Source: Labilibaculum antarcticum (GTDB lineage Bacteria > Bacteroidota > Bacteroidia > Bacteroidales > Marinifilaceae). Taken from it: 64,000 nucleotides of DNA. Below, piece by piece: positions 1 through 64,000 of the stretch (its first letter is position 1; each line of letters begins with the position of its first letter). Below the pieces are notes generated by a model. That model had not been told where the DNA came from, made no database searches, and saw only the letters and a list, made by a program, of their open reading frames with translations. The stretch is from NCBI RefSeq assembly GCF_002356295.1, contig NZ_AP018042.1, positions 5,426,361-5,490,360 of the forward strand, in the 5' to 3' direction. The translations under genes and the position numbers were made by a program.

Positions 1-162
1 CCACAAAACCAATAGCACCAAATATTGTGGGTAAGTAATTCCCAGTTGATCCAGATAAGGCTGATATTGTCTGGTCATAAGCCGAGAGGCAGCATAAATA
101 GTAAAGCACAATTGATTCTCTAATTTAAGAGAATCGAACTCCTTATTTGCTAGATTGTCCAT
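1..162 (-). CDS. MarR/OhrR-family transcriptional regulator (5' part only)
   Basis: Translating the minus strand from the ATG at 162 gives 54 residues that run off the left window edge. They include LENQLCFTIYAASRLM and GITYPQYLVLLVLW, the typical N-terminal helix and dimer/DNA-binding entry of the OhrR subgroup of MarR regulators, which sense organic peroxides through a Cys near the N-terminus. The Cys in NQLCF is in the expected place. A consensus promoter and a palindrome lie just upstream, which suggests autoregulation. The winged helix itself and any ohr partner are outside the window, so the exact subgroup is inference. Confidence 0.8.
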   Translation of the reverse strand, partial: MDNLANKEFDSLKLENQLCFTIYAASRLMTRQYQPYLDQLGITYPQYLVLLVLW

Positions 163-175
163 ATTTCTAATTTAT

Positions 176-187
176 ATCGCTTGCGAT
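176..187. promoter_or_regulatory. 12-bp palindrome, candidate MarR/OhrR operator
   Basis: ATCGCTTGCGAT is a dyad (ATCGC, 2 nt, GCGAT). It lies directly downstream of the predicted -7 box and before the start codon of the MarR-type gene, where repressor binding would block transcription. That it is the operator is inference. Confidence 0.45.
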
Positions 188-188
188 G

Positions 189-218
189 CAAATTAACGAA
201 ATTGTTCGCTAAGATCAA
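189..218 (-). promoter_or_regulatory. Bacteroidota-type promoter of the MarR/OhrR gene
   Basis: Read on the minus strand, TTG (216-218) is followed by exactly 19 nt and then TTAATTTG (189-196). This is one mismatch from the TAnnTTTG -7 element of the Bacteroidota primary sigma factor. The predicted transcript starts about 20 nt upstream of the ATG at 162. Confidence 0.6.
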
Positions 219-495
219 ACAAGAATTCCTTATCATCTTCGAATAAACAGGTATTAGGAACATCTTTTAACGTATGCATTTAAATACATTTATATTTTCC
301 TGCTCTACACCCTAATGCGAGTCCTCTTAATCAGAATGATAAACCTTACACTGCAACAATAACAAATACTTCTTACTGCAATTTCCCAAAAATGTATTTT
401 AATTTGATTAATTTTGCTCTTTGGTACAAAACTAAGATCTTTAATTCATAAGCGCGATACACAATTTAAGTGTATTCCTGTACTTTTTATTCAAT
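219..495. other. Remainder of divergent intergenic region, no gene seen
   Basis: This stretch separates the leftward MarR-type gene from rightward recQ. It is A+T-rich, has stops in all frames and shows no convincing RNA or protein gene. A TAATTTTG box at 409-416 could serve recQ, but no TTG lies 19 nt upstream, so I do not call a promoter. Confidence 0.5.
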
Positions 496-2427
496 ATGCA
501 ATTGCAAAATATGTTACACAATCTGTTACAAGATAATTTTGGATTTTCTGATTTTAAACCAGGACAAAAAGAGGTTATCTCTAATATACTGGAAGGAAAA
601 TCAGCAATAGCCATATTTCCAACGGGATCTGGGAAATCTCTTTGTTACCAGCTCCCAGCTCTTCAACTTCCTGAAATTACCGTAGTGGTTTCTCCATTAC
701 TGGCCTTGATTAAAGATCAGATTGATTTTCTTCAATCGAAGAATATATCGGCAGTGCGTATTGATTCATCTCTCTCGAAAGAGGAAGAACAAGACATTAT
801 GAATGGCATTCGCGCCAAACGACATAAAATTTTAATGATATCGGTTGAGCGTTTTAAAAATGAACGCTTTCGCAGATTTTTGAAAGACATTCCAATCTCA
901 TTACTGGTTATTGATGAAGCACATTGCATCTCGGAATGGGGACACAATTTCAGACCTGATTATTTAAAACTACCTGATTACCGGGATGATTTCAAGGCCA
1001 AACAAGTACTTTTACTTACTGCAACTGCAACTCCGAAAGTTATAGCAGACATGAGTAAAAAGTTTGCCATAGCAAAAGAGCAGGTAATAATTACCGGATT
1101 TTACCGATCTAATTTAAATTTGAATGTTATTCCTGTCATTCAATCGAAGAAAAACGATAAGTTGATCTCATTACTTCTTTCCCGTAAAAATGAATGCGGA
1201 ATTGTATATGTAACTCAACAAAAAACGGCCGAAGTAGTTTCAACCATTTTATCATCAAAAGGAATTATTTCCAAAGCATACCATGCCGGATTGAAAAGTG
1301 AAGATCGTGAAGAAATTCAAAATCAATTTATGGCTAATAAAATAAATTGTGTGGTGGCAACAATTGCTTTTGGAATGGGAATCGATAAATCGAACATTCG
1401 ATATGTGATTCATTACGATCTTCCAAAATCAACAGAAAACTATTCTCAGGAAATTGGAAGGGCGGGTCGCGATGGAATAAAATCAGACTGCATTGTTTTA
1501 GCAAATCATGACAATGTGAATGTGCTTGAGAATTTCATATTTGGAGACACACCTGCCCTATCAGGCATAAAGGAAATTCTAAGACGCGTAAAAAAGGCTG
1601 AAACCAGCTGGGAAATCAAGTTAAATACACTTCCAGCCTATACTAATATCCGAATTCTACCCATCAAGACCTTGCTGGTTTACATGGAGATACGCGGAAT
1701 TATCAAACCTCAGTACAGTTACTTTGCAGACTATCGATTTAGCTTAAATAGGGATGAAAAAAGTATCATCGAAAAGTTCCAAGGAGAACGAAAGAAATTT
1801 ATTCAGGCTATTTTCGATCATTCCGAAAAAGCCAGGAAATGGACCACGGTAAATTTTAACACTATCAGTCAAAATTATTCGACAGATAGAAACCGGGTTG
1901 TCTCAGCTCTTGAATATTTTGATGCTGAGAAATTAATCAATTTGGAAGCGAAACTAATGGTTGATGTTTTTGCCGTTACAAATCCAGATTTTGATATCGA
2001 TGAAGTAGCCCAAGAACTTTACGACAGCTTTAAAAAGAAAGAAGGAGTTGAAGTGAACAGAATTCGTAAAATGCTAAGTCTGTTCGAATCCGAAACATGC
2101 ATCAGTAAAAATCTGGCGAATTATTTTGGAGAACATCCCGAATGGGAAAAGTGTGGTCACTGTTCTGTTTGCAATTCGGGAGCAGTAAAAATTGCGAAAT
2201 CACACGAGCTGAAAAACCTGCACGAATATAATTATATAGAAATCTGTCAATCTGCCATTACCAAATTTGGTGATCATTTAACGGATGAACTACTTACCAA
2301 ATTTTTGTGTGGCATAAACACGCCTATTTTCACCCGTTTAAAATTGAAAAATGAGAAGCACTTTTCCTCTCTCGAAAATTACCGATTTGGTGATGTTTTA
2401 GAATGGGTAAAAGAAAACATAAATTAA
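496..2427 (+). CDS. recQ: ATP-dependent DNA helicase RecQ
   Basis: This is a 643-residue superfamily 2 helicase that unwinds DNA 3' to 5' in recombination and replication-fork repair. Walker A is TGSGKS at residues 43-48. The DEAH box at 140-143 is followed by the RecQ-specific aromatic-rich loop (CISEWGHNFRPDY). Motif VI appears as QEIGRAGRDG. Four cysteines (535, 553, 556, 559) form the RecQ zinc-binding subdomain. The protein ends soon after a winged-helix-like region, so a C-terminal HRDC domain seems absent or strongly diverged, as in other short Bacteroidota RecQ proteins. The start is an ATG and the gene is transcribed away from the MarR-type gene. Confidence 0.95.
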   Translation: MQLQNMLHNLLQDNFGFSDFKPGQKEVISNILEGKSAIAIFPTGSGKSLCYQLPALQLPEITVVVSPLLALIKDQIDFLQSKNISAVRIDSSLSKEEEQDIMNGIRAKRHKILMISVERFKNERFRRFLKDIPISLLVIDEAHCISEWGHNFRPDYLKLPDYRDDFKAKQVLLLTATATPKVIADMSKKFAIAKEQVIITGFYRSNLNLNVIPVIQSKKNDKLISLLLSRKNECGIVYVTQQKTAEVVSTILSSKGIISKAYHAGLKSEDREEIQNQFMANKINCVVATIAFGMGIDKSNIRYVIHYDLPKSTENYSQEIGRAGRDGIKSDCIVLANHDNVNVLENFIFGDTPALSGIKEILRRVKKAETSWEIKLNTLPAYTNIRILPIKTLLVYMEIRGIIKPQYSYFADYRFSLNRDEKSIIEKFQGERKKFIQAIFDHSEKARKWTTVNFNTISQNYSTDRNRVVSALEYFDAEKLINLEAKLMVDVFAVTNPDFDIDEVAQELYDSFKKKEGVEVNRIRKMLSLFESETCISKNLANYFGEHPEWEKCGHCSVCNSGAVKIAKSHELKNLHEYNYIEICQSAITKFGDHLTDELLTKFLCGINTPIFTRLKLKNEKHFSSLENYRFGDVLEWVKENIN

Positions 2428-2478
2428 GAGAGTCTCAATTTTTTATACTTACTTTTACACTCTCAAATTAATACCTCG

Positions 2479-3795
2479 TTGACCTTGAAAAGAAATCCTA
2501 ATTTCCCATTTGCCCCGGCAAAATCTCCATTATTTTATGGCTGGATTGCCATGTTTGCGGGTACTATTGGAGTACTTTGCAGTATTCCCGGACAAACAAT
2601 GGGCGTTTCCGTTTTTACCAATTACCTAATTAGTTCTTTGCAATTAAGTCGTGATGCGTTAAGCTTAGCCTATTTAATAGGTACGGTAGGAAGTTCTCTT
2701 TTCTTAACCTATGCGGGTAAAATTTACGATAAATTTGGATCTCGTTTTACGGCAATAATTGCTGCATTAGGATTGGGTGTCACTCTAATTTTATTTTCAT
2801 TTTCGCACCTATTAAGCGAAGCAATATCACAATATATCAATATTGGATTTTCAACAGTCTCATTTATTCTTATCTCACTTTTATTCTTCTTTTTGCGTTT
2901 TTCCGGTCAGGGAGTATTAACCTTAGCCTCGCGCAACATGATAATGAAATGGTTCGACCAACGCAGAGGTTTAGCCAATAGCATTTCAAGCGCACTTCAA
3001 TCTTTTGGATTTGCTGTATCTCCTCTGTTTATTGCTCTGATTATTACTCGTTTTGACTGGAGTACTGCCTATCAGATATTGGCATTACTTACTTTCATAT
3101 TTGTTATTTTTGCTTTTCTTTTCTATCGGGATAATCCGGAAGAATGTGGACTAATTCCTGATGGGAAAATAATTGAGCCCAAAGTAAAAAGCCTTCCAAC
3201 TTTTAAAACAAAAAAACAATATACTTTAAAAGAAGCAAAAAGTACATGGGTATTTTGGGTGTTTGCTCTTTCCTTAAGTTTTAATTCTTTTTTTATAACG
3301 GGATTTACATTCAACATAATTTCGATTTTCGAATCTTGTGGCTTATCCGAAGAGAAGGCTCTGGGCGTATTTATTCCAGCCTCCATTATCTCCATAATTA
3401 CTGCTATTTCAGGTAATATTCTTAGTGATTACATTAGAATGCAAAAGCTACTTGTTGTTTTCTTAATTGGCTGTTTATTGTCAAGTTTGGGTGTAGCTAT
3501 ATTAGATTACGAAATTGGCTACTACGTATTGATACTAGGAACCGGAATTATGGGCGGACTATTTTCTGTGCTGGCCTCAATTACCTGGCCTCGCTTTTAC
3601 GGACGTAAAAACTTAGGTGCGATTAGTGGTTTTGCAATGTCTTTAGTTGTGTTTTCAAGTGCAATAGCTCCACTTTTTTTCAGTAGAATTTACACGTTAA
3701 CAGATAGTTACCGGATTGCCGGATACGCTGGAGTTGTTAGTGTTGTTATCTTACTAATTTTCTCGGTAAAAGCTAAAAACCCGCAATTGCAATAA
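2479..3795 (+). CDS. MFS transporter, OFA (oxalate/formate antiporter)-like
   Basis: This 438-residue membrane protein has about 12 hydrophobic segments. The first follows a short N-terminus ending in KSPLFYGWIAMFAG, a pattern common in OFA-type monocarboxylate transporters of the major facilitator superfamily. The MFS loop 2-3 motif is visible as GKIYDKFGSR. It probably exchanges small carboxylates, but the substrate cannot be read from sequence. The reading frame opens with TTG at 2479 (a second TTG at 2485); no ATG lies near the expected N-terminus, so a TTG start is likely. It lies 51 nt after recQ on the same strand and its stop is 15 nt before a decayed gene remnant. Confidence 0.85.
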   Translation: MTLKRNPNFPFAPAKSPLFYGWIAMFAGTIGVLCSIPGQTMGVSVFTNYLISSLQLSRDALSLAYLIGTVGSSLFLTYAGKIYDKFGSRFTAIIAALGLGVTLILFSFSHLLSEAISQYINIGFSTVSFILISLLFFFLRFSGQGVLTLASRNMIMKWFDQRRGLANSISSALQSFGFAVSPLFIALIITRFDWSTAYQILALLTFIFVIFAFLFYRDNPEECGLIPDGKIIEPKVKSLPTFKTKKQYTLKEAKSTWVFWVFALSLSFNSFFITGFTFNIISIFESCGLSEEKALGVFIPASIISIITAISGNILSDYIRMQKLLVVFLIGCLLSSLGVAILDYEIGYYVLILGTGIMGGLFSVLASITWPRFYGRKNLGAISGFAMSLVVFSSAIAPLFFSRIYTLTDSYRIAGYAGVVSVVILLIFSVKAKNPQLQ

Positions 3796-3810
3796 AAAAA
3801 CAGATTGCCA

Positions 3811-4044
3811 AACAAAATGCGAACCAACTCAATTTAGAATGCAGTTGGTAACTAAAGCAACTCTTTCTTCTCAAGGGAAAGCTTAATTTTCTTATGAGCT
3901 TTCCAAAAGGTCGTTGTAAGCCTCTTCATAATTTTTTTGAATTCGGGTAGGTCTTTACTATTATCAACCAAAGGATCTATTTCTAAGAAAAAAAGAAGCC
4001 AATACCGGTAGTTATTCCCTTGCGAAAACAAGTCCAAATATCAT
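3811..4044. pseudogene. Remnant of a duplicated convergent gene junction
   Basis: The DNA here is a diverged copy of about 5661-5898. Read rightward it ends in QNANQLNLECSW plus stop, matching the last residues QNGNQLNLECIC of the glycine-rich membrane protein. Read leftward (3852-4037, opening only at TTG) it gives 61 residues matching the C-terminus of the AraC-TPR protein (YWLL-FLEIDPLVDN, DLPEFKKIMKR, ending KKELL against NKELL). Neither remnant has a start region or the bulk of its gene, so this is debris of an earlier copy rather than a working small gene. Confidence 0.85.
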
Positions 4045-4114
4045 ATTAAAAAAAAAGATCTTCTTTTGGGTGTAATAATATTATATTTCTACCACTAATT
4101 AAGAAAAAACTATA

Positions 4115-4600
4115 GTGAGTAACGATTTTTACACATCATCAATTCTCCCTTATGCTGCCATTATCATTAAGATATGCAGGGCGTATACGAACACACAGGA
4201 AGATTTCGAAGATTACTACCAAGAGGTTTGTTTACAGATATGGAGAAGTAATGAGAATTTTAGAGGACAATCTGAATGGTCGACATGGATCTATCGATTG
4301 ACTTTGAATGTTTGCCTGACCTTACTAAAGAAAAATAGTAAACATCATGTTACTTCAAATCATTTACCAGACGTGGTAGCTGAAGACAATCGGACCTTTG
4401 ACGATGAATCTCTTAATCATCTCTATAATGCTATCAAGCAATTATCGGAGGTAGACAGGGCGGTCATATTGCTTTATCTGGAGGAAAAAACCTATCAGGA
4501 AATAGCAGAAATTATTGGCACAAATCCGAACAACATTGGTGTGCGGGTTAAAAGAATTAAAGAACGACTTAAAAAAATACTAGATGGAAAAGTCAATTGA
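4115..4600 (+). CDS. RNA polymerase sigma factor, ECF type
   Basis: This 161-residue protein has sigma-70 region 2 (residues 20-65; EDFEDYYQEVCLQIW and STWIYRLTLNVCL) and region 4 (about 105-155; LSEVDRAVILLYLEEKTYQE, then IAEIIGTNPNNIGVRVKRIK with a helix-turn-helix). It should redirect RNA polymerase to a small regulon, commonly for envelope or transport functions. The start is GTG at 4115; no ATG is suitably placed. Its 3' end overlaps the next gene by 17 nt, so the two are probably translationally coupled, and the neighbour is the natural candidate for its anti-sigma partner. Confidence 0.92.
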   Translation: MSNDFYTSSILPYAAIIIKICRAYTNTQEDFEDYYQEVCLQIWRSNENFRGQSEWSTWIYRLTLNVCLTLLKKNSKHHVTSNHLPDVVAEDNRTFDDESLNHLYNAIKQLSEVDRAVILLYLEEKTYQEIAEIIGTNPNNIGVRVKRIKERLKKILDGKVN

Positions 4601-5225
4601 AACAATTTGGAAAGAAGGTTTTTTAGAAAGCGATGCATTGGTAGTCCCAAAACTAAATGACTTATACAATCAAAAATCGAAACACATCATCGATAAATTC
4701 AAAAGAATGTTCAGAATAAACCTGAATGCATTATTTATAGGCTCATTCGTAATTTTAATTGCTTCCGCTATAGTGGGAATCCCAATTATGGGGATTGGAT
4801 ATTTTTTCATTTTAAATGCTATAGTACTTGTCAATAGAAGATTAATGAAAGGCCTAATTAAAATTGATAAAAATGTAAGTAGTTACCAATATCTTAAATC
4901 ATTTAACAACTGGATGAAAGAACAACTTGCTGTAAACAGGAAGCTAGCCAGATATTATTATCCTTTAATTTTTCTTTTTATGGTATTGGGGTTTTGGTTT
5001 TCGCAGGATATTCAGGAGACATTTAAAGGGATATTAGAAAGACCTAATCAAATTTATCTTGTAAATAACATACCGGTACTATGGACAATTCCAATTGCGA
5101 TCATTACAGGTTTGTTAGCCTACTTTGGCGATCGAATTTACAATTTTGATGTGAGTTTAATCTATGGCCAGGTATTTAGAAAGCTAGATGAACTAATTGC
5201 AGATATTGAAGAATTGAGAGCCTAA
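4584..5225 (+). CDS. Membrane protein, candidate anti-sigma partner
   Basis: This 213-residue protein has a cytoplasmic-looking N-terminus (residues 1-45), a hydrophobic pair at about 47-85 (GSFVILIASAIVGIPIMGIG), a further segment at about 125-140 (YYPLIFLFMVLGFWF) and one at about 168-185. It begins inside the ECF sigma gene, the usual arrangement for an anti-sigma factor. I see no canonical zinc-binding anti-sigma motif (HxxxCxxC) or FecR domain, so it is an unrecognised family. The role as sigma inhibitor rests on position only. Confidence 0.7.
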   Translation: MEKSIETIWKEGFLESDALVVPKLNDLYNQKSKHIIDKFKRMFRINLNALFIGSFVILIASAIVGIPIMGIGYFFILNAIVLVNRRLMKGLIKIDKNVSSYQYLKSFNNWMKEQLAVNRKLARYYYPLIFLFMVLGFWFSQDIQETFKGILERPNQIYLVNNIPVLWTIPIAIITGLLAYFGDRIYNFDVSLIYGQVFRKLDELIADIEELRA

Positions 5226-5260
5226 TTTTCATTCAGAATAATAATTTTAATTACACGAAC

Positions 5261-5701
5261 ATGACAATTCATAAAATAGAAGAAAGAACTATTGCTGAGC
5301 AAGATGTAAAGCTTACAAAAGCATATAATAAGCTACAGGTTTTGATTGATGAGTTAAATAAAAGAGAAGTACCGGAAAATATACAAAACACAATTAATAC
5401 GGATATTGCCACGATTAATTCATTTTCAGAAACGGATAAAAAATTGGTCAAACTTCTGAGGAAAGTGCATTACAAAACTCTGAGACTAATTGAAAAAGAA
5501 CTTAATCTGGTAACAAAAAACCACTACAAAAATCTTTACATGGCTATTGGAGTGGCTCTAGGAGTGGCGTTTTCCGCCTCATTTGATAACAATGGCATGG
5601 GCTTGATACTTGGTTTGGCAATAGGAATATCTGTAGGAATACATTTTGATAAAAAGGCAGAACAAAATGGGAATCAACTAAATTTAGAATGCATCTGCTA
5701 A
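5261..5701 (+). CDS. Glycine-rich small membrane protein of unknown function
   Basis: This 146-residue protein has a charged helical N-terminal two thirds (residues 1-90, likely coiled coil) followed by a glycine-zipper-like hydrophobic region at about 92-127 (MAIGVALGVAFSAS, then GLILGLAIGISVGI), which could form a membrane hairpin. It lies 35 nt after the putative anti-sigma gene and is probably in the same operon. Its stop codon directly abuts the stop of the convergent AraC-TPR gene with no spacer. Its last 12 codons are also preserved in the decayed copy at 3811-3857. Function unknown. Confidence 0.7.
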   Translation: MTIHKIEERTIAEQDVKLTKAYNKLQVLIDELNKREVPENIQNTINTDIATINSFSETDKKLVKLLRKVHYKTLRLIEKELNLVTKNHYKNLYMAIGVALGVAFSASFDNNGMGLILGLAIGISVGIHFDKKAEQNGNQLNLECIC

Positions 5702-7819
5702 TTAAAGCAATTCCTTGTTCTCAAGGGCAAGCTTTATTTCTTTATGGTTTTCCCAAAACGTGTTCTTAATCCGCTTCATAATTTTTTTAAATTCGGGAAG
5801 GTCTTTGATATTATCAACCAAGGGGTCAATTTCTAAAAAAAGAAGGAGCCAATACTGTAAATTCTCTTCTTCAGAAAATAGTTGAAGATATTTCAAGGCC
5901 TTTTCTTCATCATCTTTTTGTGCGTAATAAATAGCCAAACTGGCATTTTTATAAATCGATTTATCATTGGAAGCATATTCAAAATATGCTTTTAAAAGCT
6001 TTTCCGATTCTTCTTTCATTCCCATTTCGGCATATACCCTGGCAATCTTACTGTTCTCCTGCGGGTAGATACTCAAATTGTACTTTTCCTTTGCTGCAAT
6101 AAAATGTTTATAGTAAGCGTAAGAAGTCTCGTAATCACGCAAGTAATAGTAAACTTTACCTATTTCCTGAAGAACATCCAGACGTGTGGTATCCTTCTCA
6201 AATACGGCAAGTAATAAATCTCTTGTCCTGGGTAAATCTTTATTTTTCGCATACAAAATATAGGCTTTTACATATTCCGAAAACATGTTCTGAGGATTGT
6301 AGTCCAGTGATTTGTTAATGTACAATTCAGCTTCATTAACAAACCCAGTTTGCACAAAAGCATTACTAAGATGCAGGTAAATATAACTTGCCGTAACAGA
6401 ATCCTGAGCGGCAATATCCAAGCGAACGCCCTTTAAGGCATATTCCAGATATTTACCCGTATTGGGCATGTAAGTAGTATAATAATCGGAGAGAAAATTG
6501 ATAACCAAAGCCGAATTTGGATTGTAATGCAATGCCTTTTCTAAGTAGGGTACCGCCTTTTCGAATTCGTGTTTATTCATGTAATACAATGCTTTTGCAA
6601 TCAGAGATTGTGGCAATTTCGAATCAAACAACAGTGCCTTATCAGCATTCTCATTAATCTTAGCCGTATGTATCTTTTCTGCCCGGGCAATGTCCAGATA
6701 ATAGTAAGCCATAGCAATATCAGCGTAAGCGCGGGCAAATTTAGGATCATGCTCAATGGCCTTTTGAAAATAAGTAATGGATTCTTCCAAACCTTCTCTC
6801 TTCCCACTATGAAACAAATCAAGTCCTTTTAAAAAGTAATCGTAAGCTTCCAGATTCTCTGTTGGAACTTTATCGATTTGTTTTACTTCCTCAGGGGTAA
6901 TAATCAATTCTATTTCCTTGGCAATTTTCTTTGCGATTTCGTTCTGCAAACCGAATACATCTTTTGCTTCTCTGTTGTATTGCTCAGCCCATAAATGGTT
7001 ATCGTTTGACGCTTTTATCAACTGAATGTTTAGAAGAATCTGATCACCAATTTTCTGGCCACTCCCTTCCACAAAATAACTCACATTCAATTCTTCTGCA
7101 ATTTCAGTAATTGTTTTAGTGCTGTTTCTGTATTTCTCAACCGAGGTTCTACTTATTACCCTTACATCTTCGATCTTTTGCAGGTTTGATAATACAGATT
7201 CCATCAAACCATTAATAAAATAGACATTGCTTGAATCGTTACTGTCATTTTTAAATGGCAAAACAGCAATCGATTTTTCAATCTCAATTTTCTCAGGGGA
7301 AGCCGGTTTTAGTAAAAAGAAAACAAGAACAGCAATCGTAAATAAGGATATTACAACAGGCACCACGCCCAACTTCTTTCCAGACTTTGGCACAACAAGC
7401 GGAGCTTCTTCCTGTTTCTCTGTTTCCTGTTTTCCTGTTTCTCCGGGAGGATAGCCGTACAATTCACGAAAACATTTTATGAAATAAGAAACACTGCTAA
7501 ATCCAACCTGATAGGAGATTTCGGAAACAGTAAGGGAATTTTGCTTCAAGAATTCCATGGCATTTCGCAATCGCACCTCCCTAACAAACTGACTAACCGA
7601 CAGATTGGTTAACTTTTTAATTTTCCGCAGGAGATTAGACCGACTCATGCCTACTTCATCAGCAAGTTCCGATACCCCAAATTGATCATTCGAAATGTTC
7701 TTCTCGATAATTTCGGTGATTTTCAATAAAAATTCATTTTCGGCAGGAAGCTGGTTTGGCATTTTAAAATGGGCTAAATGGAATTGTAAATTATTGCGAA
7801 AAGATACGAATGATTGCAT
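5702..7819 (-). CDS. Membrane-anchored AraC-type regulator with TolB-like and TPR domains
   Basis: This 705-residue protein has an AraC helix-turn-helix pair at residues 30-128 (FGVSELADEVGMSRSNLLRK; VSEISYQVGFSSVSYFIKCF), one transmembrane helix at about 150-170, a TolB/FlgO-like domain at about 180-310 (SIAVLPFKNDS, ISRTSVEKYR) and many TPR repeats from about 325 to the end. The layout suggests a one-component sensor: DNA-binding part in the cytoplasm, TPR part in the periplasm. Related proteins occur widely in Bacteroidota; the ligand is unknown. The start is the ATG at 7819; an internal ATG at 7762 is possible. It is divergent from the ankyrin lipoprotein gene across a region with repeated boxes and convergent with the sigma operon. 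Confidence 0.88.
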   Translation of the reverse strand: MQSFVSFRNNLQFHLAHFKMPNQLPAENEFLLKITEIIEKNISNDQFGVSELADEVGMSRSNLLRKIKKLTNLSVSQFVREVRLRNAMEFLKQNSLTVSEISYQVGFSSVSYFIKCFRELYGYPPGETGKQETEKQEEAPLVVPKSGKKLGVVPVVISLFTIAVLVFFLLKPASPEKIEIEKSIAVLPFKNDSNDSSNVYFINGLMESVLSNLQKIEDVRVISRTSVEKYRNSTKTITEIAEELNVSYFVEGSGQKIGDQILLNIQLIKASNDNHLWAEQYNREAKDVFGLQNEIAKKIAKEIELIITPEEVKQIDKVPTENLEAYDYFLKGLDLFHSGKREGLEESITYFQKAIEHDPKFARAYADIAMAYYYLDIARAEKIHTAKINENADKALLFDSKLPQSLIAKALYYMNKHEFEKAVPYLEKALHYNPNSALVINFLSDYYTTYMPNTGKYLEYALKGVRLDIAAQDSVTASYIYLHLSNAFVQTGFVNEAELYINKSLDYNPQNMFSEYVKAYILYAKNKDLPRTRDLLLAVFEKDTTRLDVLQEIGKVYYYLRDYETSYAYYKHFIAAKEKYNLSIYPQENSKIARVYAEMGMKEESEKLLKAYFEYASNDKSIYKNASLAIYYAQKDDEEKALKYLQLFSEEENLQYWLLLFLEIDPLVDNIKDLPEFKKIMKRIKNTFWENHKEIKLALENKELL

Positions 7820-7901
7820 AAAGATACAATCATAGAACGACTCTTAGAACAGGCTTATTTCAAGAAAGATAATTTTAAAATCCCACTTGTTTTTTACCTA
7901 C

Positions 7902-8004
7902 GCATCGGGTTTTGCGTCATAATTTATATCCATGCGTCATAATTGTTAGTGCTTCATGAAACTTGACATCATTCGCTTCATGACTGATTGGTTGTGCATC
8001 ACGA
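7902..8004. promoter_or_regulatory. Array of six spaced GCnTCA boxes, candidate regulator sites
   Basis: Between the divergent AraC-TPR and ankyrin genes a short motif recurs: GCATCGGG (7902), GCGTCATAATT (7914), GCGTCATAATT (7934), GCTTCATGA (7951), GCTTCATGA (7975) and GCATCACGA (7996). Spacing from 7914 onward is 20, 17, 24 and 21 nt, near two helical turns, on one face of the DNA. AraC-family proteins bind such tandem direct repeats. Assignment to the neighbouring regulator is inference. Confidence 0.5.
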
Positions 8005-8058
8005 ATTGCCAGACCTTTACAGTAGAAAATTAACGTTGAACTTTTTAATATATCAGTT

Positions 8059-8655
8059 ATGAAAACGCAAAATCAATTTACAGTAAAATTAGCCGGACTA
8101 ATTTCAACAACAATGTTTGTAGCACTCCTCATTAGTATGCTTGCCTGTACCAGTACAACAAAAAAACAGGATGCCGCAAGTAATACCGAAACAAGTGTAA
8201 AAACACCAAGTGTGGATATTTTTGCCGCCGCCTTTATGGGTAATGTAAATGCCACTAATCAACACATTGCTGTTGGTACCGACCTAAATGCAAAAGATCA
8301 GTACGGATCTACCCCATTACAAATTGCAAGTACTTTTGGAAAAACAGATGTCGCAATTGCCTTAATTAATGGTGGTGCCGATTTGAATAGTACAAGTAAC
8401 GACGGATCAACGCCATTACATACAGCTGCATTCTTTTGCAGAACCGAAATTGTTGAGGCATTACTAAAAAAGGGAGCTGACCAAAGCATAAAAAACTCTT
8501 ATGGCTCAACAGCTTTAGAATCTGTTCAAGCACCTTTTGATAGTGTAAAGGCAATTTACCAGCAGATTGGTAAAGATCTTGGCCCTTTGGGTTTAAAGCT
8601 TGACTATGAGTTTTTAGAAACAACCCGTCCGAAAATTGCGGAACTACTGAAGTAG
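8059..8655 (+). CDS. Ankyrin-repeat lipoprotein
   Basis: This 198-residue protein has a lipoprotein signal peptide ending in the lipobox LLISMLAC (Cys at about 30), followed by a short linker. Three ankyrin repeats occupy about 50-160 (NAKDQYGSTPLQIASTFGKT; NSTSNDGSTPLHTAAFFCRT; IKNSYGSTALESV). Ankyrin repeats bind proteins. As a lipoprotein it should sit in the inner or outer membrane facing the periplasm or the surface. It is divergent from the AraC-TPR regulator and separated by the GCnTCA box array, so it is the obvious candidate target of that regulator. The partner protein is unknown. Confidence 0.85.
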   Translation: MKTQNQFTVKLAGLISTTMFVALLISMLACTSTTKKQDAASNTETSVKTPSVDIFAAAFMGNVNATNQHIAVGTDLNAKDQYGSTPLQIASTFGKTDVAIALINGGADLNSTSNDGSTPLHTAAFFCRTEIVEALLKKGADQSIKNSYGSTALESVQAPFDSVKAIYQQIGKDLGPLGLKLDYEFLETTRPKIAELLK

Positions 8656-8724
8656 AATGATGAGCAATAAATAGTGAATTACCAATGCAATTCATTTATA
8701 CATCAATCTGAATCCTGAATTAAA

Positions 8725-8775
8725 GGGATCTCCCCTTCCTTGAGGAGATCCCCACAGGGAAAAGGGTGTGAAAAC
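8725..8775. repeat. Single degenerate copy of the dispersed hairpin repeat
   Basis: GGGATCTCC (8725-8733) pairs with GGAGATCCC (8744-8752), followed by a short tract ending AAAGGGTGTG. The layout (hairpin, ACAGG, then a purine-rich AAGGGGTG-like end) matches the repeats at 11619-11990 and 23580-24252, only more diverged. It lies between the ankyrin and acyltransferase genes and may also act as a terminator. Confidence 0.5.
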
Positions 8776-8796
8776 GAGGAATAAAAAACAAACGAG

Positions 8797-9888
8797 ATGA
8801 CAACATCAGAAAGAAGATACGATATAGACTGGTTACGGGTAATAACCATCGGATTGCTTTTAATATACCATATTGCTATTATTTTTCAACCTTGGGGAAT
8901 CTTCATTCAGTTTATTCAAAGCGAACAATCGCTTGAAGGATTATGGATTCCAATGGCCATGTTAAACATCTGGAGAATACCTTTATTATTCTTCGTTTCG
9001 GGCATGGGCGTATGTTTTGCCATCCGAAAAAGAGATTGGAAACAATTATTTACCGAGCGATCGAAGCGAATATTTCTACCTTTTCTGTTCGGAATGTTTT
9101 TCATTGTTCCTTTGCACGTTCTTATTTGGCAAAACTATTATCAGCAAGATTTAAATTATCTTCCAAACCCAAGTCATCTGTGGTTTTTGGCCAACATCTT
9201 TATTTATGTGCTCTTATTATCGCCTGTCTTTTATTATTTAAAGAAAAACGAAGATGGAAAAATAATGCAGTGGTTTAGGAAACTGATGAAGAATCCATTG
9301 GGATTGCTAATCGTAATTATTCCATTTGCTTTGGAAGCAGTAATTGTAAATCCGGACCCTTTTGAAATGTATGCCATGACCTGGCACGGCTTCTTTTTAG
9401 GATTGCTTGCTTTTCTATTCGGCTTTTGCTTTGTTTTGACTGGCTCTAATTTTTGGAATACCATACTTACATGGAGATGGTTATTTTTGAGCATTGCATT
9501 GACATTGTACCTTATTCGCCTGCTGGCTTTTGAGCTTAAAACCCCGAACTACCTGATGTCAATAGAATCTAACATCTGGATTTTTGCTGTATTCGGCTTT
9601 GCCTATAAATACCTGAATAAACCAAGTAAAGCACTTAGCTACCTTAGTCAGGCAGCCTATCCTATTTATATTTTACACATGGCATTTATGTTTCTGGGTG
9701 CAGTCCTAATTTTGCCTATTGAAATGCCGGTTTTCGCTAAATTCTTTTCTGTTATCGCTTTTACATCGGTAGGATCTTTTACTCTTTACGAATTGCTTAT
9801 TAAGAAAATTGGTTTTCTAAGACCACTGTTTGGTCTTAAAACAGGAAAAAAAGCGAAAGACATAGTAGAGCAGAGCGTAAAATGTTAA
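8797..9888 (+). CDS. Acyltransferase family 3 membrane protein
   Basis: This 363-residue integral membrane protein has about ten hydrophobic segments. The N-terminus RRYDIDWLRVITIGLLLIYH carries the D-x-x-R motif and the catalytic-site His of the acyltransferase 3 (OatA/OpgC-like) family. WRIPLLFFVSGMGVCFAIRK is a second family hallmark. Such enzymes move acetyl, succinyl or similar groups across the membrane onto glycans or lipids; the acceptor here is unknown. No SGNH domain is fused. The gene stands alone, preceded by a copy of the dispersed hairpin repeat. Confidence 0.85.
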   Translation: MTTSERRYDIDWLRVITIGLLLIYHIAIIFQPWGIFIQFIQSEQSLEGLWIPMAMLNIWRIPLLFFVSGMGVCFAIRKRDWKQLFTERSKRIFLPFLFGMFFIVPLHVLIWQNYYQQDLNYLPNPSHLWFLANIFIYVLLLSPVFYYLKKNEDGKIMQWFRKLMKNPLGLLIVIIPFALEAVIVNPDPFEMYAMTWHGFFLGLLAFLFGFCFVLTGSNFWNTILTWRWLFLSIALTLYLIRLLAFELKTPNYLMSIESNIWIFAVFGFAYKYLNKPSKALSYLSQAAYPIYILHMAFMFLGAVLILPIEMPVFAKFFSVIAFTSVGSFTLYELLIKKIGFLRPLFGLKTGKKAKDIVEQSVKC

Positions 9889-10010
9889 ATCGCTGAAAGC
9901 AAGCAATTCCAAATCTCTTCATCAGTAAAAACAAGAGTCTAATTGCACAAAAACCGAAATACTAAGGCATTATTTTTGTTGTGATTATATTGGTAATTTA
10001 AAAATTTGTG

Positions 10011-10586
10011 ATGATGAAGAGATGGCTGTTTTTTGTATTACTAGGAGTAATGACGAGTTGTTTAGACGATTCGGATGATGTTTATTTTCACGAACACAAG
10101 CAGAGTATTTTATTGCTGCAAGTAGACTACACGAGTTACGAATTTGAGAAAGGCACAGAGCTTTTTCTGCATGCTGAATATTCAGATGCTGATACAATTC
10201 CTATTGGTGTAGATTACGATCCTCCTGGAGATTTTGGGAATATCCGTTTATTTTATGAGCCAAGTAAGGAGTGTATTTTTAATGGATCCATCGTTTGGGC
10301 TGGTACCGGACATTTAAGATTCCCAAAATGGTTCTATTATCCTTCCCAGTTTGCCACTTTAGAAATTCCAGTTGAAAAACCGGTCAATGATGAATTTCAA
10401 ATCATTTTCCCGGAAGAAGGACTTGAATATCCTCTTGATTCCATTTGGAATGCAGTTAATCATTTATCAATTGTGTCGAGGTATCTTGAAAGTGGTAAAA
10501 AAATTGGCGTTTTTCGTTACACTCCGAGTGTTGGTGTTGGAGATCCAAACGAATGGGACTGGTATGTTATTATGAATACAAATTAG
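10011..10586 (+). CDS. Lipoprotein of unknown function
   Basis: This protein of about 191 residues has a short signal peptide and the lipobox GVMTSC, followed by the acidic stretch LDDSDD that often marks outer-membrane or surface lipoproteins in Bacteroidota. The rest looks beta-rich with no motif I recognise. The frame also opens with GTG at 10008, but ATG codons at 10011 and 10014 are more likely starts. A strong terminator follows at 10628. Confidence 0.7.
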   Translation: MMKRWLFFVLLGVMTSCLDDSDDVYFHEHKQSILLLQVDYTSYEFEKGTELFLHAEYSDADTIPIGVDYDPPGDFGNIRLFYEPSKECIFNGSIVWAGTGHLRFPKWFYYPSQFATLEIPVEKPVNDEFQIIFPEEGLEYPLDSIWNAVNHLSIVSRYLESGKKIGVFRYTPSVGVGDPNEWDWYVIMNTN

Positions 10587-10627
10587 AAATGATAACTAGT
10601 TTTGGTTCATGTAGTTTTTGAAAATAT

Positions 10628-10661
10628 AAAAGAGGATAAGAAAGTAATCTTATCCTCTTTT
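10628..10661. terminator. Bidirectional intrinsic terminator
   Basis: A perfect 14-bp stem (10628-10641 with 10648-10661, AAAAGAGGATAAGA and its complement) encloses a 6-nt loop. A and T runs at its ends let it work in both directions between the convergent lipoprotein gene and the secreted-protein gene at 10681. Confidence 0.85.
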
Positions 10662-10680
10662 ATTATCAGTATAACAAGGT

Positions 10681-11463
10681 CTATTTCACAGTTTTCTTCA
10701 TGGTTCCCAAGTAGGTCCAATTCAAATCTCTTGTCTTTAGAGCTGCATCAATCTTCATTTGGGTAGCGGCATCAACATTAAATACTTCGTTACGACCATA
10801 AGCATCAAAATAGTGAAGATAACCTGTAAACATATCAAAAGTCATGTGAGTGGTTGGAACTTTACTGCCCGAAGGCATCAGAACTCTGGCCAAAGCCCAA
10901 TGGCTCAGTGTACCTGCATCCACTCTTTTCTGATGTATGGGAAGAAACAATTCAACTTCGGCTTTTTCATATTCATCAAACTTACCCTCAATTGCCTCCA
11001 TAAAATTCATTCTCATTACTGTACCAACCTCCATTTTAAAGTTATCTTTAGTAGCAGCAACAACTTTTAAAAACATCCTCTTACTAAGTTCTCTTGATTT
11101 CTCTCCCTCCGCCAATGCTTTCATCAACTCCTCATCCGACATGTTGGGGTAAGCCTTTTCAGCAGCAAGCAACACATCTCCATCCGATAAAGCTTTTACA
11201 GGATCGTTGTAGGTGGTTACGGTTACGTACTGATAGCCTTGCTCTGTACCGCCAGGTTTTAAGGACCATAAATCCCAACCTTGAATTTCTCCGTTTTTAA
11301 CCCGTTCGGCATGTATTTTCTCCCAGAAAGTTTCGGTCTCCCAATAATTTATTTCCTGATCATTGGTAACTTTCATAAATTCAAAAACCAGATATCTTTC
11401 TTGCTGTGCCATGCCGGTACCGCAAAACAATACCATGGCGACAAATAGCAGTAGTTTTTTCAT
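10681..11463 (-). CDS. Secreted protein of unknown function
   Basis: This 260-residue protein has a clear signal peptide (MKKLLLFVAMVLFCGTGMAQ, cleavage after AQ). The mature part contains two loosely similar halves, each beginning with a lysine-valine/threonine-rich strand and a helix (YLVFEFMKVTNDQEINYWET; then MRMNFMEAIEGKFDEYEKAE), which suggests two ferredoxin-like or NIPSNAP-like alpha-beta folds. It is probably periplasmic. I do not recognise the family firmly and the neighbours give no functional clue. The start ATG is unambiguous. Confidence 0.7.
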   Translation of the reverse strand: MKKLLLFVAMVLFCGTGMAQQERYLVFEFMKVTNDQEINYWETETFWEKIHAERVKNGEIQGWDLWSLKPGGTEQGYQYVTVTTYNDPVKALSDGDVLLAAEKAYPNMSDEELMKALAEGEKSRELSKRMFLKVVAATKDNFKMEVGTVMRMNFMEAIEGKFDEYEKAEVELFLPIHQKRVDAGTLSHWALARVLMPSGSKVPTTHMTFDMFTGYLHYFDAYGRNEVFNVDAATQMKIDAALKTRDLNWTYLGTMKKTVK

Positions 11464-12038
11464 AACAAGCAGTTTTAATGAATAAGACTTAAGTTACAGC
11501 TTTTTATGATTTTGTACAAAAGAGAAATTACAGACAATCACTTCCATTTTATCAAATAGATATTCATAATAATTTAGCCTTGTCATGATAACAATTAAAT
11601 CGTTGAAAGAAACCAAGTCTTCCCTTCTCGAGGGGAAGTGCCGATAGGCGAAGGGGTGATCCAAAAATAAATTAAATGCAAAACACCAAATGAAATAAAC
11701 CGCACCCCTCTGTCCTCCGGACATCTCCCCTTAAAAAGGGAGAAACCATCACAAACCAAGCCTTCCCTTCTCGAGAGAATCCGGAAAGCTTTCGGAAGCG
11801 ACAGGCGATGGGGTGATTAAGCAGGAATCAAAATAGAAAACATAAAAAGAAACAAACCGCACCCCTCTATCCTTCACACATCTCCCCTTAAAAAGTAAGA
11901 AACCGTTACAAAGCAAGTCTTCCCTTCTCGAGGGGAAGTGCCGACAGGCGAAGGGGTGATTGAGCAGAAATCAAAGAATCTCACCCTTTTCCCTATCCTG
12001 GAAGGAGAACACAGCTTTAAAGCAAATGCTCTATTAAA
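11464..12038. repeat. Dispersed hairpin-repeat cluster, three units
   Basis: This gene-free stretch carries three copies of a roughly 42-bp element (starting about 11619, 11762 and 11920) of the form CTTCCC-TTCTCGA-GGGAAG, then GCCGACAGGCGAAGGGGTG. Between them are inverted copies (about 11702-11745, 11859-11900 and a partial one at 11981) with the hairpin GTCC-TCCG-GGAC followed by ATCTCCCCTTAAAA. Inverted and direct copies are recognisably the same element. The short minus-strand open frames across it are repeat artefacts. Confidence 0.75.
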
Positions 12039-14021
12039 TTATATTTTTACTCCTCCAACACAAACATCATCCACCTGTTCCAATTCTCCCTTCCACTCTT
12101 GAAATTCCTTCTCCATTAATACCTTCTGTTCTTCCATTGGTTTATCACTAATGGAAAGCAAGAATTTCTTAAAAGCCCGACTCATGTATTTCTTTCCTTT
12201 TGGCCCTCCAAACTGATCTGAAAAGCCATCGGAGAACATATAAATACAATCTCCCTTTTCAAGTTCTATTTCATGAGTGACAAACTTTTCAGCACGATCA
12301 GACTTTCCTATTGGTTGCCTGGTTGCCGGATAATCATGAAGAATTCTGTCAGCATTACAAATTGATTTCATTGGAATTTCAACACCTTTTTTAATCTGAC
12401 TTACTTTGTAGAGTGAATTATTTGCACCCGCGTACCATAACTTATTCATTTCAAAATCAAAACAGCAAAGAGCGATATCCATTCCATCCGCCATTTCATT
12501 TTGATTCTGACTAAATGCATCTATCACAAGCTCTCTTACATGATCTAAAATTTTTCCCGGTTCAACAATTCCATGTTTCCTTATTGCACGGTTTAACGCA
12601 TTAACGCAAACAACACTTACCATGGCTCCTGGCACCCCATGACCAGTACAATCAGCTATAGCATAAAACAAGATAGAATCAAAAGAATATTTCCAATAAA
12701 AATCGCCGGAAACGACATCTTTGGGTCGATAAAAAATAAAACTATGGGGCAGCAATTTGTTTATCTGATCGATGGAAGGCAAAATAGCTTCTTGTAAGTG
12801 CTTTGCATAGGAAATACTATCATTTATCTTTTGATTTTTAAATTCTATTTCCTGCTTTTGAATGGAAAGTAAATTATTGGCTTTTCTTTTGCTTTGATTT
12901 GCCTGCACAATACCATAGGTCATTACTGCAATAACAGATAGGATTACAATTACAATCCAACTAAATATTTGTATGTCCTTAGTAAGATCATCCTCGGGAA
13001 TGAACATTAGTATTTTGAACGTACTATCCCCAAGAGTAAATGGCTTTACCTCCAAAAAATATTTTTCTCCATGAAAGTAGTAGGTATAAAGCTCTTTCTG
13101 AGTCTTATATTTAAGCACTTCTGTTTTAGCTGTCAACATTTCGGGAATATCAATACTATCAGCTTTAATCAAAAGATAGTCCAGCAAATCATTGGGCTCT
13201 TTAAAACGATCATCTTTTGGTAAGCCCAAATAACAATTGTCATCAGTAAGAATGCAGACTTTTCCTCTCGGAGAGATCTCCATCTGAGACGTAAACCAGG
13301 AAATATCAAATATAGACACATCATAAGATAAAACATGCTTTTCACCTCCCCTATCCTTCCAAGCTTTCGAAATGGTAAGTCCAGACATATCGGTAAACAT
13401 AAACCGGTATGGTTTGGTCCAAAAAACAGTTTTATCTCCCAAAATAGGAGCTCCTATATACCATGGTCTTGTTCGGGGATCAAAAAAATATTCAAGGCTG
13501 TCTTTCATCAATAAACTATGCTCTCCACCGCATTTCCTCCATTTGTATCTTAGCTGTTTGTGGCTTTTTAAGTCCTGTTGGGTAATTACATTTACGTAGA
13601 AGTCATCCGAATGCATCAGCATATAATTGTTGCCATCTTTGTCAGCAAGACAAACTGTCGAAACTAATTTGAAATTATCTAGTACCGGAGTAAACATTCG
13701 ATTCATCTGTTCAACATTCAAATCTTTATAAACACCAAGAACTCCTCTATCGTAGGCTACAAAGAAGCTATCTTCAGCCTGAGAAAAGAAAGCATCCATT
13801 TTATCTTCTACCAAGCCCATCTTTTCATCTAAAAGATCCTCGAGCATGTATTCTCTAGCCTTATAAATCGATAAGTATAATATACTTAATACAAAAAGAA
13901 ATATGATTAAAATAAAAATATTTACTCGCCTAATAGTAAACTTGTATGTTTTAATAAAAATTCCATCCTTAGATAGAATATGCTTTAAAAATGAGGACGT
14001 GATAAATTGTCTGTTGAGCAT
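12039..14021 (-). CDS. Membrane sensor with SpoIIE-type PP2C phosphatase domain
   Basis: This 660-residue protein has a transmembrane helix at about 31-52 (IFILIIFLFVLSILYLSIY), a large extracytoplasmic sensor region (about 55-350, dCache-like, with RTRPWYIGA), a second transmembrane helix at about 352-375, a coiled-coil linker (NNLLSIQKQEIEFKNQKIND), and a SpoIIE/PP2C Ser/Thr phosphatase domain (VVSGDFYWKY, ADCTGHGVPGAMVS, MFSDGFSDQFGG). The Asp/Gly metal-binding motifs are intact. Such proteins usually dephosphorylate an anti-sigma antagonist in a partner-switching pathway; no antagonist or anti-sigma kinase gene is adjacent. The gene stands alone. Confidence 0.9.
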   Translation of the reverse strand: MLNRQFITSSFLKHILSKDGIFIKTYKFTIRRVNIFILIIFLFVLSILYLSIYKAREYMLEDLLDEKMGLVEDKMDAFFSQAEDSFFVAYDRGVLGVYKDLNVEQMNRMFTPVLDNFKLVSTVCLADKDGNNYMLMHSDDFYVNVITQQDLKSHKQLRYKWRKCGGEHSLLMKDSLEYFFDPRTRPWYIGAPILGDKTVFWTKPYRFMFTDMSGLTISKAWKDRGGEKHVLSYDVSIFDISWFTSQMEISPRGKVCILTDDNCYLGLPKDDRFKEPNDLLDYLLIKADSIDIPEMLTAKTEVLKYKTQKELYTYYFHGEKYFLEVKPFTLGDSTFKILMFIPEDDLTKDIQIFSWIVIVILSVIAVMTYGIVQANQSKRKANNLLSIQKQEIEFKNQKINDSISYAKHLQEAILPSIDQINKLLPHSFIFYRPKDVVSGDFYWKYSFDSILFYAIADCTGHGVPGAMVSVVCVNALNRAIRKHGIVEPGKILDHVRELVIDAFSQNQNEMADGMDIALCCFDFEMNKLWYAGANNSLYKVSQIKKGVEIPMKSICNADRILHDYPATRQPIGKSDRAEKFVTHEIELEKGDCIYMFSDGFSDQFGGPKGKKYMSRAFKKFLLSISDKPMEEQKVLMEKEFQEWKGELEQVDDVCVGGVKI

Positions 14022-14420
14022 TTAATAATTTAATGAGCAAAAAAACACTTAAAAGAGATAAACACTAAACCATCATATTTACCATATATATATATTACGA
14101 AAGTAAGTCAAACAGAGATGCTATAAAACTATATATTATAGTTTAAGAGCATACCCCTTAAAAGTGTAATATACTAAACAGTTATATGATTTAATATATT
14201 AACAATATCAAGTCACAAATAGAAATAATGAGAACAAATAAGTATTTCACTCTCTATTCATAAAGTTACCCAAGCACTTTAGGATTCTTTCAATTCTCAA
14301 AACCTGAGCCTATTACTCAGTAAAAAAAGCCTGCTTTTTTGCGAGAAATTAGAAGAATAGGCACCCATTCTCCCCGGAAAGAAGTACCGGAATTGAGGCA
14401 CTTTCATTCAACAAAAAAAT
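14022..14420. other. Intergenic region, no gene seen
   Basis: This very A+T-rich stretch lies between the SpoIIE-type gene start and the DUF6261-like gene end. It contains short self-complementary patches (for example AAAAAAGCCTGCTTTTTT around 14323-14340) and ATATATAT runs, but no frame with coding character and no RNA gene that I can support. Confidence 0.45.
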
Positions 14421-14450
14421 CCCCCGACAGTTAACGATCTGTCAGGGGAA
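14421..14450. terminator. Intrinsic terminator downstream of the DUF6261-like gene
   Basis: CCCCCGACAG (14421-14430) pairs with CTGTCAGGGG (14439-14448) with one mismatch and an 8-nt loop. A runs on the plus strand to the left give a T tract for minus-strand transcription, and A/T runs on the right make it usable both ways. Confidence 0.75.
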
Positions 14451-14471
14451 AAAAACTCATAAACAAATAAC

Positions 14472-15209
14472 CTATTCTTTTTCTGAGAGCTCTTCTGATT
14501 TTCGACTGCCTCTCATCTTTTGCGACATTTCCAATTTAAGAATGCTCTCGTTAATTTTTTTAATGATTGAATCTAGGTCACCACCCGCACTTATGCTCGA
14601 CATAGATTCCATATATTTAAACATTCCGTCTAAACTTTCTGCAAGATTATTACGAAACAGTTTGGTATCGTTCTCTCGTTTTTGATCAGCATTTTTATCA
14701 CTTCGTTCATCAATCGATTCAATAAGCGCTTCCATAGCCACTCGCACATTATCAACAATCTCTTTAATACCCAATTTCTCGATAGCCGCTTTTGCCTCAG
14801 GAATAGTTTCGCAATCGGCTAAAAACATTTTGCCTTTTGCATTTTGCTCCTGCCAGCTTTCCTGATGCAGGTTATAGCCATGCGTTTTACTCAAATTAAT
14901 TAAAACACCTGCAGCCGTGCGCTTTTCCTCATCCGGATGCAACTCGTAACACAAACAAATCAATTTAAAAGCCCGCCAGGCATTATTAAAATACTTGTCG
15001 GCAAGCTCGGCTCCTGCAGTTTCGCTTACCGTACTCAGTTTATTCAACTGCCCAACCAAATTACCCAAACCGGTTTCAACACCAATATAAAATCCAGGAA
15101 TACCAAGCCCTACCCAATCGTACCCTTTTGTGATTTTAAGAACATCGTATCCAAGCGATACAAACTCCGCATTTCTGAATCTACTTTCACTAAAGCCTTC
15201 AATTTTCAT
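14472..15209 (-). CDS. DUF6261-like protein of unknown function
   Basis: This 245-residue mostly helical protein starts at the ATG at 15209 (MKIEGFSESRFRNAEF); the open frame extends upstream without a better start. The opening, the repeated Asn/Gly-rich turn NAWRAFKLICLCYELHPDEE and the line of helices match what I recall of the DUF6261 family, found only in Bacteroidota and uncharacterised. No signal peptide or membrane helix is seen. The gene is flanked downstream by a terminator and upstream by an exactly periodic hairpin repeat array. Function unknown. Confidence 0.75.
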   Translation of the reverse strand: MKIEGFSESRFRNAEFVSLGYDVLKITKGYDWVGLGIPGFYIGVETGLGNLVGQLNKLSTVSETAGAELADKYFNNAWRAFKLICLCYELHPDEEKRTAAGVLINLSKTHGYNLHQESWQEQNAKGKMFLADCETIPEAKAAIEKLGIKEIVDNVRVAMEALIESIDERSDKNADQKRENDTKLFRNNLAESLDGMFKYMESMSSISAGGDLDSIIKKINESILKLEMSQKMRGSRKSEELSEKE

Positions 15210-15327
15210 TTTTTTACAATTTAATATTCGACAAATAATCTTCAATTCAATAAGTATAAGCAGCAAACCAATACACGATACCCTCTTCTGCTTTGCTCAA
15301 GATCGCCATTTTTATAACGATGAAGCT

Positions 15328-15600
15328 TTCGCACGCGAGCGATGTTGATTTCTTGGTGCCGAAAGCCTCTTCGCTCCAAGCGGATTGCTCCATTTTTATG
15401 GCAAAAGACCCTTCGCATTGGTGCGAAACAGTTTCCCTGATAAAAAACAAGCCATCGCACAGCTAAAAAACCTTCTTTTTTATGCCGGAGAAGCCTTCGC
15501 TCCAAAGCGATTAAGCTCTCAGCATGAGGAAATAGCCTTCGCTCCCTGCGAATGACTCCCTTTTTATGCCGGGGAAGCCTTCGCTCCAAAGCGAAACAGT
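15328..15600. repeat. Seven-unit degenerate tandem repeat, exact 42-bp period
   Basis: The core TTCGC recurs at 15328, 15370, 15412, 15454 (ATCGC), 15496, 15538 and 15580, always exactly 42 nt apart. Each core usually opens a short hairpin such as TTCGCTCCAAAGCGAA, and cores are separated by variants of TTTTTATGCCGGAGAAGCC. Because 42 is 14 codons, minus-strand frames stay open as 14-residue repeats (ERRLPRHKKGVIRR-like), but no ATG start exists in that frame. I annotate it as DNA repeat rather than gene. Confidence 0.8.
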
Positions 15601-16340
15601 CACCAGCATCATGAAAAGCCTATAAACATTAGCATTTCTTAGTTTGGACATAAACTGATGCCCCTCGCTGATGATGATTGCTGCTGTCATCCTCCCCAAC
15701 TTCCTCTACTCCTACTTTTAGTGAAACAAATGCCTCGGCCGAGTCATTCTTTTTAACAAAACCATTCCTAAGTTATGAATAAATTAATAAACAATAAAAA
15801 TCTTAACTGAAGTTTTTTACAATTACAGCCCAACTATTATGTAGTTACTTGGCAGAAATTGTAATAAACATGCGCTTTCGCGGTTGTGAAAAAAAAATTG
15901 CATTTATTTTATTTTTACGGTTAAACGGATGCAAAATCATAAAACAGGAATAATGAACAATGAGCTTCAGTAAGTGAATCAATTAAGCTGACTAACAAAC
16001 ACATTTGGCCAAGCAACACAATTTATGCATGCATATACAAAACCAACAACACCTGCAACAAGCACAAACAGCCATTTAACCGACAATTAATTATAAGGAT
16101 TGATTCTAACAAGGAAAAACACCCTCCTTTTTTATTTTTATGCTTACATTCGGAATTCAATTGTGAAAACTCATTGTTTTTAACAGACAGTGAGGTTTTA
16201 TCGCTTTATTAAGAAACAACTAAACACATATAAATAGGTATTAGAAACACGCCTTTTTAATAGATAAAAGAGAAGAAACACTATTATTGATGCCTATTGT
16301 TACCGTCAACCAAAATCAAACAAAAAAATAGAACAGCAAA
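15601..16340. other. Long intergenic region, no gene seen
   Basis: About 740 nt separate the hairpin array from the AAA ATPase gene. A 10-bp perfect palindrome CTCGGCCGAG lies at 15734-15743. The rest is A+T-rich with frequent stops in all frames and no recognisable RNA gene. A promoter for the ATPase must lie here, but I cannot point to a consensus box. Confidence 0.5.
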
Positions 16341-18896
16341 ATGGCTTCAACAACAACTAATAAAAAAGAAATAGTAGATTTTCTATGGGAATGGGCGGAA
16401 ACCCATAATGATTGGGGAAAGCTTCTTATAAGTGAGATTGTAACAACAGAAAACAATCTTTCAATAACAGAAAGAGAATCAGTTTTAAATTACTTTTTGC
16501 AATCCATAAGTTTACATTCAGGATTACCTGCTATTGCTATAACAAAACCGACTTATACTCCAACCAATAAGAAGATTGAATTAGAGTCATTAACGAACGT
16601 TACTGGTGTTAATAGACTTGCCAAAAATCAAACTTTAAAATTTAGTGATAATTTAACTGTAATATTTGGGGAAAATGGTACAGGTAAAACTGGTTATGGA
16701 AGAATATTGAAAAATCTCGGTTTCAGTTATGATGATAACAACACAATTCTATCAAATATATTTGGAACTTCTAAATCCAAGACAGCAACTATAAAATATA
16801 AAGCTAATAACTTGCCAGATACATTTGATTGGGATGGTACTAATAAAAATAATGATTTAGAGAGTATTTCAGTTTTTAACAACAACTGTGTACAGATTTC
16901 TCTTTCAGACAGACAGTTAATTGTGTCGCCAATAGGATTTCATTTATTTAGTATTGTTATCTCAGAATTAAATGAACTAACTACCTTATTAAGGAACAAG
17001 ATAACCCAATATCCTACAACAATAAATTTTGCGGGGAACTTAAGCACAGGAAGTCCTCAGCAAATTTATATTTCATCACTTTCATCTAAATCAACAGAAC
17101 AAAAATTAATTGAATTATCAACAATTACTTCAGAACAAGAGCAGGCTTTAAAAGTCTATGAAGAAGAATTATCTAATTTAAATAAAAAGCTTCTAGAAGC
17201 TGTAATTCAAAATTTAAATGCTTCAATAACGGAAATAGGTTCTCTAGTAATTAAAATAGAGAATGCTAAAAAGGTTATAACTAAAGAAAATTGTCAAGCA
17301 ATTGTCAATTTTAACAAGCAAATATTAGTCTTAGAAAATAAAGCTCAAACAGGGATAAAGGAAATAGCTGAAACAAACGGAATAGAATTTTATGAAACAA
17401 CGCAATTTAGTTTATTTATTAAGGCTGCTGAAAATTATATAAAAATTCTCAGTAAGCCTGAATATCCCAATAGTGAAAATGTTTGTGTTTATTGTAATCA
17501 ATCCCTTGATGATACTGCCAAAACTCTACTAAGTAGTTATAGAACGTTGCTTAATGATAAAACTCAGGAGAACTTATCTCAATTGAAACTTCAAAAAAAC
17601 AACTTAATAGCAAAAGTTACTCAGATTGATACGAATATAAAATTTCATCAAGCAACTATTGGCCTAGATACAAATCAAAAGCCAATACAACCACCTGAAC
17701 TTTTAGAGTACAACAGAGTTTTAGAAGGACTGAAAACTAAATTTGCTACTGATGACATTAAAGAGACTACGGAATTTAATTTTGAATATCAGACCTATAT
17801 AGACTTTCTTAACAATAAAAAGGATGATCTAAAAAGAATTTTAACTACGAAGAAAACTCTATCATCTGATCTTGCAACGAAAGAAAAAGATCTGAAAAGT
17901 AAGATTGCTGAATTGAAAGATCGAAAACAACTTTCTCAAAAAGTTACAGAAATAAAAATAGCTATTTCTAACATGAAAATTGTTTCTAAGTTAAATTCCA
18001 AGTTAGGCAGTTTTAGTACAAATTCAATAAGTAGGAAAACAACAGAAGCAAGGGATTTATTAATTAAATCAAACTTTGATAAAATATTCAAAGAAGAATT
18101 AAAAGCTTTTAGGAAAGCGCATATTAATATTGATTTAAGTTTTGGTACAGATAGAGGTAAATCTAAAGTTTCACCAAAAATTAATACTCATAATCTAACT
18201 GATATACTAAGCGAAGGAGAGCAAAAAGCCATTGCTTTGGCAGAATTTTTAACAGAATTACAACTTGATAATATTATTGCTCCTGTTATTTTTGACGACC
18301 CTGTTAACAGTCTTGATCATCATATAATTGATGATGTTGCTAGGCGATTAATTAAGCTTTCAAAAGATAGACAAGTTGTAATATTTACACATAGTGTACT
18401 TTTATTCAATAGCTTCTTGTTTTTCAGTAAACAGCAAACTTTTAAAGCTCTTAAGTATAAATTTTATAATACAAAAAATGAATATGATGAAACAGGATTT
18501 GTTTCTGAAGCTGAGGAAGAAATAAATAAGGTGAAAAGTTATATTTCAAAAATTAATCTGATTATAAACAATACACCTAAAGATCGTCCTGAAGCAGACG
18601 TTGCAGAAGATGGCTATGGGTATCTACGCTCTGCAATTGAACTATTAATAGAATATGAAATTTTTCAAGGCACTGTAAAAAGGTATCAAAAAAATGTTGC
18701 CTTAACTCAGTTTGTTAAAATTGATGGTGAGTTGATTAATACTCACAAAGATAATTTGAATGAAATTTTTGAACGAAGTTGTGGTTATATCAAAGGGCAT
18801 AGTAATCCAACAGCTATTTTCAATCCCCCGACTTTAAGGGAATTGAAATCTGATTTTGGAGACTTTGAAATTATAAGGAAAGCTTTTTTAAATTAA
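16341..18896 (+). CDS. RloC/PrrC-like AAA_13 ATPase, candidate anticodon-nuclease defence protein
   Basis: This 851-residue Rad50/SMC-like ATPase has Walker A GENGTGKT (110-117), long coiled coils (about 260-440 and 480-560) bent around a CxxC zinc-hook-like motif VCVYC (C382, C385), an ABC signature LSEGEQKA (623-630), Walker B VIFDDPVNSLD (649-659) and H-loop THS (683-685). The C-terminal 100 residues carry R763-xxx-E767 (YLRSAIE) and H820 (IKGHSNP), in the same order as the Arg-Glu-His catalytic triad of the PrrC/RloC anticodon nucleases. RloC cleaves tRNA under DNA stress and phage attack. No hsd restriction genes adjoin, which fits RloC rather than PrrC. The nuclease role is inference from motif order. 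Confidence 0.8.
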   Translation: MASTTTNKKEIVDFLWEWAETHNDWGKLLISEIVTTENNLSITERESVLNYFLQSISLHSGLPAIAITKPTYTPTNKKIELESLTNVTGVNRLAKNQTLKFSDNLTVIFGENGTGKTGYGRILKNLGFSYDDNNTILSNIFGTSKSKTATIKYKANNLPDTFDWDGTNKNNDLESISVFNNNCVQISLSDRQLIVSPIGFHLFSIVISELNELTTLLRNKITQYPTTINFAGNLSTGSPQQIYISSLSSKSTEQKLIELSTITSEQEQALKVYEEELSNLNKKLLEAVIQNLNASITEIGSLVIKIENAKKVITKENCQAIVNFNKQILVLENKAQTGIKEIAETNGIEFYETTQFSLFIKAAENYIKILSKPEYPNSENVCVYCNQSLDDTAKTLLSSYRTLLNDKTQENLSQLKLQKNNLIAKVTQIDTNIKFHQATIGLDTNQKPIQPPELLEYNRVLEGLKTKFATDDIKETTEFNFEYQTYIDFLNNKKDDLKRILTTKKTLSSDLATKEKDLKSKIAELKDRKQLSQKVTEIKIAISNMKIVSKLNSKLGSFSTNSISRKTTEARDLLIKSNFDKIFKEELKAFRKAHINIDLSFGTDRGKSKVSPKINTHNLTDILSEGEQKAIALAEFLTELQLDNIIAPVIFDDPVNSLDHHIIDDVARRLIKLSKDRQVVIFTHSVLLFNSFLFFSKQQTFKALKYKFYNTKNEYDETGFVSEAEEEINKVKSYISKINLIINNTPKDRPEADVAEDGYGYLRSAIELLIEYEIFQGTVKRYQKNVALTQFVKIDGELINTHKDNLNEIFERSCGYIKGHSNPTAIFNPPTLRELKSDFGDFEIIRKAFLN

Positions 18897-19031
18897 AACT
18901 TTAAAAAGCAACCAATAATTGCCAAGTGGCCGATAAATTGAAAGGTTGTTGCCCAAATTAAATTCAGTACAACTAGATATTGAAAGCAACCAACAAGAAC
19001 CAAATACCATCTACTAACCATCAGTAAACAA

Positions 19032-19550
19032 ATGAAAAAACTCAGTTTTAAACAAAAAATCCTATTTGCTTTGTTCACAGGCATAGTCTATGGTGGCATC
19101 CTCCTGCTTGTGCATGATGCATTCGATTTTTACACCATCAGGAGTATGGCATTTCAGACTCTGTTTTTCACGATACTCTTTGGAATAGGCTTTCCATTTG
19201 TAATGGAAAAATTGGCGCCAAAAATGCTTTCTAAAGTTAAAAATCCAGAAATGGATGAGAATGAAACAATTATTTATGAAGATGGTGCCAGTTTGTTTCG
19301 TGGGGCTTGGGTGACTGTTGGCGGCAAGTTATTTTTAACCAATAAACGATTGATTTTCAACGCTCACAAATACAATCTCCAAAAAGGGGAAACCTCTATT
19401 GACTTAAACGATATAACAGAAATCAGTAAAAGAATAACAAGCCGTATTGTTGACAATGGTTTGCAAATAGCAACAAAAGACAATTCGAAATACGATTTGG
19501 TTCTGAATAATCGGGATGAATGGATTGAACAATTACAAAAGAAAAAATAA
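19032..19550 (+). CDS. Membrane protein with GRAM/PH-like domain
   Basis: This 172-residue protein has two N-terminal transmembrane segments (about 8-28 and 37-57), then a soluble part that reads like a GRAM domain: NETIIYEDGASLFRG, GGKLFLTNKRLIFNAH, IDLNDITEISKR, IATKDNSKYDLVL and WIEQL. GRAM/PH-like domains bind lipids or peptides at membranes. It is the first gene of a tight four-gene run with the M15 peptidase and two coiled-coil proteins; the next ATG follows its stop after 3 nt. The biological role is unknown. Confidence 0.75.
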   Translation: MKKLSFKQKILFALFTGIVYGGILLLVHDAFDFYTIRSMAFQTLFFTILFGIGFPFVMEKLAPKMLSKVKNPEMDENETIIYEDGASLFRGAWVTVGGKLFLTNKRLIFNAHKYNLQKGETSIDLNDITEISKRITSRIVDNGLQIATKDNSKYDLVLNNRDEWIEQLQKKK

Positions 19551-19553
19551 GCC

Positions 19554-20063
19554 ATGTACAAATTCGGAAAAACATCAAAAGAACGGCTAGGCGAAGTTCA
19601 TGAGCTTTTGCGGCTATTGGCAAATGCATGTTTAACGCAGTCGGCTTTCGATTTTGGCGTGCCTGCCGATGGTGGTTTGCGCAGTGCTTCGCAACAAAAG
19701 GAATTGTTTGCCCAAGGCGCATCGAAACACAATGGCACAAAAAGTAAAAGCCATCATCAGTATGGCATGGCTTTGGATTTGATTCCTCACATCAACGGAA
19801 GCTACACCTGGGCAAATAAGGAAGCTTTTTTAAGCATTGCCCAAAGCGCATTTAGTATATGGGGCCAGCTGGAAGATACGCAAGGTCTTCATTTGCATTG
19901 GGGTGGTTTTTGGAAAATCAAGGATCATAACAAAAAAGACTTTCTTGATTTGCAAGAAATACAGGCTTGGAATTTCTCGCATTTCGAACTGCGCAGCAAA
20001 ACCCAAGAAGAAGCCATGCCTATTGATACCTACCTGGCTAAAATGAATTATGAAATAGCATAA
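19554..20063 (+). CDS. M15-family peptidoglycan endopeptidase (endolysin-like)
   Basis: This 169-residue protein carries the zinc peptidase M15 signature S-x-H-x-x-G-x-A-x-D at SHHQYGMALD (residues 66-75) and a second site HLHWGG (113-118) supplying further ligand or catalytic groups. GVPADGGLRSASQQ at 36-49 is also typical of L-alanyl-D-glutamate endopeptidases of the CwlK/phage endolysin group. No signal peptide is visible, as in phage endolysins, so it would need a holin-like route or an internal role. It starts 3 nt after the GRAM-like gene and precedes two coiled-coil envelope proteins. Confidence 0.85.
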   Translation: MYKFGKTSKERLGEVHELLRLLANACLTQSAFDFGVPADGGLRSASQQKELFAQGASKHNGTKSKSHHQYGMALDLIPHINGSYTWANKEAFLSIAQSAFSIWGQLEDTQGLHLHWGGFWKIKDHNKKDFLDLQEIQAWNFSHFELRSKTQEEAMPIDTYLAKMNYEIA

Positions 20064-20099
20064 GTCCCAATAAATTCGAAAATCATTTCCCCTCCCCTT

Positions 20100-20471
20100 A
20101 TGGAAAATTTTAAAAATGCCTTTAACATCGTGCTCACCATTTTACTTGTGGTGGTACTCTATTTTGTTGTATCGGGCAACAGCAAACTAAAAGAAACCCA
20201 GAATACTATTAATCAGGTAAACAGCGAGCTGTCTGTTTTAAAAGACAGCATTGGCAAGACACAAGAATCCCTAACTCTCGTACTCAACAAACTGGCATTT
20301 ACCGAAAACGAGCTGAAAATCCTGAAAAATGAACGGGACATTCTCGAGTTAGAGGAACTGCAAAGAAGAACGAAGAACAAAGCAGAACTGAAAGTTTTGA
20401 AGGTAAAGATTCTGGAAAAGGAAGAAAAGAAAAAAGAACTGCAAAAACACGCTAACACATTCGAATTATGA
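20100..20471 (+). CDS. Single-pass membrane protein with long coiled coil
   Basis: This 123-residue protein has one transmembrane helix at about 9-26 (IVLTILLVVVLYFVVSG) followed by an almost uninterrupted charged coiled coil to the end. The build resembles i-spanins or other membrane-tethered rods, but the sequence is too simple for a family call. It lies 36 nt after the M15 peptidase gene and overlaps the next gene by 4 nt (ATGA), so translation is coupled. Function unknown. Confidence 0.7.
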   Translation: MENFKNAFNIVLTILLVVVLYFVVSGNSKLKETQNTINQVNSELSVLKDSIGKTQESLTLVLNKLAFTENELKILKNERDILELEELQRRTKNKAELKVLKVKILEKEEKKKELQKHANTFEL

Positions 20472-21019
20472 AGAACACACTACTACTGCTGGTCATTTTA
20501 ACTTTTAGCTGTGCCGCCAACGCTCAAGATTACATGGGCTTAAAAAAATCGCCTCTGCAATATTGCACATCGAACCAATCGCCTTTGCAACTGTTGGTTG
20601 GCGATACACTGGTTGTTGTTTGCGATACCATGTATCTGATTAATAAAACGAGATACCAATTTTACAAGAGCATCCACCAAGCCACTTTGCAAGATGATGG
20701 CATGGAATGCAAAAACCTACTAAAAGCTTACGAGGCCCGATTGGAGGAACACGAATTATCGTACAGCAAACTACTGGCCAACAGCCGTAAAACCGAAAAG
20801 ACGACTCTCGATTTTATCGAATACACCCAAAAATCTTTGGAAAACACGCAGAAAACATTGCAATACTCCCAACAATCTCTCGACTATTCGATGCAAAACC
20901 TCGATCGTGCCAATGAGCTGATCCGCAAAGAAAAATGGAATGCCCGAGGACAAAAGCTATTGACCGGCATTGCTGGCGTGGGCGTAGGAATATTGGTTGG
21001 GGTGTTGGTTACTCGTTAG
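20468..21019 (+). CDS. Secreted coiled-coil protein with C-terminal membrane segment
   Basis: This 183-residue protein has a signal peptide (residues 1-19, ending AANA), a short beta-rich segment with two or three cysteines (about 25-60), a coiled coil with repeated TQKSLENTQKTLQYSQQSL heptads (about 95-145), and a glycine-rich hydrophobic tail (GIAGVGVGILVGVLV) that could insert in a membrane. Together with the preceding membrane-anchored coiled-coil protein it could form an envelope-spanning pair. It is the last well-supported gene of the M15 cassette. Function unknown. Confidence 0.7.
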   Translation: MKNTLLLLVILTFSCAANAQDYMGLKKSPLQYCTSNQSPLQLLVGDTLVVVCDTMYLINKTRYQFYKSIHQATLQDDGMECKNLLKAYEARLEEHELSYSKLLANSRKTEKTTLDFIEYTQKSLENTQKTLQYSQQSLDYSMQNLDRANELIRKEKWNARGQKLLTGIAGVGVGILVGVLVTR

Positions 21020-21561
21020 GAAAGTGCAGAAGCAGTGCATCCTCTTTGGGAGATGAACACCCTTTGGAATTACATCCGCTCACAATCCGAAGCACTAAGA
21101 AATGAAAAAACACTCAAAAAAACCTACATCTATCCCTCCCCATCAGGAGAGAAAAACGCGACTCTCAGCCTAATAAATTTGGAAAATGGATACTCTTTTC
21201 TTTTTGAGGAGAAGAGCCGTGCTTGAGGGAATTGTTTCAACAAAGCTACAAGTCAACCTCTACAGATACAGGTAAATGCACGGAAGAATGTCACTCTAAA
21301 CGTCATTTACGTGCAGAATAGATACAATTCTTAAAAAATAATGGTGTTGGTTTTGATAAAAAGTAATTGCTTTAAATATTGAAGCCCATTGGGACTCTTC
21401 TCATCCCGATCATTCATAGCTGTAGGTCCCACCTACTGCCATTCAGGCTCAATCCCTTCCGAATTATTCACAAGCTAGACAGTACCGATTTAAGTTAACA
21501 GTTAAAAGACAAATGTTTATCCATTCCAAAATGGAATATACTTATAAATCAATTAATTATA
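21020..21561. other. Intergenic region with a doubtful short frame
   Basis: A frame of 63 codons at 21035-21226 opens with GTG 15 nt after the previous gene (its first ATG is 21053). It shows no motif, signal or compositional bias, and I do not call it a gene. The remainder, to the promoter at 21562, shows nothing I can identify. Confidence 0.4.
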
Positions 21562-21591
21562 TTGCAGGTAAGTAAATAATACCTACTTTTG
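21562..21591 (+). promoter_or_regulatory. Consensus Bacteroidota promoter
   Basis: TTG (21562-21564), exactly 19 nt, then TACTTTTG (21584-21591) is a full match to the -33/-7 promoter of this phylum. The predicted transcription start falls at about 21597-21599, on top of an ATG at 21598. It reads toward the porin gene at 21800. Confidence 0.75.
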
Positions 21592-21597
21592 CACGCT

Positions 21598-21705
21598 ATG
21601 GGATTAGAAATACGTGAACTTCACAATAAAAAAAATACCAGAATCGATAGCTTTCAGTTTCTTGCTTTCAGAATACTGCCCAATAAAGTCCTGCCTCCAT
21701 CCTAA
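21598..21705 (+). CDS. Possible leaderless 35-codon small ORF upstream of the porin gene
   Basis: The ATG at 21598 coincides with the predicted transcription start of the consensus promoter and opens a 35-codon frame (MGLEIRELHNKKN to KVLPPS) ending at TAA 21703-21705. It could be a leader peptide, a fragment of a former gene, or simply the 5' end of the porin leader RNA. No family is recognised and coding status is uncertain. Confidence 0.3.
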   Translation: MGLEIRELHNKKNTRIDSFQFLAFRILPNKVLPPS

Positions 21706-21799
21706 TTAAAATAAGTCAAATATAATATCCTTCGAAAGAAGTATTACTTAACATACGGTCAATTTTCCGCATGATTTTATATTCATTTAATTTACATCT

Positions 21800-22960
21800 A
21801 TGTTTTATTTAAGAACTTGGCTGGGAATAATTTTCCTTGCCTCTACTATTTTTACCGCAACTGCACAAGAAAAAGCGACTGTTGATATTGGTGGTGCATT
21901 ACGATTTAATTACAATAATTCTACTTGGAAAGATGCACAACAAAAACGTGGCGGCGATTTAGGTTTCGATGTATTTCGATTAAATGCCAAAGCACAATAC
22001 AAAGGTTTAAAACTTAATGCAGAATATCGCTTCTATTCCGAAGGTTTTGGTGGAGCTATGTTGAAACAAGGTTGGATTGCTTACGATTTTAATGAAAGTG
22101 ACGAATTGCAATTCGGTTTAACTCAGGTGCCTTTTGGTATCACCAAATACAATTCAAACTCATGGTTCTTTAGCTTAAATTACTATGTTGGTTTGGAAGA
22201 TGATCATGATATGGGACTAAAGTATACTCATCAAGGTGAGAAATGGGACTACAGTCTGGCTTTCTTCAAAAATGCGGAAGAACTTCAATTTGGAAACAAT
22301 TCAGATCTATCAAGTGCGCGTTATTCTTATGATGTTAGCTCAATTAATAGTGAAGGCAATATGATTCTCCGAAATAAAGAGGTGAATCAAGTGAATGGAG
22401 ACTTATCCTATAAAATTGAAAATGAGAATATCAAGCAACGTATAGGTGTATCTGCACAATACGGAGGCCTGTACAATTTGGATACCGAAGAAATCGGAAA
22501 CCATTATGCTCTTGCTGCCTATTACGAATTAACCGCAGGTCAATTTGGCGTAAAAGCTCAAGTAGCTAATTACAAATACAGTCCTGAGAATCCAGATGGT
22601 GAACGAGATGATGTTATTGCAATGGCTGCTTATGGTGCTCCCTATTTGGTTGCTGCCGAAGCTAGCATTTACACTCTTGGATTAAGTTATTCTATTCCTT
22701 TGGAATGGGGTCCTGTATCGAATGTAGTTATTTACAACGATTTTGGATATATGGATAAGGCTGAAAGCAGCTTCGAAGATTCAATGATGAATGTTACCGG
22801 TGCTATGTTTACAGCAGGTAATATTTACACCTATTTCGATGCGGCTGCAGGTAAAAATCAACCTTGGTTAGGATCTCAATGGACTGGTGCCTTAGCTGAA
22901 GGAACAGTTGATGCCGACTGGGAAATGCGTTTCAATATTAATGTTGGATACTACTTTTAA
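21800..22960 (+). CDS. Outer-membrane porin, phosphate-selective O/P-like
   Basis: This 386-residue protein has a signal peptide (residues 1-22, ending ATAQ) and then alternating amphipathic strands typical of a 16-strand barrel (KATVDIGGALRFNYNNSTW; FDVFRLNAKAQYKGLKLNAE; DELQFGLTQVPFGI) and a terminal aromatic residue (NINVGYYF) as required for outer-membrane insertion. It resembles the porin O/P-like proteins of Bacteroidota that carry anions such as phosphate, though the substrate is inference. It stands alone, about 200 nt downstream of a consensus promoter, and is followed by a good terminator. Confidence 0.82.
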   Translation: MFYLRTWLGIIFLASTIFTATAQEKATVDIGGALRFNYNNSTWKDAQQKRGGDLGFDVFRLNAKAQYKGLKLNAEYRFYSEGFGGAMLKQGWIAYDFNESDELQFGLTQVPFGITKYNSNSWFFSLNYYVGLEDDHDMGLKYTHQGEKWDYSLAFFKNAEELQFGNNSDLSSARYSYDVSSINSEGNMILRNKEVNQVNGDLSYKIENENIKQRIGVSAQYGGLYNLDTEEIGNHYALAAYYELTAGQFGVKAQVANYKYSPENPDGERDDVIAMAAYGAPYLVAAEASIYTLGLSYSIPLEWGPVSNVVIYNDFGYMDKAESSFEDSMMNVTGAMFTAGNIYTYFDAAAGKNQPWLGSQWTGALAEGTVDADWEMRFNINVGYYF

Positions 22961-22994
22961 TCAAGTAGAATAGATTACACAATATAATGAATGG

Positions 22995-23029
22995 AAAGAG
23001 ATGTAGCTTTAAGCTGCATCTCTTTTTTT
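22995..23029. terminator. Intrinsic terminator of the porin gene
   Basis: AGAGATGTAGCT pairs with AGCTGCATCTCT (one G-T wobble) with a very short loop, followed by a run of seven T. It lies 35 nt after the porin stop and just before the end of the convergent BLUF gene, so it may serve both. Confidence 0.8.
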
Positions 23030-23048
23030 GTTTTAAAAATATCTGATT

Positions 23049-23474
23049 TTAGATGTGTTTACGAAAACTATACAAGAGGTGCCTGACTGCTTCTGCACAT
23101 TCCTCGTAATCAATTTCAGAATGCTTGTTTTGCATGAAATCAGAAAAGCCAGGTAATTGCATGTTCTGCTCCTTAGTAACTTTACGAAAACCCATTGACC
23201 AGTCTGGAAAAGCTCGTTTGGTAATTGGCTCTTCCAAAATTTTAAGGACGTTAGTATGACGTGAATCTTTAGAAATGAGATCGAAAACCCGATGTATATT
23301 TTCTCTGTCGCCTTCAATAACCTGAATGAAGGCTTCGTCGTTATAGAGAAGCAAACCCGTGATGTTTTGAATCTCATTTTTTCTACGGATTGTTGCCAAT
23401 AAGTCATTCAATTCCCTTTCAGATAATTCTTTTGAGGAATAACTCAGATAGACAATATGGATTAAATCTGCCAT
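23049..23474 (-). CDS. Stand-alone BLUF-domain blue-light photoreceptor
   Basis: This 141-residue protein binds FAD and senses blue light. All residues of the BLUF photocycle can be aligned with cyanobacterial PixD: Y9 (HIVYLS), N33 (RKNEI), Q51 (FIQVIEG), W92 and M94 (FPDWSMGF). NITGLLLYND at 37-46 is the family core. No output domain is fused, so it must act through a protein partner that is not adjacent. The start is the ATG at 23474; the open frame continues another 324 nt upstream, but only by reading through the repeat array, which I reject as coding. Confidence 0.9.
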   Translation of the reverse strand: MADLIHIVYLSYSSKELSERELNDLLATIRRKNEIQNITGLLLYNDEAFIQVIEGDRENIHRVFDLISKDSRHTNVLKILEEPITKRAFPDWSMGFRKVTKEQNMQLPGFSDFMQNKHSEIDYEECAEAVRHLLYSFRKHI

Positions 23475-23579
23475 TGTTTGGGATTTTGATTCTTGTTTAC
23501 TAAATATACCAATACTTCTCCAAAAGGAAAAATAAAGACCTGTAGTTAAAAATAAATAAGCGCATTGCTGGCTTTGGTC

Positions 23580-24252
23580 TTGGAATAACCACAGAATTCG
23601 GGAGCGACAGGCGAAAGAGTGAACGAGAAGTAATTCAAAATGTAAGATAAGATACACCCCTCTGTCCTTAAAAAAGGGAGAATCGTTGCAAACCAAATCT
23701 TCCCTTCTCGAGGGGAAGTGCCGACAGGCGAAAGGGTGAACGAGAAGTAAATCAAAATGTAAAACGAAATAAAATACAGCCCTCTGTCCTTCGGACATCT
23801 CCCCTTAAAAAAGGGAGAATCGTTCACAAAACAAATCTTCCCTTCTCGAGGGGAAGTGCCAACAGGCAAAAGGGTGAACGAGAAGTAAATCAAAATATAA
23901 GAATTAAGATAAGATAAACCCCTCTGTCCTTCGGACATCTCCCCTTAAGAAAGGGAGAAACGTTGCAAAACCAAATCTTCCCTTCTCGAGAGGAAGTACC
24001 AACAGGCGAAAGGGTGAACGAGAAGTAATCAAAATGTAAAATGAAATAAAATACACCCCTCTGTCCTTCGGACATCTCCCTTTAAAAAAGGGAGAAACGT
24101 TGCAAAACCAAATCTTCCCTTCTCAAGAGGAAGTACCAACAGGCGAAAGGGTGAACGAGAAGTAAATCAAAATGTAAAACGAAATAAAATACACCCCTCT
24201 GTCCTTCGGACATCTCGCCTTTAAAAAAGGGAGAAACGTTGCAAAACCAAGG
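23580..24252. repeat. Tandem hairpin-repeat array, about 4.5 units of 137-140 bp
   Basis: Direct elements CTTCCCTTCTCGAGGGGAAG start at 23699, 23837, 23977 and 24114 (spacing 138, 140, 137), with a truncated element at about 23592. Between them inverted elements (CCCCTCTGTCCTTCGGACAT then CTCCCCTTAAAAAAGG) carry a GTCC-TTCG-GGAC tetraloop hairpin. Spacers of the form GTGAACGAGAAGTAAATCAA are nearly identical between units, which shows recent tandem duplication. It is the same element family as at 11619-11990. Minus-strand frames beginning SEGQRG in each unit are artefacts of the repeat. Confidence 0.85.
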
Positions 24253-24441
24253 CCTGTAAGCCTGAATTGTTTCAAGCTAAATAAGTACACACAGATATTT
24301 CATAATTTCTATTTATTCTTAAATTTTATGTACTTTCAAATAGCAATTCAAAATAATTGATTGTCAGGAATCTATTAAATTCCTTCACATCAATTAATTT
24401 TGAAAACTACAACTACAAAAACGGTTAAATTCAATCTAAAA

Positions 24442-26208
24442 ATGAATAAGAAAAAACTTGGTGTCTTGGCATCAACAGCTATTTGCGGGAATGATATTAG
24501 CTCCTCTGTACTATATGTATCAGCCCTTTCGATTGGTTTTGCCGGCCAATATGCATGGATCACCCTACTCATTGTTGCTGTGGTTCTGTTTTTATTCAGA
24601 AAAATTTACGGCGAGGTTGTGGGTGCGCTTCCCTTAAATGGAGGTGCATATAATGCATTGCTGAACACCACAAGCAAATCAACAGCCTCTTTAGCGGCAA
24701 CCCTTACCATACTTTCTTATATGGCCACTGCGGTGATATCTGCCAACGAGGCAATGCATTACTGTCATCACATTTTTAGTCAGCTGCCAATTATGATCGC
24801 TACAGTTGGTCTACTACTGGTTTTTGCCGTTCTCACCATTTCCGGGATAACAGAATCCTCGAAAGTGGCCACTGGCATCTTTATTTTCCATCTTTTTTCG
24901 CTGTCTTTATTAGCTGTATTTATAATAAAACATTTGCTTATAAATGGATTTTCTCAATTCTTAGAAAACTGGAACTTACCCGTAGAAGGTAGTATTACCA
25001 TAGCTATATTTTTAGGTTTTTCAGCCTCCATGCTCGGCATATCGGGATTCGAAAGTTCTGCGAATTTTGTTGAAGAACAACAACCGGGAGTCTTTCGGAA
25101 AACACTTTTAAACATGTGGATCGTGGTTAGTATCATCAATCCCTTAATGGCATTCCTTGCCTTAAGTCTGGTTCCTATTCCCGAAATAAGATCAGAATAC
25201 TCTACAACACTACTGTCACACATGGGGAGTTTATCATCCGGAGAATGGTTGTCAACGCTAATTTCCATTGATGCAGTACTTGTTTTGAGTGGAGCGGTTT
25301 TAACTTCTTACATTGGTGTTTCAGGATTACTTGAACGAATGACTTTGGACCGTGTTTTACCCCAGTTTTTCTTGCGAAAAAACAAAAAGGGAAGTTCCTA
25401 CCGAATCATTATCATGTTCTTTATCCTATCTGTTTCTGTTCTGCTAATCACAAATGGAAATGTTGGGGTTTTGGCCGGAGTTTACACCATTTCCTTTTTA
25501 TCTGTTATGTTTCTCTTCGGATTTGGTAATATCCTACTAAAGGTTAGAAGGGCTAAACTTCCACGTCCCGAAACTGCAACCTGGCTAAGTGTTATCGTAG
25601 CAATAATAGCCGTAATAGTTGCTCTTGTAGGAAATGTCATAATGGAACCTCAGAGTGAAAACGCTCCTTCGAATGTGAGTGTATTTCTAAGCTATTTTAT
25701 ACCTGCCATTATTTTTATTTCGATAATGCTGAACCGGGTTGCCATACTCAGAGGCCTGCTTGGTGTCTCCATTTATATTTTCAATTACATTAAAAACTGG
25801 TTTCTGCAAATTAGCAGCAACCTAAACAATGTTATTAATTCGATTAATGCTCAACAGTTTATCTACTTTGCAAAAAGAGACAATATTGCCATTTTAAACA
25901 AGGTGATGTTGTATATAAAAAGCAATGAACATACAAAGAACCTAAAAATTGTTCATGTCGTTGACCCATCAAAAGAAGATGAATCTGAATTTATTGCAAG
26001 CTTTAAGAAAGTGGTTGAAATTATCAATGAAGAATACCCGGAAATTGAAGTGGAAGCACTAATTATTGAAGGAATATTCGGTCCGGAACTAATTAAAGAA
26101 TTGTCGGCCAAATGGAAAGTTCCTATCAACTTCATGTTCATAGCATCACCAGGCGATCATTTTCTATACAAAGTAGAAGAATTGGGTGGCGTTCGACTAA
26201 TCATCTAA
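24442..26208 (+). CDS. APC-family amino acid permease with C-terminal soluble domain
   Basis: About 588 residues from the ATG at 24442 (the frame opens earlier with TTG at 24400). Twelve or so transmembrane segments occupy about 1-445, beginning KKLGVLASTAICGNDISSS, with the APC motif of the first unwound helix, and GALPLNGGAYNALLNTTSKS after helix 2. The last 130 residues are soluble and read like an alpha-beta nucleotide-binding or universal-stress-type domain (LKIVHVVDPSKEDESEF; INFMFIASPGDHFLYKVEEL). It should import or exchange an amino acid or amine; the substrate is unknown. An MscS channel gene follows after 49 nt, probably co-transcribed. Confidence 0.85.
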   Translation: MNKKKLGVLASTAICGNDISSSVLYVSALSIGFAGQYAWITLLIVAVVLFLFRKIYGEVVGALPLNGGAYNALLNTTSKSTASLAATLTILSYMATAVISANEAMHYCHHIFSQLPIMIATVGLLLVFAVLTISGITESSKVATGIFIFHLFSLSLLAVFIIKHLLINGFSQFLENWNLPVEGSITIAIFLGFSASMLGISGFESSANFVEEQQPGVFRKTLLNMWIVVSIINPLMAFLALSLVPIPEIRSEYSTTLLSHMGSLSSGEWLSTLISIDAVLVLSGAVLTSYIGVSGLLERMTLDRVLPQFFLRKNKKGSSYRIIIMFFILSVSVLLITNGNVGVLAGVYTISFLSVMFLFGFGNILLKVRRAKLPRPETATWLSVIVAIIAVIVALVGNVIMEPQSENAPSNVSVFLSYFIPAIIFISIMLNRVAILRGLLGVSIYIFNYIKNWFLQISSNLNNVINSINAQQFIYFAKRDNIAILNKVMLYIKSNEHTKNLKIVHVVDPSKEDESEFIASFKKVVEIINEEYPEIEVEALIIEGIFGPELIKELSAKWKVPINFMFIASPGDHFLYKVEELGGVRLII

Positions 26209-26257
26209 ATCTATTTCGAATGCCTCATTTAATCTTACAAATTAAAACCTAACCAAC

Positions 26258-27124
26258 ATGATCGAATTACAGGAAATATCGAACAAAACAATAGAATTAC
26301 TTCCAAAAATTGGATTGGGAATAATCGTCCTTTTCTTGTTTATAATGGCTTCATGGCTAATAAAAAAAGTCATAACCAAAAGAGTTAAGCCAAAAACTAA
26401 GAATCCCCTACTCGCTGAATTTTTAGGGAAAATAGTTGCTTTTATTATCACTATAACAGGATTTGTTTTGTTCCTACATATCATCGGACTGGGAGGAATA
26501 GCCAAAAATATAATGGCAGGTGCAGGAATCACAACATTTGTAATCGGTTTTGCCTTTAAAGACATCGGCGAAAATTTTCTTTCAGGTATTTTAATGGCAT
26601 TTAAAAGTCCGTTTAAAGTCGGAGACCTCATTGAAACAAATGGTACGATTGGATATGTAAGTGAGCTGAATCTTCGGGAAAGTATTCTTAAAACACTGGA
26701 TGGCAAGGATGTTTACATTCCTAATTCTCAGATCATTAAATCTCCGCTTTTCAACTATACCATTGATGGATATTTGCGGTATGAAATTACCATAGGACTG
26801 GACTACAATGTCGACTTTAAAAAAGTTTCGGACATTCTCAAAAGCATTTTAGCCGAAATCCCGGAAGTTCTAACTGGAGATAAGAAACCCATGGTAGTGG
26901 TGGATGAACTTGCTACGAGTACTGTAAATATGAGAATCTTGTATTGGATAGATACCTTTACATTGAAATCAAAAGCTTATCATCTGCAGATCAAGTCGCA
27001 AATACTCATTCGAATTGTTGAGGATCTAAATAAAAACGGTATCTATTTACCTGCCGATATTGTTGAAATAAAAAACTACAACAATCAGATTATACAAACA
27101 AATAAAATTGCAGGAACAGTTTAA
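26258..27124 (+). CDS. MscS-type small-conductance mechanosensitive channel
   Basis: This 288-residue protein has three transmembrane segments (about 18-36, 54-75, 84-105), the last being the glycine-alanine-rich pore helix (NIMAGAGITTFVIGFAFKDI) followed by the conserved GENFLSGI and the beta domain (FKVGDLIETNGTIGYVSELN). It opens on membrane tension to release solutes after hypo-osmotic shock. It lies 49 nt after the permease gene and is followed by a 22-bp stem terminator, so the pair forms one transcription unit. A second MscS gene occurs at 47720. Confidence 0.92.
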   Translation: MIELQEISNKTIELLPKIGLGIIVLFLFIMASWLIKKVITKRVKPKTKNPLLAEFLGKIVAFIITITGFVLFLHIIGLGGIAKNIMAGAGITTFVIGFAFKDIGENFLSGILMAFKSPFKVGDLIETNGTIGYVSELNLRESILKTLDGKDVYIPNSQIIKSPLFNYTIDGYLRYEITIGLDYNVDFKKVSDILKSILAEIPEVLTGDKKPMVVVDELATSTVNMRILYWIDTFTLKSKAYHLQIKSQILIRIVEDLNKNGIYLPADIVEIKNYNNQIIQTNKIAGTV

Positions 27125-27154
27125 AAAGGAATAATCACTTTAAAAAAGGAGCAA

Positions 27155-27203
27155 AAACAAGCTCTTTCTTTTGAATGAATGATTCAAAAGAAAGAGCTTG
27201 TTT
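27155..27203. terminator. Strong hairpin, 22-bp perfect stem
   Basis: 27155-27176 (AAACAAGCTCTTTCTTTTGAAT) pairs perfectly with 27182-27203 around a 5-nt loop GAATG. It is longer than a usual intrinsic terminator and ends in TTT only, so it could also protect the 3' end of the permease-mscS transcript. Confidence 0.75.
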
Positions 27204-27326
27204 ATAGCGCTAACAAATTTACCAACAGGAAATTTGTGAAAGTCAACCCGTATCTTAAAAACTCAGCATGTCGTAAACGTTTTCTGGTTCAGCTTACGAA
27301 CATATCCGGAAAACAATCATTTTCAA

Positions 27327-28850
27327 TTACTTAAATTCTCTTTCAAGCTCAGTCAACTCATCGCGAAGAATAAGCTCATCAGATAGAAGCATACCCGACT
27401 TTTTACGAAGTTCAATCAGGTCTTTTTCCATATTCTTTATATCCTGATCGAATTCTATTGACTGCATTGTACCACAACAACCTGATCTATCTTGATTTGC
27501 TGTTATAGAAGGATGATTTGGCAATGCAATTTTCAGATTAATAAGATCTTCGCCTCCATCAATGAAATTTTCATTGGTAAAATCAACCAATCCTTTTGTC
27601 ATAATAGTTAATGGAGTTGAAGACAGTACAATCTCTCTGTAGGTAAAGCGGTTTCGGATAAAACTTCTGTAAATAGCAGGGTCGCCCTGTTGTTTTGAAA
27701 TCTTAAGCATATTATTTGCCACATCGGTAAAGGTGGCGCTCTTCTCTGGCGACTTAATAATGGCTTTAAGCAAAAGTTTACAAAGCTTTTCATTTACGTC
27801 TAGTAAAATATGACTAGGACGGCTATGATTAATATTTTTCCGGTATTCGAACGCGAAGATATCCGCTAAAATATCATAGATCGCTCCGGTAAACACCTGA
27901 GAAATATCATGAACCAAATTACTCACCTCACTTAAGCGCAAGTTATTATCAGCATTCCGCAATCCCATTGGGCGTCCTAATGCATCACCCAATTCCTCGG
28001 CCAAGGCAGCAAGGAAATTTTTAGCATGCAAATTAGCTTTGGTAATGGAAATAAACGATTCCACCTGATCAAGATCCGATAGAGCAAGGAATATTGCCGA
28101 AAGGTCTGCGAATGATTCATGCAAAGCTCCGGTTTGCGGAATATTTTTGGTGCTAATCCAATTAGGCTTTAAGCCATCGAGAATAGCATGCCCTGTTTCA
28201 TGAGCAACAATATCCAATGATCTGCAAGTGTAAATGTTGTCTATTTCTCCATTTGGAATAAAATGGAAGAAATTAAGAGATTTATGATACCTGCTGTAAT
28301 AAGCATTGGCAGCCACTCCTGCCCTTGGATGCAGACTTAATACATCGGTATTTCCATCTGTATTCCAAGCCCATGGAATTCGTTTTCCGTTTAGGGCACG
28401 TTCATACATTTTAATTGTATTCCATACAACAGTGAAGGTATGTGCACAATCCGATTCAGGAGTATCCCCGTGAAAAATAAAATCACCATACATATTCCGG
28501 TGAACAGGAGTTACCGTATGCAGTACAGTTTTAATACGGGAATCTCTAGGACCATCCAGAACAACTCCCGGTAGATATTCTATCCGTCGTCCAATGCTTC
28601 CTAGAGATGGATCTTGTTTCCAAATCAACATTCTGGTTCCAAAACTTACAGGTACAGTAAATGGATTTGGAACAGGGTTTGGTCTTGGCAGTGGCACATT
28701 GGCTTGGATAACATGACGCTGACCAATCAATTCATCGTAAAACTGTTGAGTTGGTTCAGGTACAAGTGGGTCTTTTACTTGCCCATCTGTTTTCATTTTT
28801 GATTCTTTGACTAACATATCATTTGTATTTAAGGTTTTAAATATGCTCAT
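27327..28850 (-). CDS. Gluzincin (M4-like) zinc metallopeptidase without signal peptide
   Basis: This protein of about 507 residues starts at the ATG at 28850, which has an AAAAGGA ribosome site 11 nt upstream; an ATG at 28886 is also in frame. It has the zinc motif HETGH (residues 217-221 by this start, in DIVAHETGHAILDG) and a downstream glutamate ligand in GALHESFADLSA (about 245), the gluzincin arrangement of thermolysin relatives. A preceding N-terminal half with proline-rich linkers (VPLPRPNPVPNPF) could be a prodomain. No signal peptide or T9SS tail is visible, so its location is unclear. No partner genes adjoin. Confidence 0.75.
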   Translation of the reverse strand: MSIFKTLNTNDMLVKESKMKTDGQVKDPLVPEPTQQFYDELIGQRHVIQANVPLPRPNPVPNPFTVPVSFGTRMLIWKQDPSLGSIGRRIEYLPGVVLDGPRDSRIKTVLHTVTPVHRNMYGDFIFHGDTPESDCAHTFTVVWNTIKMYERALNGKRIPWAWNTDGNTDVLSLHPRAGVAANAYYSRYHKSLNFFHFIPNGEIDNIYTCRSLDIVAHETGHAILDGLKPNWISTKNIPQTGALHESFADLSAIFLALSDLDQVESFISITKANLHAKNFLAALAEELGDALGRPMGLRNADNNLRLSEVSNLVHDISQVFTGAIYDILADIFAFEYRKNINHSRPSHILLDVNEKLCKLLLKAIIKSPEKSATFTDVANNMLKISKQQGDPAIYRSFIRNRFTYREIVLSSTPLTIMTKGLVDFTNENFIDGGEDLINLKIALPNHPSITANQDRSGCCGTMQSIEFDQDIKNMEKDLIELRKKSGMLLSDELILRDELTELEREFK

Positions 28851-28886
28851 AGGAATGAAAAATCCTTTTGCGAACACACATTTCAT

Positions 28887-29535
28887 TAACTATGAGCCTT
28901 AACTACATTTGGGTATAATTAATTAATCAGAGATAATTAGCAACCAATCCTGAGCGAAACGATCATATCTCTTGTTGATCGTAGTAATAAGTTTGGATAA
29001 AACGCTGCTTACGCAACAAGTTAATTGAACTACTTTATGCTTCTTGCACAAATAGCCATTGCTAATTGGAACACAGTATGATCATAGGATTGCAGATGAG
29101 GATAGCAGTGGTTTATTCTTTTGTAAATCTTTCAACTTTCATTTTATAATTATAAAAATATTTACAAAATATCCAAGGAGTTTTGCCTGATACGAGCTCC
29201 TCTTTTTATTGAGAGTTTTCCTTATTTAAATAAAAACACTTCAACAAATTTACAATCTTAATATCTAAATGTCAAGCAAATCGAATAAATTAACTTAACA
29301 AGCACACCCACATTATGAATAATTAAACATTATCAAAATTTACCTCAATAGAAGTCCATCATATTATAAAATATTGATTCTATGGGTATACAATTCATAA
29401 AATATCATTCCTACTATCTCTTACTTTCTCTCGCCCCTGCATATCTCGAAGTCTATCCCATTGCCAACCAATTTAATTTACATATAAAAGTGCTTCATAG
29501 GCTTATTTCTCCAATAGCAAAGAATTCTATAATGC
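28887..29535. other. Intergenic region, no gene seen
   Basis: This stretch separates the metallopeptidase and the EEP gene. It is A+T-rich with scattered stops. A 68-codon frame at 29382-29588 has no recognisable features and overlaps the terminator at 29540, so I do not call it. Confidence 0.45.
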
Positions 29536-29539
29536 AAAA

Positions 29540-29569
29540 AAAATCCTCAGGACATTTCCTAAGGATTTT
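29540..29569 (-). terminator. Intrinsic terminator of the GH92-EEP unit
   Basis: AAAATCCTCAGGA (29540-29552) pairs with TCCTAAGGATTTT (29557-29569) with one mismatch. On the minus strand the hairpin is followed by a T run (A run at 29536-29543 on the plus strand). It lies just after the stop of the EEP gene. Confidence 0.8.
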
Positions 29570-29590
29570 CATTGTATGTATGTGGTAGAA

Positions 29591-30427
29591 TTAAAATTCT
29601 ATTTCAACAAATACGGGTAAATGATCAGAAGGATATCGCTCATCCACCTGATCATCAATAATTTTAAACTGATTAACCTTGCCATCGCCTTTACTAATAA
29701 ATATATAATCAATACGATCGGTAACTGGCTCGGCATGTTTAAATGCGTTAAAGCTACCCTGTGGGCCTAAAATGTTTTCGCCAGCCAAACTTTTTGTTTC
29801 ATCCAGCACCGTACTCAAATACTGAATAGCTGTGGTTTCGGGAGTAAGGTTAAAGTCACCCATTAAAACACAAGGATAGTTTTCAGGATTACTTTCAGTG
29901 ATTTTACTATAGATCAGCTTCGAACTGTTTTGTCTCGCTTGCTCGCCAATGTGATCGAAATGAGTATTGAATACATAAAACCGCTCACCGCTTTGTTTAT
30001 TTTCCAAAAGCAGATAGGTGCAGATTCTCTCCAATACCGCATCCCATCCTACTGAAATTTCTTCCGGAGTTTCCGACAACCAAAAAGTAGCTTGCTGAAC
30101 TACATCATATTTTGCCGGCTTGTAAAAAACAGCACAGTACTCCCCTTTTTTCTTTCCATCATCTCTTCCCACTCCCACGTAAGAATAATCTGTCAGTGCA
30201 CTATCCAAATAGGCCAGCTGATGATGAAGTCCCTCTTGTGTACCGAACACATCAGGACTATATTTTGCAATCAGATCAACCACATTGCTTTTTCTAGCAT
30301 CCCAACGATTCACACCCTCATTTGGGTTATCGTAGCGCAAATTATAGGTCATAAATTTTTGCGGCTGTTTCTGTTCGGTGCATCCAAAGGCAAATAGAAC
30401 AAGCAAAAGAAAGATATATTTTTTCAT
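29591..30427 (-). CDS. Lipoprotein of the endonuclease/exonuclease/phosphatase (EEP) family
   Basis: This 278-residue protein has a lipobox LFAFGC (Cys at about 16). The EEP catalytic signatures are all present: MTYNLRYDN, FGTQEG, FNTHFDHIG, LMGDFNLTP and the terminal SDHLPV with the catalytic Asp-His. EEP lipoproteins next to glycosidases in Bacteroidota are usually phosphodiesterases or sugar phosphatases rather than nucleases. It lies 44 nt after the GH92 gene, so the two probably act on the same glycan, for example a mannose-phosphate-containing one. That substrate is inference. Confidence 0.88.
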   Translation of the reverse strand: MKKYIFLLLVLFAFGCTEQKQPQKFMTYNLRYDNPNEGVNRWDARKSNVVDLIAKYSPDVFGTQEGLHHQLAYLDSALTDYSYVGVGRDDGKKKGEYCAVFYKPAKYDVVQQATFWLSETPEEISVGWDAVLERICTYLLLENKQSGERFYVFNTHFDHIGEQARQNSSKLIYSKITESNPENYPCVLMGDFNLTPETTAIQYLSTVLDETKSLAGENILGPQGSFNAFKHAEPVTDRIDYIFISKGDGKVNQFKIIDDQVDERYPSDHLPVFVEIEF

Positions 30428-30471
30428 TATCGGTTTTTTATTAATTGTGTTGCAATTCCAATTCAGGTTCT

Positions 30472-32658
30472 TTATTTATCAGCGCTTAAAACAAATTTCA
30501 ATTCTCCGCCCTGCATAAGCTGTTGGTGAGTAATTGTTAGCTCTTTGTATTCTTCACCGTTCAGATAAACAGCTTGAATGTAATGATTCTGCACGGCCTG
30601 ATTTTCCGTAGAAATTGTAAAGGTTTTTCCGTTTGGCAGATGAATCACTCCCTTGCTTACTGAAGGAGAAGTTAAATCGTAAATTCCGTTGGCCGGATTT
30701 GTTGGGTAAATCCCCAGTGAAGACATCACCAGCCAAGCTGACATTTGTCCGCAATCCTCGTTGCCACAATACCCATCAGGCTTGTTTGTGTATTGAGAAC
30801 GGATTATTCTGCGAACCATTTCCTGTGTTTTTTCAGGCTGACCAATATGGTTAAATAGATAAGCAACATGATGACTTGGTTCATTACCGTGAGCATATTG
30901 GCCAATCATACCCGTACTAAAAATAGGCAGGTCGTCGGTCGTTGCCGGATGGTAAGTAAACATTGAATCTAATTTGGCTGTGAACTTCTCTTTGCCAACA
31001 GTGGCTATAAATTCAGGAATATCTTGCGGTACATACCAGAAGTATTGCCAGGCATTGCTTTCGCAATAGTAATTGGTGTAATCTTTAGCAACAAAATTGG
31101 GAATGAACTTGCCATGCTCATCTTTCGGACGAAAGAAAGTCGATTTAGGATCGTATAAATTCTTCCAATTCTCACCACGCTTTAAAAAGTACTGGTAATC
31201 TTCTTCTTTGTTCAAAGCTTTTGCCAACTGTGCAATACACCAATCGTCGTAAGCATACTCCAAGGTTTTGGAAACCGACCAGTTCTCTCCTTCTGCATCG
31301 GTAGGAACGTAACCCAATTTCATGTATTCTTCAATATCCCTGCCTTTTTCCATGGCTGATACTTTACAAGCAGTAAAGGCTTTCTCAGCATCCATTTCAA
31401 TTCCCTTGAAATAGGCATCAACAATTACAGGTACAGCATGGTAACCAATCATCATGTTGGTTTCGTTTCCTGCCAGCGACCAAACCGGTAACAAGCCTGT
31501 TTCATCGTAATGTGCCAAAAATGACTTGATAAAATCTCCCACTTTATCAGGACACAAAATGGTATACAAAGGGTGAGCTGTTCGGTAAGTATCCCATAAA
31601 GAGAAAGTGTCGTAACGATCAAATCCTTCGGCTTTGTGGTAATTTCCATCTGCTCCTTTGTGCATTCCATCCACATCCGATAAGAGTGAAGGTGTTAGAT
31701 ACAGGTGATATAAATTGGTGTAGAAAATCTCTTTTTGAATTTCCGATCCGGTAATTTCAATCTGCGAAAGTACTTTCTCCCATTCCTGATCGGCATTTTT
31801 CACGGTGGCGTCAAAATCCCAAGCCGACAGTTCTGCCTGCAGGTTTTTCTTTGCTCCTTCAACCGAAGCCGACGACAAAGCCACCTTAACTAATATTTGT
31901 TCGTTTTCCGAAGTTGGGAAATTGGCAACAATCTTGGTTTTTGCTCCATTCACTTCACTCTTTACTGATTTTGCATCTGCTTCGAACAAATCAGCACTTT
32001 TAAAAGCTTTAGAGAACTGAGCCACAAAATACACATGCTGATCTCTGGCCCATCCGTTGGATTTTCGATAGCCGGAAATGGTAGAATCATTTTCGATGGT
32101 AATTTGTGTGGCATATGGATTGTCCCAATTCAATTTGTAGCCTAAATCCAAAATAATCTGTGATTTTTTATCGGCTGGAAAAGTATAACGGTGAAATCCG
32201 ACCCGCTTAGTCGTGGTTAACTCGGCAACAATACCGGAGCTTAGCAAATCAACTTTGTAATATCCTGGCGATGCTTCTTCTCTGTCGTGAGAAAATTTAG
32301 AATACGGACGGTAATCACCTTCAGGAGTTAAACTTTCAGTAAATCGACTGTTCATAGGCATGAACAATAAATCATACATATCTCCCGCTCCGGTTCCCGA
32401 CAAATGCGTGTGGCTAAATCCAGCAATGGTGGAATCAGGCCAAAAGTAACCTGCTATCCGGTCCCATCCGGGCAAACCGTTATCAGGACTCAACTGAACC
32501 ATTCCAAAAGGAGAAACTGCACCAGGATAGGTATTCCCAGGACCATCAGTCCCTACAAAGGTATTTACGTAATTGGTAAGTTTGTTCTCACTTTCTACAT
32601 TCTTTTCACTGCACGCAAAAAGACAAATCATTGCCCAACAGGTGGCTAATAATCTCAT
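30472..32658 (-). CDS. GH92 alpha-mannosidase lipoprotein
   Basis: This 728-residue protein has a lipobox (ICLFAC) and the GH92 hallmark NTFVGTDGPGNTYPGAVSPF close to the N-terminus. Further family motifs are SHTHLSGTGAGD, YDTFSLWDTYRTAHPLYTI, GMIGQYAHGNEPSHH and GYCGNEDCGQMSAWLV, covering the beta-sandwich and the (alpha/alpha)6 barrel with the acid and base glutamate/aspartate residues. GH92 enzymes are calcium-dependent exo-alpha-mannosidases, often alpha-1,2. It is the first gene of a two-gene unit with the EEP lipoprotein. A TATATTTG box at 32738-32745 (minus strand) is a candidate -7 element. Confidence 0.93.
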   Translation of the reverse strand: MRLLATCWAMICLFACSEKNVESENKLTNYVNTFVGTDGPGNTYPGAVSPFGMVQLSPDNGLPGWDRIAGYFWPDSTIAGFSHTHLSGTGAGDMYDLLFMPMNSRFTESLTPEGDYRPYSKFSHDREEASPGYYKVDLLSSGIVAELTTTKRVGFHRYTFPADKKSQIILDLGYKLNWDNPYATQITIENDSTISGYRKSNGWARDQHVYFVAQFSKAFKSADLFEADAKSVKSEVNGAKTKIVANFPTSENEQILVKVALSSASVEGAKKNLQAELSAWDFDATVKNADQEWEKVLSQIEITGSEIQKEIFYTNLYHLYLTPSLLSDVDGMHKGADGNYHKAEGFDRYDTFSLWDTYRTAHPLYTILCPDKVGDFIKSFLAHYDETGLLPVWSLAGNETNMMIGYHAVPVIVDAYFKGIEMDAEKAFTACKVSAMEKGRDIEEYMKLGYVPTDAEGENWSVSKTLEYAYDDWCIAQLAKALNKEEDYQYFLKRGENWKNLYDPKSTFFRPKDEHGKFIPNFVAKDYTNYYCESNAWQYFWYVPQDIPEFIATVGKEKFTAKLDSMFTYHPATTDDLPIFSTGMIGQYAHGNEPSHHVAYLFNHIGQPEKTQEMVRRIIRSQYTNKPDGYCGNEDCGQMSAWLVMSSLGIYPTNPANGIYDLTSPSVSKGVIHLPNGKTFTISTENQAVQNHYIQAVYLNGEEYKELTITHQQLMQGGELKFVLSADK

Positions 32659-32789
32659 ATTCTATAATAGTTTGAATTTCTGATCTTGTAAAAAATCAGA
32701 AATAATATGGAAATTTGGCTTTTGGAGATTATGCGGTCAAATATACGCAAAAGAACAATACCCACTCATGATTTGAATAAACAAGAATA

Positions 32790-32822
32790 AAAAAAGGATC
32801 GGCCCCAGCCGATCCTTAAAAT
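32790..32822 (-). terminator. Intrinsic terminator of the xylose operon
   Basis: AAGGATCGGC (32794-32803) pairs with GCCGATCCTT (32808-32817) with a 4-nt loop. A run of A on the plus strand at 32788-32795 gives the T tract for minus-strand transcription. It lies between the symporter gene and the GH92 gene and separates the two units. Confidence 0.85.
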
Positions 32823-32928
32823 ATCCATTATCTTAAACCAATAAAACCCACCAACTTATCTATTAATTGACGATAATGGATATAAACATGTACAACTACT
32901 AACTAACTAACTATAAACTATTTTAAAT

Positions 32929-34536
32929 TTATTTTTTCCACAATTTCCCCATGTCTTCCAAACTTCTTCCTTTGGTTTCAGGAACTACTTTCCATACGAA
33001 AAATGCTGATAATAATCCCATTAGCCCATAAATCCAATACGAAAATCCGTGATGAAACATACCTGTTAACCATGAGTTATCATTCATCATTGGGAATGTC
33101 CATGAAATCATCATGTTAGCCATCCACTGAGCGGCAACGGCCAATGACATGGCACTACGAATTGAATTCGGGAATATTTCAGAAAGCAACACCCAGGTGA
33201 CTGGACCCCAGGACATTGCAAAAAAGGCAACGTATCCTAACATGGCAAACAAAGCAACCAAACCTAATTGGTTAAAATAGAATGCGAAACCCAATGCGAA
33301 CATACAGATTCCCATTCCTACACCACCAATAATCATTAATGGCTTACGACCAAACTTGTCGACAGTAAAAATGGCAAGTACGGTAAATATCAAGTTTATC
33401 GCTCCAACAATTATTGTCTGGTACAAAGCATTTTCGGTACTACTACCTAAGTTTCTAAAAATCTCAGCAGCATAATACAACACTACATTTATACCAACAA
33501 ATTGCTGGAATACAGACAATAGTACTCCGATAACTATAATTAATCCTCCAAAAGTTAACCATGGAGCGTTATTTTCTTTTAATGACTCCTTGATATCAGC
33601 CAGTAGCTGAGGAGCTTTATTTGTTCCTACTATTTTATTCAATACCACTTCAGCTTCCGCTTCGCGCGATTTCATGATTAAATATCGTGGTGTTTCAGGA
33701 ACAAAATACAACATGATTAAAAAGATGAATGCTGGAATTATTTCCGATGCGAACATATATCTCCATCCTATTTCGTTCAACCAATTAGCATCACCACTTC
33801 GTGCGATAAAATAATTCACAAAATAGACTACCAACATTCCAAATACAATTGCAAATTGATTTCCGGAAACCAATTTACCCCGAATATTTGCTGGTGCTAT
33901 TTCCGCAATATACATCGGCGAAAGCATAGATGCAATACCAACTCCAATACCTCCTACAATGCGATAAAAGATAAATGCACTAATGGTACTTGTACCAAAA
34001 ACATTCATGATTTCTGGCATTGAAGAACCTAAAGCTGAAATGGTAAATAGAATAGCAGCTAAAACCAATCCTCTTTTCCTTCCTAACTTCTGACTAACAT
34101 AACCACAAATAGAACCTCCAATTACACACCCAATAATAGCACTTGCTATGGTAAAACCGTTAATCGAGTTTATGGTGTTTTCGGTAAGTTCGTTTACAGA
34201 TACCCAGAATTGGGTATACCAAATTACAACTGCTGCAAGAATTACAATTGCACTGTAAATAATTCCCTTTTGTTTGCCATACATGCGAAACATGAAGCTG
34301 GAAACCAGTAAGGAAACAACTACAAAACAAAGAGAAATAATAATCTTGTATTCTCCTAAAACTTTCAATGCGAGTGCAGGATCGGATTCTAATGGAGTAA
34401 CAAAAAATATTTTTAGGGCTTCAGTAGCACCACTAATTACGGCAGTATCATATCCAAATAACAATCCCCCTAGTGTAGCCACTAAAGTAATTCCTACTAT
34501 AAACATTGTACTCCCTTTTGTTTGGGTTTGAGACAT
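32929..34536 (-). CDS. xylE: Sugar:H+ symporter of the XylE type
   Basis: About 535 residues from the ATG at 34536 (MSQTQTKGSTMFI). The frame opens earlier only with TTG at 34566, inside a hairpin. Twelve transmembrane segments with the sugar porter signatures GGLLFGYDTAVISGA, a GRKRG loop after helix 2, RIVGGIGVGIASMLSPMYIAE, PETPRYLI and the final PETKGRSLEDM. It sits directly downstream of xylA and xylB in the same operon, so xylose is the likely substrate. An insertion around residues 100-125 between the first helices is longer than in E. coli XylE. Confidence 0.92.
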   Translation of the reverse strand: MSQTQTKGSTMFIVGITLVATLGGLLFGYDTAVISGATEALKIFFVTPLESDPALALKVLGEYKIIISLCFVVVSLLVSSFMFRMYGKQKGIIYSAIVILAAVVIWYTQFWVSVNELTENTINSINGFTIASAIIGCVIGGSICGYVSQKLGRKRGLVLAAILFTISALGSSMPEIMNVFGTSTISAFIFYRIVGGIGVGIASMLSPMYIAEIAPANIRGKLVSGNQFAIVFGMLVVYFVNYFIARSGDANWLNEIGWRYMFASEIIPAFIFLIMLYFVPETPRYLIMKSREAEAEVVLNKIVGTNKAPQLLADIKESLKENNAPWLTFGGLIIVIGVLLSVFQQFVGINVVLYYAAEIFRNLGSSTENALYQTIIVGAINLIFTVLAIFTVDKFGRKPLMIIGGVGMGICMFALGFAFYFNQLGLVALFAMLGYVAFFAMSWGPVTWVLLSEIFPNSIRSAMSLAVAAQWMANMMISWTFPMMNDNSWLTGMFHHGFSYWIYGLMGLLSAFFVWKVVPETKGRSLEDMGKLWKK

Positions 34537-34554
34537 GGGTTTGGAATTAGAAGT

Positions 34555-34584
34555 AAACTCCCGCAAGTTATTTCACGGGAGTTT
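34555..34584 (-). promoter_or_regulatory. Hairpin between xylA and the symporter gene
   Basis: AAACTCCCG (34555-34563) pairs perfectly with CGGGAGTTT (34576-34584) around a 12-nt loop. There is no T tract after it in the direction of transcription, so it looks like an RNA processing or stability element inside the operon rather than a terminator. Confidence 0.55.
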
Positions 34585-34596
34585 AAATTTAGTTAT

Positions 34597-35922
34597 TTAA
34601 ATATAACAGTTAATCAACTGCTCTAACATTTCTTGTTTTCCACTTAGTTGCTTTGGTTCTCCAACTTCTTGAGCAATCTTTCTAAGATCATCAAGACTAA
34701 GATCGCCATTGGCAAACGCTTTTCCATTTCCTGATGCGAAAGAAGAGTAACGATCTTTCTTCATTTTCAGGTATGAAGATTCTGTTCTAATTTTATCAGC
34801 AATAACCAAACCACGGGCAAAAACATCCATTCCTCCAATGTGAGCCATGAAGATATCTTCTAAATCAGTTGAATTACGTCTCATTTTTGCATCGAAATTG
34901 ATACCTCCTTGTGTAAATCCGCCATTCTCAAGAATTGGCAACATGGCCGCAACAGTTTCATAAATGCTTGTTGGGAATTCATCAGTATCCCATCCATTTT
35001 GGTAATCACCTTTGTTTGCATCAATACTACCCAACATGTTGTTATCAACAGCAGTTTGTAATTCGTGCTCAAATGTGTGACCTGCAAGAGTGGCATGATT
35101 TACTTCAATATTCATTTTGAAATCGTCAGCCAAACCATATTTGTTTAAGAAACCCATTACGGTAGCTGTGTCGAAATCGTACTGGTGTTTCATTGGCTCC
35201 ATTGGCTTAGGCTCAATAAGGAAAGTTCCTTCGAAACCATTCTTACGACCGTAATCACGAGCCATAGTCAGGAATTGCGCCATATGATCCAATTCTTGTT
35301 TCATATCGGTATTGAAAAGAGACATATAACCTTCACGACCTCCCCAAAATACATAACCAGTACCACCCAAAGCGATAGTAGCATCCAATGCATTTTTAAC
35401 CTGAGTACCCGCATTGGCAACTACACTAAAATCAGGATTAGTAGAAGCACCATTCATGTAACGGGCATTCGAAAATACATTCGCTGTTCCCCACAACAAT
35501 TTAACTCCTGAGTCTGCTTGCTTTTGCTTCGCATAGTCAACCATAGTAGACAATCTCTTCTCAATTTCGAAAACAGATCCTTCTCCTACAACATCGGTAT
35601 CGTGAAAACAGTAGAATGGAGCGCCTAATTTTGTAATAAATTCAAATGCAGCATCCATTTTTGATTTAGCAGCGCTAATAGGATCAGCTTGGTTTCCCCA
35701 AGGAAATTTCCGAGTTCCCGGTCCGAATGGATCTCCACCGTCACCACAGAAAGTATGCCAGTAAGCCACTGCAAAACGCAAATGATCTTTCATAGTTTTA
35801 CCTGCAACAACGCGGTTCTCATCGTACCACTTATATGCCATAGGATTTTTTGATTCTGGTCCTTCGTAAGCAATCTTACCAATTCCAGGAAAATACTCTT
35901 TGTCTCCTTTTAGAATAGTCAT
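34597..35922 (-). CDS. xylA: Xylose isomerase
   Basis: This 441-residue enzyme converts D-xylose to D-xylulose. Class II xylose isomerase motifs are clear: [21 protein letters not shown] with catalytic His107 and Asp110, [17 protein letters not shown] with the metal-binding glutamate, and [18 protein letters not shown]. It is 45 nt downstream of the kinase gene and 60 nt upstream of the symporter start, in one operon. Length is normal for the family. Confidence 0.97.
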
Positions 35923-35967
35923 GATGTTCTTTCTTATTAAATTATCAATCTGTTTATTAGCTATCTA

Positions 35968-37449
35968 CTATAAATTCTTTTTCAATTCTTTGTTCCAGCG
36001 ATCATATGCCTTCAACATTTCTTCCCGAAGGTTTTCGTCAGGCTTGATTGTACTGATTTTCTCCAATCCTGCAAAAGCTTCTTTCAATGAGGAATAAATG
36101 CCTGCTCCAAATCCTGCTCCTCTTGCTGCTCCCAATGAACCATCGGTATCGTACAATTCAATAGTTGCACCCGATACGGTTGCTAAGGTTTCTCTAAACA
36201 AAGGACTTAAAAACATGTTTGTATGTCCGGCTCGAATTACATTTGGCTGTACGCCGATTTCTTTCATTACTTCCATTCCATAATAGAATGAAAATGCGAT
36301 TCCTTCCTGCGCTGCTCTGTAAATATGAGCATCAGTATGTCGATTCAGGTTTAAATTCAAAATTTGAGCACCTATTTCGCGATTCTTCAAAACACGCTCT
36401 GCACCATTACCAAATGGCAGAATAGTTATGCCATCCGATCCAACAGGAATTTCCATTGCCTTTTCGTTCATTTCAGCATAAGACAAACCTTTTGCTACAT
36501 TATGGTTCAACCATGAATTCATAATTCCGGTTCCATTAATGCAAAGCAAAATCCCAAGACGATTGTTTTCTGCGCTGTGATTTACATGAGCAAATGAATT
36601 CACTCTTGAATAAGGATCAAACGTCACCTCATCGCTAACACCATATACCACACCCGAAGTTCCTGCTGTTGTTGCAACCTCTCCTGGCTTTAAAACATTT
36701 AAAGACAATGCATTGTTTGGCTGATCACCTGCCCGATAGGAAACAATAGCAGTACTTGAAATGCCAAGTTCCTTAGCCATTTCAGGAAGCACTTGTCCCT
36801 GATTTGAGAAAGTATCTACAATTCTTGGCAATATGTCTGCCGATAAACCATAAGCATTCAGTACATCTTTCGAAACTGAATTGTTTTTAAAATCCCAGAA
36901 AATACCTTCCGACAAACCTGAAACTGTAGTACAGGTTTCTCCGGTTAATTGCGTCGCAATAAAATCTCCGGGTAACATTATTTTGTGAATTTTCGCAAAT
37001 GTTTCAGGCTCATTCTCTTTTACCCAAGCCAATTTGCTGGCTGTAAAATTTCCTGGAGAATTCAGCAAATGCGAAAGACATTTGTCTTTTCCAATACTGG
37101 CAAAAGCTTTATCGCCTATTTCAACGGCTCTGCTATCACACCAAATAATGGAGGAACGAACTGGCTTCAAATCCTTGTCAACACAAACCAAACCATGCAT
37201 CTGATAAGAAATACCAATGGCTTTTACCATTTCTGGATCTACATTAGCCGCTTGCATTACACTTTTGATTGCCTGCTTTAGATTGCTCCACCACATTTCA
37301 GGATCTTGCTCGGCCCAACCAATTTCATGTGCCGTAATTCGCATTTCCTTTTTTGGGAAAAAATCGGTAGCCAAACATTTGCTACTCTCAGCATCCAATA
37401 ATGATGCTTTAACTGATGAACTTCCTATATCTAATCCTAATAAATACAT
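35968..37449 (-). CDS. xylB: Xylulokinase
   Basis: This 493-residue FGGY-family kinase phosphorylates D-xylulose to D-xylulose 5-phosphate. The N-terminal phosphate loop is YLLGLDIGSSSVKASLLD. The catalytic Asp lies in YRAGDQPNNALSLN, and adenine-site glycines in LPFGNGAERVL and GAARGAGFGAG. It is the first structural gene of the operon and follows the regulator gene by 89 nt, in which a TAAATTTG box and the repeated GAACA operator candidate are found. Confidence 0.96.
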   Translation of the reverse strand: MYLLGLDIGSSSVKASLLDAESSKCLATDFFPKKEMRITAHEIGWAEQDPEMWWSNLKQAIKSVMQAANVDPEMVKAIGISYQMHGLVCVDKDLKPVRSSIIWCDSRAVEIGDKAFASIGKDKCLSHLLNSPGNFTASKLAWVKENEPETFAKIHKIMLPGDFIATQLTGETCTTVSGLSEGIFWDFKNNSVSKDVLNAYGLSADILPRIVDTFSNQGQVLPEMAKELGISSTAIVSYRAGDQPNNALSLNVLKPGEVATTAGTSGVVYGVSDEVTFDPYSRVNSFAHVNHSAENNRLGILLCINGTGIMNSWLNHNVAKGLSYAEMNEKAMEIPVGSDGITILPFGNGAERVLKNREIGAQILNLNLNRHTDAHIYRAAQEGIAFSFYYGMEVMKEIGVQPNVIRAGHTNMFLSPLFRETLATVSGATIELYDTDGSLGAARGAGFGAGIYSSLKEAFAGLEKISTIKPDENLREEMLKAYDRWNKELKKNL

Positions 37450-37470
37450 TTTCTATTCTTTTTTTGACCG

Positions 37471-37501
37471 TTCTGCTCTGTTCTGTTCCGTTACAAATTT
37501 A
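37471..37501 (-). promoter_or_regulatory. xylB promoter -7 box with adjoining candidate operator
   Basis: On the minus strand TAAATTTG (37494-37501) matches TAnnTTTG and is followed at once by TAACGGAACAGAACAGAGCA, a run of GAACA direct repeats. The same box-plus-repeat order occurs before the regulator gene at 38555-38581. A repressor sitting here would cover the transcription start. No good TTG lies 19 nt upstream of the -7 box. Confidence 0.6.
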
Positions 37502-37538
37502 GAAATCTTTTTCAAATAAAAAAACATCTTTTAATAAA

Positions 37539-38534
37539 TTATAACGATTCCCTCATTACTAGCTGAGTCGGCACATGATAAATCACACGTTCAGAGGTGG
37601 TTACAAACTCAGCAACTTTTTTACCCATTAGATCAAAATCTGTTGAGATTACAGTAATTCCTTTGTCGATATATTTTTTCATTGGGGTTTCATTAAAGGA
37701 AATAAGTCCAATATCCTTACCAAATTCAAGATTCTTGTCTCTAGCCTTATCCAGGATCTTAACCATTGCCCGATCGCTTACAGAAAAATAGGCCGAACCC
37801 TTTTTCACCTCAATGGCATCTGAATCGGTATATATAGAATGTTTTATCTTGTTTTGTTTGCAAAAACGAAGAAAAGACTCTACTGTATCGTAGGGATGGT
37901 AGGTGTAATCCGGGTAAATCATACAGAACTCTTTGTACTTCTTAATCTCCTCTAAACCAGACTGCAGAGAAGTTAGAACAGATTCACCAAAGTCCTGAAA
38001 TATCTGGGAATGTTGATCATCGGCGTTAATATTCCAGTCAATAATCATTACATTCTTCGGATCCAACTGCTTCAAAGATTCTGCAACTTCAGGATGATCA
38101 AAATTCATAATGATATATTTGCTGTACTTCCCAACACTCTCCCGTATTTGAGATTTAAAAACATCTATGTTGTAATGATGAAAATGAAGATCAACAATTA
38201 CATTGGCCGCTAAATTTTTTCTGAAACTATCGTACAAAACCTCTTTGTAGGCTTTAAAAGTATCCAAAAACAAAAATACTCTGGTTATTTCACCCGAAAC
38301 AAAATATCCTTTATTGGGAACAGATTCAATCACATTCCTTTTCTTTAATTCAGCATATGCCTTAAAAACAGTATCTCTGGATAAAGAACATTCTCTACAC
38401 ATCTCATTTACTGAGGGTAATACATCGCCTGGATGGAGAATTTTTTGACTGATTGCATCCTGAAAGGCTTGTATTAACTGTTGAAATTTTGGTATTGGAG
38501 AGTTGCTATCTGGAGTAAATTGGAATGCCTTCAT
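37539..38534 (-). CDS. GntR-family regulator with sugar-binding domain, probable xylose repressor
   Basis: About 331 residues from the ATG at 38534 (MKAFQFTPDSNS); the frame opens earlier only with TTG at 38576, inside the promoter. Residues about 15-80 form a GntR winged helix (HPGDVLPSVNEMCRECSLSR, DTVFKAYAELKKRNVIESVP, NKGYFVSG). The rest is a LacI-like periplasmic-binding-protein fold (DIGLISFNETPMKKYIDKGI, ISTDFDLMGKKVAEFV). It is encoded next to xylBA and the symporter and shares an operator-like repeat with xylB, so it should repress the operon until xylose binds. The ligand is inferred from context. Confidence 0.85.
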   Translation of the reverse strand: MKAFQFTPDSNSPIPKFQQLIQAFQDAISQKILHPGDVLPSVNEMCRECSLSRDTVFKAYAELKKRNVIESVPNKGYFVSGEITRVFLFLDTFKAYKEVLYDSFRKNLAANVIVDLHFHHYNIDVFKSQIRESVGKYSKYIIMNFDHPEVAESLKQLDPKNVMIIDWNINADDQHSQIFQDFGESVLTSLQSGLEEIKKYKEFCMIYPDYTYHPYDTVESFLRFCKQNKIKHSIYTDSDAIEVKKGSAYFSVSDRAMVKILDKARDKNLEFGKDIGLISFNETPMKKYIDKGITVISTDFDLMGKKVAEFVTTSERVIYHVPTQLVMRESL

Positions 38535-38552
38535 AGGTAATTTATAATTCAA

Positions 38553-38581
38553 GTGTTCTGTTCTGTTATGGCTCAAATGTA
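38553..38581 (-). promoter_or_regulatory. Promoter -7 box and candidate operator of the xylose regulator
   Basis: On the minus strand TACATTTG (38574-38581) is followed by AGCCATAACAGAACAGAACA, nearly the same sequence as at xylB (TAAC-GAACA-GAACA). The ATG is about 20 nt downstream, which indicates negative autoregulation. Confidence 0.55.
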
Positions 38582-38783
38582 TAAATAAATTTTTAATCTG
38601 TATAAACTAAGCTGTTTATTTAGTAAATTGATAGGTCAGATCATGAGATATTAGATTGATTTGCAGCACGCTTATTTCCTAAGCCTTACAGCAGATGATT
38701 ACTGAGTTAATCAGGCTGTAAATCGGGATTTTACAAAACCTTAATGAACTATTGTATATCTAATCCTACAAATTTATTTTTAA

Positions 38784-40229
38784 ATGAAAATACTACTTAC
38801 AGGAGCTAACGGATACATTGGCAAACGAATATTGCCTATACTATTGGAACAAGGGCATACTGTTGTTTGCTGTGTTAGAGATAAAGAACGCTTCACACCA
38901 CAGGAGATTGATCATCCCAATTTGGAGGTCTTCGAAGCCGATTTATTGAATTTACAATCTTTAAGCAAACTACCTCTGGATATTGAGGTGAGCTACTATT
39001 TGATTCACTCCATGCTTCACAGTACAGATGGATTCGAAGAATTGGAGCAAACCTGCGCACGAAACTTTGTAGCTTACATCGACAACACACAAAACCGGCA
39101 AATTATCTATTTAAGTGGAATTGCCAATGTGGAAGTGCTTTCGAGACACCTGGAATCAAGGAAACTGGTTGAAGGTATTCTAAAAAAAAGCAGAAGTTAT
39201 CATACCATTTTACGAGCTGGAATTATTGTTGGCTCGGGAAGTGCTTCTTTTGAAATCATCAGAGATTTGGTTGAAAAACTAGCGATTATGGTAGCACCTC
39301 AATGGCTGCTTACAAAATGCCAGCCCATTGCAATCCGCAACGTTATTGATTTTTTAACCAAGGTTATCGATCACAACGATTGCATGAATCAAACTTTTGA
39401 CATTGGTGGGCCTGAAGTTTTAAGCTATAAAGAGATGCTTCAACAATATGCCGAAGTCAGAAAGCTGCCGCGGATTATCACCACCCTACCGGTAATGACT
39501 CCCCGACTATCTTCCTATTGGTTATATTTCATCACTTCCACATCCTATAATCTGGCCTTAAATCTGGTCGACAGTATGAAAATTGAAGTGATTTGCCGTC
39601 CGAATAATTTGGCCTCAACACTACAAATTACCTTAATGCCCTACAAAGAAGCCATAGAGAGAGCAACCGGAAAAATTAAACAGCAAATGGTTATCTCTTC
39701 ATGGACAGATGCTCTGAGCAGCGGCATACTGACCAATGATAAAATGAAGTATGTTGAACCCCCTGATTTTGGATGTTACACCGATGATAAGCGTTATCGA
39801 TTTACAAATAATCCGGAACAAGTGATTGAGAATGTTTGGGCTTTAGGCGGCGACAGAGGTTGGTATTACGGCAATTGGCTTTGGCATTTACGTGGCTTGC
39901 TCGACAAACTTTTTGGGGGTGTTGGCCTAAACAGAGGACGCAGGCACCCAACCGAAATAGAAATAGGTGATTCTCTTGACTTTTGGCGTGTTCTGCTTGC
40001 CGATAAAGAAGGCGGAAGACTCTTGTTGTATGCCGAAATGATTTTACCCGGTGAAGCCTGGCTCGAATTCACAATCAGTAGAAAGAATAATGAAAATTTC
40101 ATCTCCCAAAAAGCAACATTTCGTCCCAAAGGAATTATGGGCAGATTGTATTGGATTTTGAGTTATCCATTTCATCTTTTTATCTTCAGAGGAATGGTGA
40201 AAGGGATTATTAATTATAATAATAAATAA
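38784..40229 (+). CDS. SDR-family NAD(P)-binding protein with DUF2867 domain
   Basis: This 481-residue protein has an N-terminal Rossmann domain (MKILLTGANGYIGKRILP with the TGxxGxxG nucleotide motif; residues about 1-290) of the atypical short-chain dehydrogenase type with the Tyr-x-x-x-Lys site weak or absent. The C-terminal DUF2867 domain occupies about 320-470 (WALGGDRGWYYGNWLWHLRG, FWRVL, RPKGIMGRLYW). This fusion is common in bacteria, possibly acting on a lipid or quinone-type substrate, but has no firm function. It stands alone, divergent from the xylose regulator. Confidence 0.85.
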   Translation: MKILLTGANGYIGKRILPILLEQGHTVVCCVRDKERFTPQEIDHPNLEVFEADLLNLQSLSKLPLDIEVSYYLIHSMLHSTDGFEELEQTCARNFVAYIDNTQNRQIIYLSGIANVEVLSRHLESRKLVEGILKKSRSYHTILRAGIIVGSGSASFEIIRDLVEKLAIMVAPQWLLTKCQPIAIRNVIDFLTKVIDHNDCMNQTFDIGGPEVLSYKEMLQQYAEVRKLPRIITTLPVMTPRLSSYWLYFITSTSYNLALNLVDSMKIEVICRPNNLASTLQITLMPYKEAIERATGKIKQQMVISSWTDALSSGILTNDKMKYVEPPDFGCYTDDKRYRFTNNPEQVIENVWALGGDRGWYYGNWLWHLRGLLDKLFGGVGLNRGRRHPTEIEIGDSLDFWRVLLADKEGGRLLLYAEMILPGEAWLEFTISRKNNENFISQKATFRPKGIMGRLYWILSYPFHLFIFRGMVKGIINYNNK

Positions 40230-40331
40230 AGAATTAAGCACAAAGGAATCTCAAAGGATATTAGTAATCAGCACAAAGTTATTTCCTGATTTTCCATATG
40301 GACATCAATTCTAAAACTTAAGTGTAGCTAA

Positions 40332-40757
40332 ATGAAAAAACGTGTAACAGGAATCGGAGGAATCTTCTTCAAATCACAAGATCCAAAAGGAACAAGAGAA
40401 TGGTATAACAAGCACTTAGGCATACAATGTCCGGATGAACATGGTGGAATGTTTGAATGGCAAAAAACCAGCAAGCCTGAAGAAACTGCATTTACAATTT
40501 GGAGTCCTTTCGAAGATAAAACGGAATATTTTGAGCCATCTAAAAAAGATTTCATGTTCAATTACCGTGTTGAAAACCTAGTTGAATTGCTGAAAGTACT
40601 AAAAGAAGAAGGTGTTGAAATTGTTGGAGAAATGCAGGAATTTGAATATGGTAAATTTGGATGGATACTCGATCCTGAAGGAAATAAAGTAGAGCTTTGG
40701 GAACCAATTGAAGGTCCATTCAGTGAAATGTACAAAGGAAAATCTACTTCAGAATAA
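40332..40757 (+). CDS. VOC-superfamily (glyoxalase-like) protein
   Basis: This 141-residue protein has two beta-alpha-beta-beta-beta modules. The first starts ITGIGGIFFKSQDPKGTREW-like (RVTGIGGIFFKSQDPKG) and the second ends GWILDPEGNKVELWEP, the typical VOC C-terminal strand with its metal-binding glutamate (ELWEP). Members include dioxygenases, isomerases and resistance proteins, and the specific reaction cannot be assigned. It lies about 100 nt after the SDR gene and 86 nt before the NUDIX gene on the same strand. Confidence 0.85.
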   Translation: MKKRVTGIGGIFFKSQDPKGTREWYNKHLGIQCPDEHGGMFEWQKTSKPEETAFTIWSPFEDKTEYFEPSKKDFMFNYRVENLVELLKVLKEEGVEIVGEMQEFEYGKFGWILDPEGNKVELWEPIEGPFSEMYKGKSTSE

Positions 40758-40842
40758 TTTTAACTTATTAATAAAAGATTAAAAACATTACTTACTTTGT
40801 TTGGACTTTAAATTAAACAATACACTTTCAGTTTAAACACAC

Positions 40843-41274
40843 ATGAGTAAACCAATTGTAGAGTTTCACGCCCCTTTTAGCATTGCATCGGAAAAATTGA
40901 AGTATTCCATTGTTTGTTCCCGTTATCAAAACAATTGGGTATTTGTGCGCCATCACTTGCGGGAAACCTGGGAAATGCCTGCCGGTCATATCGAAAAAGG
41001 GGAATCGGCCTTGGCTGCCGCTCGACGGGAATTGTATGAGGAAACGGGTGCGACCCATTTTAGTTTACGCACTGTTTTCGATTATTCCTACGAATGGCAG
41101 GGAGAAATCAAATCGGGCAGAATCTTCTTTGCCAGTATTCAACAATTGGGTAAATTACCCGAACATGAAATTGCAGAAGTCAAGCTTTTCAAAGTTCTAC
41201 CCAGAGATTTGACCTATCCGGATATTCAGAATTTGATTTTTGAGAGAGTAAAAGAGTTTTCGAATAAGATCTAG
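40843..41274 (+). CDS. NUDIX hydrolase
   Basis: This 143-residue protein has a complete Nudix box at residues 48-70, GHIEKGE then REL-EETGA (G-x5-E-x7-R-E-L-Y-E-E-T-G), which binds the metal for diphosphate hydrolysis of nucleoside-diphosphate-linked substrates. The N-terminal strand EFHAPFSIASEKLKYSIVCS and the Trp-rich loop NNWVFVRHHLRETWEMP resemble the 8-oxo-dGTP/MutT-like group, but substrate is not readable. It precedes a small ASCH-type gene by 52 nt. Confidence 0.88.
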   Translation: MSKPIVEFHAPFSIASEKLKYSIVCSRYQNNWVFVRHHLRETWEMPAGHIEKGESALAAARRELYEETGATHFSLRTVFDYSYEWQGEIKSGRIFFASIQQLGKLPEHEIAEVKLFKVLPRDLTYPDIQNLIFERVKEFSNKI

Positions 41275-41326
41275 ACATTTTCATCGCAGAATCATTTGAT
41301 TTACAAAAACTACAATAACAAAAGCC

Positions 41327-41638
41327 ATGTCTCAAATTCATTTTCACGAAGACTTTTACATTCCTGTTCTTAAAGGAAGTAAAACACAAACGGCTCGCAT
41401 CGATGAACCAATTCCTGAATTGGGTGCGGGAAAAGCAATTTTTGGAAATGGGAAATCACTTCCCATTGAAATTACAGCCGTTTCGCACAAGAGCTTTGAA
41501 AAAATGAGTTTGGAAGAGGTGAATAAAGACGGGTTTAAATCCAAAGATGAACTGTGGTATGCCTTACTAACTTTCTACCCTCATCTGCATAAAACTGATT
41601 TATTAATGTTGATTGAATTTAAACGCATTTTTATTTAA
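41327..41638 (+). CDS. Small ASCH-like domain protein
   Basis: This 103-residue protein contains FYIPVLKGSKTQTARIDEP, where the GxKxxTxR-type motif is the hallmark of ASCH/PUA-like RNA- or nucleoside-binding domains, followed by EITAVSHKSFEKMSLEEVNK with the usual acidic helix. Short ASCH proteins often hydrolyse modified nucleosides (N4-acetylcytidine amidohydrolase group) or bind RNA. It is 52 nt after the NUDIX gene and likely co-transcribed. Family assignment is moderate. Confidence 0.7.
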   Translation: MSQIHFHEDFYIPVLKGSKTQTARIDEPIPELGAGKAIFGNGKSLPIEITAVSHKSFEKMSLEEVNKDGFKSKDELWYALLTFYPHLHKTDLLMLIEFKRIFI

Positions 41639-41705
41639 AACTGAAAAATCAGTTTTAAATTTTAAATAAATGACTCTAAAATCATCACTTTCTGCACGTA
41701 CAGGT

Positions 41706-41842
41706 GCAGAGCACCATGATATTTGTAGCCATAGCTTAATTAGAAAAAAGAAGCCGCAGTCGTGAAAATCTCTTGGGATTTTCACGACTGCGGCTTTTAG
41801 ATTAATATTATTCTTTAGGCTACAAATATTACGCAGCTCTGC
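41706..41842. repeat. Nested palindromic element, about 137 bp
   Basis: Outer arms 41706-41730 and 41818-41842 are imperfect inverted repeats (GCAGAGC...ATATTTGTAGCC and complement). Inside lies a perfect 20-bp stem (41751-41770 with 41777-41796, AAGCCGCAGTCGTGAAAATC) with loop TCTTGG and T/A runs on both sides. It can act as a bidirectional terminator between the convergent ASCH and lactonase genes, but the two-level symmetry suggests a REP or MITE-like mobile repeat. Confidence 0.7.
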
Positions 41843-41998
41843 TGCTTGATTAGCAGTAATTATTATGAACAGACTAAATAGTTAAGATGTAATTTCTACA
41901 CATGAACAAATCACATTTTTTACTTTCCAAGCCAAAGCTTCAATATTAAAAATTCTTGATCTAAACTTGATTTTTGAGATCATTTAAGCTTAAAAATC

Positions 41999-43126
41999 CT
42001 ATTTCTGAAAAAGAATACAAACAGGACTGGGTGCTTTTACTTCATCAACGAAAGTTAACATGCCGGTTACAGAATCTCTTTTGAAACTCACAATATTGTT
42101 GGTGTTTTTGTTGGCAACCAGTAGAAATTTATCGTCGGGCGATAAGCTGAAATTACGCGGATGATCACCTCTCGTGGGTTCATGCCCAATCAATTTTAAG
42201 GCTCCATCTTCCTGCACTCCGAAAATTACAATGCTGTTGTGTCCCCGGTTCGATCCGTACAAGAATTTCCCATCCTTCGAAATATGTATATCGGCAGTAT
42301 TGCTTACACCATCGAAATCGGCTGGCAGCGTGCTGACATTCCCAAACCTACTTATTTCATGATTATCCGAAATTGAGAAGCTGCTAATGGTATTGTCAAT
42401 CTCGTTGATCACAAAAAAGTATTTGCCGTTTGGATGAAAAGCCAAATGCCTTGGTCCGGCTCCATCGGCCAAAGAAACTTTTGCCTGTTTTGCCGGCACA
42501 AATTGATTGCTGGTAGAATCGATACTTGCAATCCACAATTCGTTGGTTCCCAAATCGACTGCAATAATATGATTTGAATTGGGCTGAAACCAAACGCTGT
42601 GTGCATGTGGTTTATCCTGACGATTTGCAACCGTTCCGGAACCGGTGTGTTGCTGCACATCCAAAAGATCAGATAATTCTCCTCCCTCATTAATTTTTAA
42701 ATAACCAATATTACCACCTGTGTAATTTGCTGTTAGAACAACTCCCTCATTGTTTACGGTAACAAAACAAGGATGTGCTCCTCCACTTTCTTTTCGACTA
42801 ATCAATTTCAAGGAATCACCAATCTGATACGATTCAACCGTTCCCATATTATTGTCTAAATTGATTTCATTTGAAGCCAAAAGAGTTTTTTGATTGTTTG
42901 CAAAAGCCAAATAGGATGGATTTTTAGTTTCTGCAACCAAACCAATCATATTCATATGCCCGGCAGTATCCATTTTCAACTTGTAAATTCCATTGGATTC
43001 ACCATCGGTGTATGTTCCCAGAAAAAAAGAGTAAGAATTTTGAGTCACAGAAGATTTAATTTTAGAGTTTTGGCAAGCTGCAATCATCAGGATTGAAGCA
43101 ATAATAAGAATATTTCGTTTAATCAT
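41999..43126 (-). CDS. Lactonase-family beta-propeller lipoprotein
   Basis: This 375-residue protein has a lipobox (LMIAAC, Cys at about 19) and then the seven-bladed propeller of the 6-phosphogluconolactonase (Pgl, YbhE) family: FFLGTYTDGESNGIYKLKMD, KPHAHSVWFQPNSN, GAGPRHLAFHPNGKYFFVIN, DIHISKDGKFLYGSNRGHNS and GDHPRNFSLSPDDKFLLVAN. It probably hydrolyses a sugar lactone in the periplasm, since the lipoprotein signal makes a cytosolic pentose-phosphate role unlikely. It stands alone. Confidence 0.88.
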   Translation of the reverse strand: MIKRNILIIASILMIAACQNSKIKSSVTQNSYSFFLGTYTDGESNGIYKLKMDTAGHMNMIGLVAETKNPSYLAFANNQKTLLASNEINLDNNMGTVESYQIGDSLKLISRKESGGAHPCFVTVNNEGVVLTANYTGGNIGYLKINEGGELSDLLDVQQHTGSGTVANRQDKPHAHSVWFQPNSNHIIAVDLGTNELWIASIDSTSNQFVPAKQAKVSLADGAGPRHLAFHPNGKYFFVINEIDNTISSFSISDNHEISRFGNVSTLPADFDGVSNTADIHISKDGKFLYGSNRGHNSIVIFGVQEDGALKLIGHEPTRGDHPRNFSLSPDDKFLLVANKNTNNIVSFKRDSVTGMLTFVDEVKAPSPVCILFQK

Positions 43127-43284
43127 GTGTGGTTATTTTATAAGAAGCCTAAAGATAACAATACCGATTGGATAAATTAGCAGACTACATTTCACTATGC
43201 TCAACATAGATTCCTACTTTATTCCATCGCAATGGCTCACGAATTATTTTAAATGGTATAATATATTCTAACTGGACGGATTTA

Positions 43285-45888
43285 TTAAATGACAACAATC
43301 TTCTTCTTCACTGTTTTGTCTAAAAAACAGATAACCAGGAAATAAATTCCTGCCGATAAAGCACTCAAGTCCATATCAGATTTATTACTTGAATTTTGAT
43401 GTTGAGAAAGCATCCGTCCCTCTGAATCATAAACATTGACTTCAAACTCTGTTACCGTATCATTTTCAATAGATACAGAGAATTTTCCTTTATTGGGATT
43501 GGGATAAACTTTCACCTCACCCGAAGGATCTTCGCTTGGTTCAGTTGGGTCGGGATCGGTACCCGGATTTGGATCGCCTGCAATGGTGTCTCGAACAAGA
43601 ACCGTATGATTTCCAATAGCCAAATCTACCGTTATTTCTAGAATCCCATCTGAATTGGAATCCCCTAAGCGTTCTAATACGTCATCTACAAATACTCCAA
43701 AAGACGTATTGCTTTTCATATCCAAAGCAAATATTTTCATTGTTCTACCACCAGCAATGTCTTGAACAGAATAAGATACTGATGCAGTATCTCCCTGCGC
43801 ATCGAACAGGTATAAGTGATTCTCCCAATCGACACCTAGGGTACTTTCATTTGAAAACAGTTCACCTCCTGCATTGGCCACATTGATATTATCTCCAATC
43901 TTGATGGTATGCAAAAAAACGGTATTCTCCTTAACGGCAACAGGTTCCACTTCTATGCGCCAAAAACCGGGATGTTGATTTTCCAAATCGACACTTCGGT
44001 TTGGTGGATAATTGGTCCCATCCACCCAATATTCATAACCACTTCCACCAACGAGAGTGGTTTTACTAAGTTCCGGTAAAAGTGTTCGAATGGCAACACT
44101 TCCTTTTCCATTTGCCGTTTTATAATCCTTTCCATTATAGGTAATGATCTTATTTTCTACCTGGGTGTTGGTAACGCTTCCGCTGATATCAGGTCTGTTC
44201 ACAAAATGATTAATGTATTTTGCTTTACGCACTCGGGAACTTGTATTTAACAAATGAAGATGATCCAAAACTATCACCCGATCGGGCTTATGAAACAATA
44301 ACCGACGTTCAAAACGATCCAATTTGTTTGCTTGATAGGAAGCTGCCGCATCTGCTACCTGATATGAATAATCATCGCCGGAAGCATAATGCATCCATTT
44401 TCCTCTTCTGTGTTCAGATGAAAAAACATCATCTAAATTTTCCAATCGATCTGATTCTATTTGTCCGCCATCATTGGAAACATTCCTACCAAAATTATGA
44501 TAGCTTTCCGTTCCATCGTAAACACAAATTGAGTTGTGAGCAATGGTTCGTGAGTAATAATTATTATAATGAGAAGTTCCAAAAGAATCATAAAACCCAG
44601 CATCCAAAATCAATGGTTTATCCTTAATAATAGTAAATGTATTGTTATCACGATGCTCATGATCTGCACGCTTAGCAGGTGCATTGTAAAACCAAAGCAT
44701 AGTCGCATCCTCGTTCCAGGAAGTACGACTCACCGACAAACCTGTTTTATCGGCCCAATAATTTAGAGGTGGCTGTGGATGTGGCACATAAGAAGCCGTA
44801 AAATCTTTATACATCAGCTTACTAAAAACCAATACCGAATTGTGTAGATATTGAGATTGATTGAAGAATTGCACCATATACTGACTTCGGGGATATTCAA
44901 ACTCGGCAGCATTACGATACATAGCCTGATTTGCCTGATCCAAATTTACAATAGCATCTCCCAGATGAATACAATAATTGTCGGGCCGAAAAAAATACCA
45001 ATACTGATTGATCGATTCCTTTATCCACGGTTGGCTTTGGTAGTAATTACGATCTGTTCCATAAAGCATATCATCAAAAAACTGATACTGGCTGGGTAAA
45101 CTTATCATTCCGTAGGCTGCCCCCCAATTCCATCCGCCATCATCATCACGAAAGTGTGCAAAGGCAGGAAGAATTCCGTTTTCCCATTTTCCCAACAAAA
45201 TTAGATACCAGGAATTGACTTGCGACAGTTGCGAAAAAGATAGTCCATCGGCTCCATGCAGTGCAATGGCTGCACGCATTGTCATGATACAATTGTGAAT
45301 GTTATGACTGGATACATAGCTATTCCCAGATGGTGTAAGAATATAATTCTCCATAAAATATTCCAAAACCCGATAAAAAGAAGTAGATAAGTTTTGTCTG
45401 AGCGATTGCGGAATATAATCGTAAGTCCAATCGAGAAGAATAGCCCCGTAATTACAATTATCGCGCAGTAAATTCTCTTGTGTATCTCCTGAATAATTAT
45501 CAAAATTAATTCCATCCAGATAAGTGACGTAAGTATCTATAATGAATTCACATCTTGCCTTAGACAAATCATCAGATTCCAATTGCAATAGAAAAGCAGT
45601 CATTTTCGATAACATAAATGCATCACCATCATTCCAATCGTAAGTCCACTCACTGGAATTAGAACCTGCCAAATAGTGATCCGAATCTGTAATCCAATTA
45701 TTATTGTAGCTATTCTTGAATGTATTATAGGTGTCTCCACTATCTCCACCGGTAATATTTGATTTCAGCCAATCAAACCTCTCTTTCCCCAACTCTAGCC
45801 TAGGTCTGTTTTCATTCACCTGAGAAAAAGCCTGAGAAAAGGATTGGATAAGAAATAGAAATAATATGATTGTTCTGAAGCCCTTCAT
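43285..45888 (-). CDS. T9SS-secreted heparinase II/III-like polysaccharide lyase
   Basis: This 867-residue protein has a signal peptide (residues 1-22), an alpha/alpha barrel at about 30-370 (WTYDWNDGDAFMLSKMTAFL; SSHNIHNCIMTMRAAIALHG), a heparinase II/III beta-sandwich at about 385-700 (RADHEHRDNNTFTIIKDKPL, SRTIAHNSICVYDG) with the expected His/Tyr/Arg residues, a Pro/Asp linker (PNPGTDPDPTEPSEDPSGE), and a C-terminal T9SS sorting domain (VKVYPNPNKGKFSVSIEN to GIYFLVICF). It should be exported to the cell surface or medium and cleave a uronic-acid polysaccharide. The exact substrate (heparin, alginate, ulvan-like) is unknown. Confidence 0.88.
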   Translation of the reverse strand: MKGFRTIILFLFLIQSFSQAFSQVNENRPRLELGKERFDWLKSNITGGDSGDTYNTFKNSYNNNWITDSDHYLAGSNSSEWTYDWNDGDAFMLSKMTAFLLQLESDDLSKARCEFIIDTYVTYLDGINFDNYSGDTQENLLRDNCNYGAILLDWTYDYIPQSLRQNLSTSFYRVLEYFMENYILTPSGNSYVSSHNIHNCIMTMRAAIALHGADGLSFSQLSQVNSWYLILLGKWENGILPAFAHFRDDDGGWNWGAAYGMISLPSQYQFFDDMLYGTDRNYYQSQPWIKESINQYWYFFRPDNYCIHLGDAIVNLDQANQAMYRNAAEFEYPRSQYMVQFFNQSQYLHNSVLVFSKLMYKDFTASYVPHPQPPLNYWADKTGLSVSRTSWNEDATMLWFYNAPAKRADHEHRDNNTFTIIKDKPLILDAGFYDSFGTSHYNNYYSRTIAHNSICVYDGTESYHNFGRNVSNDGGQIESDRLENLDDVFSSEHRRGKWMHYASGDDYSYQVADAAASYQANKLDRFERRLLFHKPDRVIVLDHLHLLNTSSRVRKAKYINHFVNRPDISGSVTNTQVENKIITYNGKDYKTANGKGSVAIRTLLPELSKTTLVGGSGYEYWVDGTNYPPNRSVDLENQHPGFWRIEVEPVAVKENTVFLHTIKIGDNINVANAGGELFSNESTLGVDWENHLYLFDAQGDTASVSYSVQDIAGGRTMKIFALDMKSNTSFGVFVDDVLERLGDSNSDGILEITVDLAIGNHTVLVRDTIAGDPNPGTDPDPTEPSEDPSGEVKVYPNPNKGKFSVSIENDTVTEFEVNVYDSEGRMLSQHQNSSNKSDMDLSALSAGIYFLVICFLDKTVKKKIVVI

Positions 45889-46037
45889 TGTATTCGTAAA
45901 TTTATTACAAACATCAAATTACAAAAAATCAAGGAATTGAAATTGAAAAAGATACATTGGAGACTTATTTAGAATACACAACTCTCTGTATGTGTATACT
46001 CAAACGTATTAAAAGTAAGCTTAGTACAGTTTGTTTT

Positions 46038-47402
46038 TTATTGAAGTTCAATTTTCCGATTTAACTTTCTTAATTCTCTTATCAGAAATGCACCCGACAC
46101 AATGGCTGAACCAACATCAGATATCGGACTCGCAAACCAAACACCATTTAAACCAAAATAAGTGGGAAGAATAAAAAGGATTGGGATTAACAAAATAACC
46201 TGACGCATTAATGTTAGCATAACTGAAATGCCTGCTTTTCCGATGGATTGAAAATAATTTCCAACAACTACTTGAAAACCTACAATAGGCAGAGCAAGCA
46301 ATATAATCCGTAAACCGTGAGATCCAACCTGTAATAGTTCTGCATTGGAATTATTGAAAGCCTTCACAATTAATTCCGGAAATAACTGCACCCCAAGAAA
46401 ACCAACAATCACGATTCCTGTAGCCGCTTTCATGCAAAGTATCAAACATTCTTTAACTCTGGCGTAATTTTGCGCCCCATAATTAAAGCCGAAAATGGGC
46501 TGTGCCGCCATATTCAAAGCCACCACAGTCATTACAATCAGCATGGCAATAGAGTTAATTATACCCATTGCAGCTATGGCGATATCGTTGCTATACTCAA
46601 CCAACTGAATATTAAATAATGCCTGAACAAAACTACCTGCCAATTGCATGGTAAATGGAGCGAAGCCAATTGTTAAAATGTAAAAAACAATCTGCCAATT
46701 CAATTTAAAATTTACCAATCGAAGCTTAATTATGGATTTGGGTCCTAAAAAATGGCGAATTACCCATATACAAAGAATAAACTGTGAGATGATAGTAGCA
46801 TAAGCTGCTCCGGCAACCCCCATGTCCAAAACGAAAATAAAGATGGGATCTAATATGACGTTTGTACCCGCACTAATCAGCATAGAATACATCGCTATTT
46901 TGGCGTTTCCTTCGGAACGGATCAGGTTGTTGAGTGAAAAACCAACCACACTAAAAATTGCTCCGTAAAGAATGATATTCAGATATTCATTGGCTACAGA
47001 CATGGTATCATCTCCCACTCCAAACATCCTAAGTAAGGGATCCTTTATTGAAAATCCAATTACAGTAATAATAACAGAAACAATAATCATGAGAACAAAT
47101 GAATTTCCCAAAACCCATTCGGCTCTTCCAAAATCTTTTTTCCCAAGATTAATAGAGACCCGGACTCCTGCACCAATCCCAATAAGCATTCCAAATGCCA
47201 TCATGATGAGCATTATCGGAAACACAGCACTTAGGCCTGATAAGGCTATTGCCCCAACCCCTTGACCAATAAAAATTCGATCGACAACATTGTACAAGGA
47301 ATTAATAACGACCCCGGTAAAAGCAGGTAAAAAATACTTCCACAGCAAGCTCTTGATACTCGCACTCTCCAATTCCCGCACATTTTTACTATTCCTATCC
47401 AT
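46038..47402 (-). CDS. MATE-family efflux transporter
   Basis: About 454 residues from the ATG at 47402 (MDRNSKNVREL). Twelve transmembrane segments with the MATE opening LWKYFLPAFTGVVINSLYNV then VDRIFIGQGVGAIALSGLSA, duplicated in the second half (MQLAGSFVQALFNIQLVEYS; QPIFGFNYGAQNYARVKECL). It exports cationic or other drugs and metabolites in exchange for Na+ or H+. The frame extends to GTG at 47447, but a promoter -7 box at 47420-47427 lies inside that extension, so the later ATG is preferred. Confidence 0.9.
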   Translation of the reverse strand: MDRNSKNVRELESASIKSLLWKYFLPAFTGVVINSLYNVVDRIFIGQGVGAIALSGLSAVFPIMLIMMAFGMLIGIGAGVRVSINLGKKDFGRAEWVLGNSFVLMIIVSVIITVIGFSIKDPLLRMFGVGDDTMSVANEYLNIILYGAIFSVVGFSLNNLIRSEGNAKIAMYSMLISAGTNVILDPIFIFVLDMGVAGAAYATIISQFILCIWVIRHFLGPKSIIKLRLVNFKLNWQIVFYILTIGFAPFTMQLAGSFVQALFNIQLVEYSNDIAIAAMGIINSIAMLIVMTVVALNMAAQPIFGFNYGAQNYARVKECLILCMKAATGIVIVGFLGVQLFPELIVKAFNNSNAELLQVGSHGLRIILLALPIVGFQVVVGNYFQSIGKAGISVMLTLMRQVILLIPILFILPTYFGLNGVWFASPISDVGSAIVSGAFLIRELRKLNRKIELQ

Positions 47403-47419
47403 AAGTTCATTTAGTCGCA

Positions 47420-47451
47420 CAAAGGTACCACTAATGCCCGCTCGCACTCAA
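47420..47451 (-). promoter_or_regulatory. Promoter of the MATE gene
   Basis: On the minus strand TTG (47449-47451), 21 nt, then TACCTTTG (47420-47427) matches the Bacteroidota promoter apart from a 2-nt longer spacer. The predicted start is about 11 nt upstream of the ATG at 47402. Confidence 0.55.
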
Positions 47452-47719
47452 TATTTTTTCCTAAAAAAGTTTAAAAGTCGGTAAACACATTCAATTTTGC
47501 GGTAAAGAAGCAAGAAAGACAGGGTATCAATAAGCAATTTGTATCCCTCATTTTCTCAAACTAATTCTGTTTAGAATTCTGTTTTAATAACAACCGCACT
47601 AATAATTATTAATATTCATGAAACTTTTGCAGATTATATAAAAAAATAATAGTTCTTTTGCGAAATTTATTTCCGAAATTAAGATCTTTCAAAAACAGCA
47701 TTCAAAAATAAGACCGAAC

Positions 47720-48556
47720 ATGTTAGAAACAATTAGCAAGATATTAGAGTTTGAACTCATAAGCATTGACAATCATAAAATCAGAGTCTTTACACTGGTA
47801 AGTATCTTACTAATTTATGTACTGACTAAACTCTCTCTTTACCTAATAAAGAAAGCTCTTTTTCGAAAGCAGAAATTTATAAAAACTGATACGGGTAATA
47901 CTTATGCCCTCTTTCAGATTATAAAATATGTAATTTGGGTTATGGCTATTGGCCTTATTCTGGAATCTTTTAATATAAAAGTGACTGTGCTTATTGCCGG
48001 TTCTGCAGCCTTGTTAGTTGGTGTTGGCTTAGGCTTGCAACAAACTTTTAATGATGTAATTTCAGGGATTATTCTGCTTTCCGAGCGATCAATAAAAATT
48101 GATGATGTATTGGAAATTGATGACGACGTTGTAAAAATTCAAAGCATTGGATTGCGAACCTCTAAAGGTCTGAACAGAGATGATATTTCCATCATTATTC
48201 CCAATTCACTAATTACAACTAACAAAGTAATTAATTGGAGTCATCAATCTAAAAAAACACGATTTAGAATAGATATTGGAGTTGCTTATGGCAGTGATGT
48301 TGATTTAATTATTAAAACATTGGAAGAAAGTGCTTTTGAGCATCCAGACATTGATGAAAGAGAGTCAATTGAAGCACGATTATTAAATTTTGGGAATTCA
48401 TCATTGGATTTTCAGCTGCTATTCTTCAGTAAAAATATTTTTAGAATTGGTAAAGTAAAAAGTGATATTCGCCGAATAATAAATCGAAAATTTACAGAAA
48501 AGAATATCACAATTCCTTTTCCACAAATGGATGTTCATTTTAAAAAGGAAATATAA
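47720..48556 (+). CDS. MscS-family mechanosensitive channel
   Basis: This 278-residue protein has membrane segments at about 24-42 (VFTLVSILLIYVLTKLSLYL), 66-85 and 91-113. The pore helix AGSAALLVGVGLGLQQTFND leads into GIILLSERSIKIDDVLEID, the MscS beta domain. It gates in response to membrane tension. It differs clearly from the MscS at 26258. It lies 242 nt upstream of a retropepsin-RimK-desuccinylase gene run on the same strand and may belong with it. Confidence 0.9.
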   Translation: MLETISKILEFELISIDNHKIRVFTLVSILLIYVLTKLSLYLIKKALFRKQKFIKTDTGNTYALFQIIKYVIWVMAIGLILESFNIKVTVLIAGSAALLVGVGLGLQQTFNDVISGIILLSERSIKIDDVLEIDDDVVKIQSIGLRTSKGLNRDDISIIIPNSLITTNKVINWSHQSKKTRFRIDIGVAYGSDVDLIIKTLEESAFEHPDIDERESIEARLLNFGNSSLDFQLLFFSKNIFRIGKVKSDIRRIINRKFTEKNITIPFPQMDVHFKKEI

Positions 48557-48798
48557 TGTTAATTAACCAACTTATGAATAGTATCCTTTTGCCTATCTAA
48601 ATAATTGTAACCTATTGTACCGAAATAAACTTTAATACAAGCTTGAGTGATTTTTTTAATTGAGAGAGATAAATCGGTATACATATCAGTTGCAGTGAAG
48701 TTTAGAAGGCTTGAAGATCAAAAGAAGGATTACAATTAATTTCTGTATATTTAAAATTGCTGAAAGCTTCCCCAAAAAAATAATGAAATTTTATTCAC

Positions 48799-49260
48799 AT
48801 GAAAATAATCATTGGGAAAATTGACAAAGCTGATTTTCCGGATTTACATTTATTCAATATTGATTTAAAAGTTGATACTGGAGCTTACACTTCCTCTATT
48901 CATTGCCATCAAATTGAAGAATGCCAGACAGGTGCTGAGGGATATTTAAAATTCAGACTTTTAGATCCATCACATCCAGATTATAATGAAAAAGAGTTTG
49001 TTGTAAAAAATTACAAGAAGAAAAAAATCAAAAATTCCTTCGGGAAATCAGAAAATCGATTTGTAATTCAAACGAACATTATTCTATTTAATAAGGAGTT
49101 CTCAATTGAACTTTCCTTAAGTGAACGTAGTGAAATGAAATATCCAATATTAATCGGAAGAAAACTATTAAATAAAAATTTTATTGTTGATACCTCAAAG
49201 CGCAATATTTCTTTCAAATTGAAACAAAAAAACAGCAGCGACTCAGAGTGCATTCAATAA
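48799..49260 (+). CDS. RimB-like retropepsin-fold protease (ATP-dependent zinc protease family)
   Basis: This 153-residue protein has a retropepsin-like active site LKVDTGAYTSSIHC (Asp26) and the typical C-terminal PILIGRKLLNKNFIVDTSK. In Pseudomonas the homologue RimB trims glutamate tails that RimK adds to ribosomal protein S6. Here it lies 16 nt before the rimK-type gene, the same pairing. The old family name ATP-dependent zinc protease is not supported by any visible ATP or zinc motif. Confidence 0.85.
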   Translation: MKIIIGKIDKADFPDLHLFNIDLKVDTGAYTSSIHCHQIEECQTGAEGYLKFRLLDPSHPDYNEKEFVVKNYKKKKIKNSFGKSENRFVIQTNIILFNKEFSIELSLSERSEMKYPILIGRKLLNKNFIVDTSKRNISFKLKQKNSSDSECIQ

Positions 49261-49276
49261 AAATTAAATACATATT

Positions 49277-50152
49277 ATGAAGATTGTTATATTATCAAGA
49301 AACCCTAAGCTATATTCTACCAGAAGATTAGTGGAAGCAGCCGAAAAAAGAGGCCATGAAGTACTTGTTGTGGATCATTTAAAATGCATTATAGAAATTG
49401 AAAAAAAGAATCCGAAAATATTTTACAATGGAGCATATCTAGAGGATGTAGACGCTATAATCCCAAGAATTGGTGCCTCTGTAACATTCTATGGATCAAC
49501 AGTGATTCGCCAATTCGAAATGATGAAAACCTTTACTGCTGTTACCTCTGAAGCTCTAATAAAATCACGGGATAAATTAAGAAGCTTGCAGGTTTTATCG
49601 CGGGCAGGCGTAGGCTTGCCCAGAACGGTTTTCACAAACTACACAAAAGATGTAAATCACGTTATTCAATCGGTTGGAGGTGCTCCAATAGTACTTAAAC
49701 TTTTAGAAGGAACTCAAGGATTAGGTGTTGTTTTAGCAGAAACTCAAAATGCCGCCACTTCGGTTATTGAAGCATTTAACGGACTAAAAGCCCGAGTGAT
49801 TGCACAAGAGTTCATTAAAGAATCGAAAGGCTCTGACATAAGAGCTTTTGTGGTTGATGGACGAGTGATTGGCGCGATGAAGCGACAAGCTTTAAAAGGC
49901 GAATTCAGATCAAACCTTCATCGGGGAGGCTCTGCAACCATCATTGAATTGACGGACGAAGAGGAGAATACAGCAATAAAGGCAGCAAAAGCAATGAGAT
50001 TAGGCATTGCCGGAGTAGACATGTTGCAATCAGAAAACGGACCATTGGTTTTAGAAGTAAATTCATCTCCTGGTTTGGAAGGTATCGAAATGGCTACAAA
50101 AAAGGACATTGCGAAGCAAATAATCAGATATATTGAAAGAAATGTTGAATGA
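49277..50152 (+). CDS. rimK: RimK-type ATP-grasp glutamate ligase
   Basis: This 291-residue ATP-grasp enzyme has an N-terminal preATP-grasp domain ([40 protein letters not shown]) and ATP-grasp core ([57 protein letters not shown] with the metal-binding Glu and Asn). E. coli RimK adds glutamates to the C-terminus of ribosomal protein S6. The flanking protease-like and deacylase-like genes suggest a write-and-trim system for a peptide tail; in this organism the target is not known. Confidence 0.92.
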
Positions 50153-51143
50153 TAAGTTTACTATTCTAGGTAAGGAAATTAAGAGAGGCGAACGTGCTTT
50201 CTTAGAATTGGAAGTCGCTAAATTACACACTCGAAATAGTATTAGGGTGCCTGTAATTGTTGAACGGGCAAAAAAAGATGGTCCAACCTTACTTTTAATG
50301 GGTGGTGTGCACGGAGATGAAGTCAATGGAATTGCAATTGTTCGTAACATTATTCGAAAAAAATACAATAAGCCCAAAAGGGGAATGATTATCTGTATAC
50401 CCGTTTTTAATGTTTTTGGCTTCTTAAATCTTCGCCGGGAATTTCCCGACGGAAGAGATTTGAATAGGATGTTTCCTGGCTATTTAAATGGTTCTCTTGC
50501 AAGTCAGTTTGCCTACCGGTTCACAAAAGAAATTGCGCCAAAAGTTGATTATGTGATCGATTTTCATTCTGGCGGAGCAGACAGATCTAATTTCCCTCAG
50601 ATCCGTTGTGTCACCAAAGAAGAAGAATCTCTGCAACTTGCACGAATTTTTAATGCGCCATTCATATTAAATTCCGAATACATTTCTAAATCTGTTCGTG
50701 ATACCATTCGCAATTTGGGAAAAACGATTTTACTGTTTGAAGGTGGAAAATCGAATGACCTGGATGAAGAAGTTATAAGTTGCGGAGTAGAAGGAGCAGT
50801 AAACGTGATGAAATATTTAGGATTACAGGATGGAGATCTGGAATTAAAACAATCTCCCGTGGTAATTCCTAAAGCTCAATGGTTAAGAGCACCCAATTCC
50901 GGGATGTTTCAATTACGGGTTACAAATGGAAGCTGGGTGGTTAAAAAACAAATATTGGGAGAAATAACCGATCCATACGGAGACTATGAAAAGAAAGTTT
51001 TTGCTCCGTTTGACTGTTACGTATTTTGCGTAAACACAGCGCCTATGGTGCATAAAGGGGATGCTCTTTTTCATGTTAGCCTAGAAACTCAAATAGACGA
51101 ATTTAATAATGATTTAATCTCTCCGGACTATCTGGTAGAATAA
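50142..51143 (+). CDS. Succinylglutamate desuccinylase/aspartoacylase-family zinc hydrolase
   Basis: About 333 residues from the ATG at 50142, overlapping the rimK-type gene by 11 nt (a TTG at 50133 is also in frame). M14-like zinc site: [10 protein letters not shown] gives the His and Glu ligands and [13 protein letters not shown] the second His. [18 protein letters not shown] is the substrate-binding arginine region. Members cut amides or N-acyl bonds of acidic amino acids. Translational coupling to rimK suggests it removes or edits the glutamate tails. A terminator follows at 51149. Confidence 0.88.
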
Positions 51144-51148
51144 GAAAC

Positions 51149-51175
51149 AAAATAGCCAATTCGTTTGGCTATTTT
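51149..51175. terminator. Bidirectional terminator between rim operon and cupin gene
   Basis: AAAATAGCCAA (51149-51159) pairs perfectly with TTGGCTATTTT (51165-51175) with a 5-nt loop TTCGT and a T tract on each strand. It begins right after the desuccinylase stop, and the right arm contains the stop codon of the cupin gene. Confidence 0.85.
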
Positions 51176-51504
51176 TTTATAGTATACCTGTCTTTCTCTG
51201 AAACATAGTCCATAAGAATAGTTCTACTAATGAATTTTGCTGAATGTAAAACATCTTCAGGGATATTGTAGCAATCTCCCTTTTTGTAAATCGTCCTTTC
51301 TCCCCCAATGCAGAGTTCCATTTCCCCTGCTATCACAATTCCCCATCTTGCTCCGTGAGAGTGTCTGGGAATTTCACCGATACCATCAAAATCAAAGAAT
51401 ACAATTTGTTGATTTTCTCCTTGCAGCAGCCAAGCACGAACTCCAGTATAAGGAAGCTCAACTTCTGGAAGATTTTTAATCATTTCAGGATAAATATTGT
51501 CCAT
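51169..51504 (-). CDS. Single-domain cupin protein
   Basis: This 111-residue protein has cupin motif 1 as PRHSHGARWGIVIAGEMELC (His/His/Glu metal ligands partly conserved, with Arg-Trp in the gap) and motif 2 as GDCYNIPEDVLHSAKFI. Such small cupins bind a metal and a small ligand, as sensors or isomerases. Its stop codon lies within the terminator stem at 51165-51175, which implies the RNA hairpin forms over its last codon. No functional neighbour; AlkD-like gene lies 45 nt upstream on the same strand. Confidence 0.8.
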   Translation of the reverse strand: MDNIYPEMIKNLPEVELPYTGVRAWLLQGENQQIVFFDFDGIGEIPRHSHGARWGIVIAGEMELCIGGERTIYKKGDCYNIPEDVLHSAKFISRTILMDYVSEKDRYTIKK

Positions 51505-51549
51505 ACTCTTTATTAATTAAAGGTTTACACTAAATCATCAACATTTAAT

Positions 51550-52218
51550 TTACAAGTACTTACTTCCTTCACGAACACTTAATGGTGCTAATGAATGTCT
51601 TGAAATGAATACTTTTACCCAATCAGCATTATACTTTGAATACTGACGCAAAGACCAACCAATTGCTTTATTCACAAAAAACTCTTTGCTCAGATTATTT
51701 GAAAGAATTGCTTTGCTTAGAAATTCGGTATCGGTTTCGTTTTTGTATTTTAGTTGGAAAATGATCGTTACCCTTTTCAACCATATATTTGAATTCAAAA
51801 TCCACTTCTCCAGAATCTCTTTCTTCAACTCAGGATATTTTTGACACAAAACACCAACAAGAGGAGCTAAAGAATCAACTGAATCCCACCACGATTTTGT
51901 AAGTATCAATTTTTCAATCAACTCAATATCCGATTTCTGAAGATTTTTTTCAAGCTTACGCAGATATTCCAAAGCTAAATACTGATACTCCCGGTAAGGT
52001 AAATCAAACATGTGAAATACAAATTCCCAATCAATCTCCTTACTTTTGCTTTTCCCTTGTAAAAACTCTTTGCTTATATCTGCTCTCAAAGATTTTGGAA
52101 TTCCCAAGAAAGAAAAATGCTTTTTCATATAAGATTCCATTCGTATTGCGAACACACGATTAGCATTCTTCTTGTAAATTTCTACAATTTTATCCGTCCC
52201 AATATTTTGTGTTTCCAT
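51550..52218 (-). CDS. DNA alkylation repair protein (AlkD-like)
   Basis: 222 residues from the ATG at 52218 (the frame opens earlier with TTG at 52224). An all-helical HEAT-like repeat protein with family motifs FLGIPKSLRADISKEFLQ, WWDSVDSLAPLVG, WLKRVTIIFQLKYKNETD and FFVNKAIGWSLRQYSKYNAD, where the Trp-Asp and Arg residues line the DNA-binding groove of AlkD. AlkD removes N3- and N7-alkylated bases from DNA. It is followed by the cupin gene after 45 nt and may be co-transcribed with it. Confidence 0.92.
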   Translation of the reverse strand: METQNIGTDKIVEIYKKNANRVFAIRMESYMKKHFSFLGIPKSLRADISKEFLQGKSKSKEIDWEFVFHMFDLPYREYQYLALEYLRKLEKNLQKSDIELIEKLILTKSWWDSVDSLAPLVGVLCQKYPELKKEILEKWILNSNIWLKRVTIIFQLKYKNETDTEFLSKAILSNNLSKEFFVNKAIGWSLRQYSKYNADWVKVFISRHSLAPLSVREGSKYL

Positions 52219-52224
52219 TATCAA

Positions 52225-52583
52225 CGAGCGATTTTTCGTTTTTTACCTAAAGCATTTCGGTTTACTATTTTCATTTTATTAGATCCTCTATTATAAAAGA
52301 AATTAGCATAACCGATTTAGGCTTGATTGCATTGCATAGTAAACATCATATTAATTGTCTTTCTAAATTTTAAATTAAGAAAGTATGATTGCAATGTCAA
52401 TAGGTAAAGATTGTTATTTTTATTAAGTTTAAATTATAATCACTAGCGCAATTTGTCACAAACACCTTGTTATTGCGTATTTTACATAGATCAGACAAGC
52501 ACTATTCGGAAACATAATACTTGGGAGATTAAACGATAAAGATATTGTACCTTACGCTTCAAATTATCACGAACTAAACAAAA
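52225..52583. other. Divergent intergenic region, no gene seen
   Basis: It lies between the AlkD-like gene and the T9SS glycosidase. A+T-rich, stops in all frames, no RNA gene or clear promoter box recognised. Confidence 0.45.
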
Positions 52584-55160
52584 ATGAATCCTAATAAATA
52601 CCTTACAATACTAATCGGATTTTTTCTAACACTATCTATTCTAGGGACACATAACACTCAAGCCGAGGAAATTGATCCAAATAAAACTCAAGTTCCATTT
52701 TCAACGAACAAACAAAACTTCACCGTTTGGAATGGAGAAAATTACGTCCCTTTTTTTATAAAAGGGATTAATCTTGGAGTTTCAATTCCCGGCACATTCC
52801 CCGGCGAACTGGCTGCAAGTAAAGATCAATATACCAATTGGATAGAAGGGATTCATGATGTTGGATTTAACTGCATTAGAGTCTACACGCTTCATTACCC
52901 CCGCTTTTACGAGGCTTTAAAAGAATTCAACGACGCAAATCCTGCAAGTCCAATGTATATAATGCACGGTGTCTGGCTAGAAGAAGAGCTAGGTGGGTAC
53001 ACCAAAGATTTACATGAGTTAAATGATGTATTCAATCAGGAAATTAAAGATATGCTTGACTGTATTCATGGAAATAACAGTATCGATCACCGTTTTGGAA
53101 AGGCATATGGATCATATACTGTTGATGTATCCCCTTGGATAATGTCTTATATTATTGGAAGAGAAATTCATCCTGACGAGATTGAAGAAACTAATAGTAA
53201 ACATGCCGACCAGACTTCCTTTTCCGGCACTGTGTTTAGGTTAGCAAGTGCTTCTCCATCCGAAGTTTGGGCAACATCGCATTTAGAATCTCTAGTACTA
53301 TACGAACGTAACACTTATAACACAGAGCGTCCTGTTAGTATTTCCAGTTGGCCTACTTTGGATCCCTTAACGCACCCCACAGAATCGGGAACAGATGAAG
53401 ATAAAGAATCACTGGATTTATCCAATTTAAACTTTGATGGAGCACCTGCTGGTTATTTTGCCAGCTTTCATGCTTACCCATATTATCCCGATTTCATAAG
53501 CGAGGATCCCAACTATCAACAATACTCCGACCCACTAGGGCAGAACAGCTATCTCGGCTATATAACCGATCTTAAAAAATATTACAAAGATTTCCCAGTT
53601 CTTATTGCCGAAATTGGTACTCCTTCAAGTTGGGGTATTGCACATTATTCATCCAATGGAATGAATCATGGAGGTTGTTCTGAGATTGAACAAGGACTCA
53701 ATTTCCTAAGACTTCTTGATAACATTGAGGAAGCTGGCTGTGCAGGAGGAATACAATTTTCATGGATAGATGAGTGGTTCAAACGAACCTGGATTACGGA
53801 TCCTTTTGATTTCAATCCTGAAGCAAGAATTCTTTGGCATAATGTTACCGCTGCCGAACAGAACTTTGGATTAATCGCATTCCGACCATCAGAAACCATT
53901 TACTCCGAGTTAGAAGATTTTGGTAATGATAAACCAATCAAAAAAGTTCTTGCAGCAGCTGATTTTGATTTTTTCAACATTCGTTTGATGCTTGAGAAGG
54001 AACTTTCGAATATAGATACGATTTGGATAGCCATTGACAGCTATGATGCTTCTTTAGGTGAATCGATGTTGCCTTCAGGAAATTCTATATCGAATAGAGC
54101 TGAATTCGCTCTTCGTATCACCAATTATTCTGCTGAATTATACGTAACCCAAGCCTATGATTTATACGGTTTATGGCATGGTGTTTCAGAACCCAAACAG
54201 CTTTATCATTCCATAGCAACTGATGGAGATTCATGGAATCTGGTTCGTTGGAAGAATAATAACGAAAGTCATGAAATACAATATGTTGGAAATTTAAAAA
54301 CCCGAAGAACAGAATTACCTCCTTCAAGTTTGGATGCTGTCATCATCTCAAATGATTCAATTGACATTCATCTTCCCTGGTCATTGCTGCAAGTTACCGA
54401 TCCTGCTAACACAAAAGTAATGAATGACGATCGAGCCACACCAGAAACAGAAGAAGCCATTTCTGATGGTATAGCTCTAAGCATTCTTCATAATGATGTA
54501 TTATTGGAAGGAAGCAACCGCTTTATTTGGAGTTGGGCTGCACCAACTAATTATGTGGAAGTGAAAAAGCAATCTTACTATGTTGTAAAAGATGGATTGG
54601 TTGAATTTAATAATGAACCAATTGCATATACTGATAGCTATGCTACAAATCAAGGCGAAAATTTGATCATTGATACTGAAAACGGACTCTTATCCAACGA
54701 CTTCGATTTTGATGGCAATTCACTCTATTCAGAGTTGTCTGAGTTCTGCAAAAATGGCTTTGTTTTCCTTTCGGATGATGGATCATTTGAATACATCCCA
54801 GATACGGGTTACAGTGGTGAAGACTTTTTCACCTACCGGGCTTTTGACGATGGTGGCCACTCAGTTAAGACAAAAGTGACAATTAATGTTGCACCAGTTA
54901 CTGATATTGATGATTTTGTGGAAGAAGAATTAGCTATTGCTATTTATCCCAATCCGGCAAGTACATTTTTACGAATTGACTTAGCTAATAATAAGCCGAC
55001 TCTATTGCGAATGATCAATCTAAAAGGTTCGATAGTTTACCAAAAACAAATAAATAATTCACAGCATATCATCGATGTTCATTCTTTTCCAAGAGGAGTT
55101 TACTTACTAAATATTCAAACAAGTACTAATCTTCTCACTAAAAAAATAATTATCAATTGA
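52584..55160 (+). CDS. T9SS-secreted clan GH-A-like glycoside hydrolase
   Basis: This 858-residue protein has a signal peptide (1-28, ending TQAEE) and a TIM-barrel domain at about 45-400 (FIKGINLGVSIPGTFPGELA; NCIRVYTLHYPRFYEALKEF; SYIIGREIHP with Glu194 as probable acid/base; VLIAEIGTPSSWG with Glu343 as probable nucleophile). A beta domain follows, then a cadherin/Ig-like domain at about 685-775 (TENGLLSNDFDFDGN; GSFEYIPDTGYSGEDFF) and a T9SS sorting domain (IAIYPNPASTFLRIDLAN to LTKKIIIN). It should act outside the cell on a polysaccharide. The GH family number cannot be given from sight. Confidence 0.85.
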   Translation: MNPNKYLTILIGFFLTLSILGTHNTQAEEIDPNKTQVPFSTNKQNFTVWNGENYVPFFIKGINLGVSIPGTFPGELAASKDQYTNWIEGIHDVGFNCIRVYTLHYPRFYEALKEFNDANPASPMYIMHGVWLEEELGGYTKDLHELNDVFNQEIKDMLDCIHGNNSIDHRFGKAYGSYTVDVSPWIMSYIIGREIHPDEIEETNSKHADQTSFSGTVFRLASASPSEVWATSHLESLVLYERNTYNTERPVSISSWPTLDPLTHPTESGTDEDKESLDLSNLNFDGAPAGYFASFHAYPYYPDFISEDPNYQQYSDPLGQNSYLGYITDLKKYYKDFPVLIAEIGTPSSWGIAHYSSNGMNHGGCSEIEQGLNFLRLLDNIEEAGCAGGIQFSWIDEWFKRTWITDPFDFNPEARILWHNVTAAEQNFGLIAFRPSETIYSELEDFGNDKPIKKVLAAADFDFFNIRLMLEKELSNIDTIWIAIDSYDASLGESMLPSGNSISNRAEFALRITNYSAELYVTQAYDLYGLWHGVSEPKQLYHSIATDGDSWNLVRWKNNNESHEIQYVGNLKTRRTELPPSSLDAVIISNDSIDIHLPWSLLQVTDPANTKVMNDDRATPETEEAISDGIALSILHNDVLLEGSNRFIWSWAAPTNYVEVKKQSYYVVKDGLVEFNNEPIAYTDSYATNQGENLIIDTENGLLSNDFDFDGNSLYSELSEFCKNGFVFLSDDGSFEYIPDTGYSGEDFFTYRAFDDGGHSVKTKVTINVAPVTDIDDFVEEELAIAIYPNPASTFLRIDLANNKPTLLRMINLKGSIVYQKQINNSQHIIDVHSFPRGVYLLNIQTSTNLLTKKIIIN

Positions 55161-55177
55161 ACCAAAACTCCAGACAC

Positions 55178-55211
55178 AAAAAAACCTCGTTCTAACGAAC
55201 GAGGTTTTTTT
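55178..55211. terminator. Bidirectional intrinsic terminator
   Basis: A perfect stem of about 15 bp (55178-55192 with 55197-55211; core AACCTCGTTC) has a 4-nt loop TAAC, with A and T runs. It lies between the convergent glycosidase and TonB-dependent receptor genes. Confidence 0.9.
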
Positions 55212-55226
55212 TAATAAAATGCATAT

Positions 55227-57617
55227 TTAAATATCTTTCTCTGTATGATGAGCTCCACTACTTCTTTTTTTGGTCTTTAACACATTGTACTTTTTCCCAA
55301 AATAATATCGAAAGGTCAGATTTGCTGTTCTATTTTCATACTTATACTTCATTTGTTGAGAAAATCGGTCTCCTGAAGTATTTACATTATACTTACTGGT
55401 ATTTAAAACATCGTAAATCCATAATGACAGACTTGCTTTGCCTTTCATGATTCTTTTACCAAACGCCAAATTAACCTGAAAGGATTGATCGTAACTTCCT
55501 TGAGCAACGGGCATATCAGAATCATAACTTAAAGTTGTCTGAAAATTGAACCATTTAGGTATCCTCATGGTGGAAGTAAGTTTTCCAAAAAAACTATAAG
55601 CATCGTTCCCTAGATAATCTAATTCTTCTATGGAGGTATATTTCTGATAAATCCCCGACAAATAAGAATTGACACTCCACCATTTGTTAAATTTTGTAGA
55701 AATGTTAAAATCAATACCTGCATATTGTAGGCTTCCTAAATTCTCAGAAGTTACAATTGCCACATCATCTTCATTAACAGAACGATACTGCTTTATAATA
55801 TTATCCTTATACTGATAATATAAATTTGTCGTATAGGTTATTTTATCCCTTTTATAAATAAAGGTAAACTCTGGCATATGAGTGTAATAAGCACCCAAAT
55901 CTTGAGTTCCTAATTTCTGATTTTCCGGATCTTGAAGATTTTGAAATGGATTTAGCATTCCGGAATCAGGACGATAAACCATTTTAGAATAAGTTAGTAA
56001 TACCTGCTTATTGTCTGATAATTTATAAGAAAGATGCACGCTAGGAAAAAAGTCTAAATAATCGTCATTATATGCTTTATTCGTCTCAATATCCGAATAC
56101 TCAGATCGCAAACCAAACTGATATGCAAAATTACCTTTCTCTCCACTAAACTGAAAATACAAGCCATGAATACTCTCTTTATAATTAAACGCAGTAGATA
56201 AATCTATTGGTTCATTATACTTTATCTCGTTAGTTCGGTACAAATAACCTGTTTCTATGGAACCCACTTCACCTACAGGTTGTGTGTAATCCATTTGAAT
56301 AATTGCTTCCTCACGGTCCGAATTGAAAAAGTCACTAGTATTTCCTTCTACTTCAGAAGTATAATTTCCGTAATTTTCTGCACTATTACTTGTATAGGCT
56401 ACATCAAAAGAAAACTCCTGTCCTTTTCGATCAAACTTACGAATATAAGAGGCATTGTACACCCAGGAATCCAGATCAATATCAACAGCACTTTCACGGT
56501 ATGTTTCTGTTGGAGAAGAGCTGTTTGTAACTAAATTCCGGGAATAATTATAGGTTCCGTTCTTGTTCTGTTTCACATTCCGATTGGTAACAGAAAAACT
56601 CATGGTATTCTTATCATTAATCAGATAATCCATTCCCAATTGACCGATATGGCTTCGAGTTCCTAAGTCTACATCAGCTCTGGCATTCAAGATCTCGAAA
56701 TTATTTTGAATTTCTGTTAATCGCGATAATTCATAATCCCCTCCTGACCAATCGTCTCGATAGCTGTACGATCCGGAGAAATTTACTTTTCCGGTTCGTA
56801 AACTTAGTCCTGTATGACCTGAATGTTTATTAATCGTACCAATTGTTGCAGAAGCATTTCCATTAAACCCTTTTGCACGCTCCTTTTTCATAATAATATT
56901 AATAATTCCGGCAGAACCAGAAGCATCGTATTTTGCAGATGGACTTGTAATCACTTCAACACGATCAACATCTCCCGCAGGCATATTACTCAACACATCT
57001 CCCGGGCTCATTCCTAACAAACCACTCAGCTTTCCGTCGATTAATATTTTAACATCAGAACTTCCACGCAATTGAATGTCTCCATTGGCTGCTACATTCA
57101 ATGTAGGAATGGTAGCTAACACCTCATTTATAGTTCCTCCATCAGAGATAGGAGAATTTGACACACTGTAAATGGTTTTATCCAGTTCAATGCGTGCAAA
57201 ATCAAGATTCGCGGTAACTTCTACCTGAGAGATGGATTTTGTGTCAGGCTGTAAAGAAATTGGATTCGACAATGATTGCGTTTTATTTTCACGTAATAGA
57301 ATTGAACCACTTTTATAACTTTTGAAACCAAGATATTCAACTTTATAAAAATAAGTAGAACTTTCTAAATTTGTTAATTCAAACTCGCCCTTTCTATCGG
57401 TAATTGTACCTTTTATCAGTAAAGAATCAGGTAAAGAATAAATAGAGACAGTTGCGTACTCGAGAGCTTTCTGTCGTTCATTTTCAATTATAGTGCCCTT
57501 CAATCCAGAATTTGTTGCAATTTTTGTATTATTCTGGGCATAGGAATTCACTGTGGGGCTTAAAAGAAACAGAAAGACCAGCAATAATCCAATTCTGTAA
57601 TTAAATTTCAGATTCAT
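55227..57617 (-). CDS. TonB-dependent outer-membrane receptor
   Basis: This 796-residue protein has a signal peptide (1-27), a carboxypeptidase-D regulatory-like domain at about 38-125 (GLKGTIIENERQKALEYATV; GEFELTNLESSTYFYKVEYL), a plug domain at about 130-240 (ISDGGTINEVLATIPTLNVA; GSSDVKILIDGKLSGLLGMS; VEVITSPSAKYDASGSAGII) and a beta barrel of the OMP_b-brl_3 type to the end. No SusD-like gene is adjacent, so it is not a standard SusCD pair; it may take up a siderophore, peptide or cofactor. A perfect consensus promoter lies 42 nt upstream. Downstream is a strong terminator. Confidence 0.92.
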   Translation of the reverse strand: MNLKFNYRIGLLLVFLFLLSPTVNSYAQNNTKIATNSGLKGTIIENERQKALEYATVSIYSLPDSLLIKGTITDRKGEFELTNLESSTYFYKVEYLGFKSYKSGSILLRENKTQSLSNPISLQPDTKSISQVEVTANLDFARIELDKTIYSVSNSPISDGGTINEVLATIPTLNVAANGDIQLRGSSDVKILIDGKLSGLLGMSPGDVLSNMPAGDVDRVEVITSPSAKYDASGSAGIINIIMKKERAKGFNGNASATIGTINKHSGHTGLSLRTGKVNFSGSYSYRDDWSGGDYELSRLTEIQNNFEILNARADVDLGTRSHIGQLGMDYLINDKNTMSFSVTNRNVKQNKNGTYNYSRNLVTNSSSPTETYRESAVDIDLDSWVYNASYIRKFDRKGQEFSFDVAYTSNSAENYGNYTSEVEGNTSDFFNSDREEAIIQMDYTQPVGEVGSIETGYLYRTNEIKYNEPIDLSTAFNYKESIHGLYFQFSGEKGNFAYQFGLRSEYSDIETNKAYNDDYLDFFPSVHLSYKLSDNKQVLLTYSKMVYRPDSGMLNPFQNLQDPENQKLGTQDLGAYYTHMPEFTFIYKRDKITYTTNLYYQYKDNIIKQYRSVNEDDVAIVTSENLGSLQYAGIDFNISTKFNKWWSVNSYLSGIYQKYTSIEELDYLGNDAYSFFGKLTSTMRIPKWFNFQTTLSYDSDMPVAQGSYDQSFQVNLAFGKRIMKGKASLSLWIYDVLNTSKYNVNTSGDRFSQQMKYKYENRTANLTFRYYFGKKYNVLKTKKRSSGAHHTEKDI

Positions 57618-57658
57618 TAGTAGTGTGTAATTTAGTTAGTGTTTAAAATCGGGTTGCA

Positions 57659-57688
57659 CAAAAGTAAATAATTTATGTTAGAGAACAA
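57659..57688 (-). promoter_or_regulatory. Consensus promoter of the TonB-dependent receptor gene
   Basis: On the minus strand TTG (57686-57688), exactly 19 nt, then TACTTTTG (57659-57666). A full match to the Bacteroidota -33/-7 promoter. The predicted 5' untranslated leader is about 35 nt. Confidence 0.8.
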
Positions 57689-57920
57689 GCAAATAATAAA
57701 AAAACTTTATAATCTACTTACAAACACAAACCATCGGTTTATCACCAATTTACATCTATTCACAGCAAAAAAAGAAATAACAATTCAGTCCCCTTTTCAA
57801 ACTCACACTTCGGAAGAACTAAGAATAAAACATATTTAACAAAAGAATAATAGTTTAAAGAACTACCATTTTAATCTGAAAATGATGCGTTGAGATTATG
57901 GTTTTTCTTAGATATAAAAA
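57689..57920. other. Intergenic region, nothing recognised
   Basis: A+T-rich spacer between the receptor promoter and the LytR-type gene end. No frame or RNA structure that I can support. Confidence 0.4.
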
Positions 57921-57949
57921 AAGCATCAATTCATAATAGAAAGATGCTT
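57921..57949 (-). terminator. Probable terminator of the LytSR operon
   Basis: AAGCATC (57921-57927) pairs with GATGCTT (57943-57949) around a 15-nt loop. On the minus strand a T tract follows (A run at 57914-57922). The stem is short, so confidence is moderate. Confidence 0.6.
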
Positions 57950-57973
57950 AGTATGTACTTACCCATTCGATGA

Positions 57974-58726
57974 TCAGATTTCCAATTGTTGCTTCAATTG
58001 CTTAAACCCATTTCTACTAACCTTCAAACTCTCCCCTGTTTTCAGAATTACGATCCAATGATCTTTCTCGTAAGGTTGCAATTGTGCAATTTGATCGATC
58101 TTAACCAAAAAAGTACGATGTATCCGGCAAAACTCATTCGGATTTAAATGAGTTTCAAAATACTTCATTGTCTTTTGCTTCAAGTACTTGCCCTCATTGG
58201 TGTAGATCATGACATAATCATCCTGGGCTTCAAAATATTTAATCTTATCAATTGCAATTATATCAATTTTATTTCGCGATTTTACCACAACACGGGTCAA
58301 TAACTCTTCCGATGAATCGTTATGATTTTTTATTTTCTCAATCTGATCTTCGCTCGTCACTGAATTTGCGATGCGATCCTTCACTTTATTTAACGCATCG
58401 TGAAAACGATCATTCGAGAATGGTTTCAATAAATAATCAATTGCATTGTGTTCGAATGCTTTAATAGCATATTCATTATAGGCGGTAGTAAATACAATAT
58501 TACAAGGTTTATCAAGTAATTCCAACATCTCAAAACCGTTTAGTTTTGGCATCTGAACATCTAAGAACACCAAATCGGGCTGTAACTCATTAATTGCTTT
58601 TAAGCCTTGAAATCCATCAGAAAATTCACCTAAAATTTCAATATCGTCATAAGCTCCCAAATAGGACCGAACCAAATCCCTTGCCAAGGCTTCATCATCA
58701 ATAATTATTGCTTTAATTGTTCTCAT
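57974..58726 (-). CDS. LytTR-family response regulator
   Basis: This 250-residue protein has a receiver domain (1-120) with phospho-acceptor Asp56 in LVFLDVQMPKLNGFEML, the switch region FTTAYNEYAIKAF and Lys101 in DYLLKPF. The LytTR DNA-binding domain is at about 148-247 (IDKIKYFEAQDDYVMIYTNE; FCRIHRTFLVKIDQIAQLQP). It pairs with the sensor kinase gene 3 nt upstream and regulates envelope or exopolymer genes in known relatives. It is the last gene of a four-gene operon with two LiaF-like membrane proteins. Confidence 0.94.
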   Translation of the reverse strand: MRTIKAIIIDDEALARDLVRSYLGAYDDIEILGEFSDGFQGLKAINELQPDLVFLDVQMPKLNGFEMLELLDKPCNIVFTTAYNEYAIKAFEHNAIDYLLKPFSNDRFHDALNKVKDRIANSVTSEDQIEKIKNHNDSSEELLTRVVVKSRNKIDIIAIDKIKYFEAQDDYVMIYTNEGKYLKQKTMKYFETHLNPNEFCRIHRTFLVKIDQIAQLQPYEKDHWIVILKTGESLKVSRNGFKQLKQQLEI

Positions 58727-58729
58727 ACC

Positions 58730-59779
58730 TTAACTACTTTGCGGAAATTCCAAATTAACAGAAAAGTGATTCTCACTCTTTACAATTCTCATCAAATCGG
58801 TGCGACCATAAATTAAATGTAAGCGTTCCTGTATATTTCGTAATCCAATACCGTTTCCTTTGGGAGGAATCGATTCGGGATCGAAATTATTACTAATATT
58901 AATTTTTAATGAATCATTCTCGAAACTACACTTTGTCATTACGCAAACTGGTTCAAGACTTTCATGCACTCCAAATTTAATTGCATTTTCGTACAATGGT
59001 TGTAAAATGAGATTTGGTATTTTAAATTTCTCACAATCTGCTGACAAATCAAAATCAAGCTGCAACCGATCCCCAAAACGAACTTTCTCTATCTCCATAT
59101 ACAAACGTATATTACTTAATTCATTGCTTAAATTCGTCAACTCCTTTAAATCCTGAGCGAGTGAGTAACGTAAGTAAGTCGATAATTTAACAAGCATTTC
59201 TCTTGATTGTTCGGGTCTTGATAAAGTTAAAGAACTAACCGAATTTAAACTATTGAATAGAAAATGTGGATTAATTTGTGATTTTAGTGCTGTTAACTCA
59301 GCTTCTTTCACCAATTCTTTCAATTCTGACTCGTGAACTAATTTGTCCTGAAAATTTCGATAATATAAAACTAAATAGTAAACAATTACAATATAATCGT
59401 ACAAGCCAAAGGCCATAAAAATCTGCCAATGTATCGGGAGAAAATAATCCAGCCCTTCGCTTGAAGCACCAAAAACTACAATCCTAAGCTGATAAGCCAC
59501 CGATACCCATATCCCAACAACAACAGCACCTGCTGTTAAATGATGCAAAAGAAAATGAAAAACACCCAAATTCTCAATACTGGTATATACAACAATATAC
59601 CAAATACATGCTCCCAAAATCAATAAAGGAAAAGAAAAACTAATGGCATTTACCACTGCATCGTATGATGTTCTTCCCTCAAAATACCATCCAATAATAA
59701 ATAGCATGGCAACAAAAAAAGACCAGGACGCAAGATAAACAGGAATAGCAAAACGATTTTTTAAAAGCGGATGTTGCAT
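58730..59779 (-). CDS. LytS-type sensor histidine kinase
   Basis: This 349-residue protein has four or so transmembrane segments (about 12-32, 47-66, 77-97, 118-140), a short coiled coil, and the His_kinase domain with phospho-acceptor His172 in SQINPHFLFNSLNSVSSL. The ATP-binding domain follows with N box ILQPLYENAIKFG and G box GNGIGLRNIQERLHLIYG. It has no large extracytoplasmic sensor, so it likely senses within or near the membrane, like other intramembrane-sensing kinases. It lies 5 nt after the LiaF-like gene and 3 nt before the regulator. Confidence 0.93.
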   Translation of the reverse strand: MQHPLLKNRFAIPVYLASWSFFVAMLFIIGWYFEGRTSYDAVVNAISFSFPLLILGACIWYIVVYTSIENLGVFHFLLHHLTAGAVVVGIWVSVAYQLRIVVFGASSEGLDYFLPIHWQIFMAFGLYDYIVIVYYLVLYYRNFQDKLVHESELKELVKEAELTALKSQINPHFLFNSLNSVSSLTLSRPEQSREMLVKLSTYLRYSLAQDLKELTNLSNELSNIRLYMEIEKVRFGDRLQLDFDLSADCEKFKIPNLILQPLYENAIKFGVHESLEPVCVMTKCSFENDSLKINISNNFDPESIPPKGNGIGLRNIQERLHLIYGRTDLMRIVKSENHFSVNLEFPQSS

Positions 59780-59784
59780 TTAAA

Positions 59785-60498
59785 TTATTTATACGATTTT
59801 ATTTCGCAACCGCCTAAGGCTACAGTACCTCTAATGATTAGTTCCTTTTTTGGTTCTACAATATAATTTGTTGTTGACATTCTTTTATCCGAAACACCAC
59901 CTAAAATTGCAGATACCTCAACCTTAACGTCCCAATCGGATGGTACGATTAAAACACAACTGCCAAACATGGTAAATATGTCAATCACATTTGTGCCTTC
60001 GGAAAGTGCTGCATTACTCAAGTTTAATTCAGTTCCCCCGAAGATACAAGTCACCTTTCCCCCTCTAAAATTTTTATTGTTGATAACCTTTTCTCCTCCT
60101 CCAAAAATATTTAATTCATCAATATAATCCGAATCAAATCCAACTTCTGACCTTTTATCAAATTCACAAACATTTCGTTTGCGAATAACAACAACTCCAA
60201 TGGCAATAAGCATAATCGGCCAAAATAATCCTCGCCAATCAAAGCTCCAATCGAATATCGTTGGGAGTAAAAATAGTCCACCCACGGTCATCAAAGCTAC
60301 TCCTGTTGTTTTATCCTCTTTACCGAAGAAGAAAAGAGCCCCTAAGCCTAGTAATAATGATGGCCACGAAAAGATAATATGTCTTAATTCATAAGGAATA
60401 AAATCCAGATTTTTAAGAACCAGTAAACATCCAAAAAGGATTAAGAAAATACCGAATATCGCACGGTTGTTTGGGTTTGATTTATGTTGTGATCTCAT
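59785..60498 (-). CDS. LiaF-like (DUF5668) membrane protein
   Basis: This 237-residue protein has four short transmembrane segments within 1-110 (AIFGIFLILFGCLLVLKNLD; WPSLLLGLGALFFFG; FWPIMLIAIGVVVIRKR) and a C-terminal beta-helix-like domain of about 120 residues (INNKNFRGGKVTCIFGGTEL; IFTMFGSCVLIVPSDW) as in LiaF/YvqF cell-wall-stress proteins. In Firmicutes LiaF inhibits the LiaS kinase. Here it directly precedes a LytS-type kinase gene (5 nt), so an analogous inhibitory role is likely but inferred. Confidence 0.85.
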   Translation of the reverse strand: MRSQHKSNPNNRAIFGIFLILFGCLLVLKNLDFIPYELRHIIFSWPSLLLGLGALFFFGKEDKTTGVALMTVGGLFLLPTIFDWSFDWRGLFWPIMLIAIGVVVIRKRNVCEFDKRSEVGFDSDYIDELNIFGGGEKVINNKNFRGGKVTCIFGGTELNLSNAALSEGTNVIDIFTMFGSCVLIVPSDWDVKVEVSAILGGVSDKRMSTTNYIVEPKKELIIRGTVALGGCEIKSYK

Positions 60499-60522
60499 AA
60501 TGAAATATTTTACGATATGAAT

Positions 60523-60867
60523 TTATTTATTTTTACAACAATAAGGTGAATCGGGAGCAAAAATAAATGCAATGCCACCTATAATAAGTAATACTGGAAA
60601 AAACCAAATCTCCCAATTTTGAGGTAGAAAATACAAATCATCCATCATAAAATAGGTTCCCGCGGCAATTGCCATTAATCCACCAAAAATTTTTCTGCGG
60701 ATCAATACCTGTAATACACCGAAAAGAATTAAAAAGGCTTCCCATCGATACAGATATATTTCAATAAAATTAGATTGATAGTTAAGTCGTTCAAAAACAA
60801 TTACGATCCCAACAATTATTAGGAGTAGGCCAACAAACAAACTTTTATTTTTTTTATTTTCATCCAT
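60523..60867 (-). CDS. Small DUF5668-like four-helix membrane protein
   Basis: This 114-residue protein has four hydrophobic segments (LFVGLLLIIVGIVIVF; AFLILFGVLQVLI; GGLMAIAAGTYFMMDDLY; IWFFPVLLIIGGIAFIF) that resemble the membrane part of the following LiaF-like protein, without its C-terminal domain. It ends in a cysteine-containing tail (SPYCCKNK). It is the first gene of the operon (24 nt before the next) and could be the LiaI-type partner. Confidence 0.8.
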   Translation of the reverse strand: MDENKKNKSLFVGLLLIIVGIVIVFERLNYQSNFIEIYLYRWEAFLILFGVLQVLIRRKIFGGLMAIAAGTYFMMDDLYFLPQNWEIWFFPVLLIIGGIAFIFAPDSPYCCKNK

Positions 60868-60902
60868 GACATTATGCTTTAAGATTTCGATTCCCTTTGT
60901 TT

Positions 60903-60917
60903 CTACTTCTAAAGTAG
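60903..60917. promoter_or_regulatory. Inverted repeat upstream of the LiaF-LytSR operon
   Basis: CTACTT, 3 nt, AAGTAG forms a dyad 36 nt upstream of the first ATG of the operon. Its place fits an operator, for instance for the operon's own LytTR regulator, but that protein usually binds direct repeats, so the assignment is weak. Confidence 0.35.
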
Positions 60918-60995
60918 CGCAAAATCAAAGCATTTACTTGCTTAAATCGGTTAAGCGTGGTCAAAAATCGGTGAATGGTGTAAAATGAAAGAGGG

Positions 60996-61080
60996 TGTCC
61001 GAAAAGTAAAGTTTCACTTGGACAGTCATGTTGAACGATCCCTATGGCTACCGGGACGAAACATCTGTTATTCAAAAATA
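60996..61080. repeat. Hairpin and dispersed-repeat-like sequence
   Basis: TGTCC (60996-61000) pairs with GGACA (61020-61024), with AAGT/ACTT pairing inside. It is followed by GTCATGTTGAACGATC, then GACGAAACATCTGTTATTC, a string of a type I have seen repeated in many Bacteroidota chromosomes. No gene lies between 60868 and 61295; the rest of that stretch is plain A+T-rich DNA upstream of ligA. Confidence 0.4.
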
Positions 61081-61283
61081 AGGATTCTTCAACACCACCG
61101 CTTCAAACCTGTAATTGCTTACCACACGACTGCACTTAAGAGCTCTTAATCAGGCACATCACCAATTACTGTTCTCCATCTCAAAAATCATTAAAATCAT
61201 TTGCGAAATCACCGCAAGGTTTACTATTTTTACCATTCGGGCTTGCTATTGAAAACACAGCTCATCTATTCACACAACGGTAG

Positions 61284-63388
<2,105 letters not shown>

Positions 63389-63442
63389 CACAAAATTAAA
63401 AGTTTTAGTTCTTATTTCCTTTACCATTTAGATTTTAAATAA

Positions 63443-64000
63443 ATGAATTTTACCGCAATAGATTTTGAAACAGCAAACGGACAACGCAATTCAGCTTGCT
63501 CGCTTGGTTTGGTTCGTGTTGAGAATGGAGTAATTGTTGAAAGTAAAGATTGGTTGATTTCGCCGCCGGAAATGTATTTTCATCCAATGAATGTTAGTAT
63601 TCACGGAATTACAGAGGAAGATGTGACGAACGAACCCAGCTTCAATTACATTTGGGAAGAGGTGGAAAACTACTTGCATGGAGAAATGGTGATTGCTCAC
63701 AATGCCAGTTTTGATGTATCGGTGCTTCGGGCTTGTTTAGAAACCTATGGCATTCGGTTTCCCGAATTTGATTACCTGTGCACCGTTCAAATCAGTCGTA
63801 ACATTTGGCCCAATATGCCAAACCATAAGCTAAACACGATGGCAGATATGTTCAATATTCCACTAAGGCATCATGATGCATTGGAAGATACTTTGGCTTG
63901 TGCTAAAATTGCCATAAAAGCATGCCAAGTAATGAATGTGAACAGTCTTACCGATCTGGCTCAGGAAATCTGCATTGCTCCCGGAAAATTGAACCCAAAT
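63443..64000 (+). CDS. DEDDh 3'-5' exonuclease (DNA polymerase III epsilon-like), 3' end outside window
   Basis: From the ATG at 63443 the frame stays open for 186 codons to the window end. It has motif I FTAIDFETANGQ (Asp7, Glu9), motif II HNASFDVSVLRACLE with catalytic Asp, and motif III HHDALEDTLACAKI with the His and Asp, that is a complete DEDDh exonuclease core. It probably proofreads or trims DNA or RNA. The C-terminal part (a BRCT domain in some relatives) is not visible. It starts 54 nt after the heptamer array downstream of ligA. Confidence 0.93.
   Translation, partial: MNFTAIDFETANGQRNSACSLGLVRVENGVIVESKDWLISPPEMYFHPMNVSIHGITEEDVTNEPSFNYIWEEVENYLHGEMVIAHNASFDVSVLRACLETYGIRFPEFDYLCTVQISRNIWPNMPNHKLNTMADMFNIPLRHHDALEDTLACAKIAIKACQVMNVNSLTDLAQEICIAPGKLNPN

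Follow-up and report, generated by a model that had tools for sequence, protein, structure and literature searches.

The open reading frame at 16341-18896 of the window, the whole stretch of 64,000 nucleotides from Labilibaculum antarcticum that was analysed here, raises the question whether it encodes a solitary suicide enzyme of phage defence, equipped with the ATPase, zinc hook and candidate nuclease triad that a sequence-only reading had attributed to it.

Domain organization and conserved residues

The reading frame starts with ATG on the plus strand. Its parts are given below in window positions, all on the plus strand.

16341-18896: RloC-like ABC-ATPase / zinc-hook / putative R-E-H effector protein of 851 aa; PADLOC PDC-S06 (PDLC04888), long clade
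16341-16565: N-terminal extension, about residues 1-75 (~80 residues), with the near-invariant W25
16668-16688: Walker A GENGTGK, residues 110-116
17484-17495: hook motif CVYC, residues 382-385, with C382 and C385
18207-18221: ABC signature LSEGE, residues 623-627
18285-18317: Walker B / D-loop VIFDDPVNSLD, residues 649-659
18384-18395: switch-His motif FTHS, H684
18408-18893: C-terminal stretch modelled with AlphaFold2, residues 690-851, predicted to be helical after a β-hairpin
18627-18641: R763-x3-E767, on the longest predicted helix of the effector domain
18798-18800: H820, four residues past the end of the next long predicted helix

The ABC-type ATPase motifs, the CxxC and the three residues R763, E767 and H820 named in the sequence-only reading are all found where it had placed them. 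The CxxC has the form CVYC and sits between Walker A (residue 110) and the signature (residue 623), that is inside the insert which splits the ATPase, and the triad is spaced R763-x3-E767-x52-H820.

To count the occurrence of these residues we used a family profile built from 18 sequences (the window protein and 17 relatives). The profile search led to 138 open reading frames, 97 of which passed a filter on score, length and coverage; 94 of these are distinct, including the query, which leaves 93 full-length relatives. The 41 frames left out are fragments, split copies, short-clade proteins and a mini-gene from the same genus (genome G002) that is described below. C382, C385, E767 and H820 are invariant in all 93 relatives. 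R763 is kept in 91 of them (Ser in L094 and L112), R781 in 88; in the N-terminal extension, W25 is present in 92. This conservation across the family is an argument that the motifs are more than chance. The coiled-coil arms that RloC has on both sides of its CX2C were looked for with a simple heptad test. The segments 407-448, 477-518 and 491-532, C-terminal of the hook, beat their shuffles with values of 0.006-0.044 that are uncorrected for about 58 segments; N-terminal of the hook the best segment (281-322, 0.088) does not.

Family and distribution

The family is already catalogued, because the window protein scores 1334 bits against model PDLC04888 of the PADLOC candidate PDC-S06 (residues 1-850 against model positions 1-850 of 851). 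This candidate for single-gene phage defence, for which PADLOC gives no mechanism, is matched over its full length and no difference was detected; other models of the same candidate cover the short RloC clade. In Pfam, AAA_13 is matched by residues 379-732.

The nearest relatives among 80 loci from a scan of species genomes are from two Bacteroidota (L041 and L043, 54-55% identical to the window protein), while a spirochaete protein (L042) is 43% identical. Occurrence within the phylum is patchy: 15 of 395 genomes match at E 0.001, the genome of origin being among the matches listed. Among eight other genomes of the genus that were searched, only G002 matched, at both ends of the gene. Of 179 plasmid records with a match, 53 span 80% or more of the protein, and the carriers among the records inspected belong to Actinomycetota, Bacillota, Pseudomonadota and Bacteroidota. 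Phage records gave no match at E 1e-5 and viral contigs none in a scan with the single sequence; the alignment-based scan of viral contigs led to 28 loci.

Relation to RloC, PrrC and Rad50

RloC has been defined by ABC motifs, a CX2C insert, the pattern R-X3-E-X36-52-H and a length of 658-897 residues (PMC2610378). The window protein lies within this definition of 2008 in its ABC motifs, its CX2C insert, its triad spacing (x52) and its length (851 aa). For comparison we assembled a set that we take as RloC sensu stricto, 27 distinct proteins from 47 loci with 722-778 aa, which were picked by ATPase motif patterns and not by the triad. R-x3-E, Ser-His and CxxC each occur in 27 of 27, and the P-loop lies near residue 30 in 25 of 27. 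Four members of this set that were scanned (L143, L144, L146 and L147) match other PDC-S06 models and the PADLOC model of PrrC; the latter is matched by six of the eight short proteins scanned. The distance between E and H falls into two classes without overlap, 48-53 for the query family (94 sequences) and 36-44 for the RloC proteins (27). As the published range of X36-52 spans both of them, it suggests that the RloC proteins of 2008 already included members of the long clade. The RloC of G. kaustophilus (R692/E696/H737, spacing 40; PMC2610378) would fit the short clade by its E-H spacing.

If full-length profiles are compared by hhalign, the query family matches RloC sensu stricto over residues 375-716 (Prob 99.8, E 4e-28), a part that comprises the hook, the second arm and the C-lobe and stops ahead of the effector motif. 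PrrC is matched over residues 560-698 (Prob 96). With profiles of the effector domain the picture differs. The query family reaches Prob 0.2 against RloC (eight shuffles 0.05-0.84), Prob 0.8 against PrrC, which exceeds the shuffles (eight, 0.05-0.26) and is far from significant, and Prob 1.8, calculated without shuffles, against 41 motif-bearing RloC rows, whereas RloC and PrrC find each other with Prob 89 (E 2e-6). The short best alignments pair R with R and E with E in the case of RloC, and His with His in the case of PrrC, which is a hint below significance. The window protein is thus RloC-like and belongs to the long clade, but it is not an RloC in the strict sense. The earlier assignment holds for the ATPase with its CxxC hook and for a near-invariant R-x3-E...H within the published range; it does not extend to profile homology of the nuclease domain.

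Compared to RloC, the family shares the ABC motifs, the CX2C insert, the triad pattern, the length range and the homology of ATPase and hook, and differs by the N-terminal extension of about 80 residues, by the E-H spacing (48-53 instead of 36-44) and by an effector domain beyond significant profile detection. PrrC has in common with the family the order R-x3-E...H and the homology of the ATPase C-lobe, and some relatives lie in type I restriction-modification (R-M) operons, one of them beside prrC itself. In contrast to the window protein PrrC is short and has E-x31-H: in our set of 12 proteins the length is 357-416 aa and R-x3-E-x31-H occurs in 12 of 12, this being the spacing of E. coli PrrC (PMC2610378), which is described there as having no zinc hook. 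Rad50/SbcC has, like the window protein, an ABC head interrupted by an insert that carries a hook; it is described as being without the C-terminal R-E-H region (PMC2610378). Rad50 heads are the best solved-structure profile matches to the window protein; the best 60 of 75 matches are ABC-type or defence ATPases, with no PrrC or RloC entry among them. APECO1_4465 has been reported as a further ABC-HEPN group (PMC3710099).

Predicted structure of the effector domain

Residues 690-851 were modelled by AlphaFold2 together with 69 relatives (pLDDT 91, pTM 0.80). The model consists of a β-hairpin, a helix, the long helix that carries R763 and E767, a short helix followed by a second long one, and a last helix, with H820 four residues beyond the end of the second long helix. 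Residues 580-738 of an RloC protein (L147 with 30 relatives) gave a model of lower confidence (pLDDT 79, pTM 0.74) with a β-hairpin, a helix, the R/E helix, a helix of 12 residues, a helix and two more; the His follows four residues after a helix, in a stretch (111-119) with pLDDT below 50. One must keep in mind that the triad is conserved by construction in the alignment behind this RloC model, because of 57 rows the 26 without the aligned motif were removed and 31 used (in a wider set of 73, R is aligned in 68 proteins, E in 67 and H in just 42). Compared without superposition, the two models arrange their elements in a similar sequence and have R, E and H in equivalent positions, with inter-motif helices of unequal length. 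The effector domain of the window protein is therefore predicted to be similar to that of RloC in element order and in the placement of R, E and H. Homology to the RloC/PrrC anticodon nuclease domain would go further and is not borne out by the profiles, the agreement being confined to these features of the AlphaFold models.

A Foldseek search of the 690-851 model against the PDB led to nothing at E 0.3 or better. The first 20 rows include chains labelled HEPN or MntA-HepT (2hsb, 3o10, 7bxo, which we take to be HepT, 6m6w and 8xeh), all with E of 0.78 or higher, and a Csx1-Crn2 chain is also found among the weak matches. The RloC model had no match below E 1.9; an AbiV chain, presumably HEPN, is found at rank 11 with E 3.9. 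As neither model has a significant match, the two effector domains are not tied to each other via a common solved structure. A fold search of BFVD gave nothing below E 0.2, and among the matches listed for 70 effector domains against Pfam at E 0.1 no family matches more than two. The canonical HEPN motif Rx4-6H is missing in the window protein, which has R812-x7-H820 instead; an Arg separated from the triad His by four to six residues occurs in 35 of 94 family sequences. The nuclease domains of RloC and PrrC have been classified as HEPN (PMC3710099).

A variable slot in the genus

The gene stands out from its surroundings by composition, as had been claimed: with a GC content of 0.290 (GC3 0.183) it ranks lowest among the 34 ORFs of the window that are 200 aa or longer, and hence richer in A+T than its neighbours. 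It was also thought to stand between long spacers, which applies upstream (15266 to 16341, ~1.07 kb) but not downstream (135 bp). The borders of its position are:

14472-15266, minus strand: conserved left border gene (DUF6261)
16157-19031, no strand: cargo segment; on the left, 16156 is the last position of flank homology to G004, G006 and G007
19032-19550, plus strand: conserved right border gene (GRAM domain), ATG at 19032

On the right side homology resumes at 19030 (G004, G007) or 18996 (G006), beside the ATG of the GRAM gene. The GRAM gene occurs in six of eight other genomes of the genus, and four of these have both borders on the compared stretch. All four differ from the window in the content of the slot. 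G004 carries a DUF5041 gene, G006 a DUF6119 gene and a DEDDh exonuclease-BRCT gene with a match to PADLOC PDC-S48 (L037:8970-9881, minus strand), and G007 another DUF6119 gene. In G002 we find an in-frame gene of 154 aa (L034:8924-9388, minus strand) in which residues 1-28 of the ATPase protein (75% identical) are fused in frame to an effector domain; R, E and H are kept, the ATPase and the hook are missing, and on the left side the homology reaches 75 bases into the window gene. The borders together with this mini-gene indicate that the slot is genuine and that one or more further lineages of the genus had an allele of the gene. The different cargo which relatives carry in this position agrees with the transfer-like setting that had been proposed, and the slot supplies ready-made comparisons within one genus.

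We also considered whether effector genes commonly stand alone in this family and rejected the idea. Matches occur in 14 of 395 genomes of the phylum, and the short open frames among them (G148, G255, G304, G332 and G418) resemble fragments or split copies; the one in-frame mini-gene seen is that of G002. Its effector is ~41% identical to that of the window protein and 58-69% identical to that of L041. In the ATPase tree the window protein joins L041 (99/97). Its effector has higher identity to those of L043 and L042 than to that of L041, and the effector tree makes the mini-gene the partner of L041 (100/100). A topology test of the effector rejected a group of window protein and L041 alone and kept the window protein, L041 and the mini-gene together (AU p 0.138). 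Swapping of effectors between alleles is not claimed, given that the latter grouping is tolerated.

In the left intergenic flank (15242-15589), and at the same place in other genomes of the genus, there are repetitive-looking ORFs; Tandem Repeats Finder reported no array for this flank.

Restriction-modification and BREX context

For the neighbourhood of the family we regarded 104 loci (9 plasmid, 79 genome and 16 viral). At least 17 of them have an R-M, BREX or PrrC gene in the examined flank and 87 do not; the 17 are a lower bound, since genes were detected by their similarity to example proteins taken from the loci themselves, and some contigs are short. In 9 of the 104 the gene abuts an R-M or BREX gene on the same strand within 25 bases. 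The labels of restriction genes were picked by position and then confirmed with Pfam. The gene lies between hsdS and hsdR in L042, adjoins hsdS in L060 and L121, and adjoins a type III-like methylase or restriction gene in L022, L027 and L070. In the PglZ/BrxL loci L052, L053 and L122 it directly follows brxL, and SbcD-like and SbcC-like genes lie further downstream. The IMG/VR contig L121 (5060-14763) has the order hsdM-hsdS-[long-clade gene]-prrC-hsdR on one strand; its prrC matches PADLOC PDLC02360 with E 4.7e-144 and its HsdR carries an EcoR124_C domain. Two ATPase-nuclease genes of the PrrC/RloC type thus occur in one type I R-M locus.

The protein had been called solitary. This holds for the copy in the window, which stands alone, but not for the family with its nine adjoining loci, and elsewhere in the same genome, unlinked and ~2.2 Mb away, lies a type I R-M cluster with matches to hsdM, hsdS and hsdR (G000:C1, near 3.25 Mb). 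Within that cluster (L303:1739-12992) two genes matching PADLOC HEC-06/Orf5/SspE lie between hsdS and hsdR.

Linkage of RloC-type proteins to R-M operons is already in print, with 8 of 72 in PMC2610378 and further cases in a table and the text of PMC3710099, which also mentions Pgl operons in a few instances. In the main text of the BREX paper PMC12839542 the term "RloC" does not occur.

Functional interpretation

We consider it probable that the gene encodes a single-gene abortive-infection protein triggered by DNA, in which an RloC-like switch is combined with an R-E-H RNase. The Rad50/RloC-like ATPase head and the zinc-hook arm would sense a DNA-linked sign of infection, which could be broken or degraded DNA or disabled restriction. 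A rearrangement driven by ATP would then free the C-terminal helical RNase, presumably a metal-independent one, to cut host RNA, most likely tRNA, and translation would stop before the phage multiplies. Precedents come from RloC, whose activity was lost when each of the triad residues was mutated to alanine and deregulated in zinc-hook mutants (PMC2610378), and which responds to DNA double-strand breaks (PMC3874168). The conserved triad and hook, the x52 within X36-52, the hhalign match to RloC, the candidate status in PADLOC, the element order in AlphaFold, the linkage of relatives to R-M, BREX and PrrC genes and the cargo slot argue for abortive infection. Against it stand the lack of a significant effector profile match to RloC/PrrC, of a Foldseek match, of a recurrent Pfam family and, in the window protein, of the HEPN Rx4-6H motif, as well as G002, which keeps the effector without the ATPase, a state not easily reconciled with a toxin that is constitutively active. 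A limited literature search showed no activity data for the long clade.

The same gap between the effector profiles leaves room for the possibility, which we regard as tentative, that an RloC-like switch operates a different effector and that the C-terminal domain cuts mRNA, rRNA or DNA. The disjoint E-H spacing classes as well as the HEPN and Csx1-Crn2 chains among the weak Foldseek matches would agree with this; the R-x3-E...H motif and the element order similar to RloC speak for an RNase of the RloC kind. The neighbourhoods point to yet another role, that of a guardian of restriction, silenced by an R-M complex, which would act in cis in some relatives and in trans here, and fired, like PrrC, if a phage inhibits restriction. 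The relatives adjoining hsdS/hsdR, type III-like or brxL genes and the hsdM, hsdS and hsdR matches in the genome of origin are in its favour, but we find it doubtful in view of the 87 loci without such a gene in the examined flank, even with the 17 as a lower bound, and of the report that inducers of DNA breaks activated RloC in R-M-deficient hosts (PMC3874168). That the protein is an ATPase of DNA repair or SMC-like function with a structural, non-catalytic C-terminal domain is very improbable: Rad50 heads are its best solved-structure matches, but the conserved polar triad, the patchy occurrence, the position in a cargo slot and the linkage to plasmids and R-M/BREX genes all argue against it.

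Returning to the abortive-infection protein, our results suggest that the RloC-like group in PDC-S06 holds at least two clades with a common ATPase and hook, and with effectors that could not be related by profile here. The long clade might even represent a second, separate guard made of ATPase, hook and RNase, with a sensing extension of its own, a diverged or replaced effector and perhaps another RNA target, which would work beside PrrC in one restriction operon and whose reduced derivative, the gene of 154 aa, would modulate or poison the full-length protein; we regard this as rather unlikely. As members of the long clade lie directly beside type I, type III-like and BREX genes and in one case beside PrrC, they are good candidates for the question whether one type of ATPase guards several restriction systems. 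In a limited literature search we saw no description of the split into two clades by effector and spacing, of a long-clade gene beside prrC or of an effector-only allele.

Observations on individual family members

In six loci (L005, L111, L115, L117, L129 and L133) the family gene is present as two ORFs, as if inactivated. A gene of a recombinase family recurs near the ATPase gene in L020, L021, L023, L024, L092 and L099; it overlaps the start of the ATPase gene in L021 and is divergent in L023 and L024. The family member on a plasmid of Staphylococcus epidermidis (L023:2109-7965) lies near qacA/qacR.
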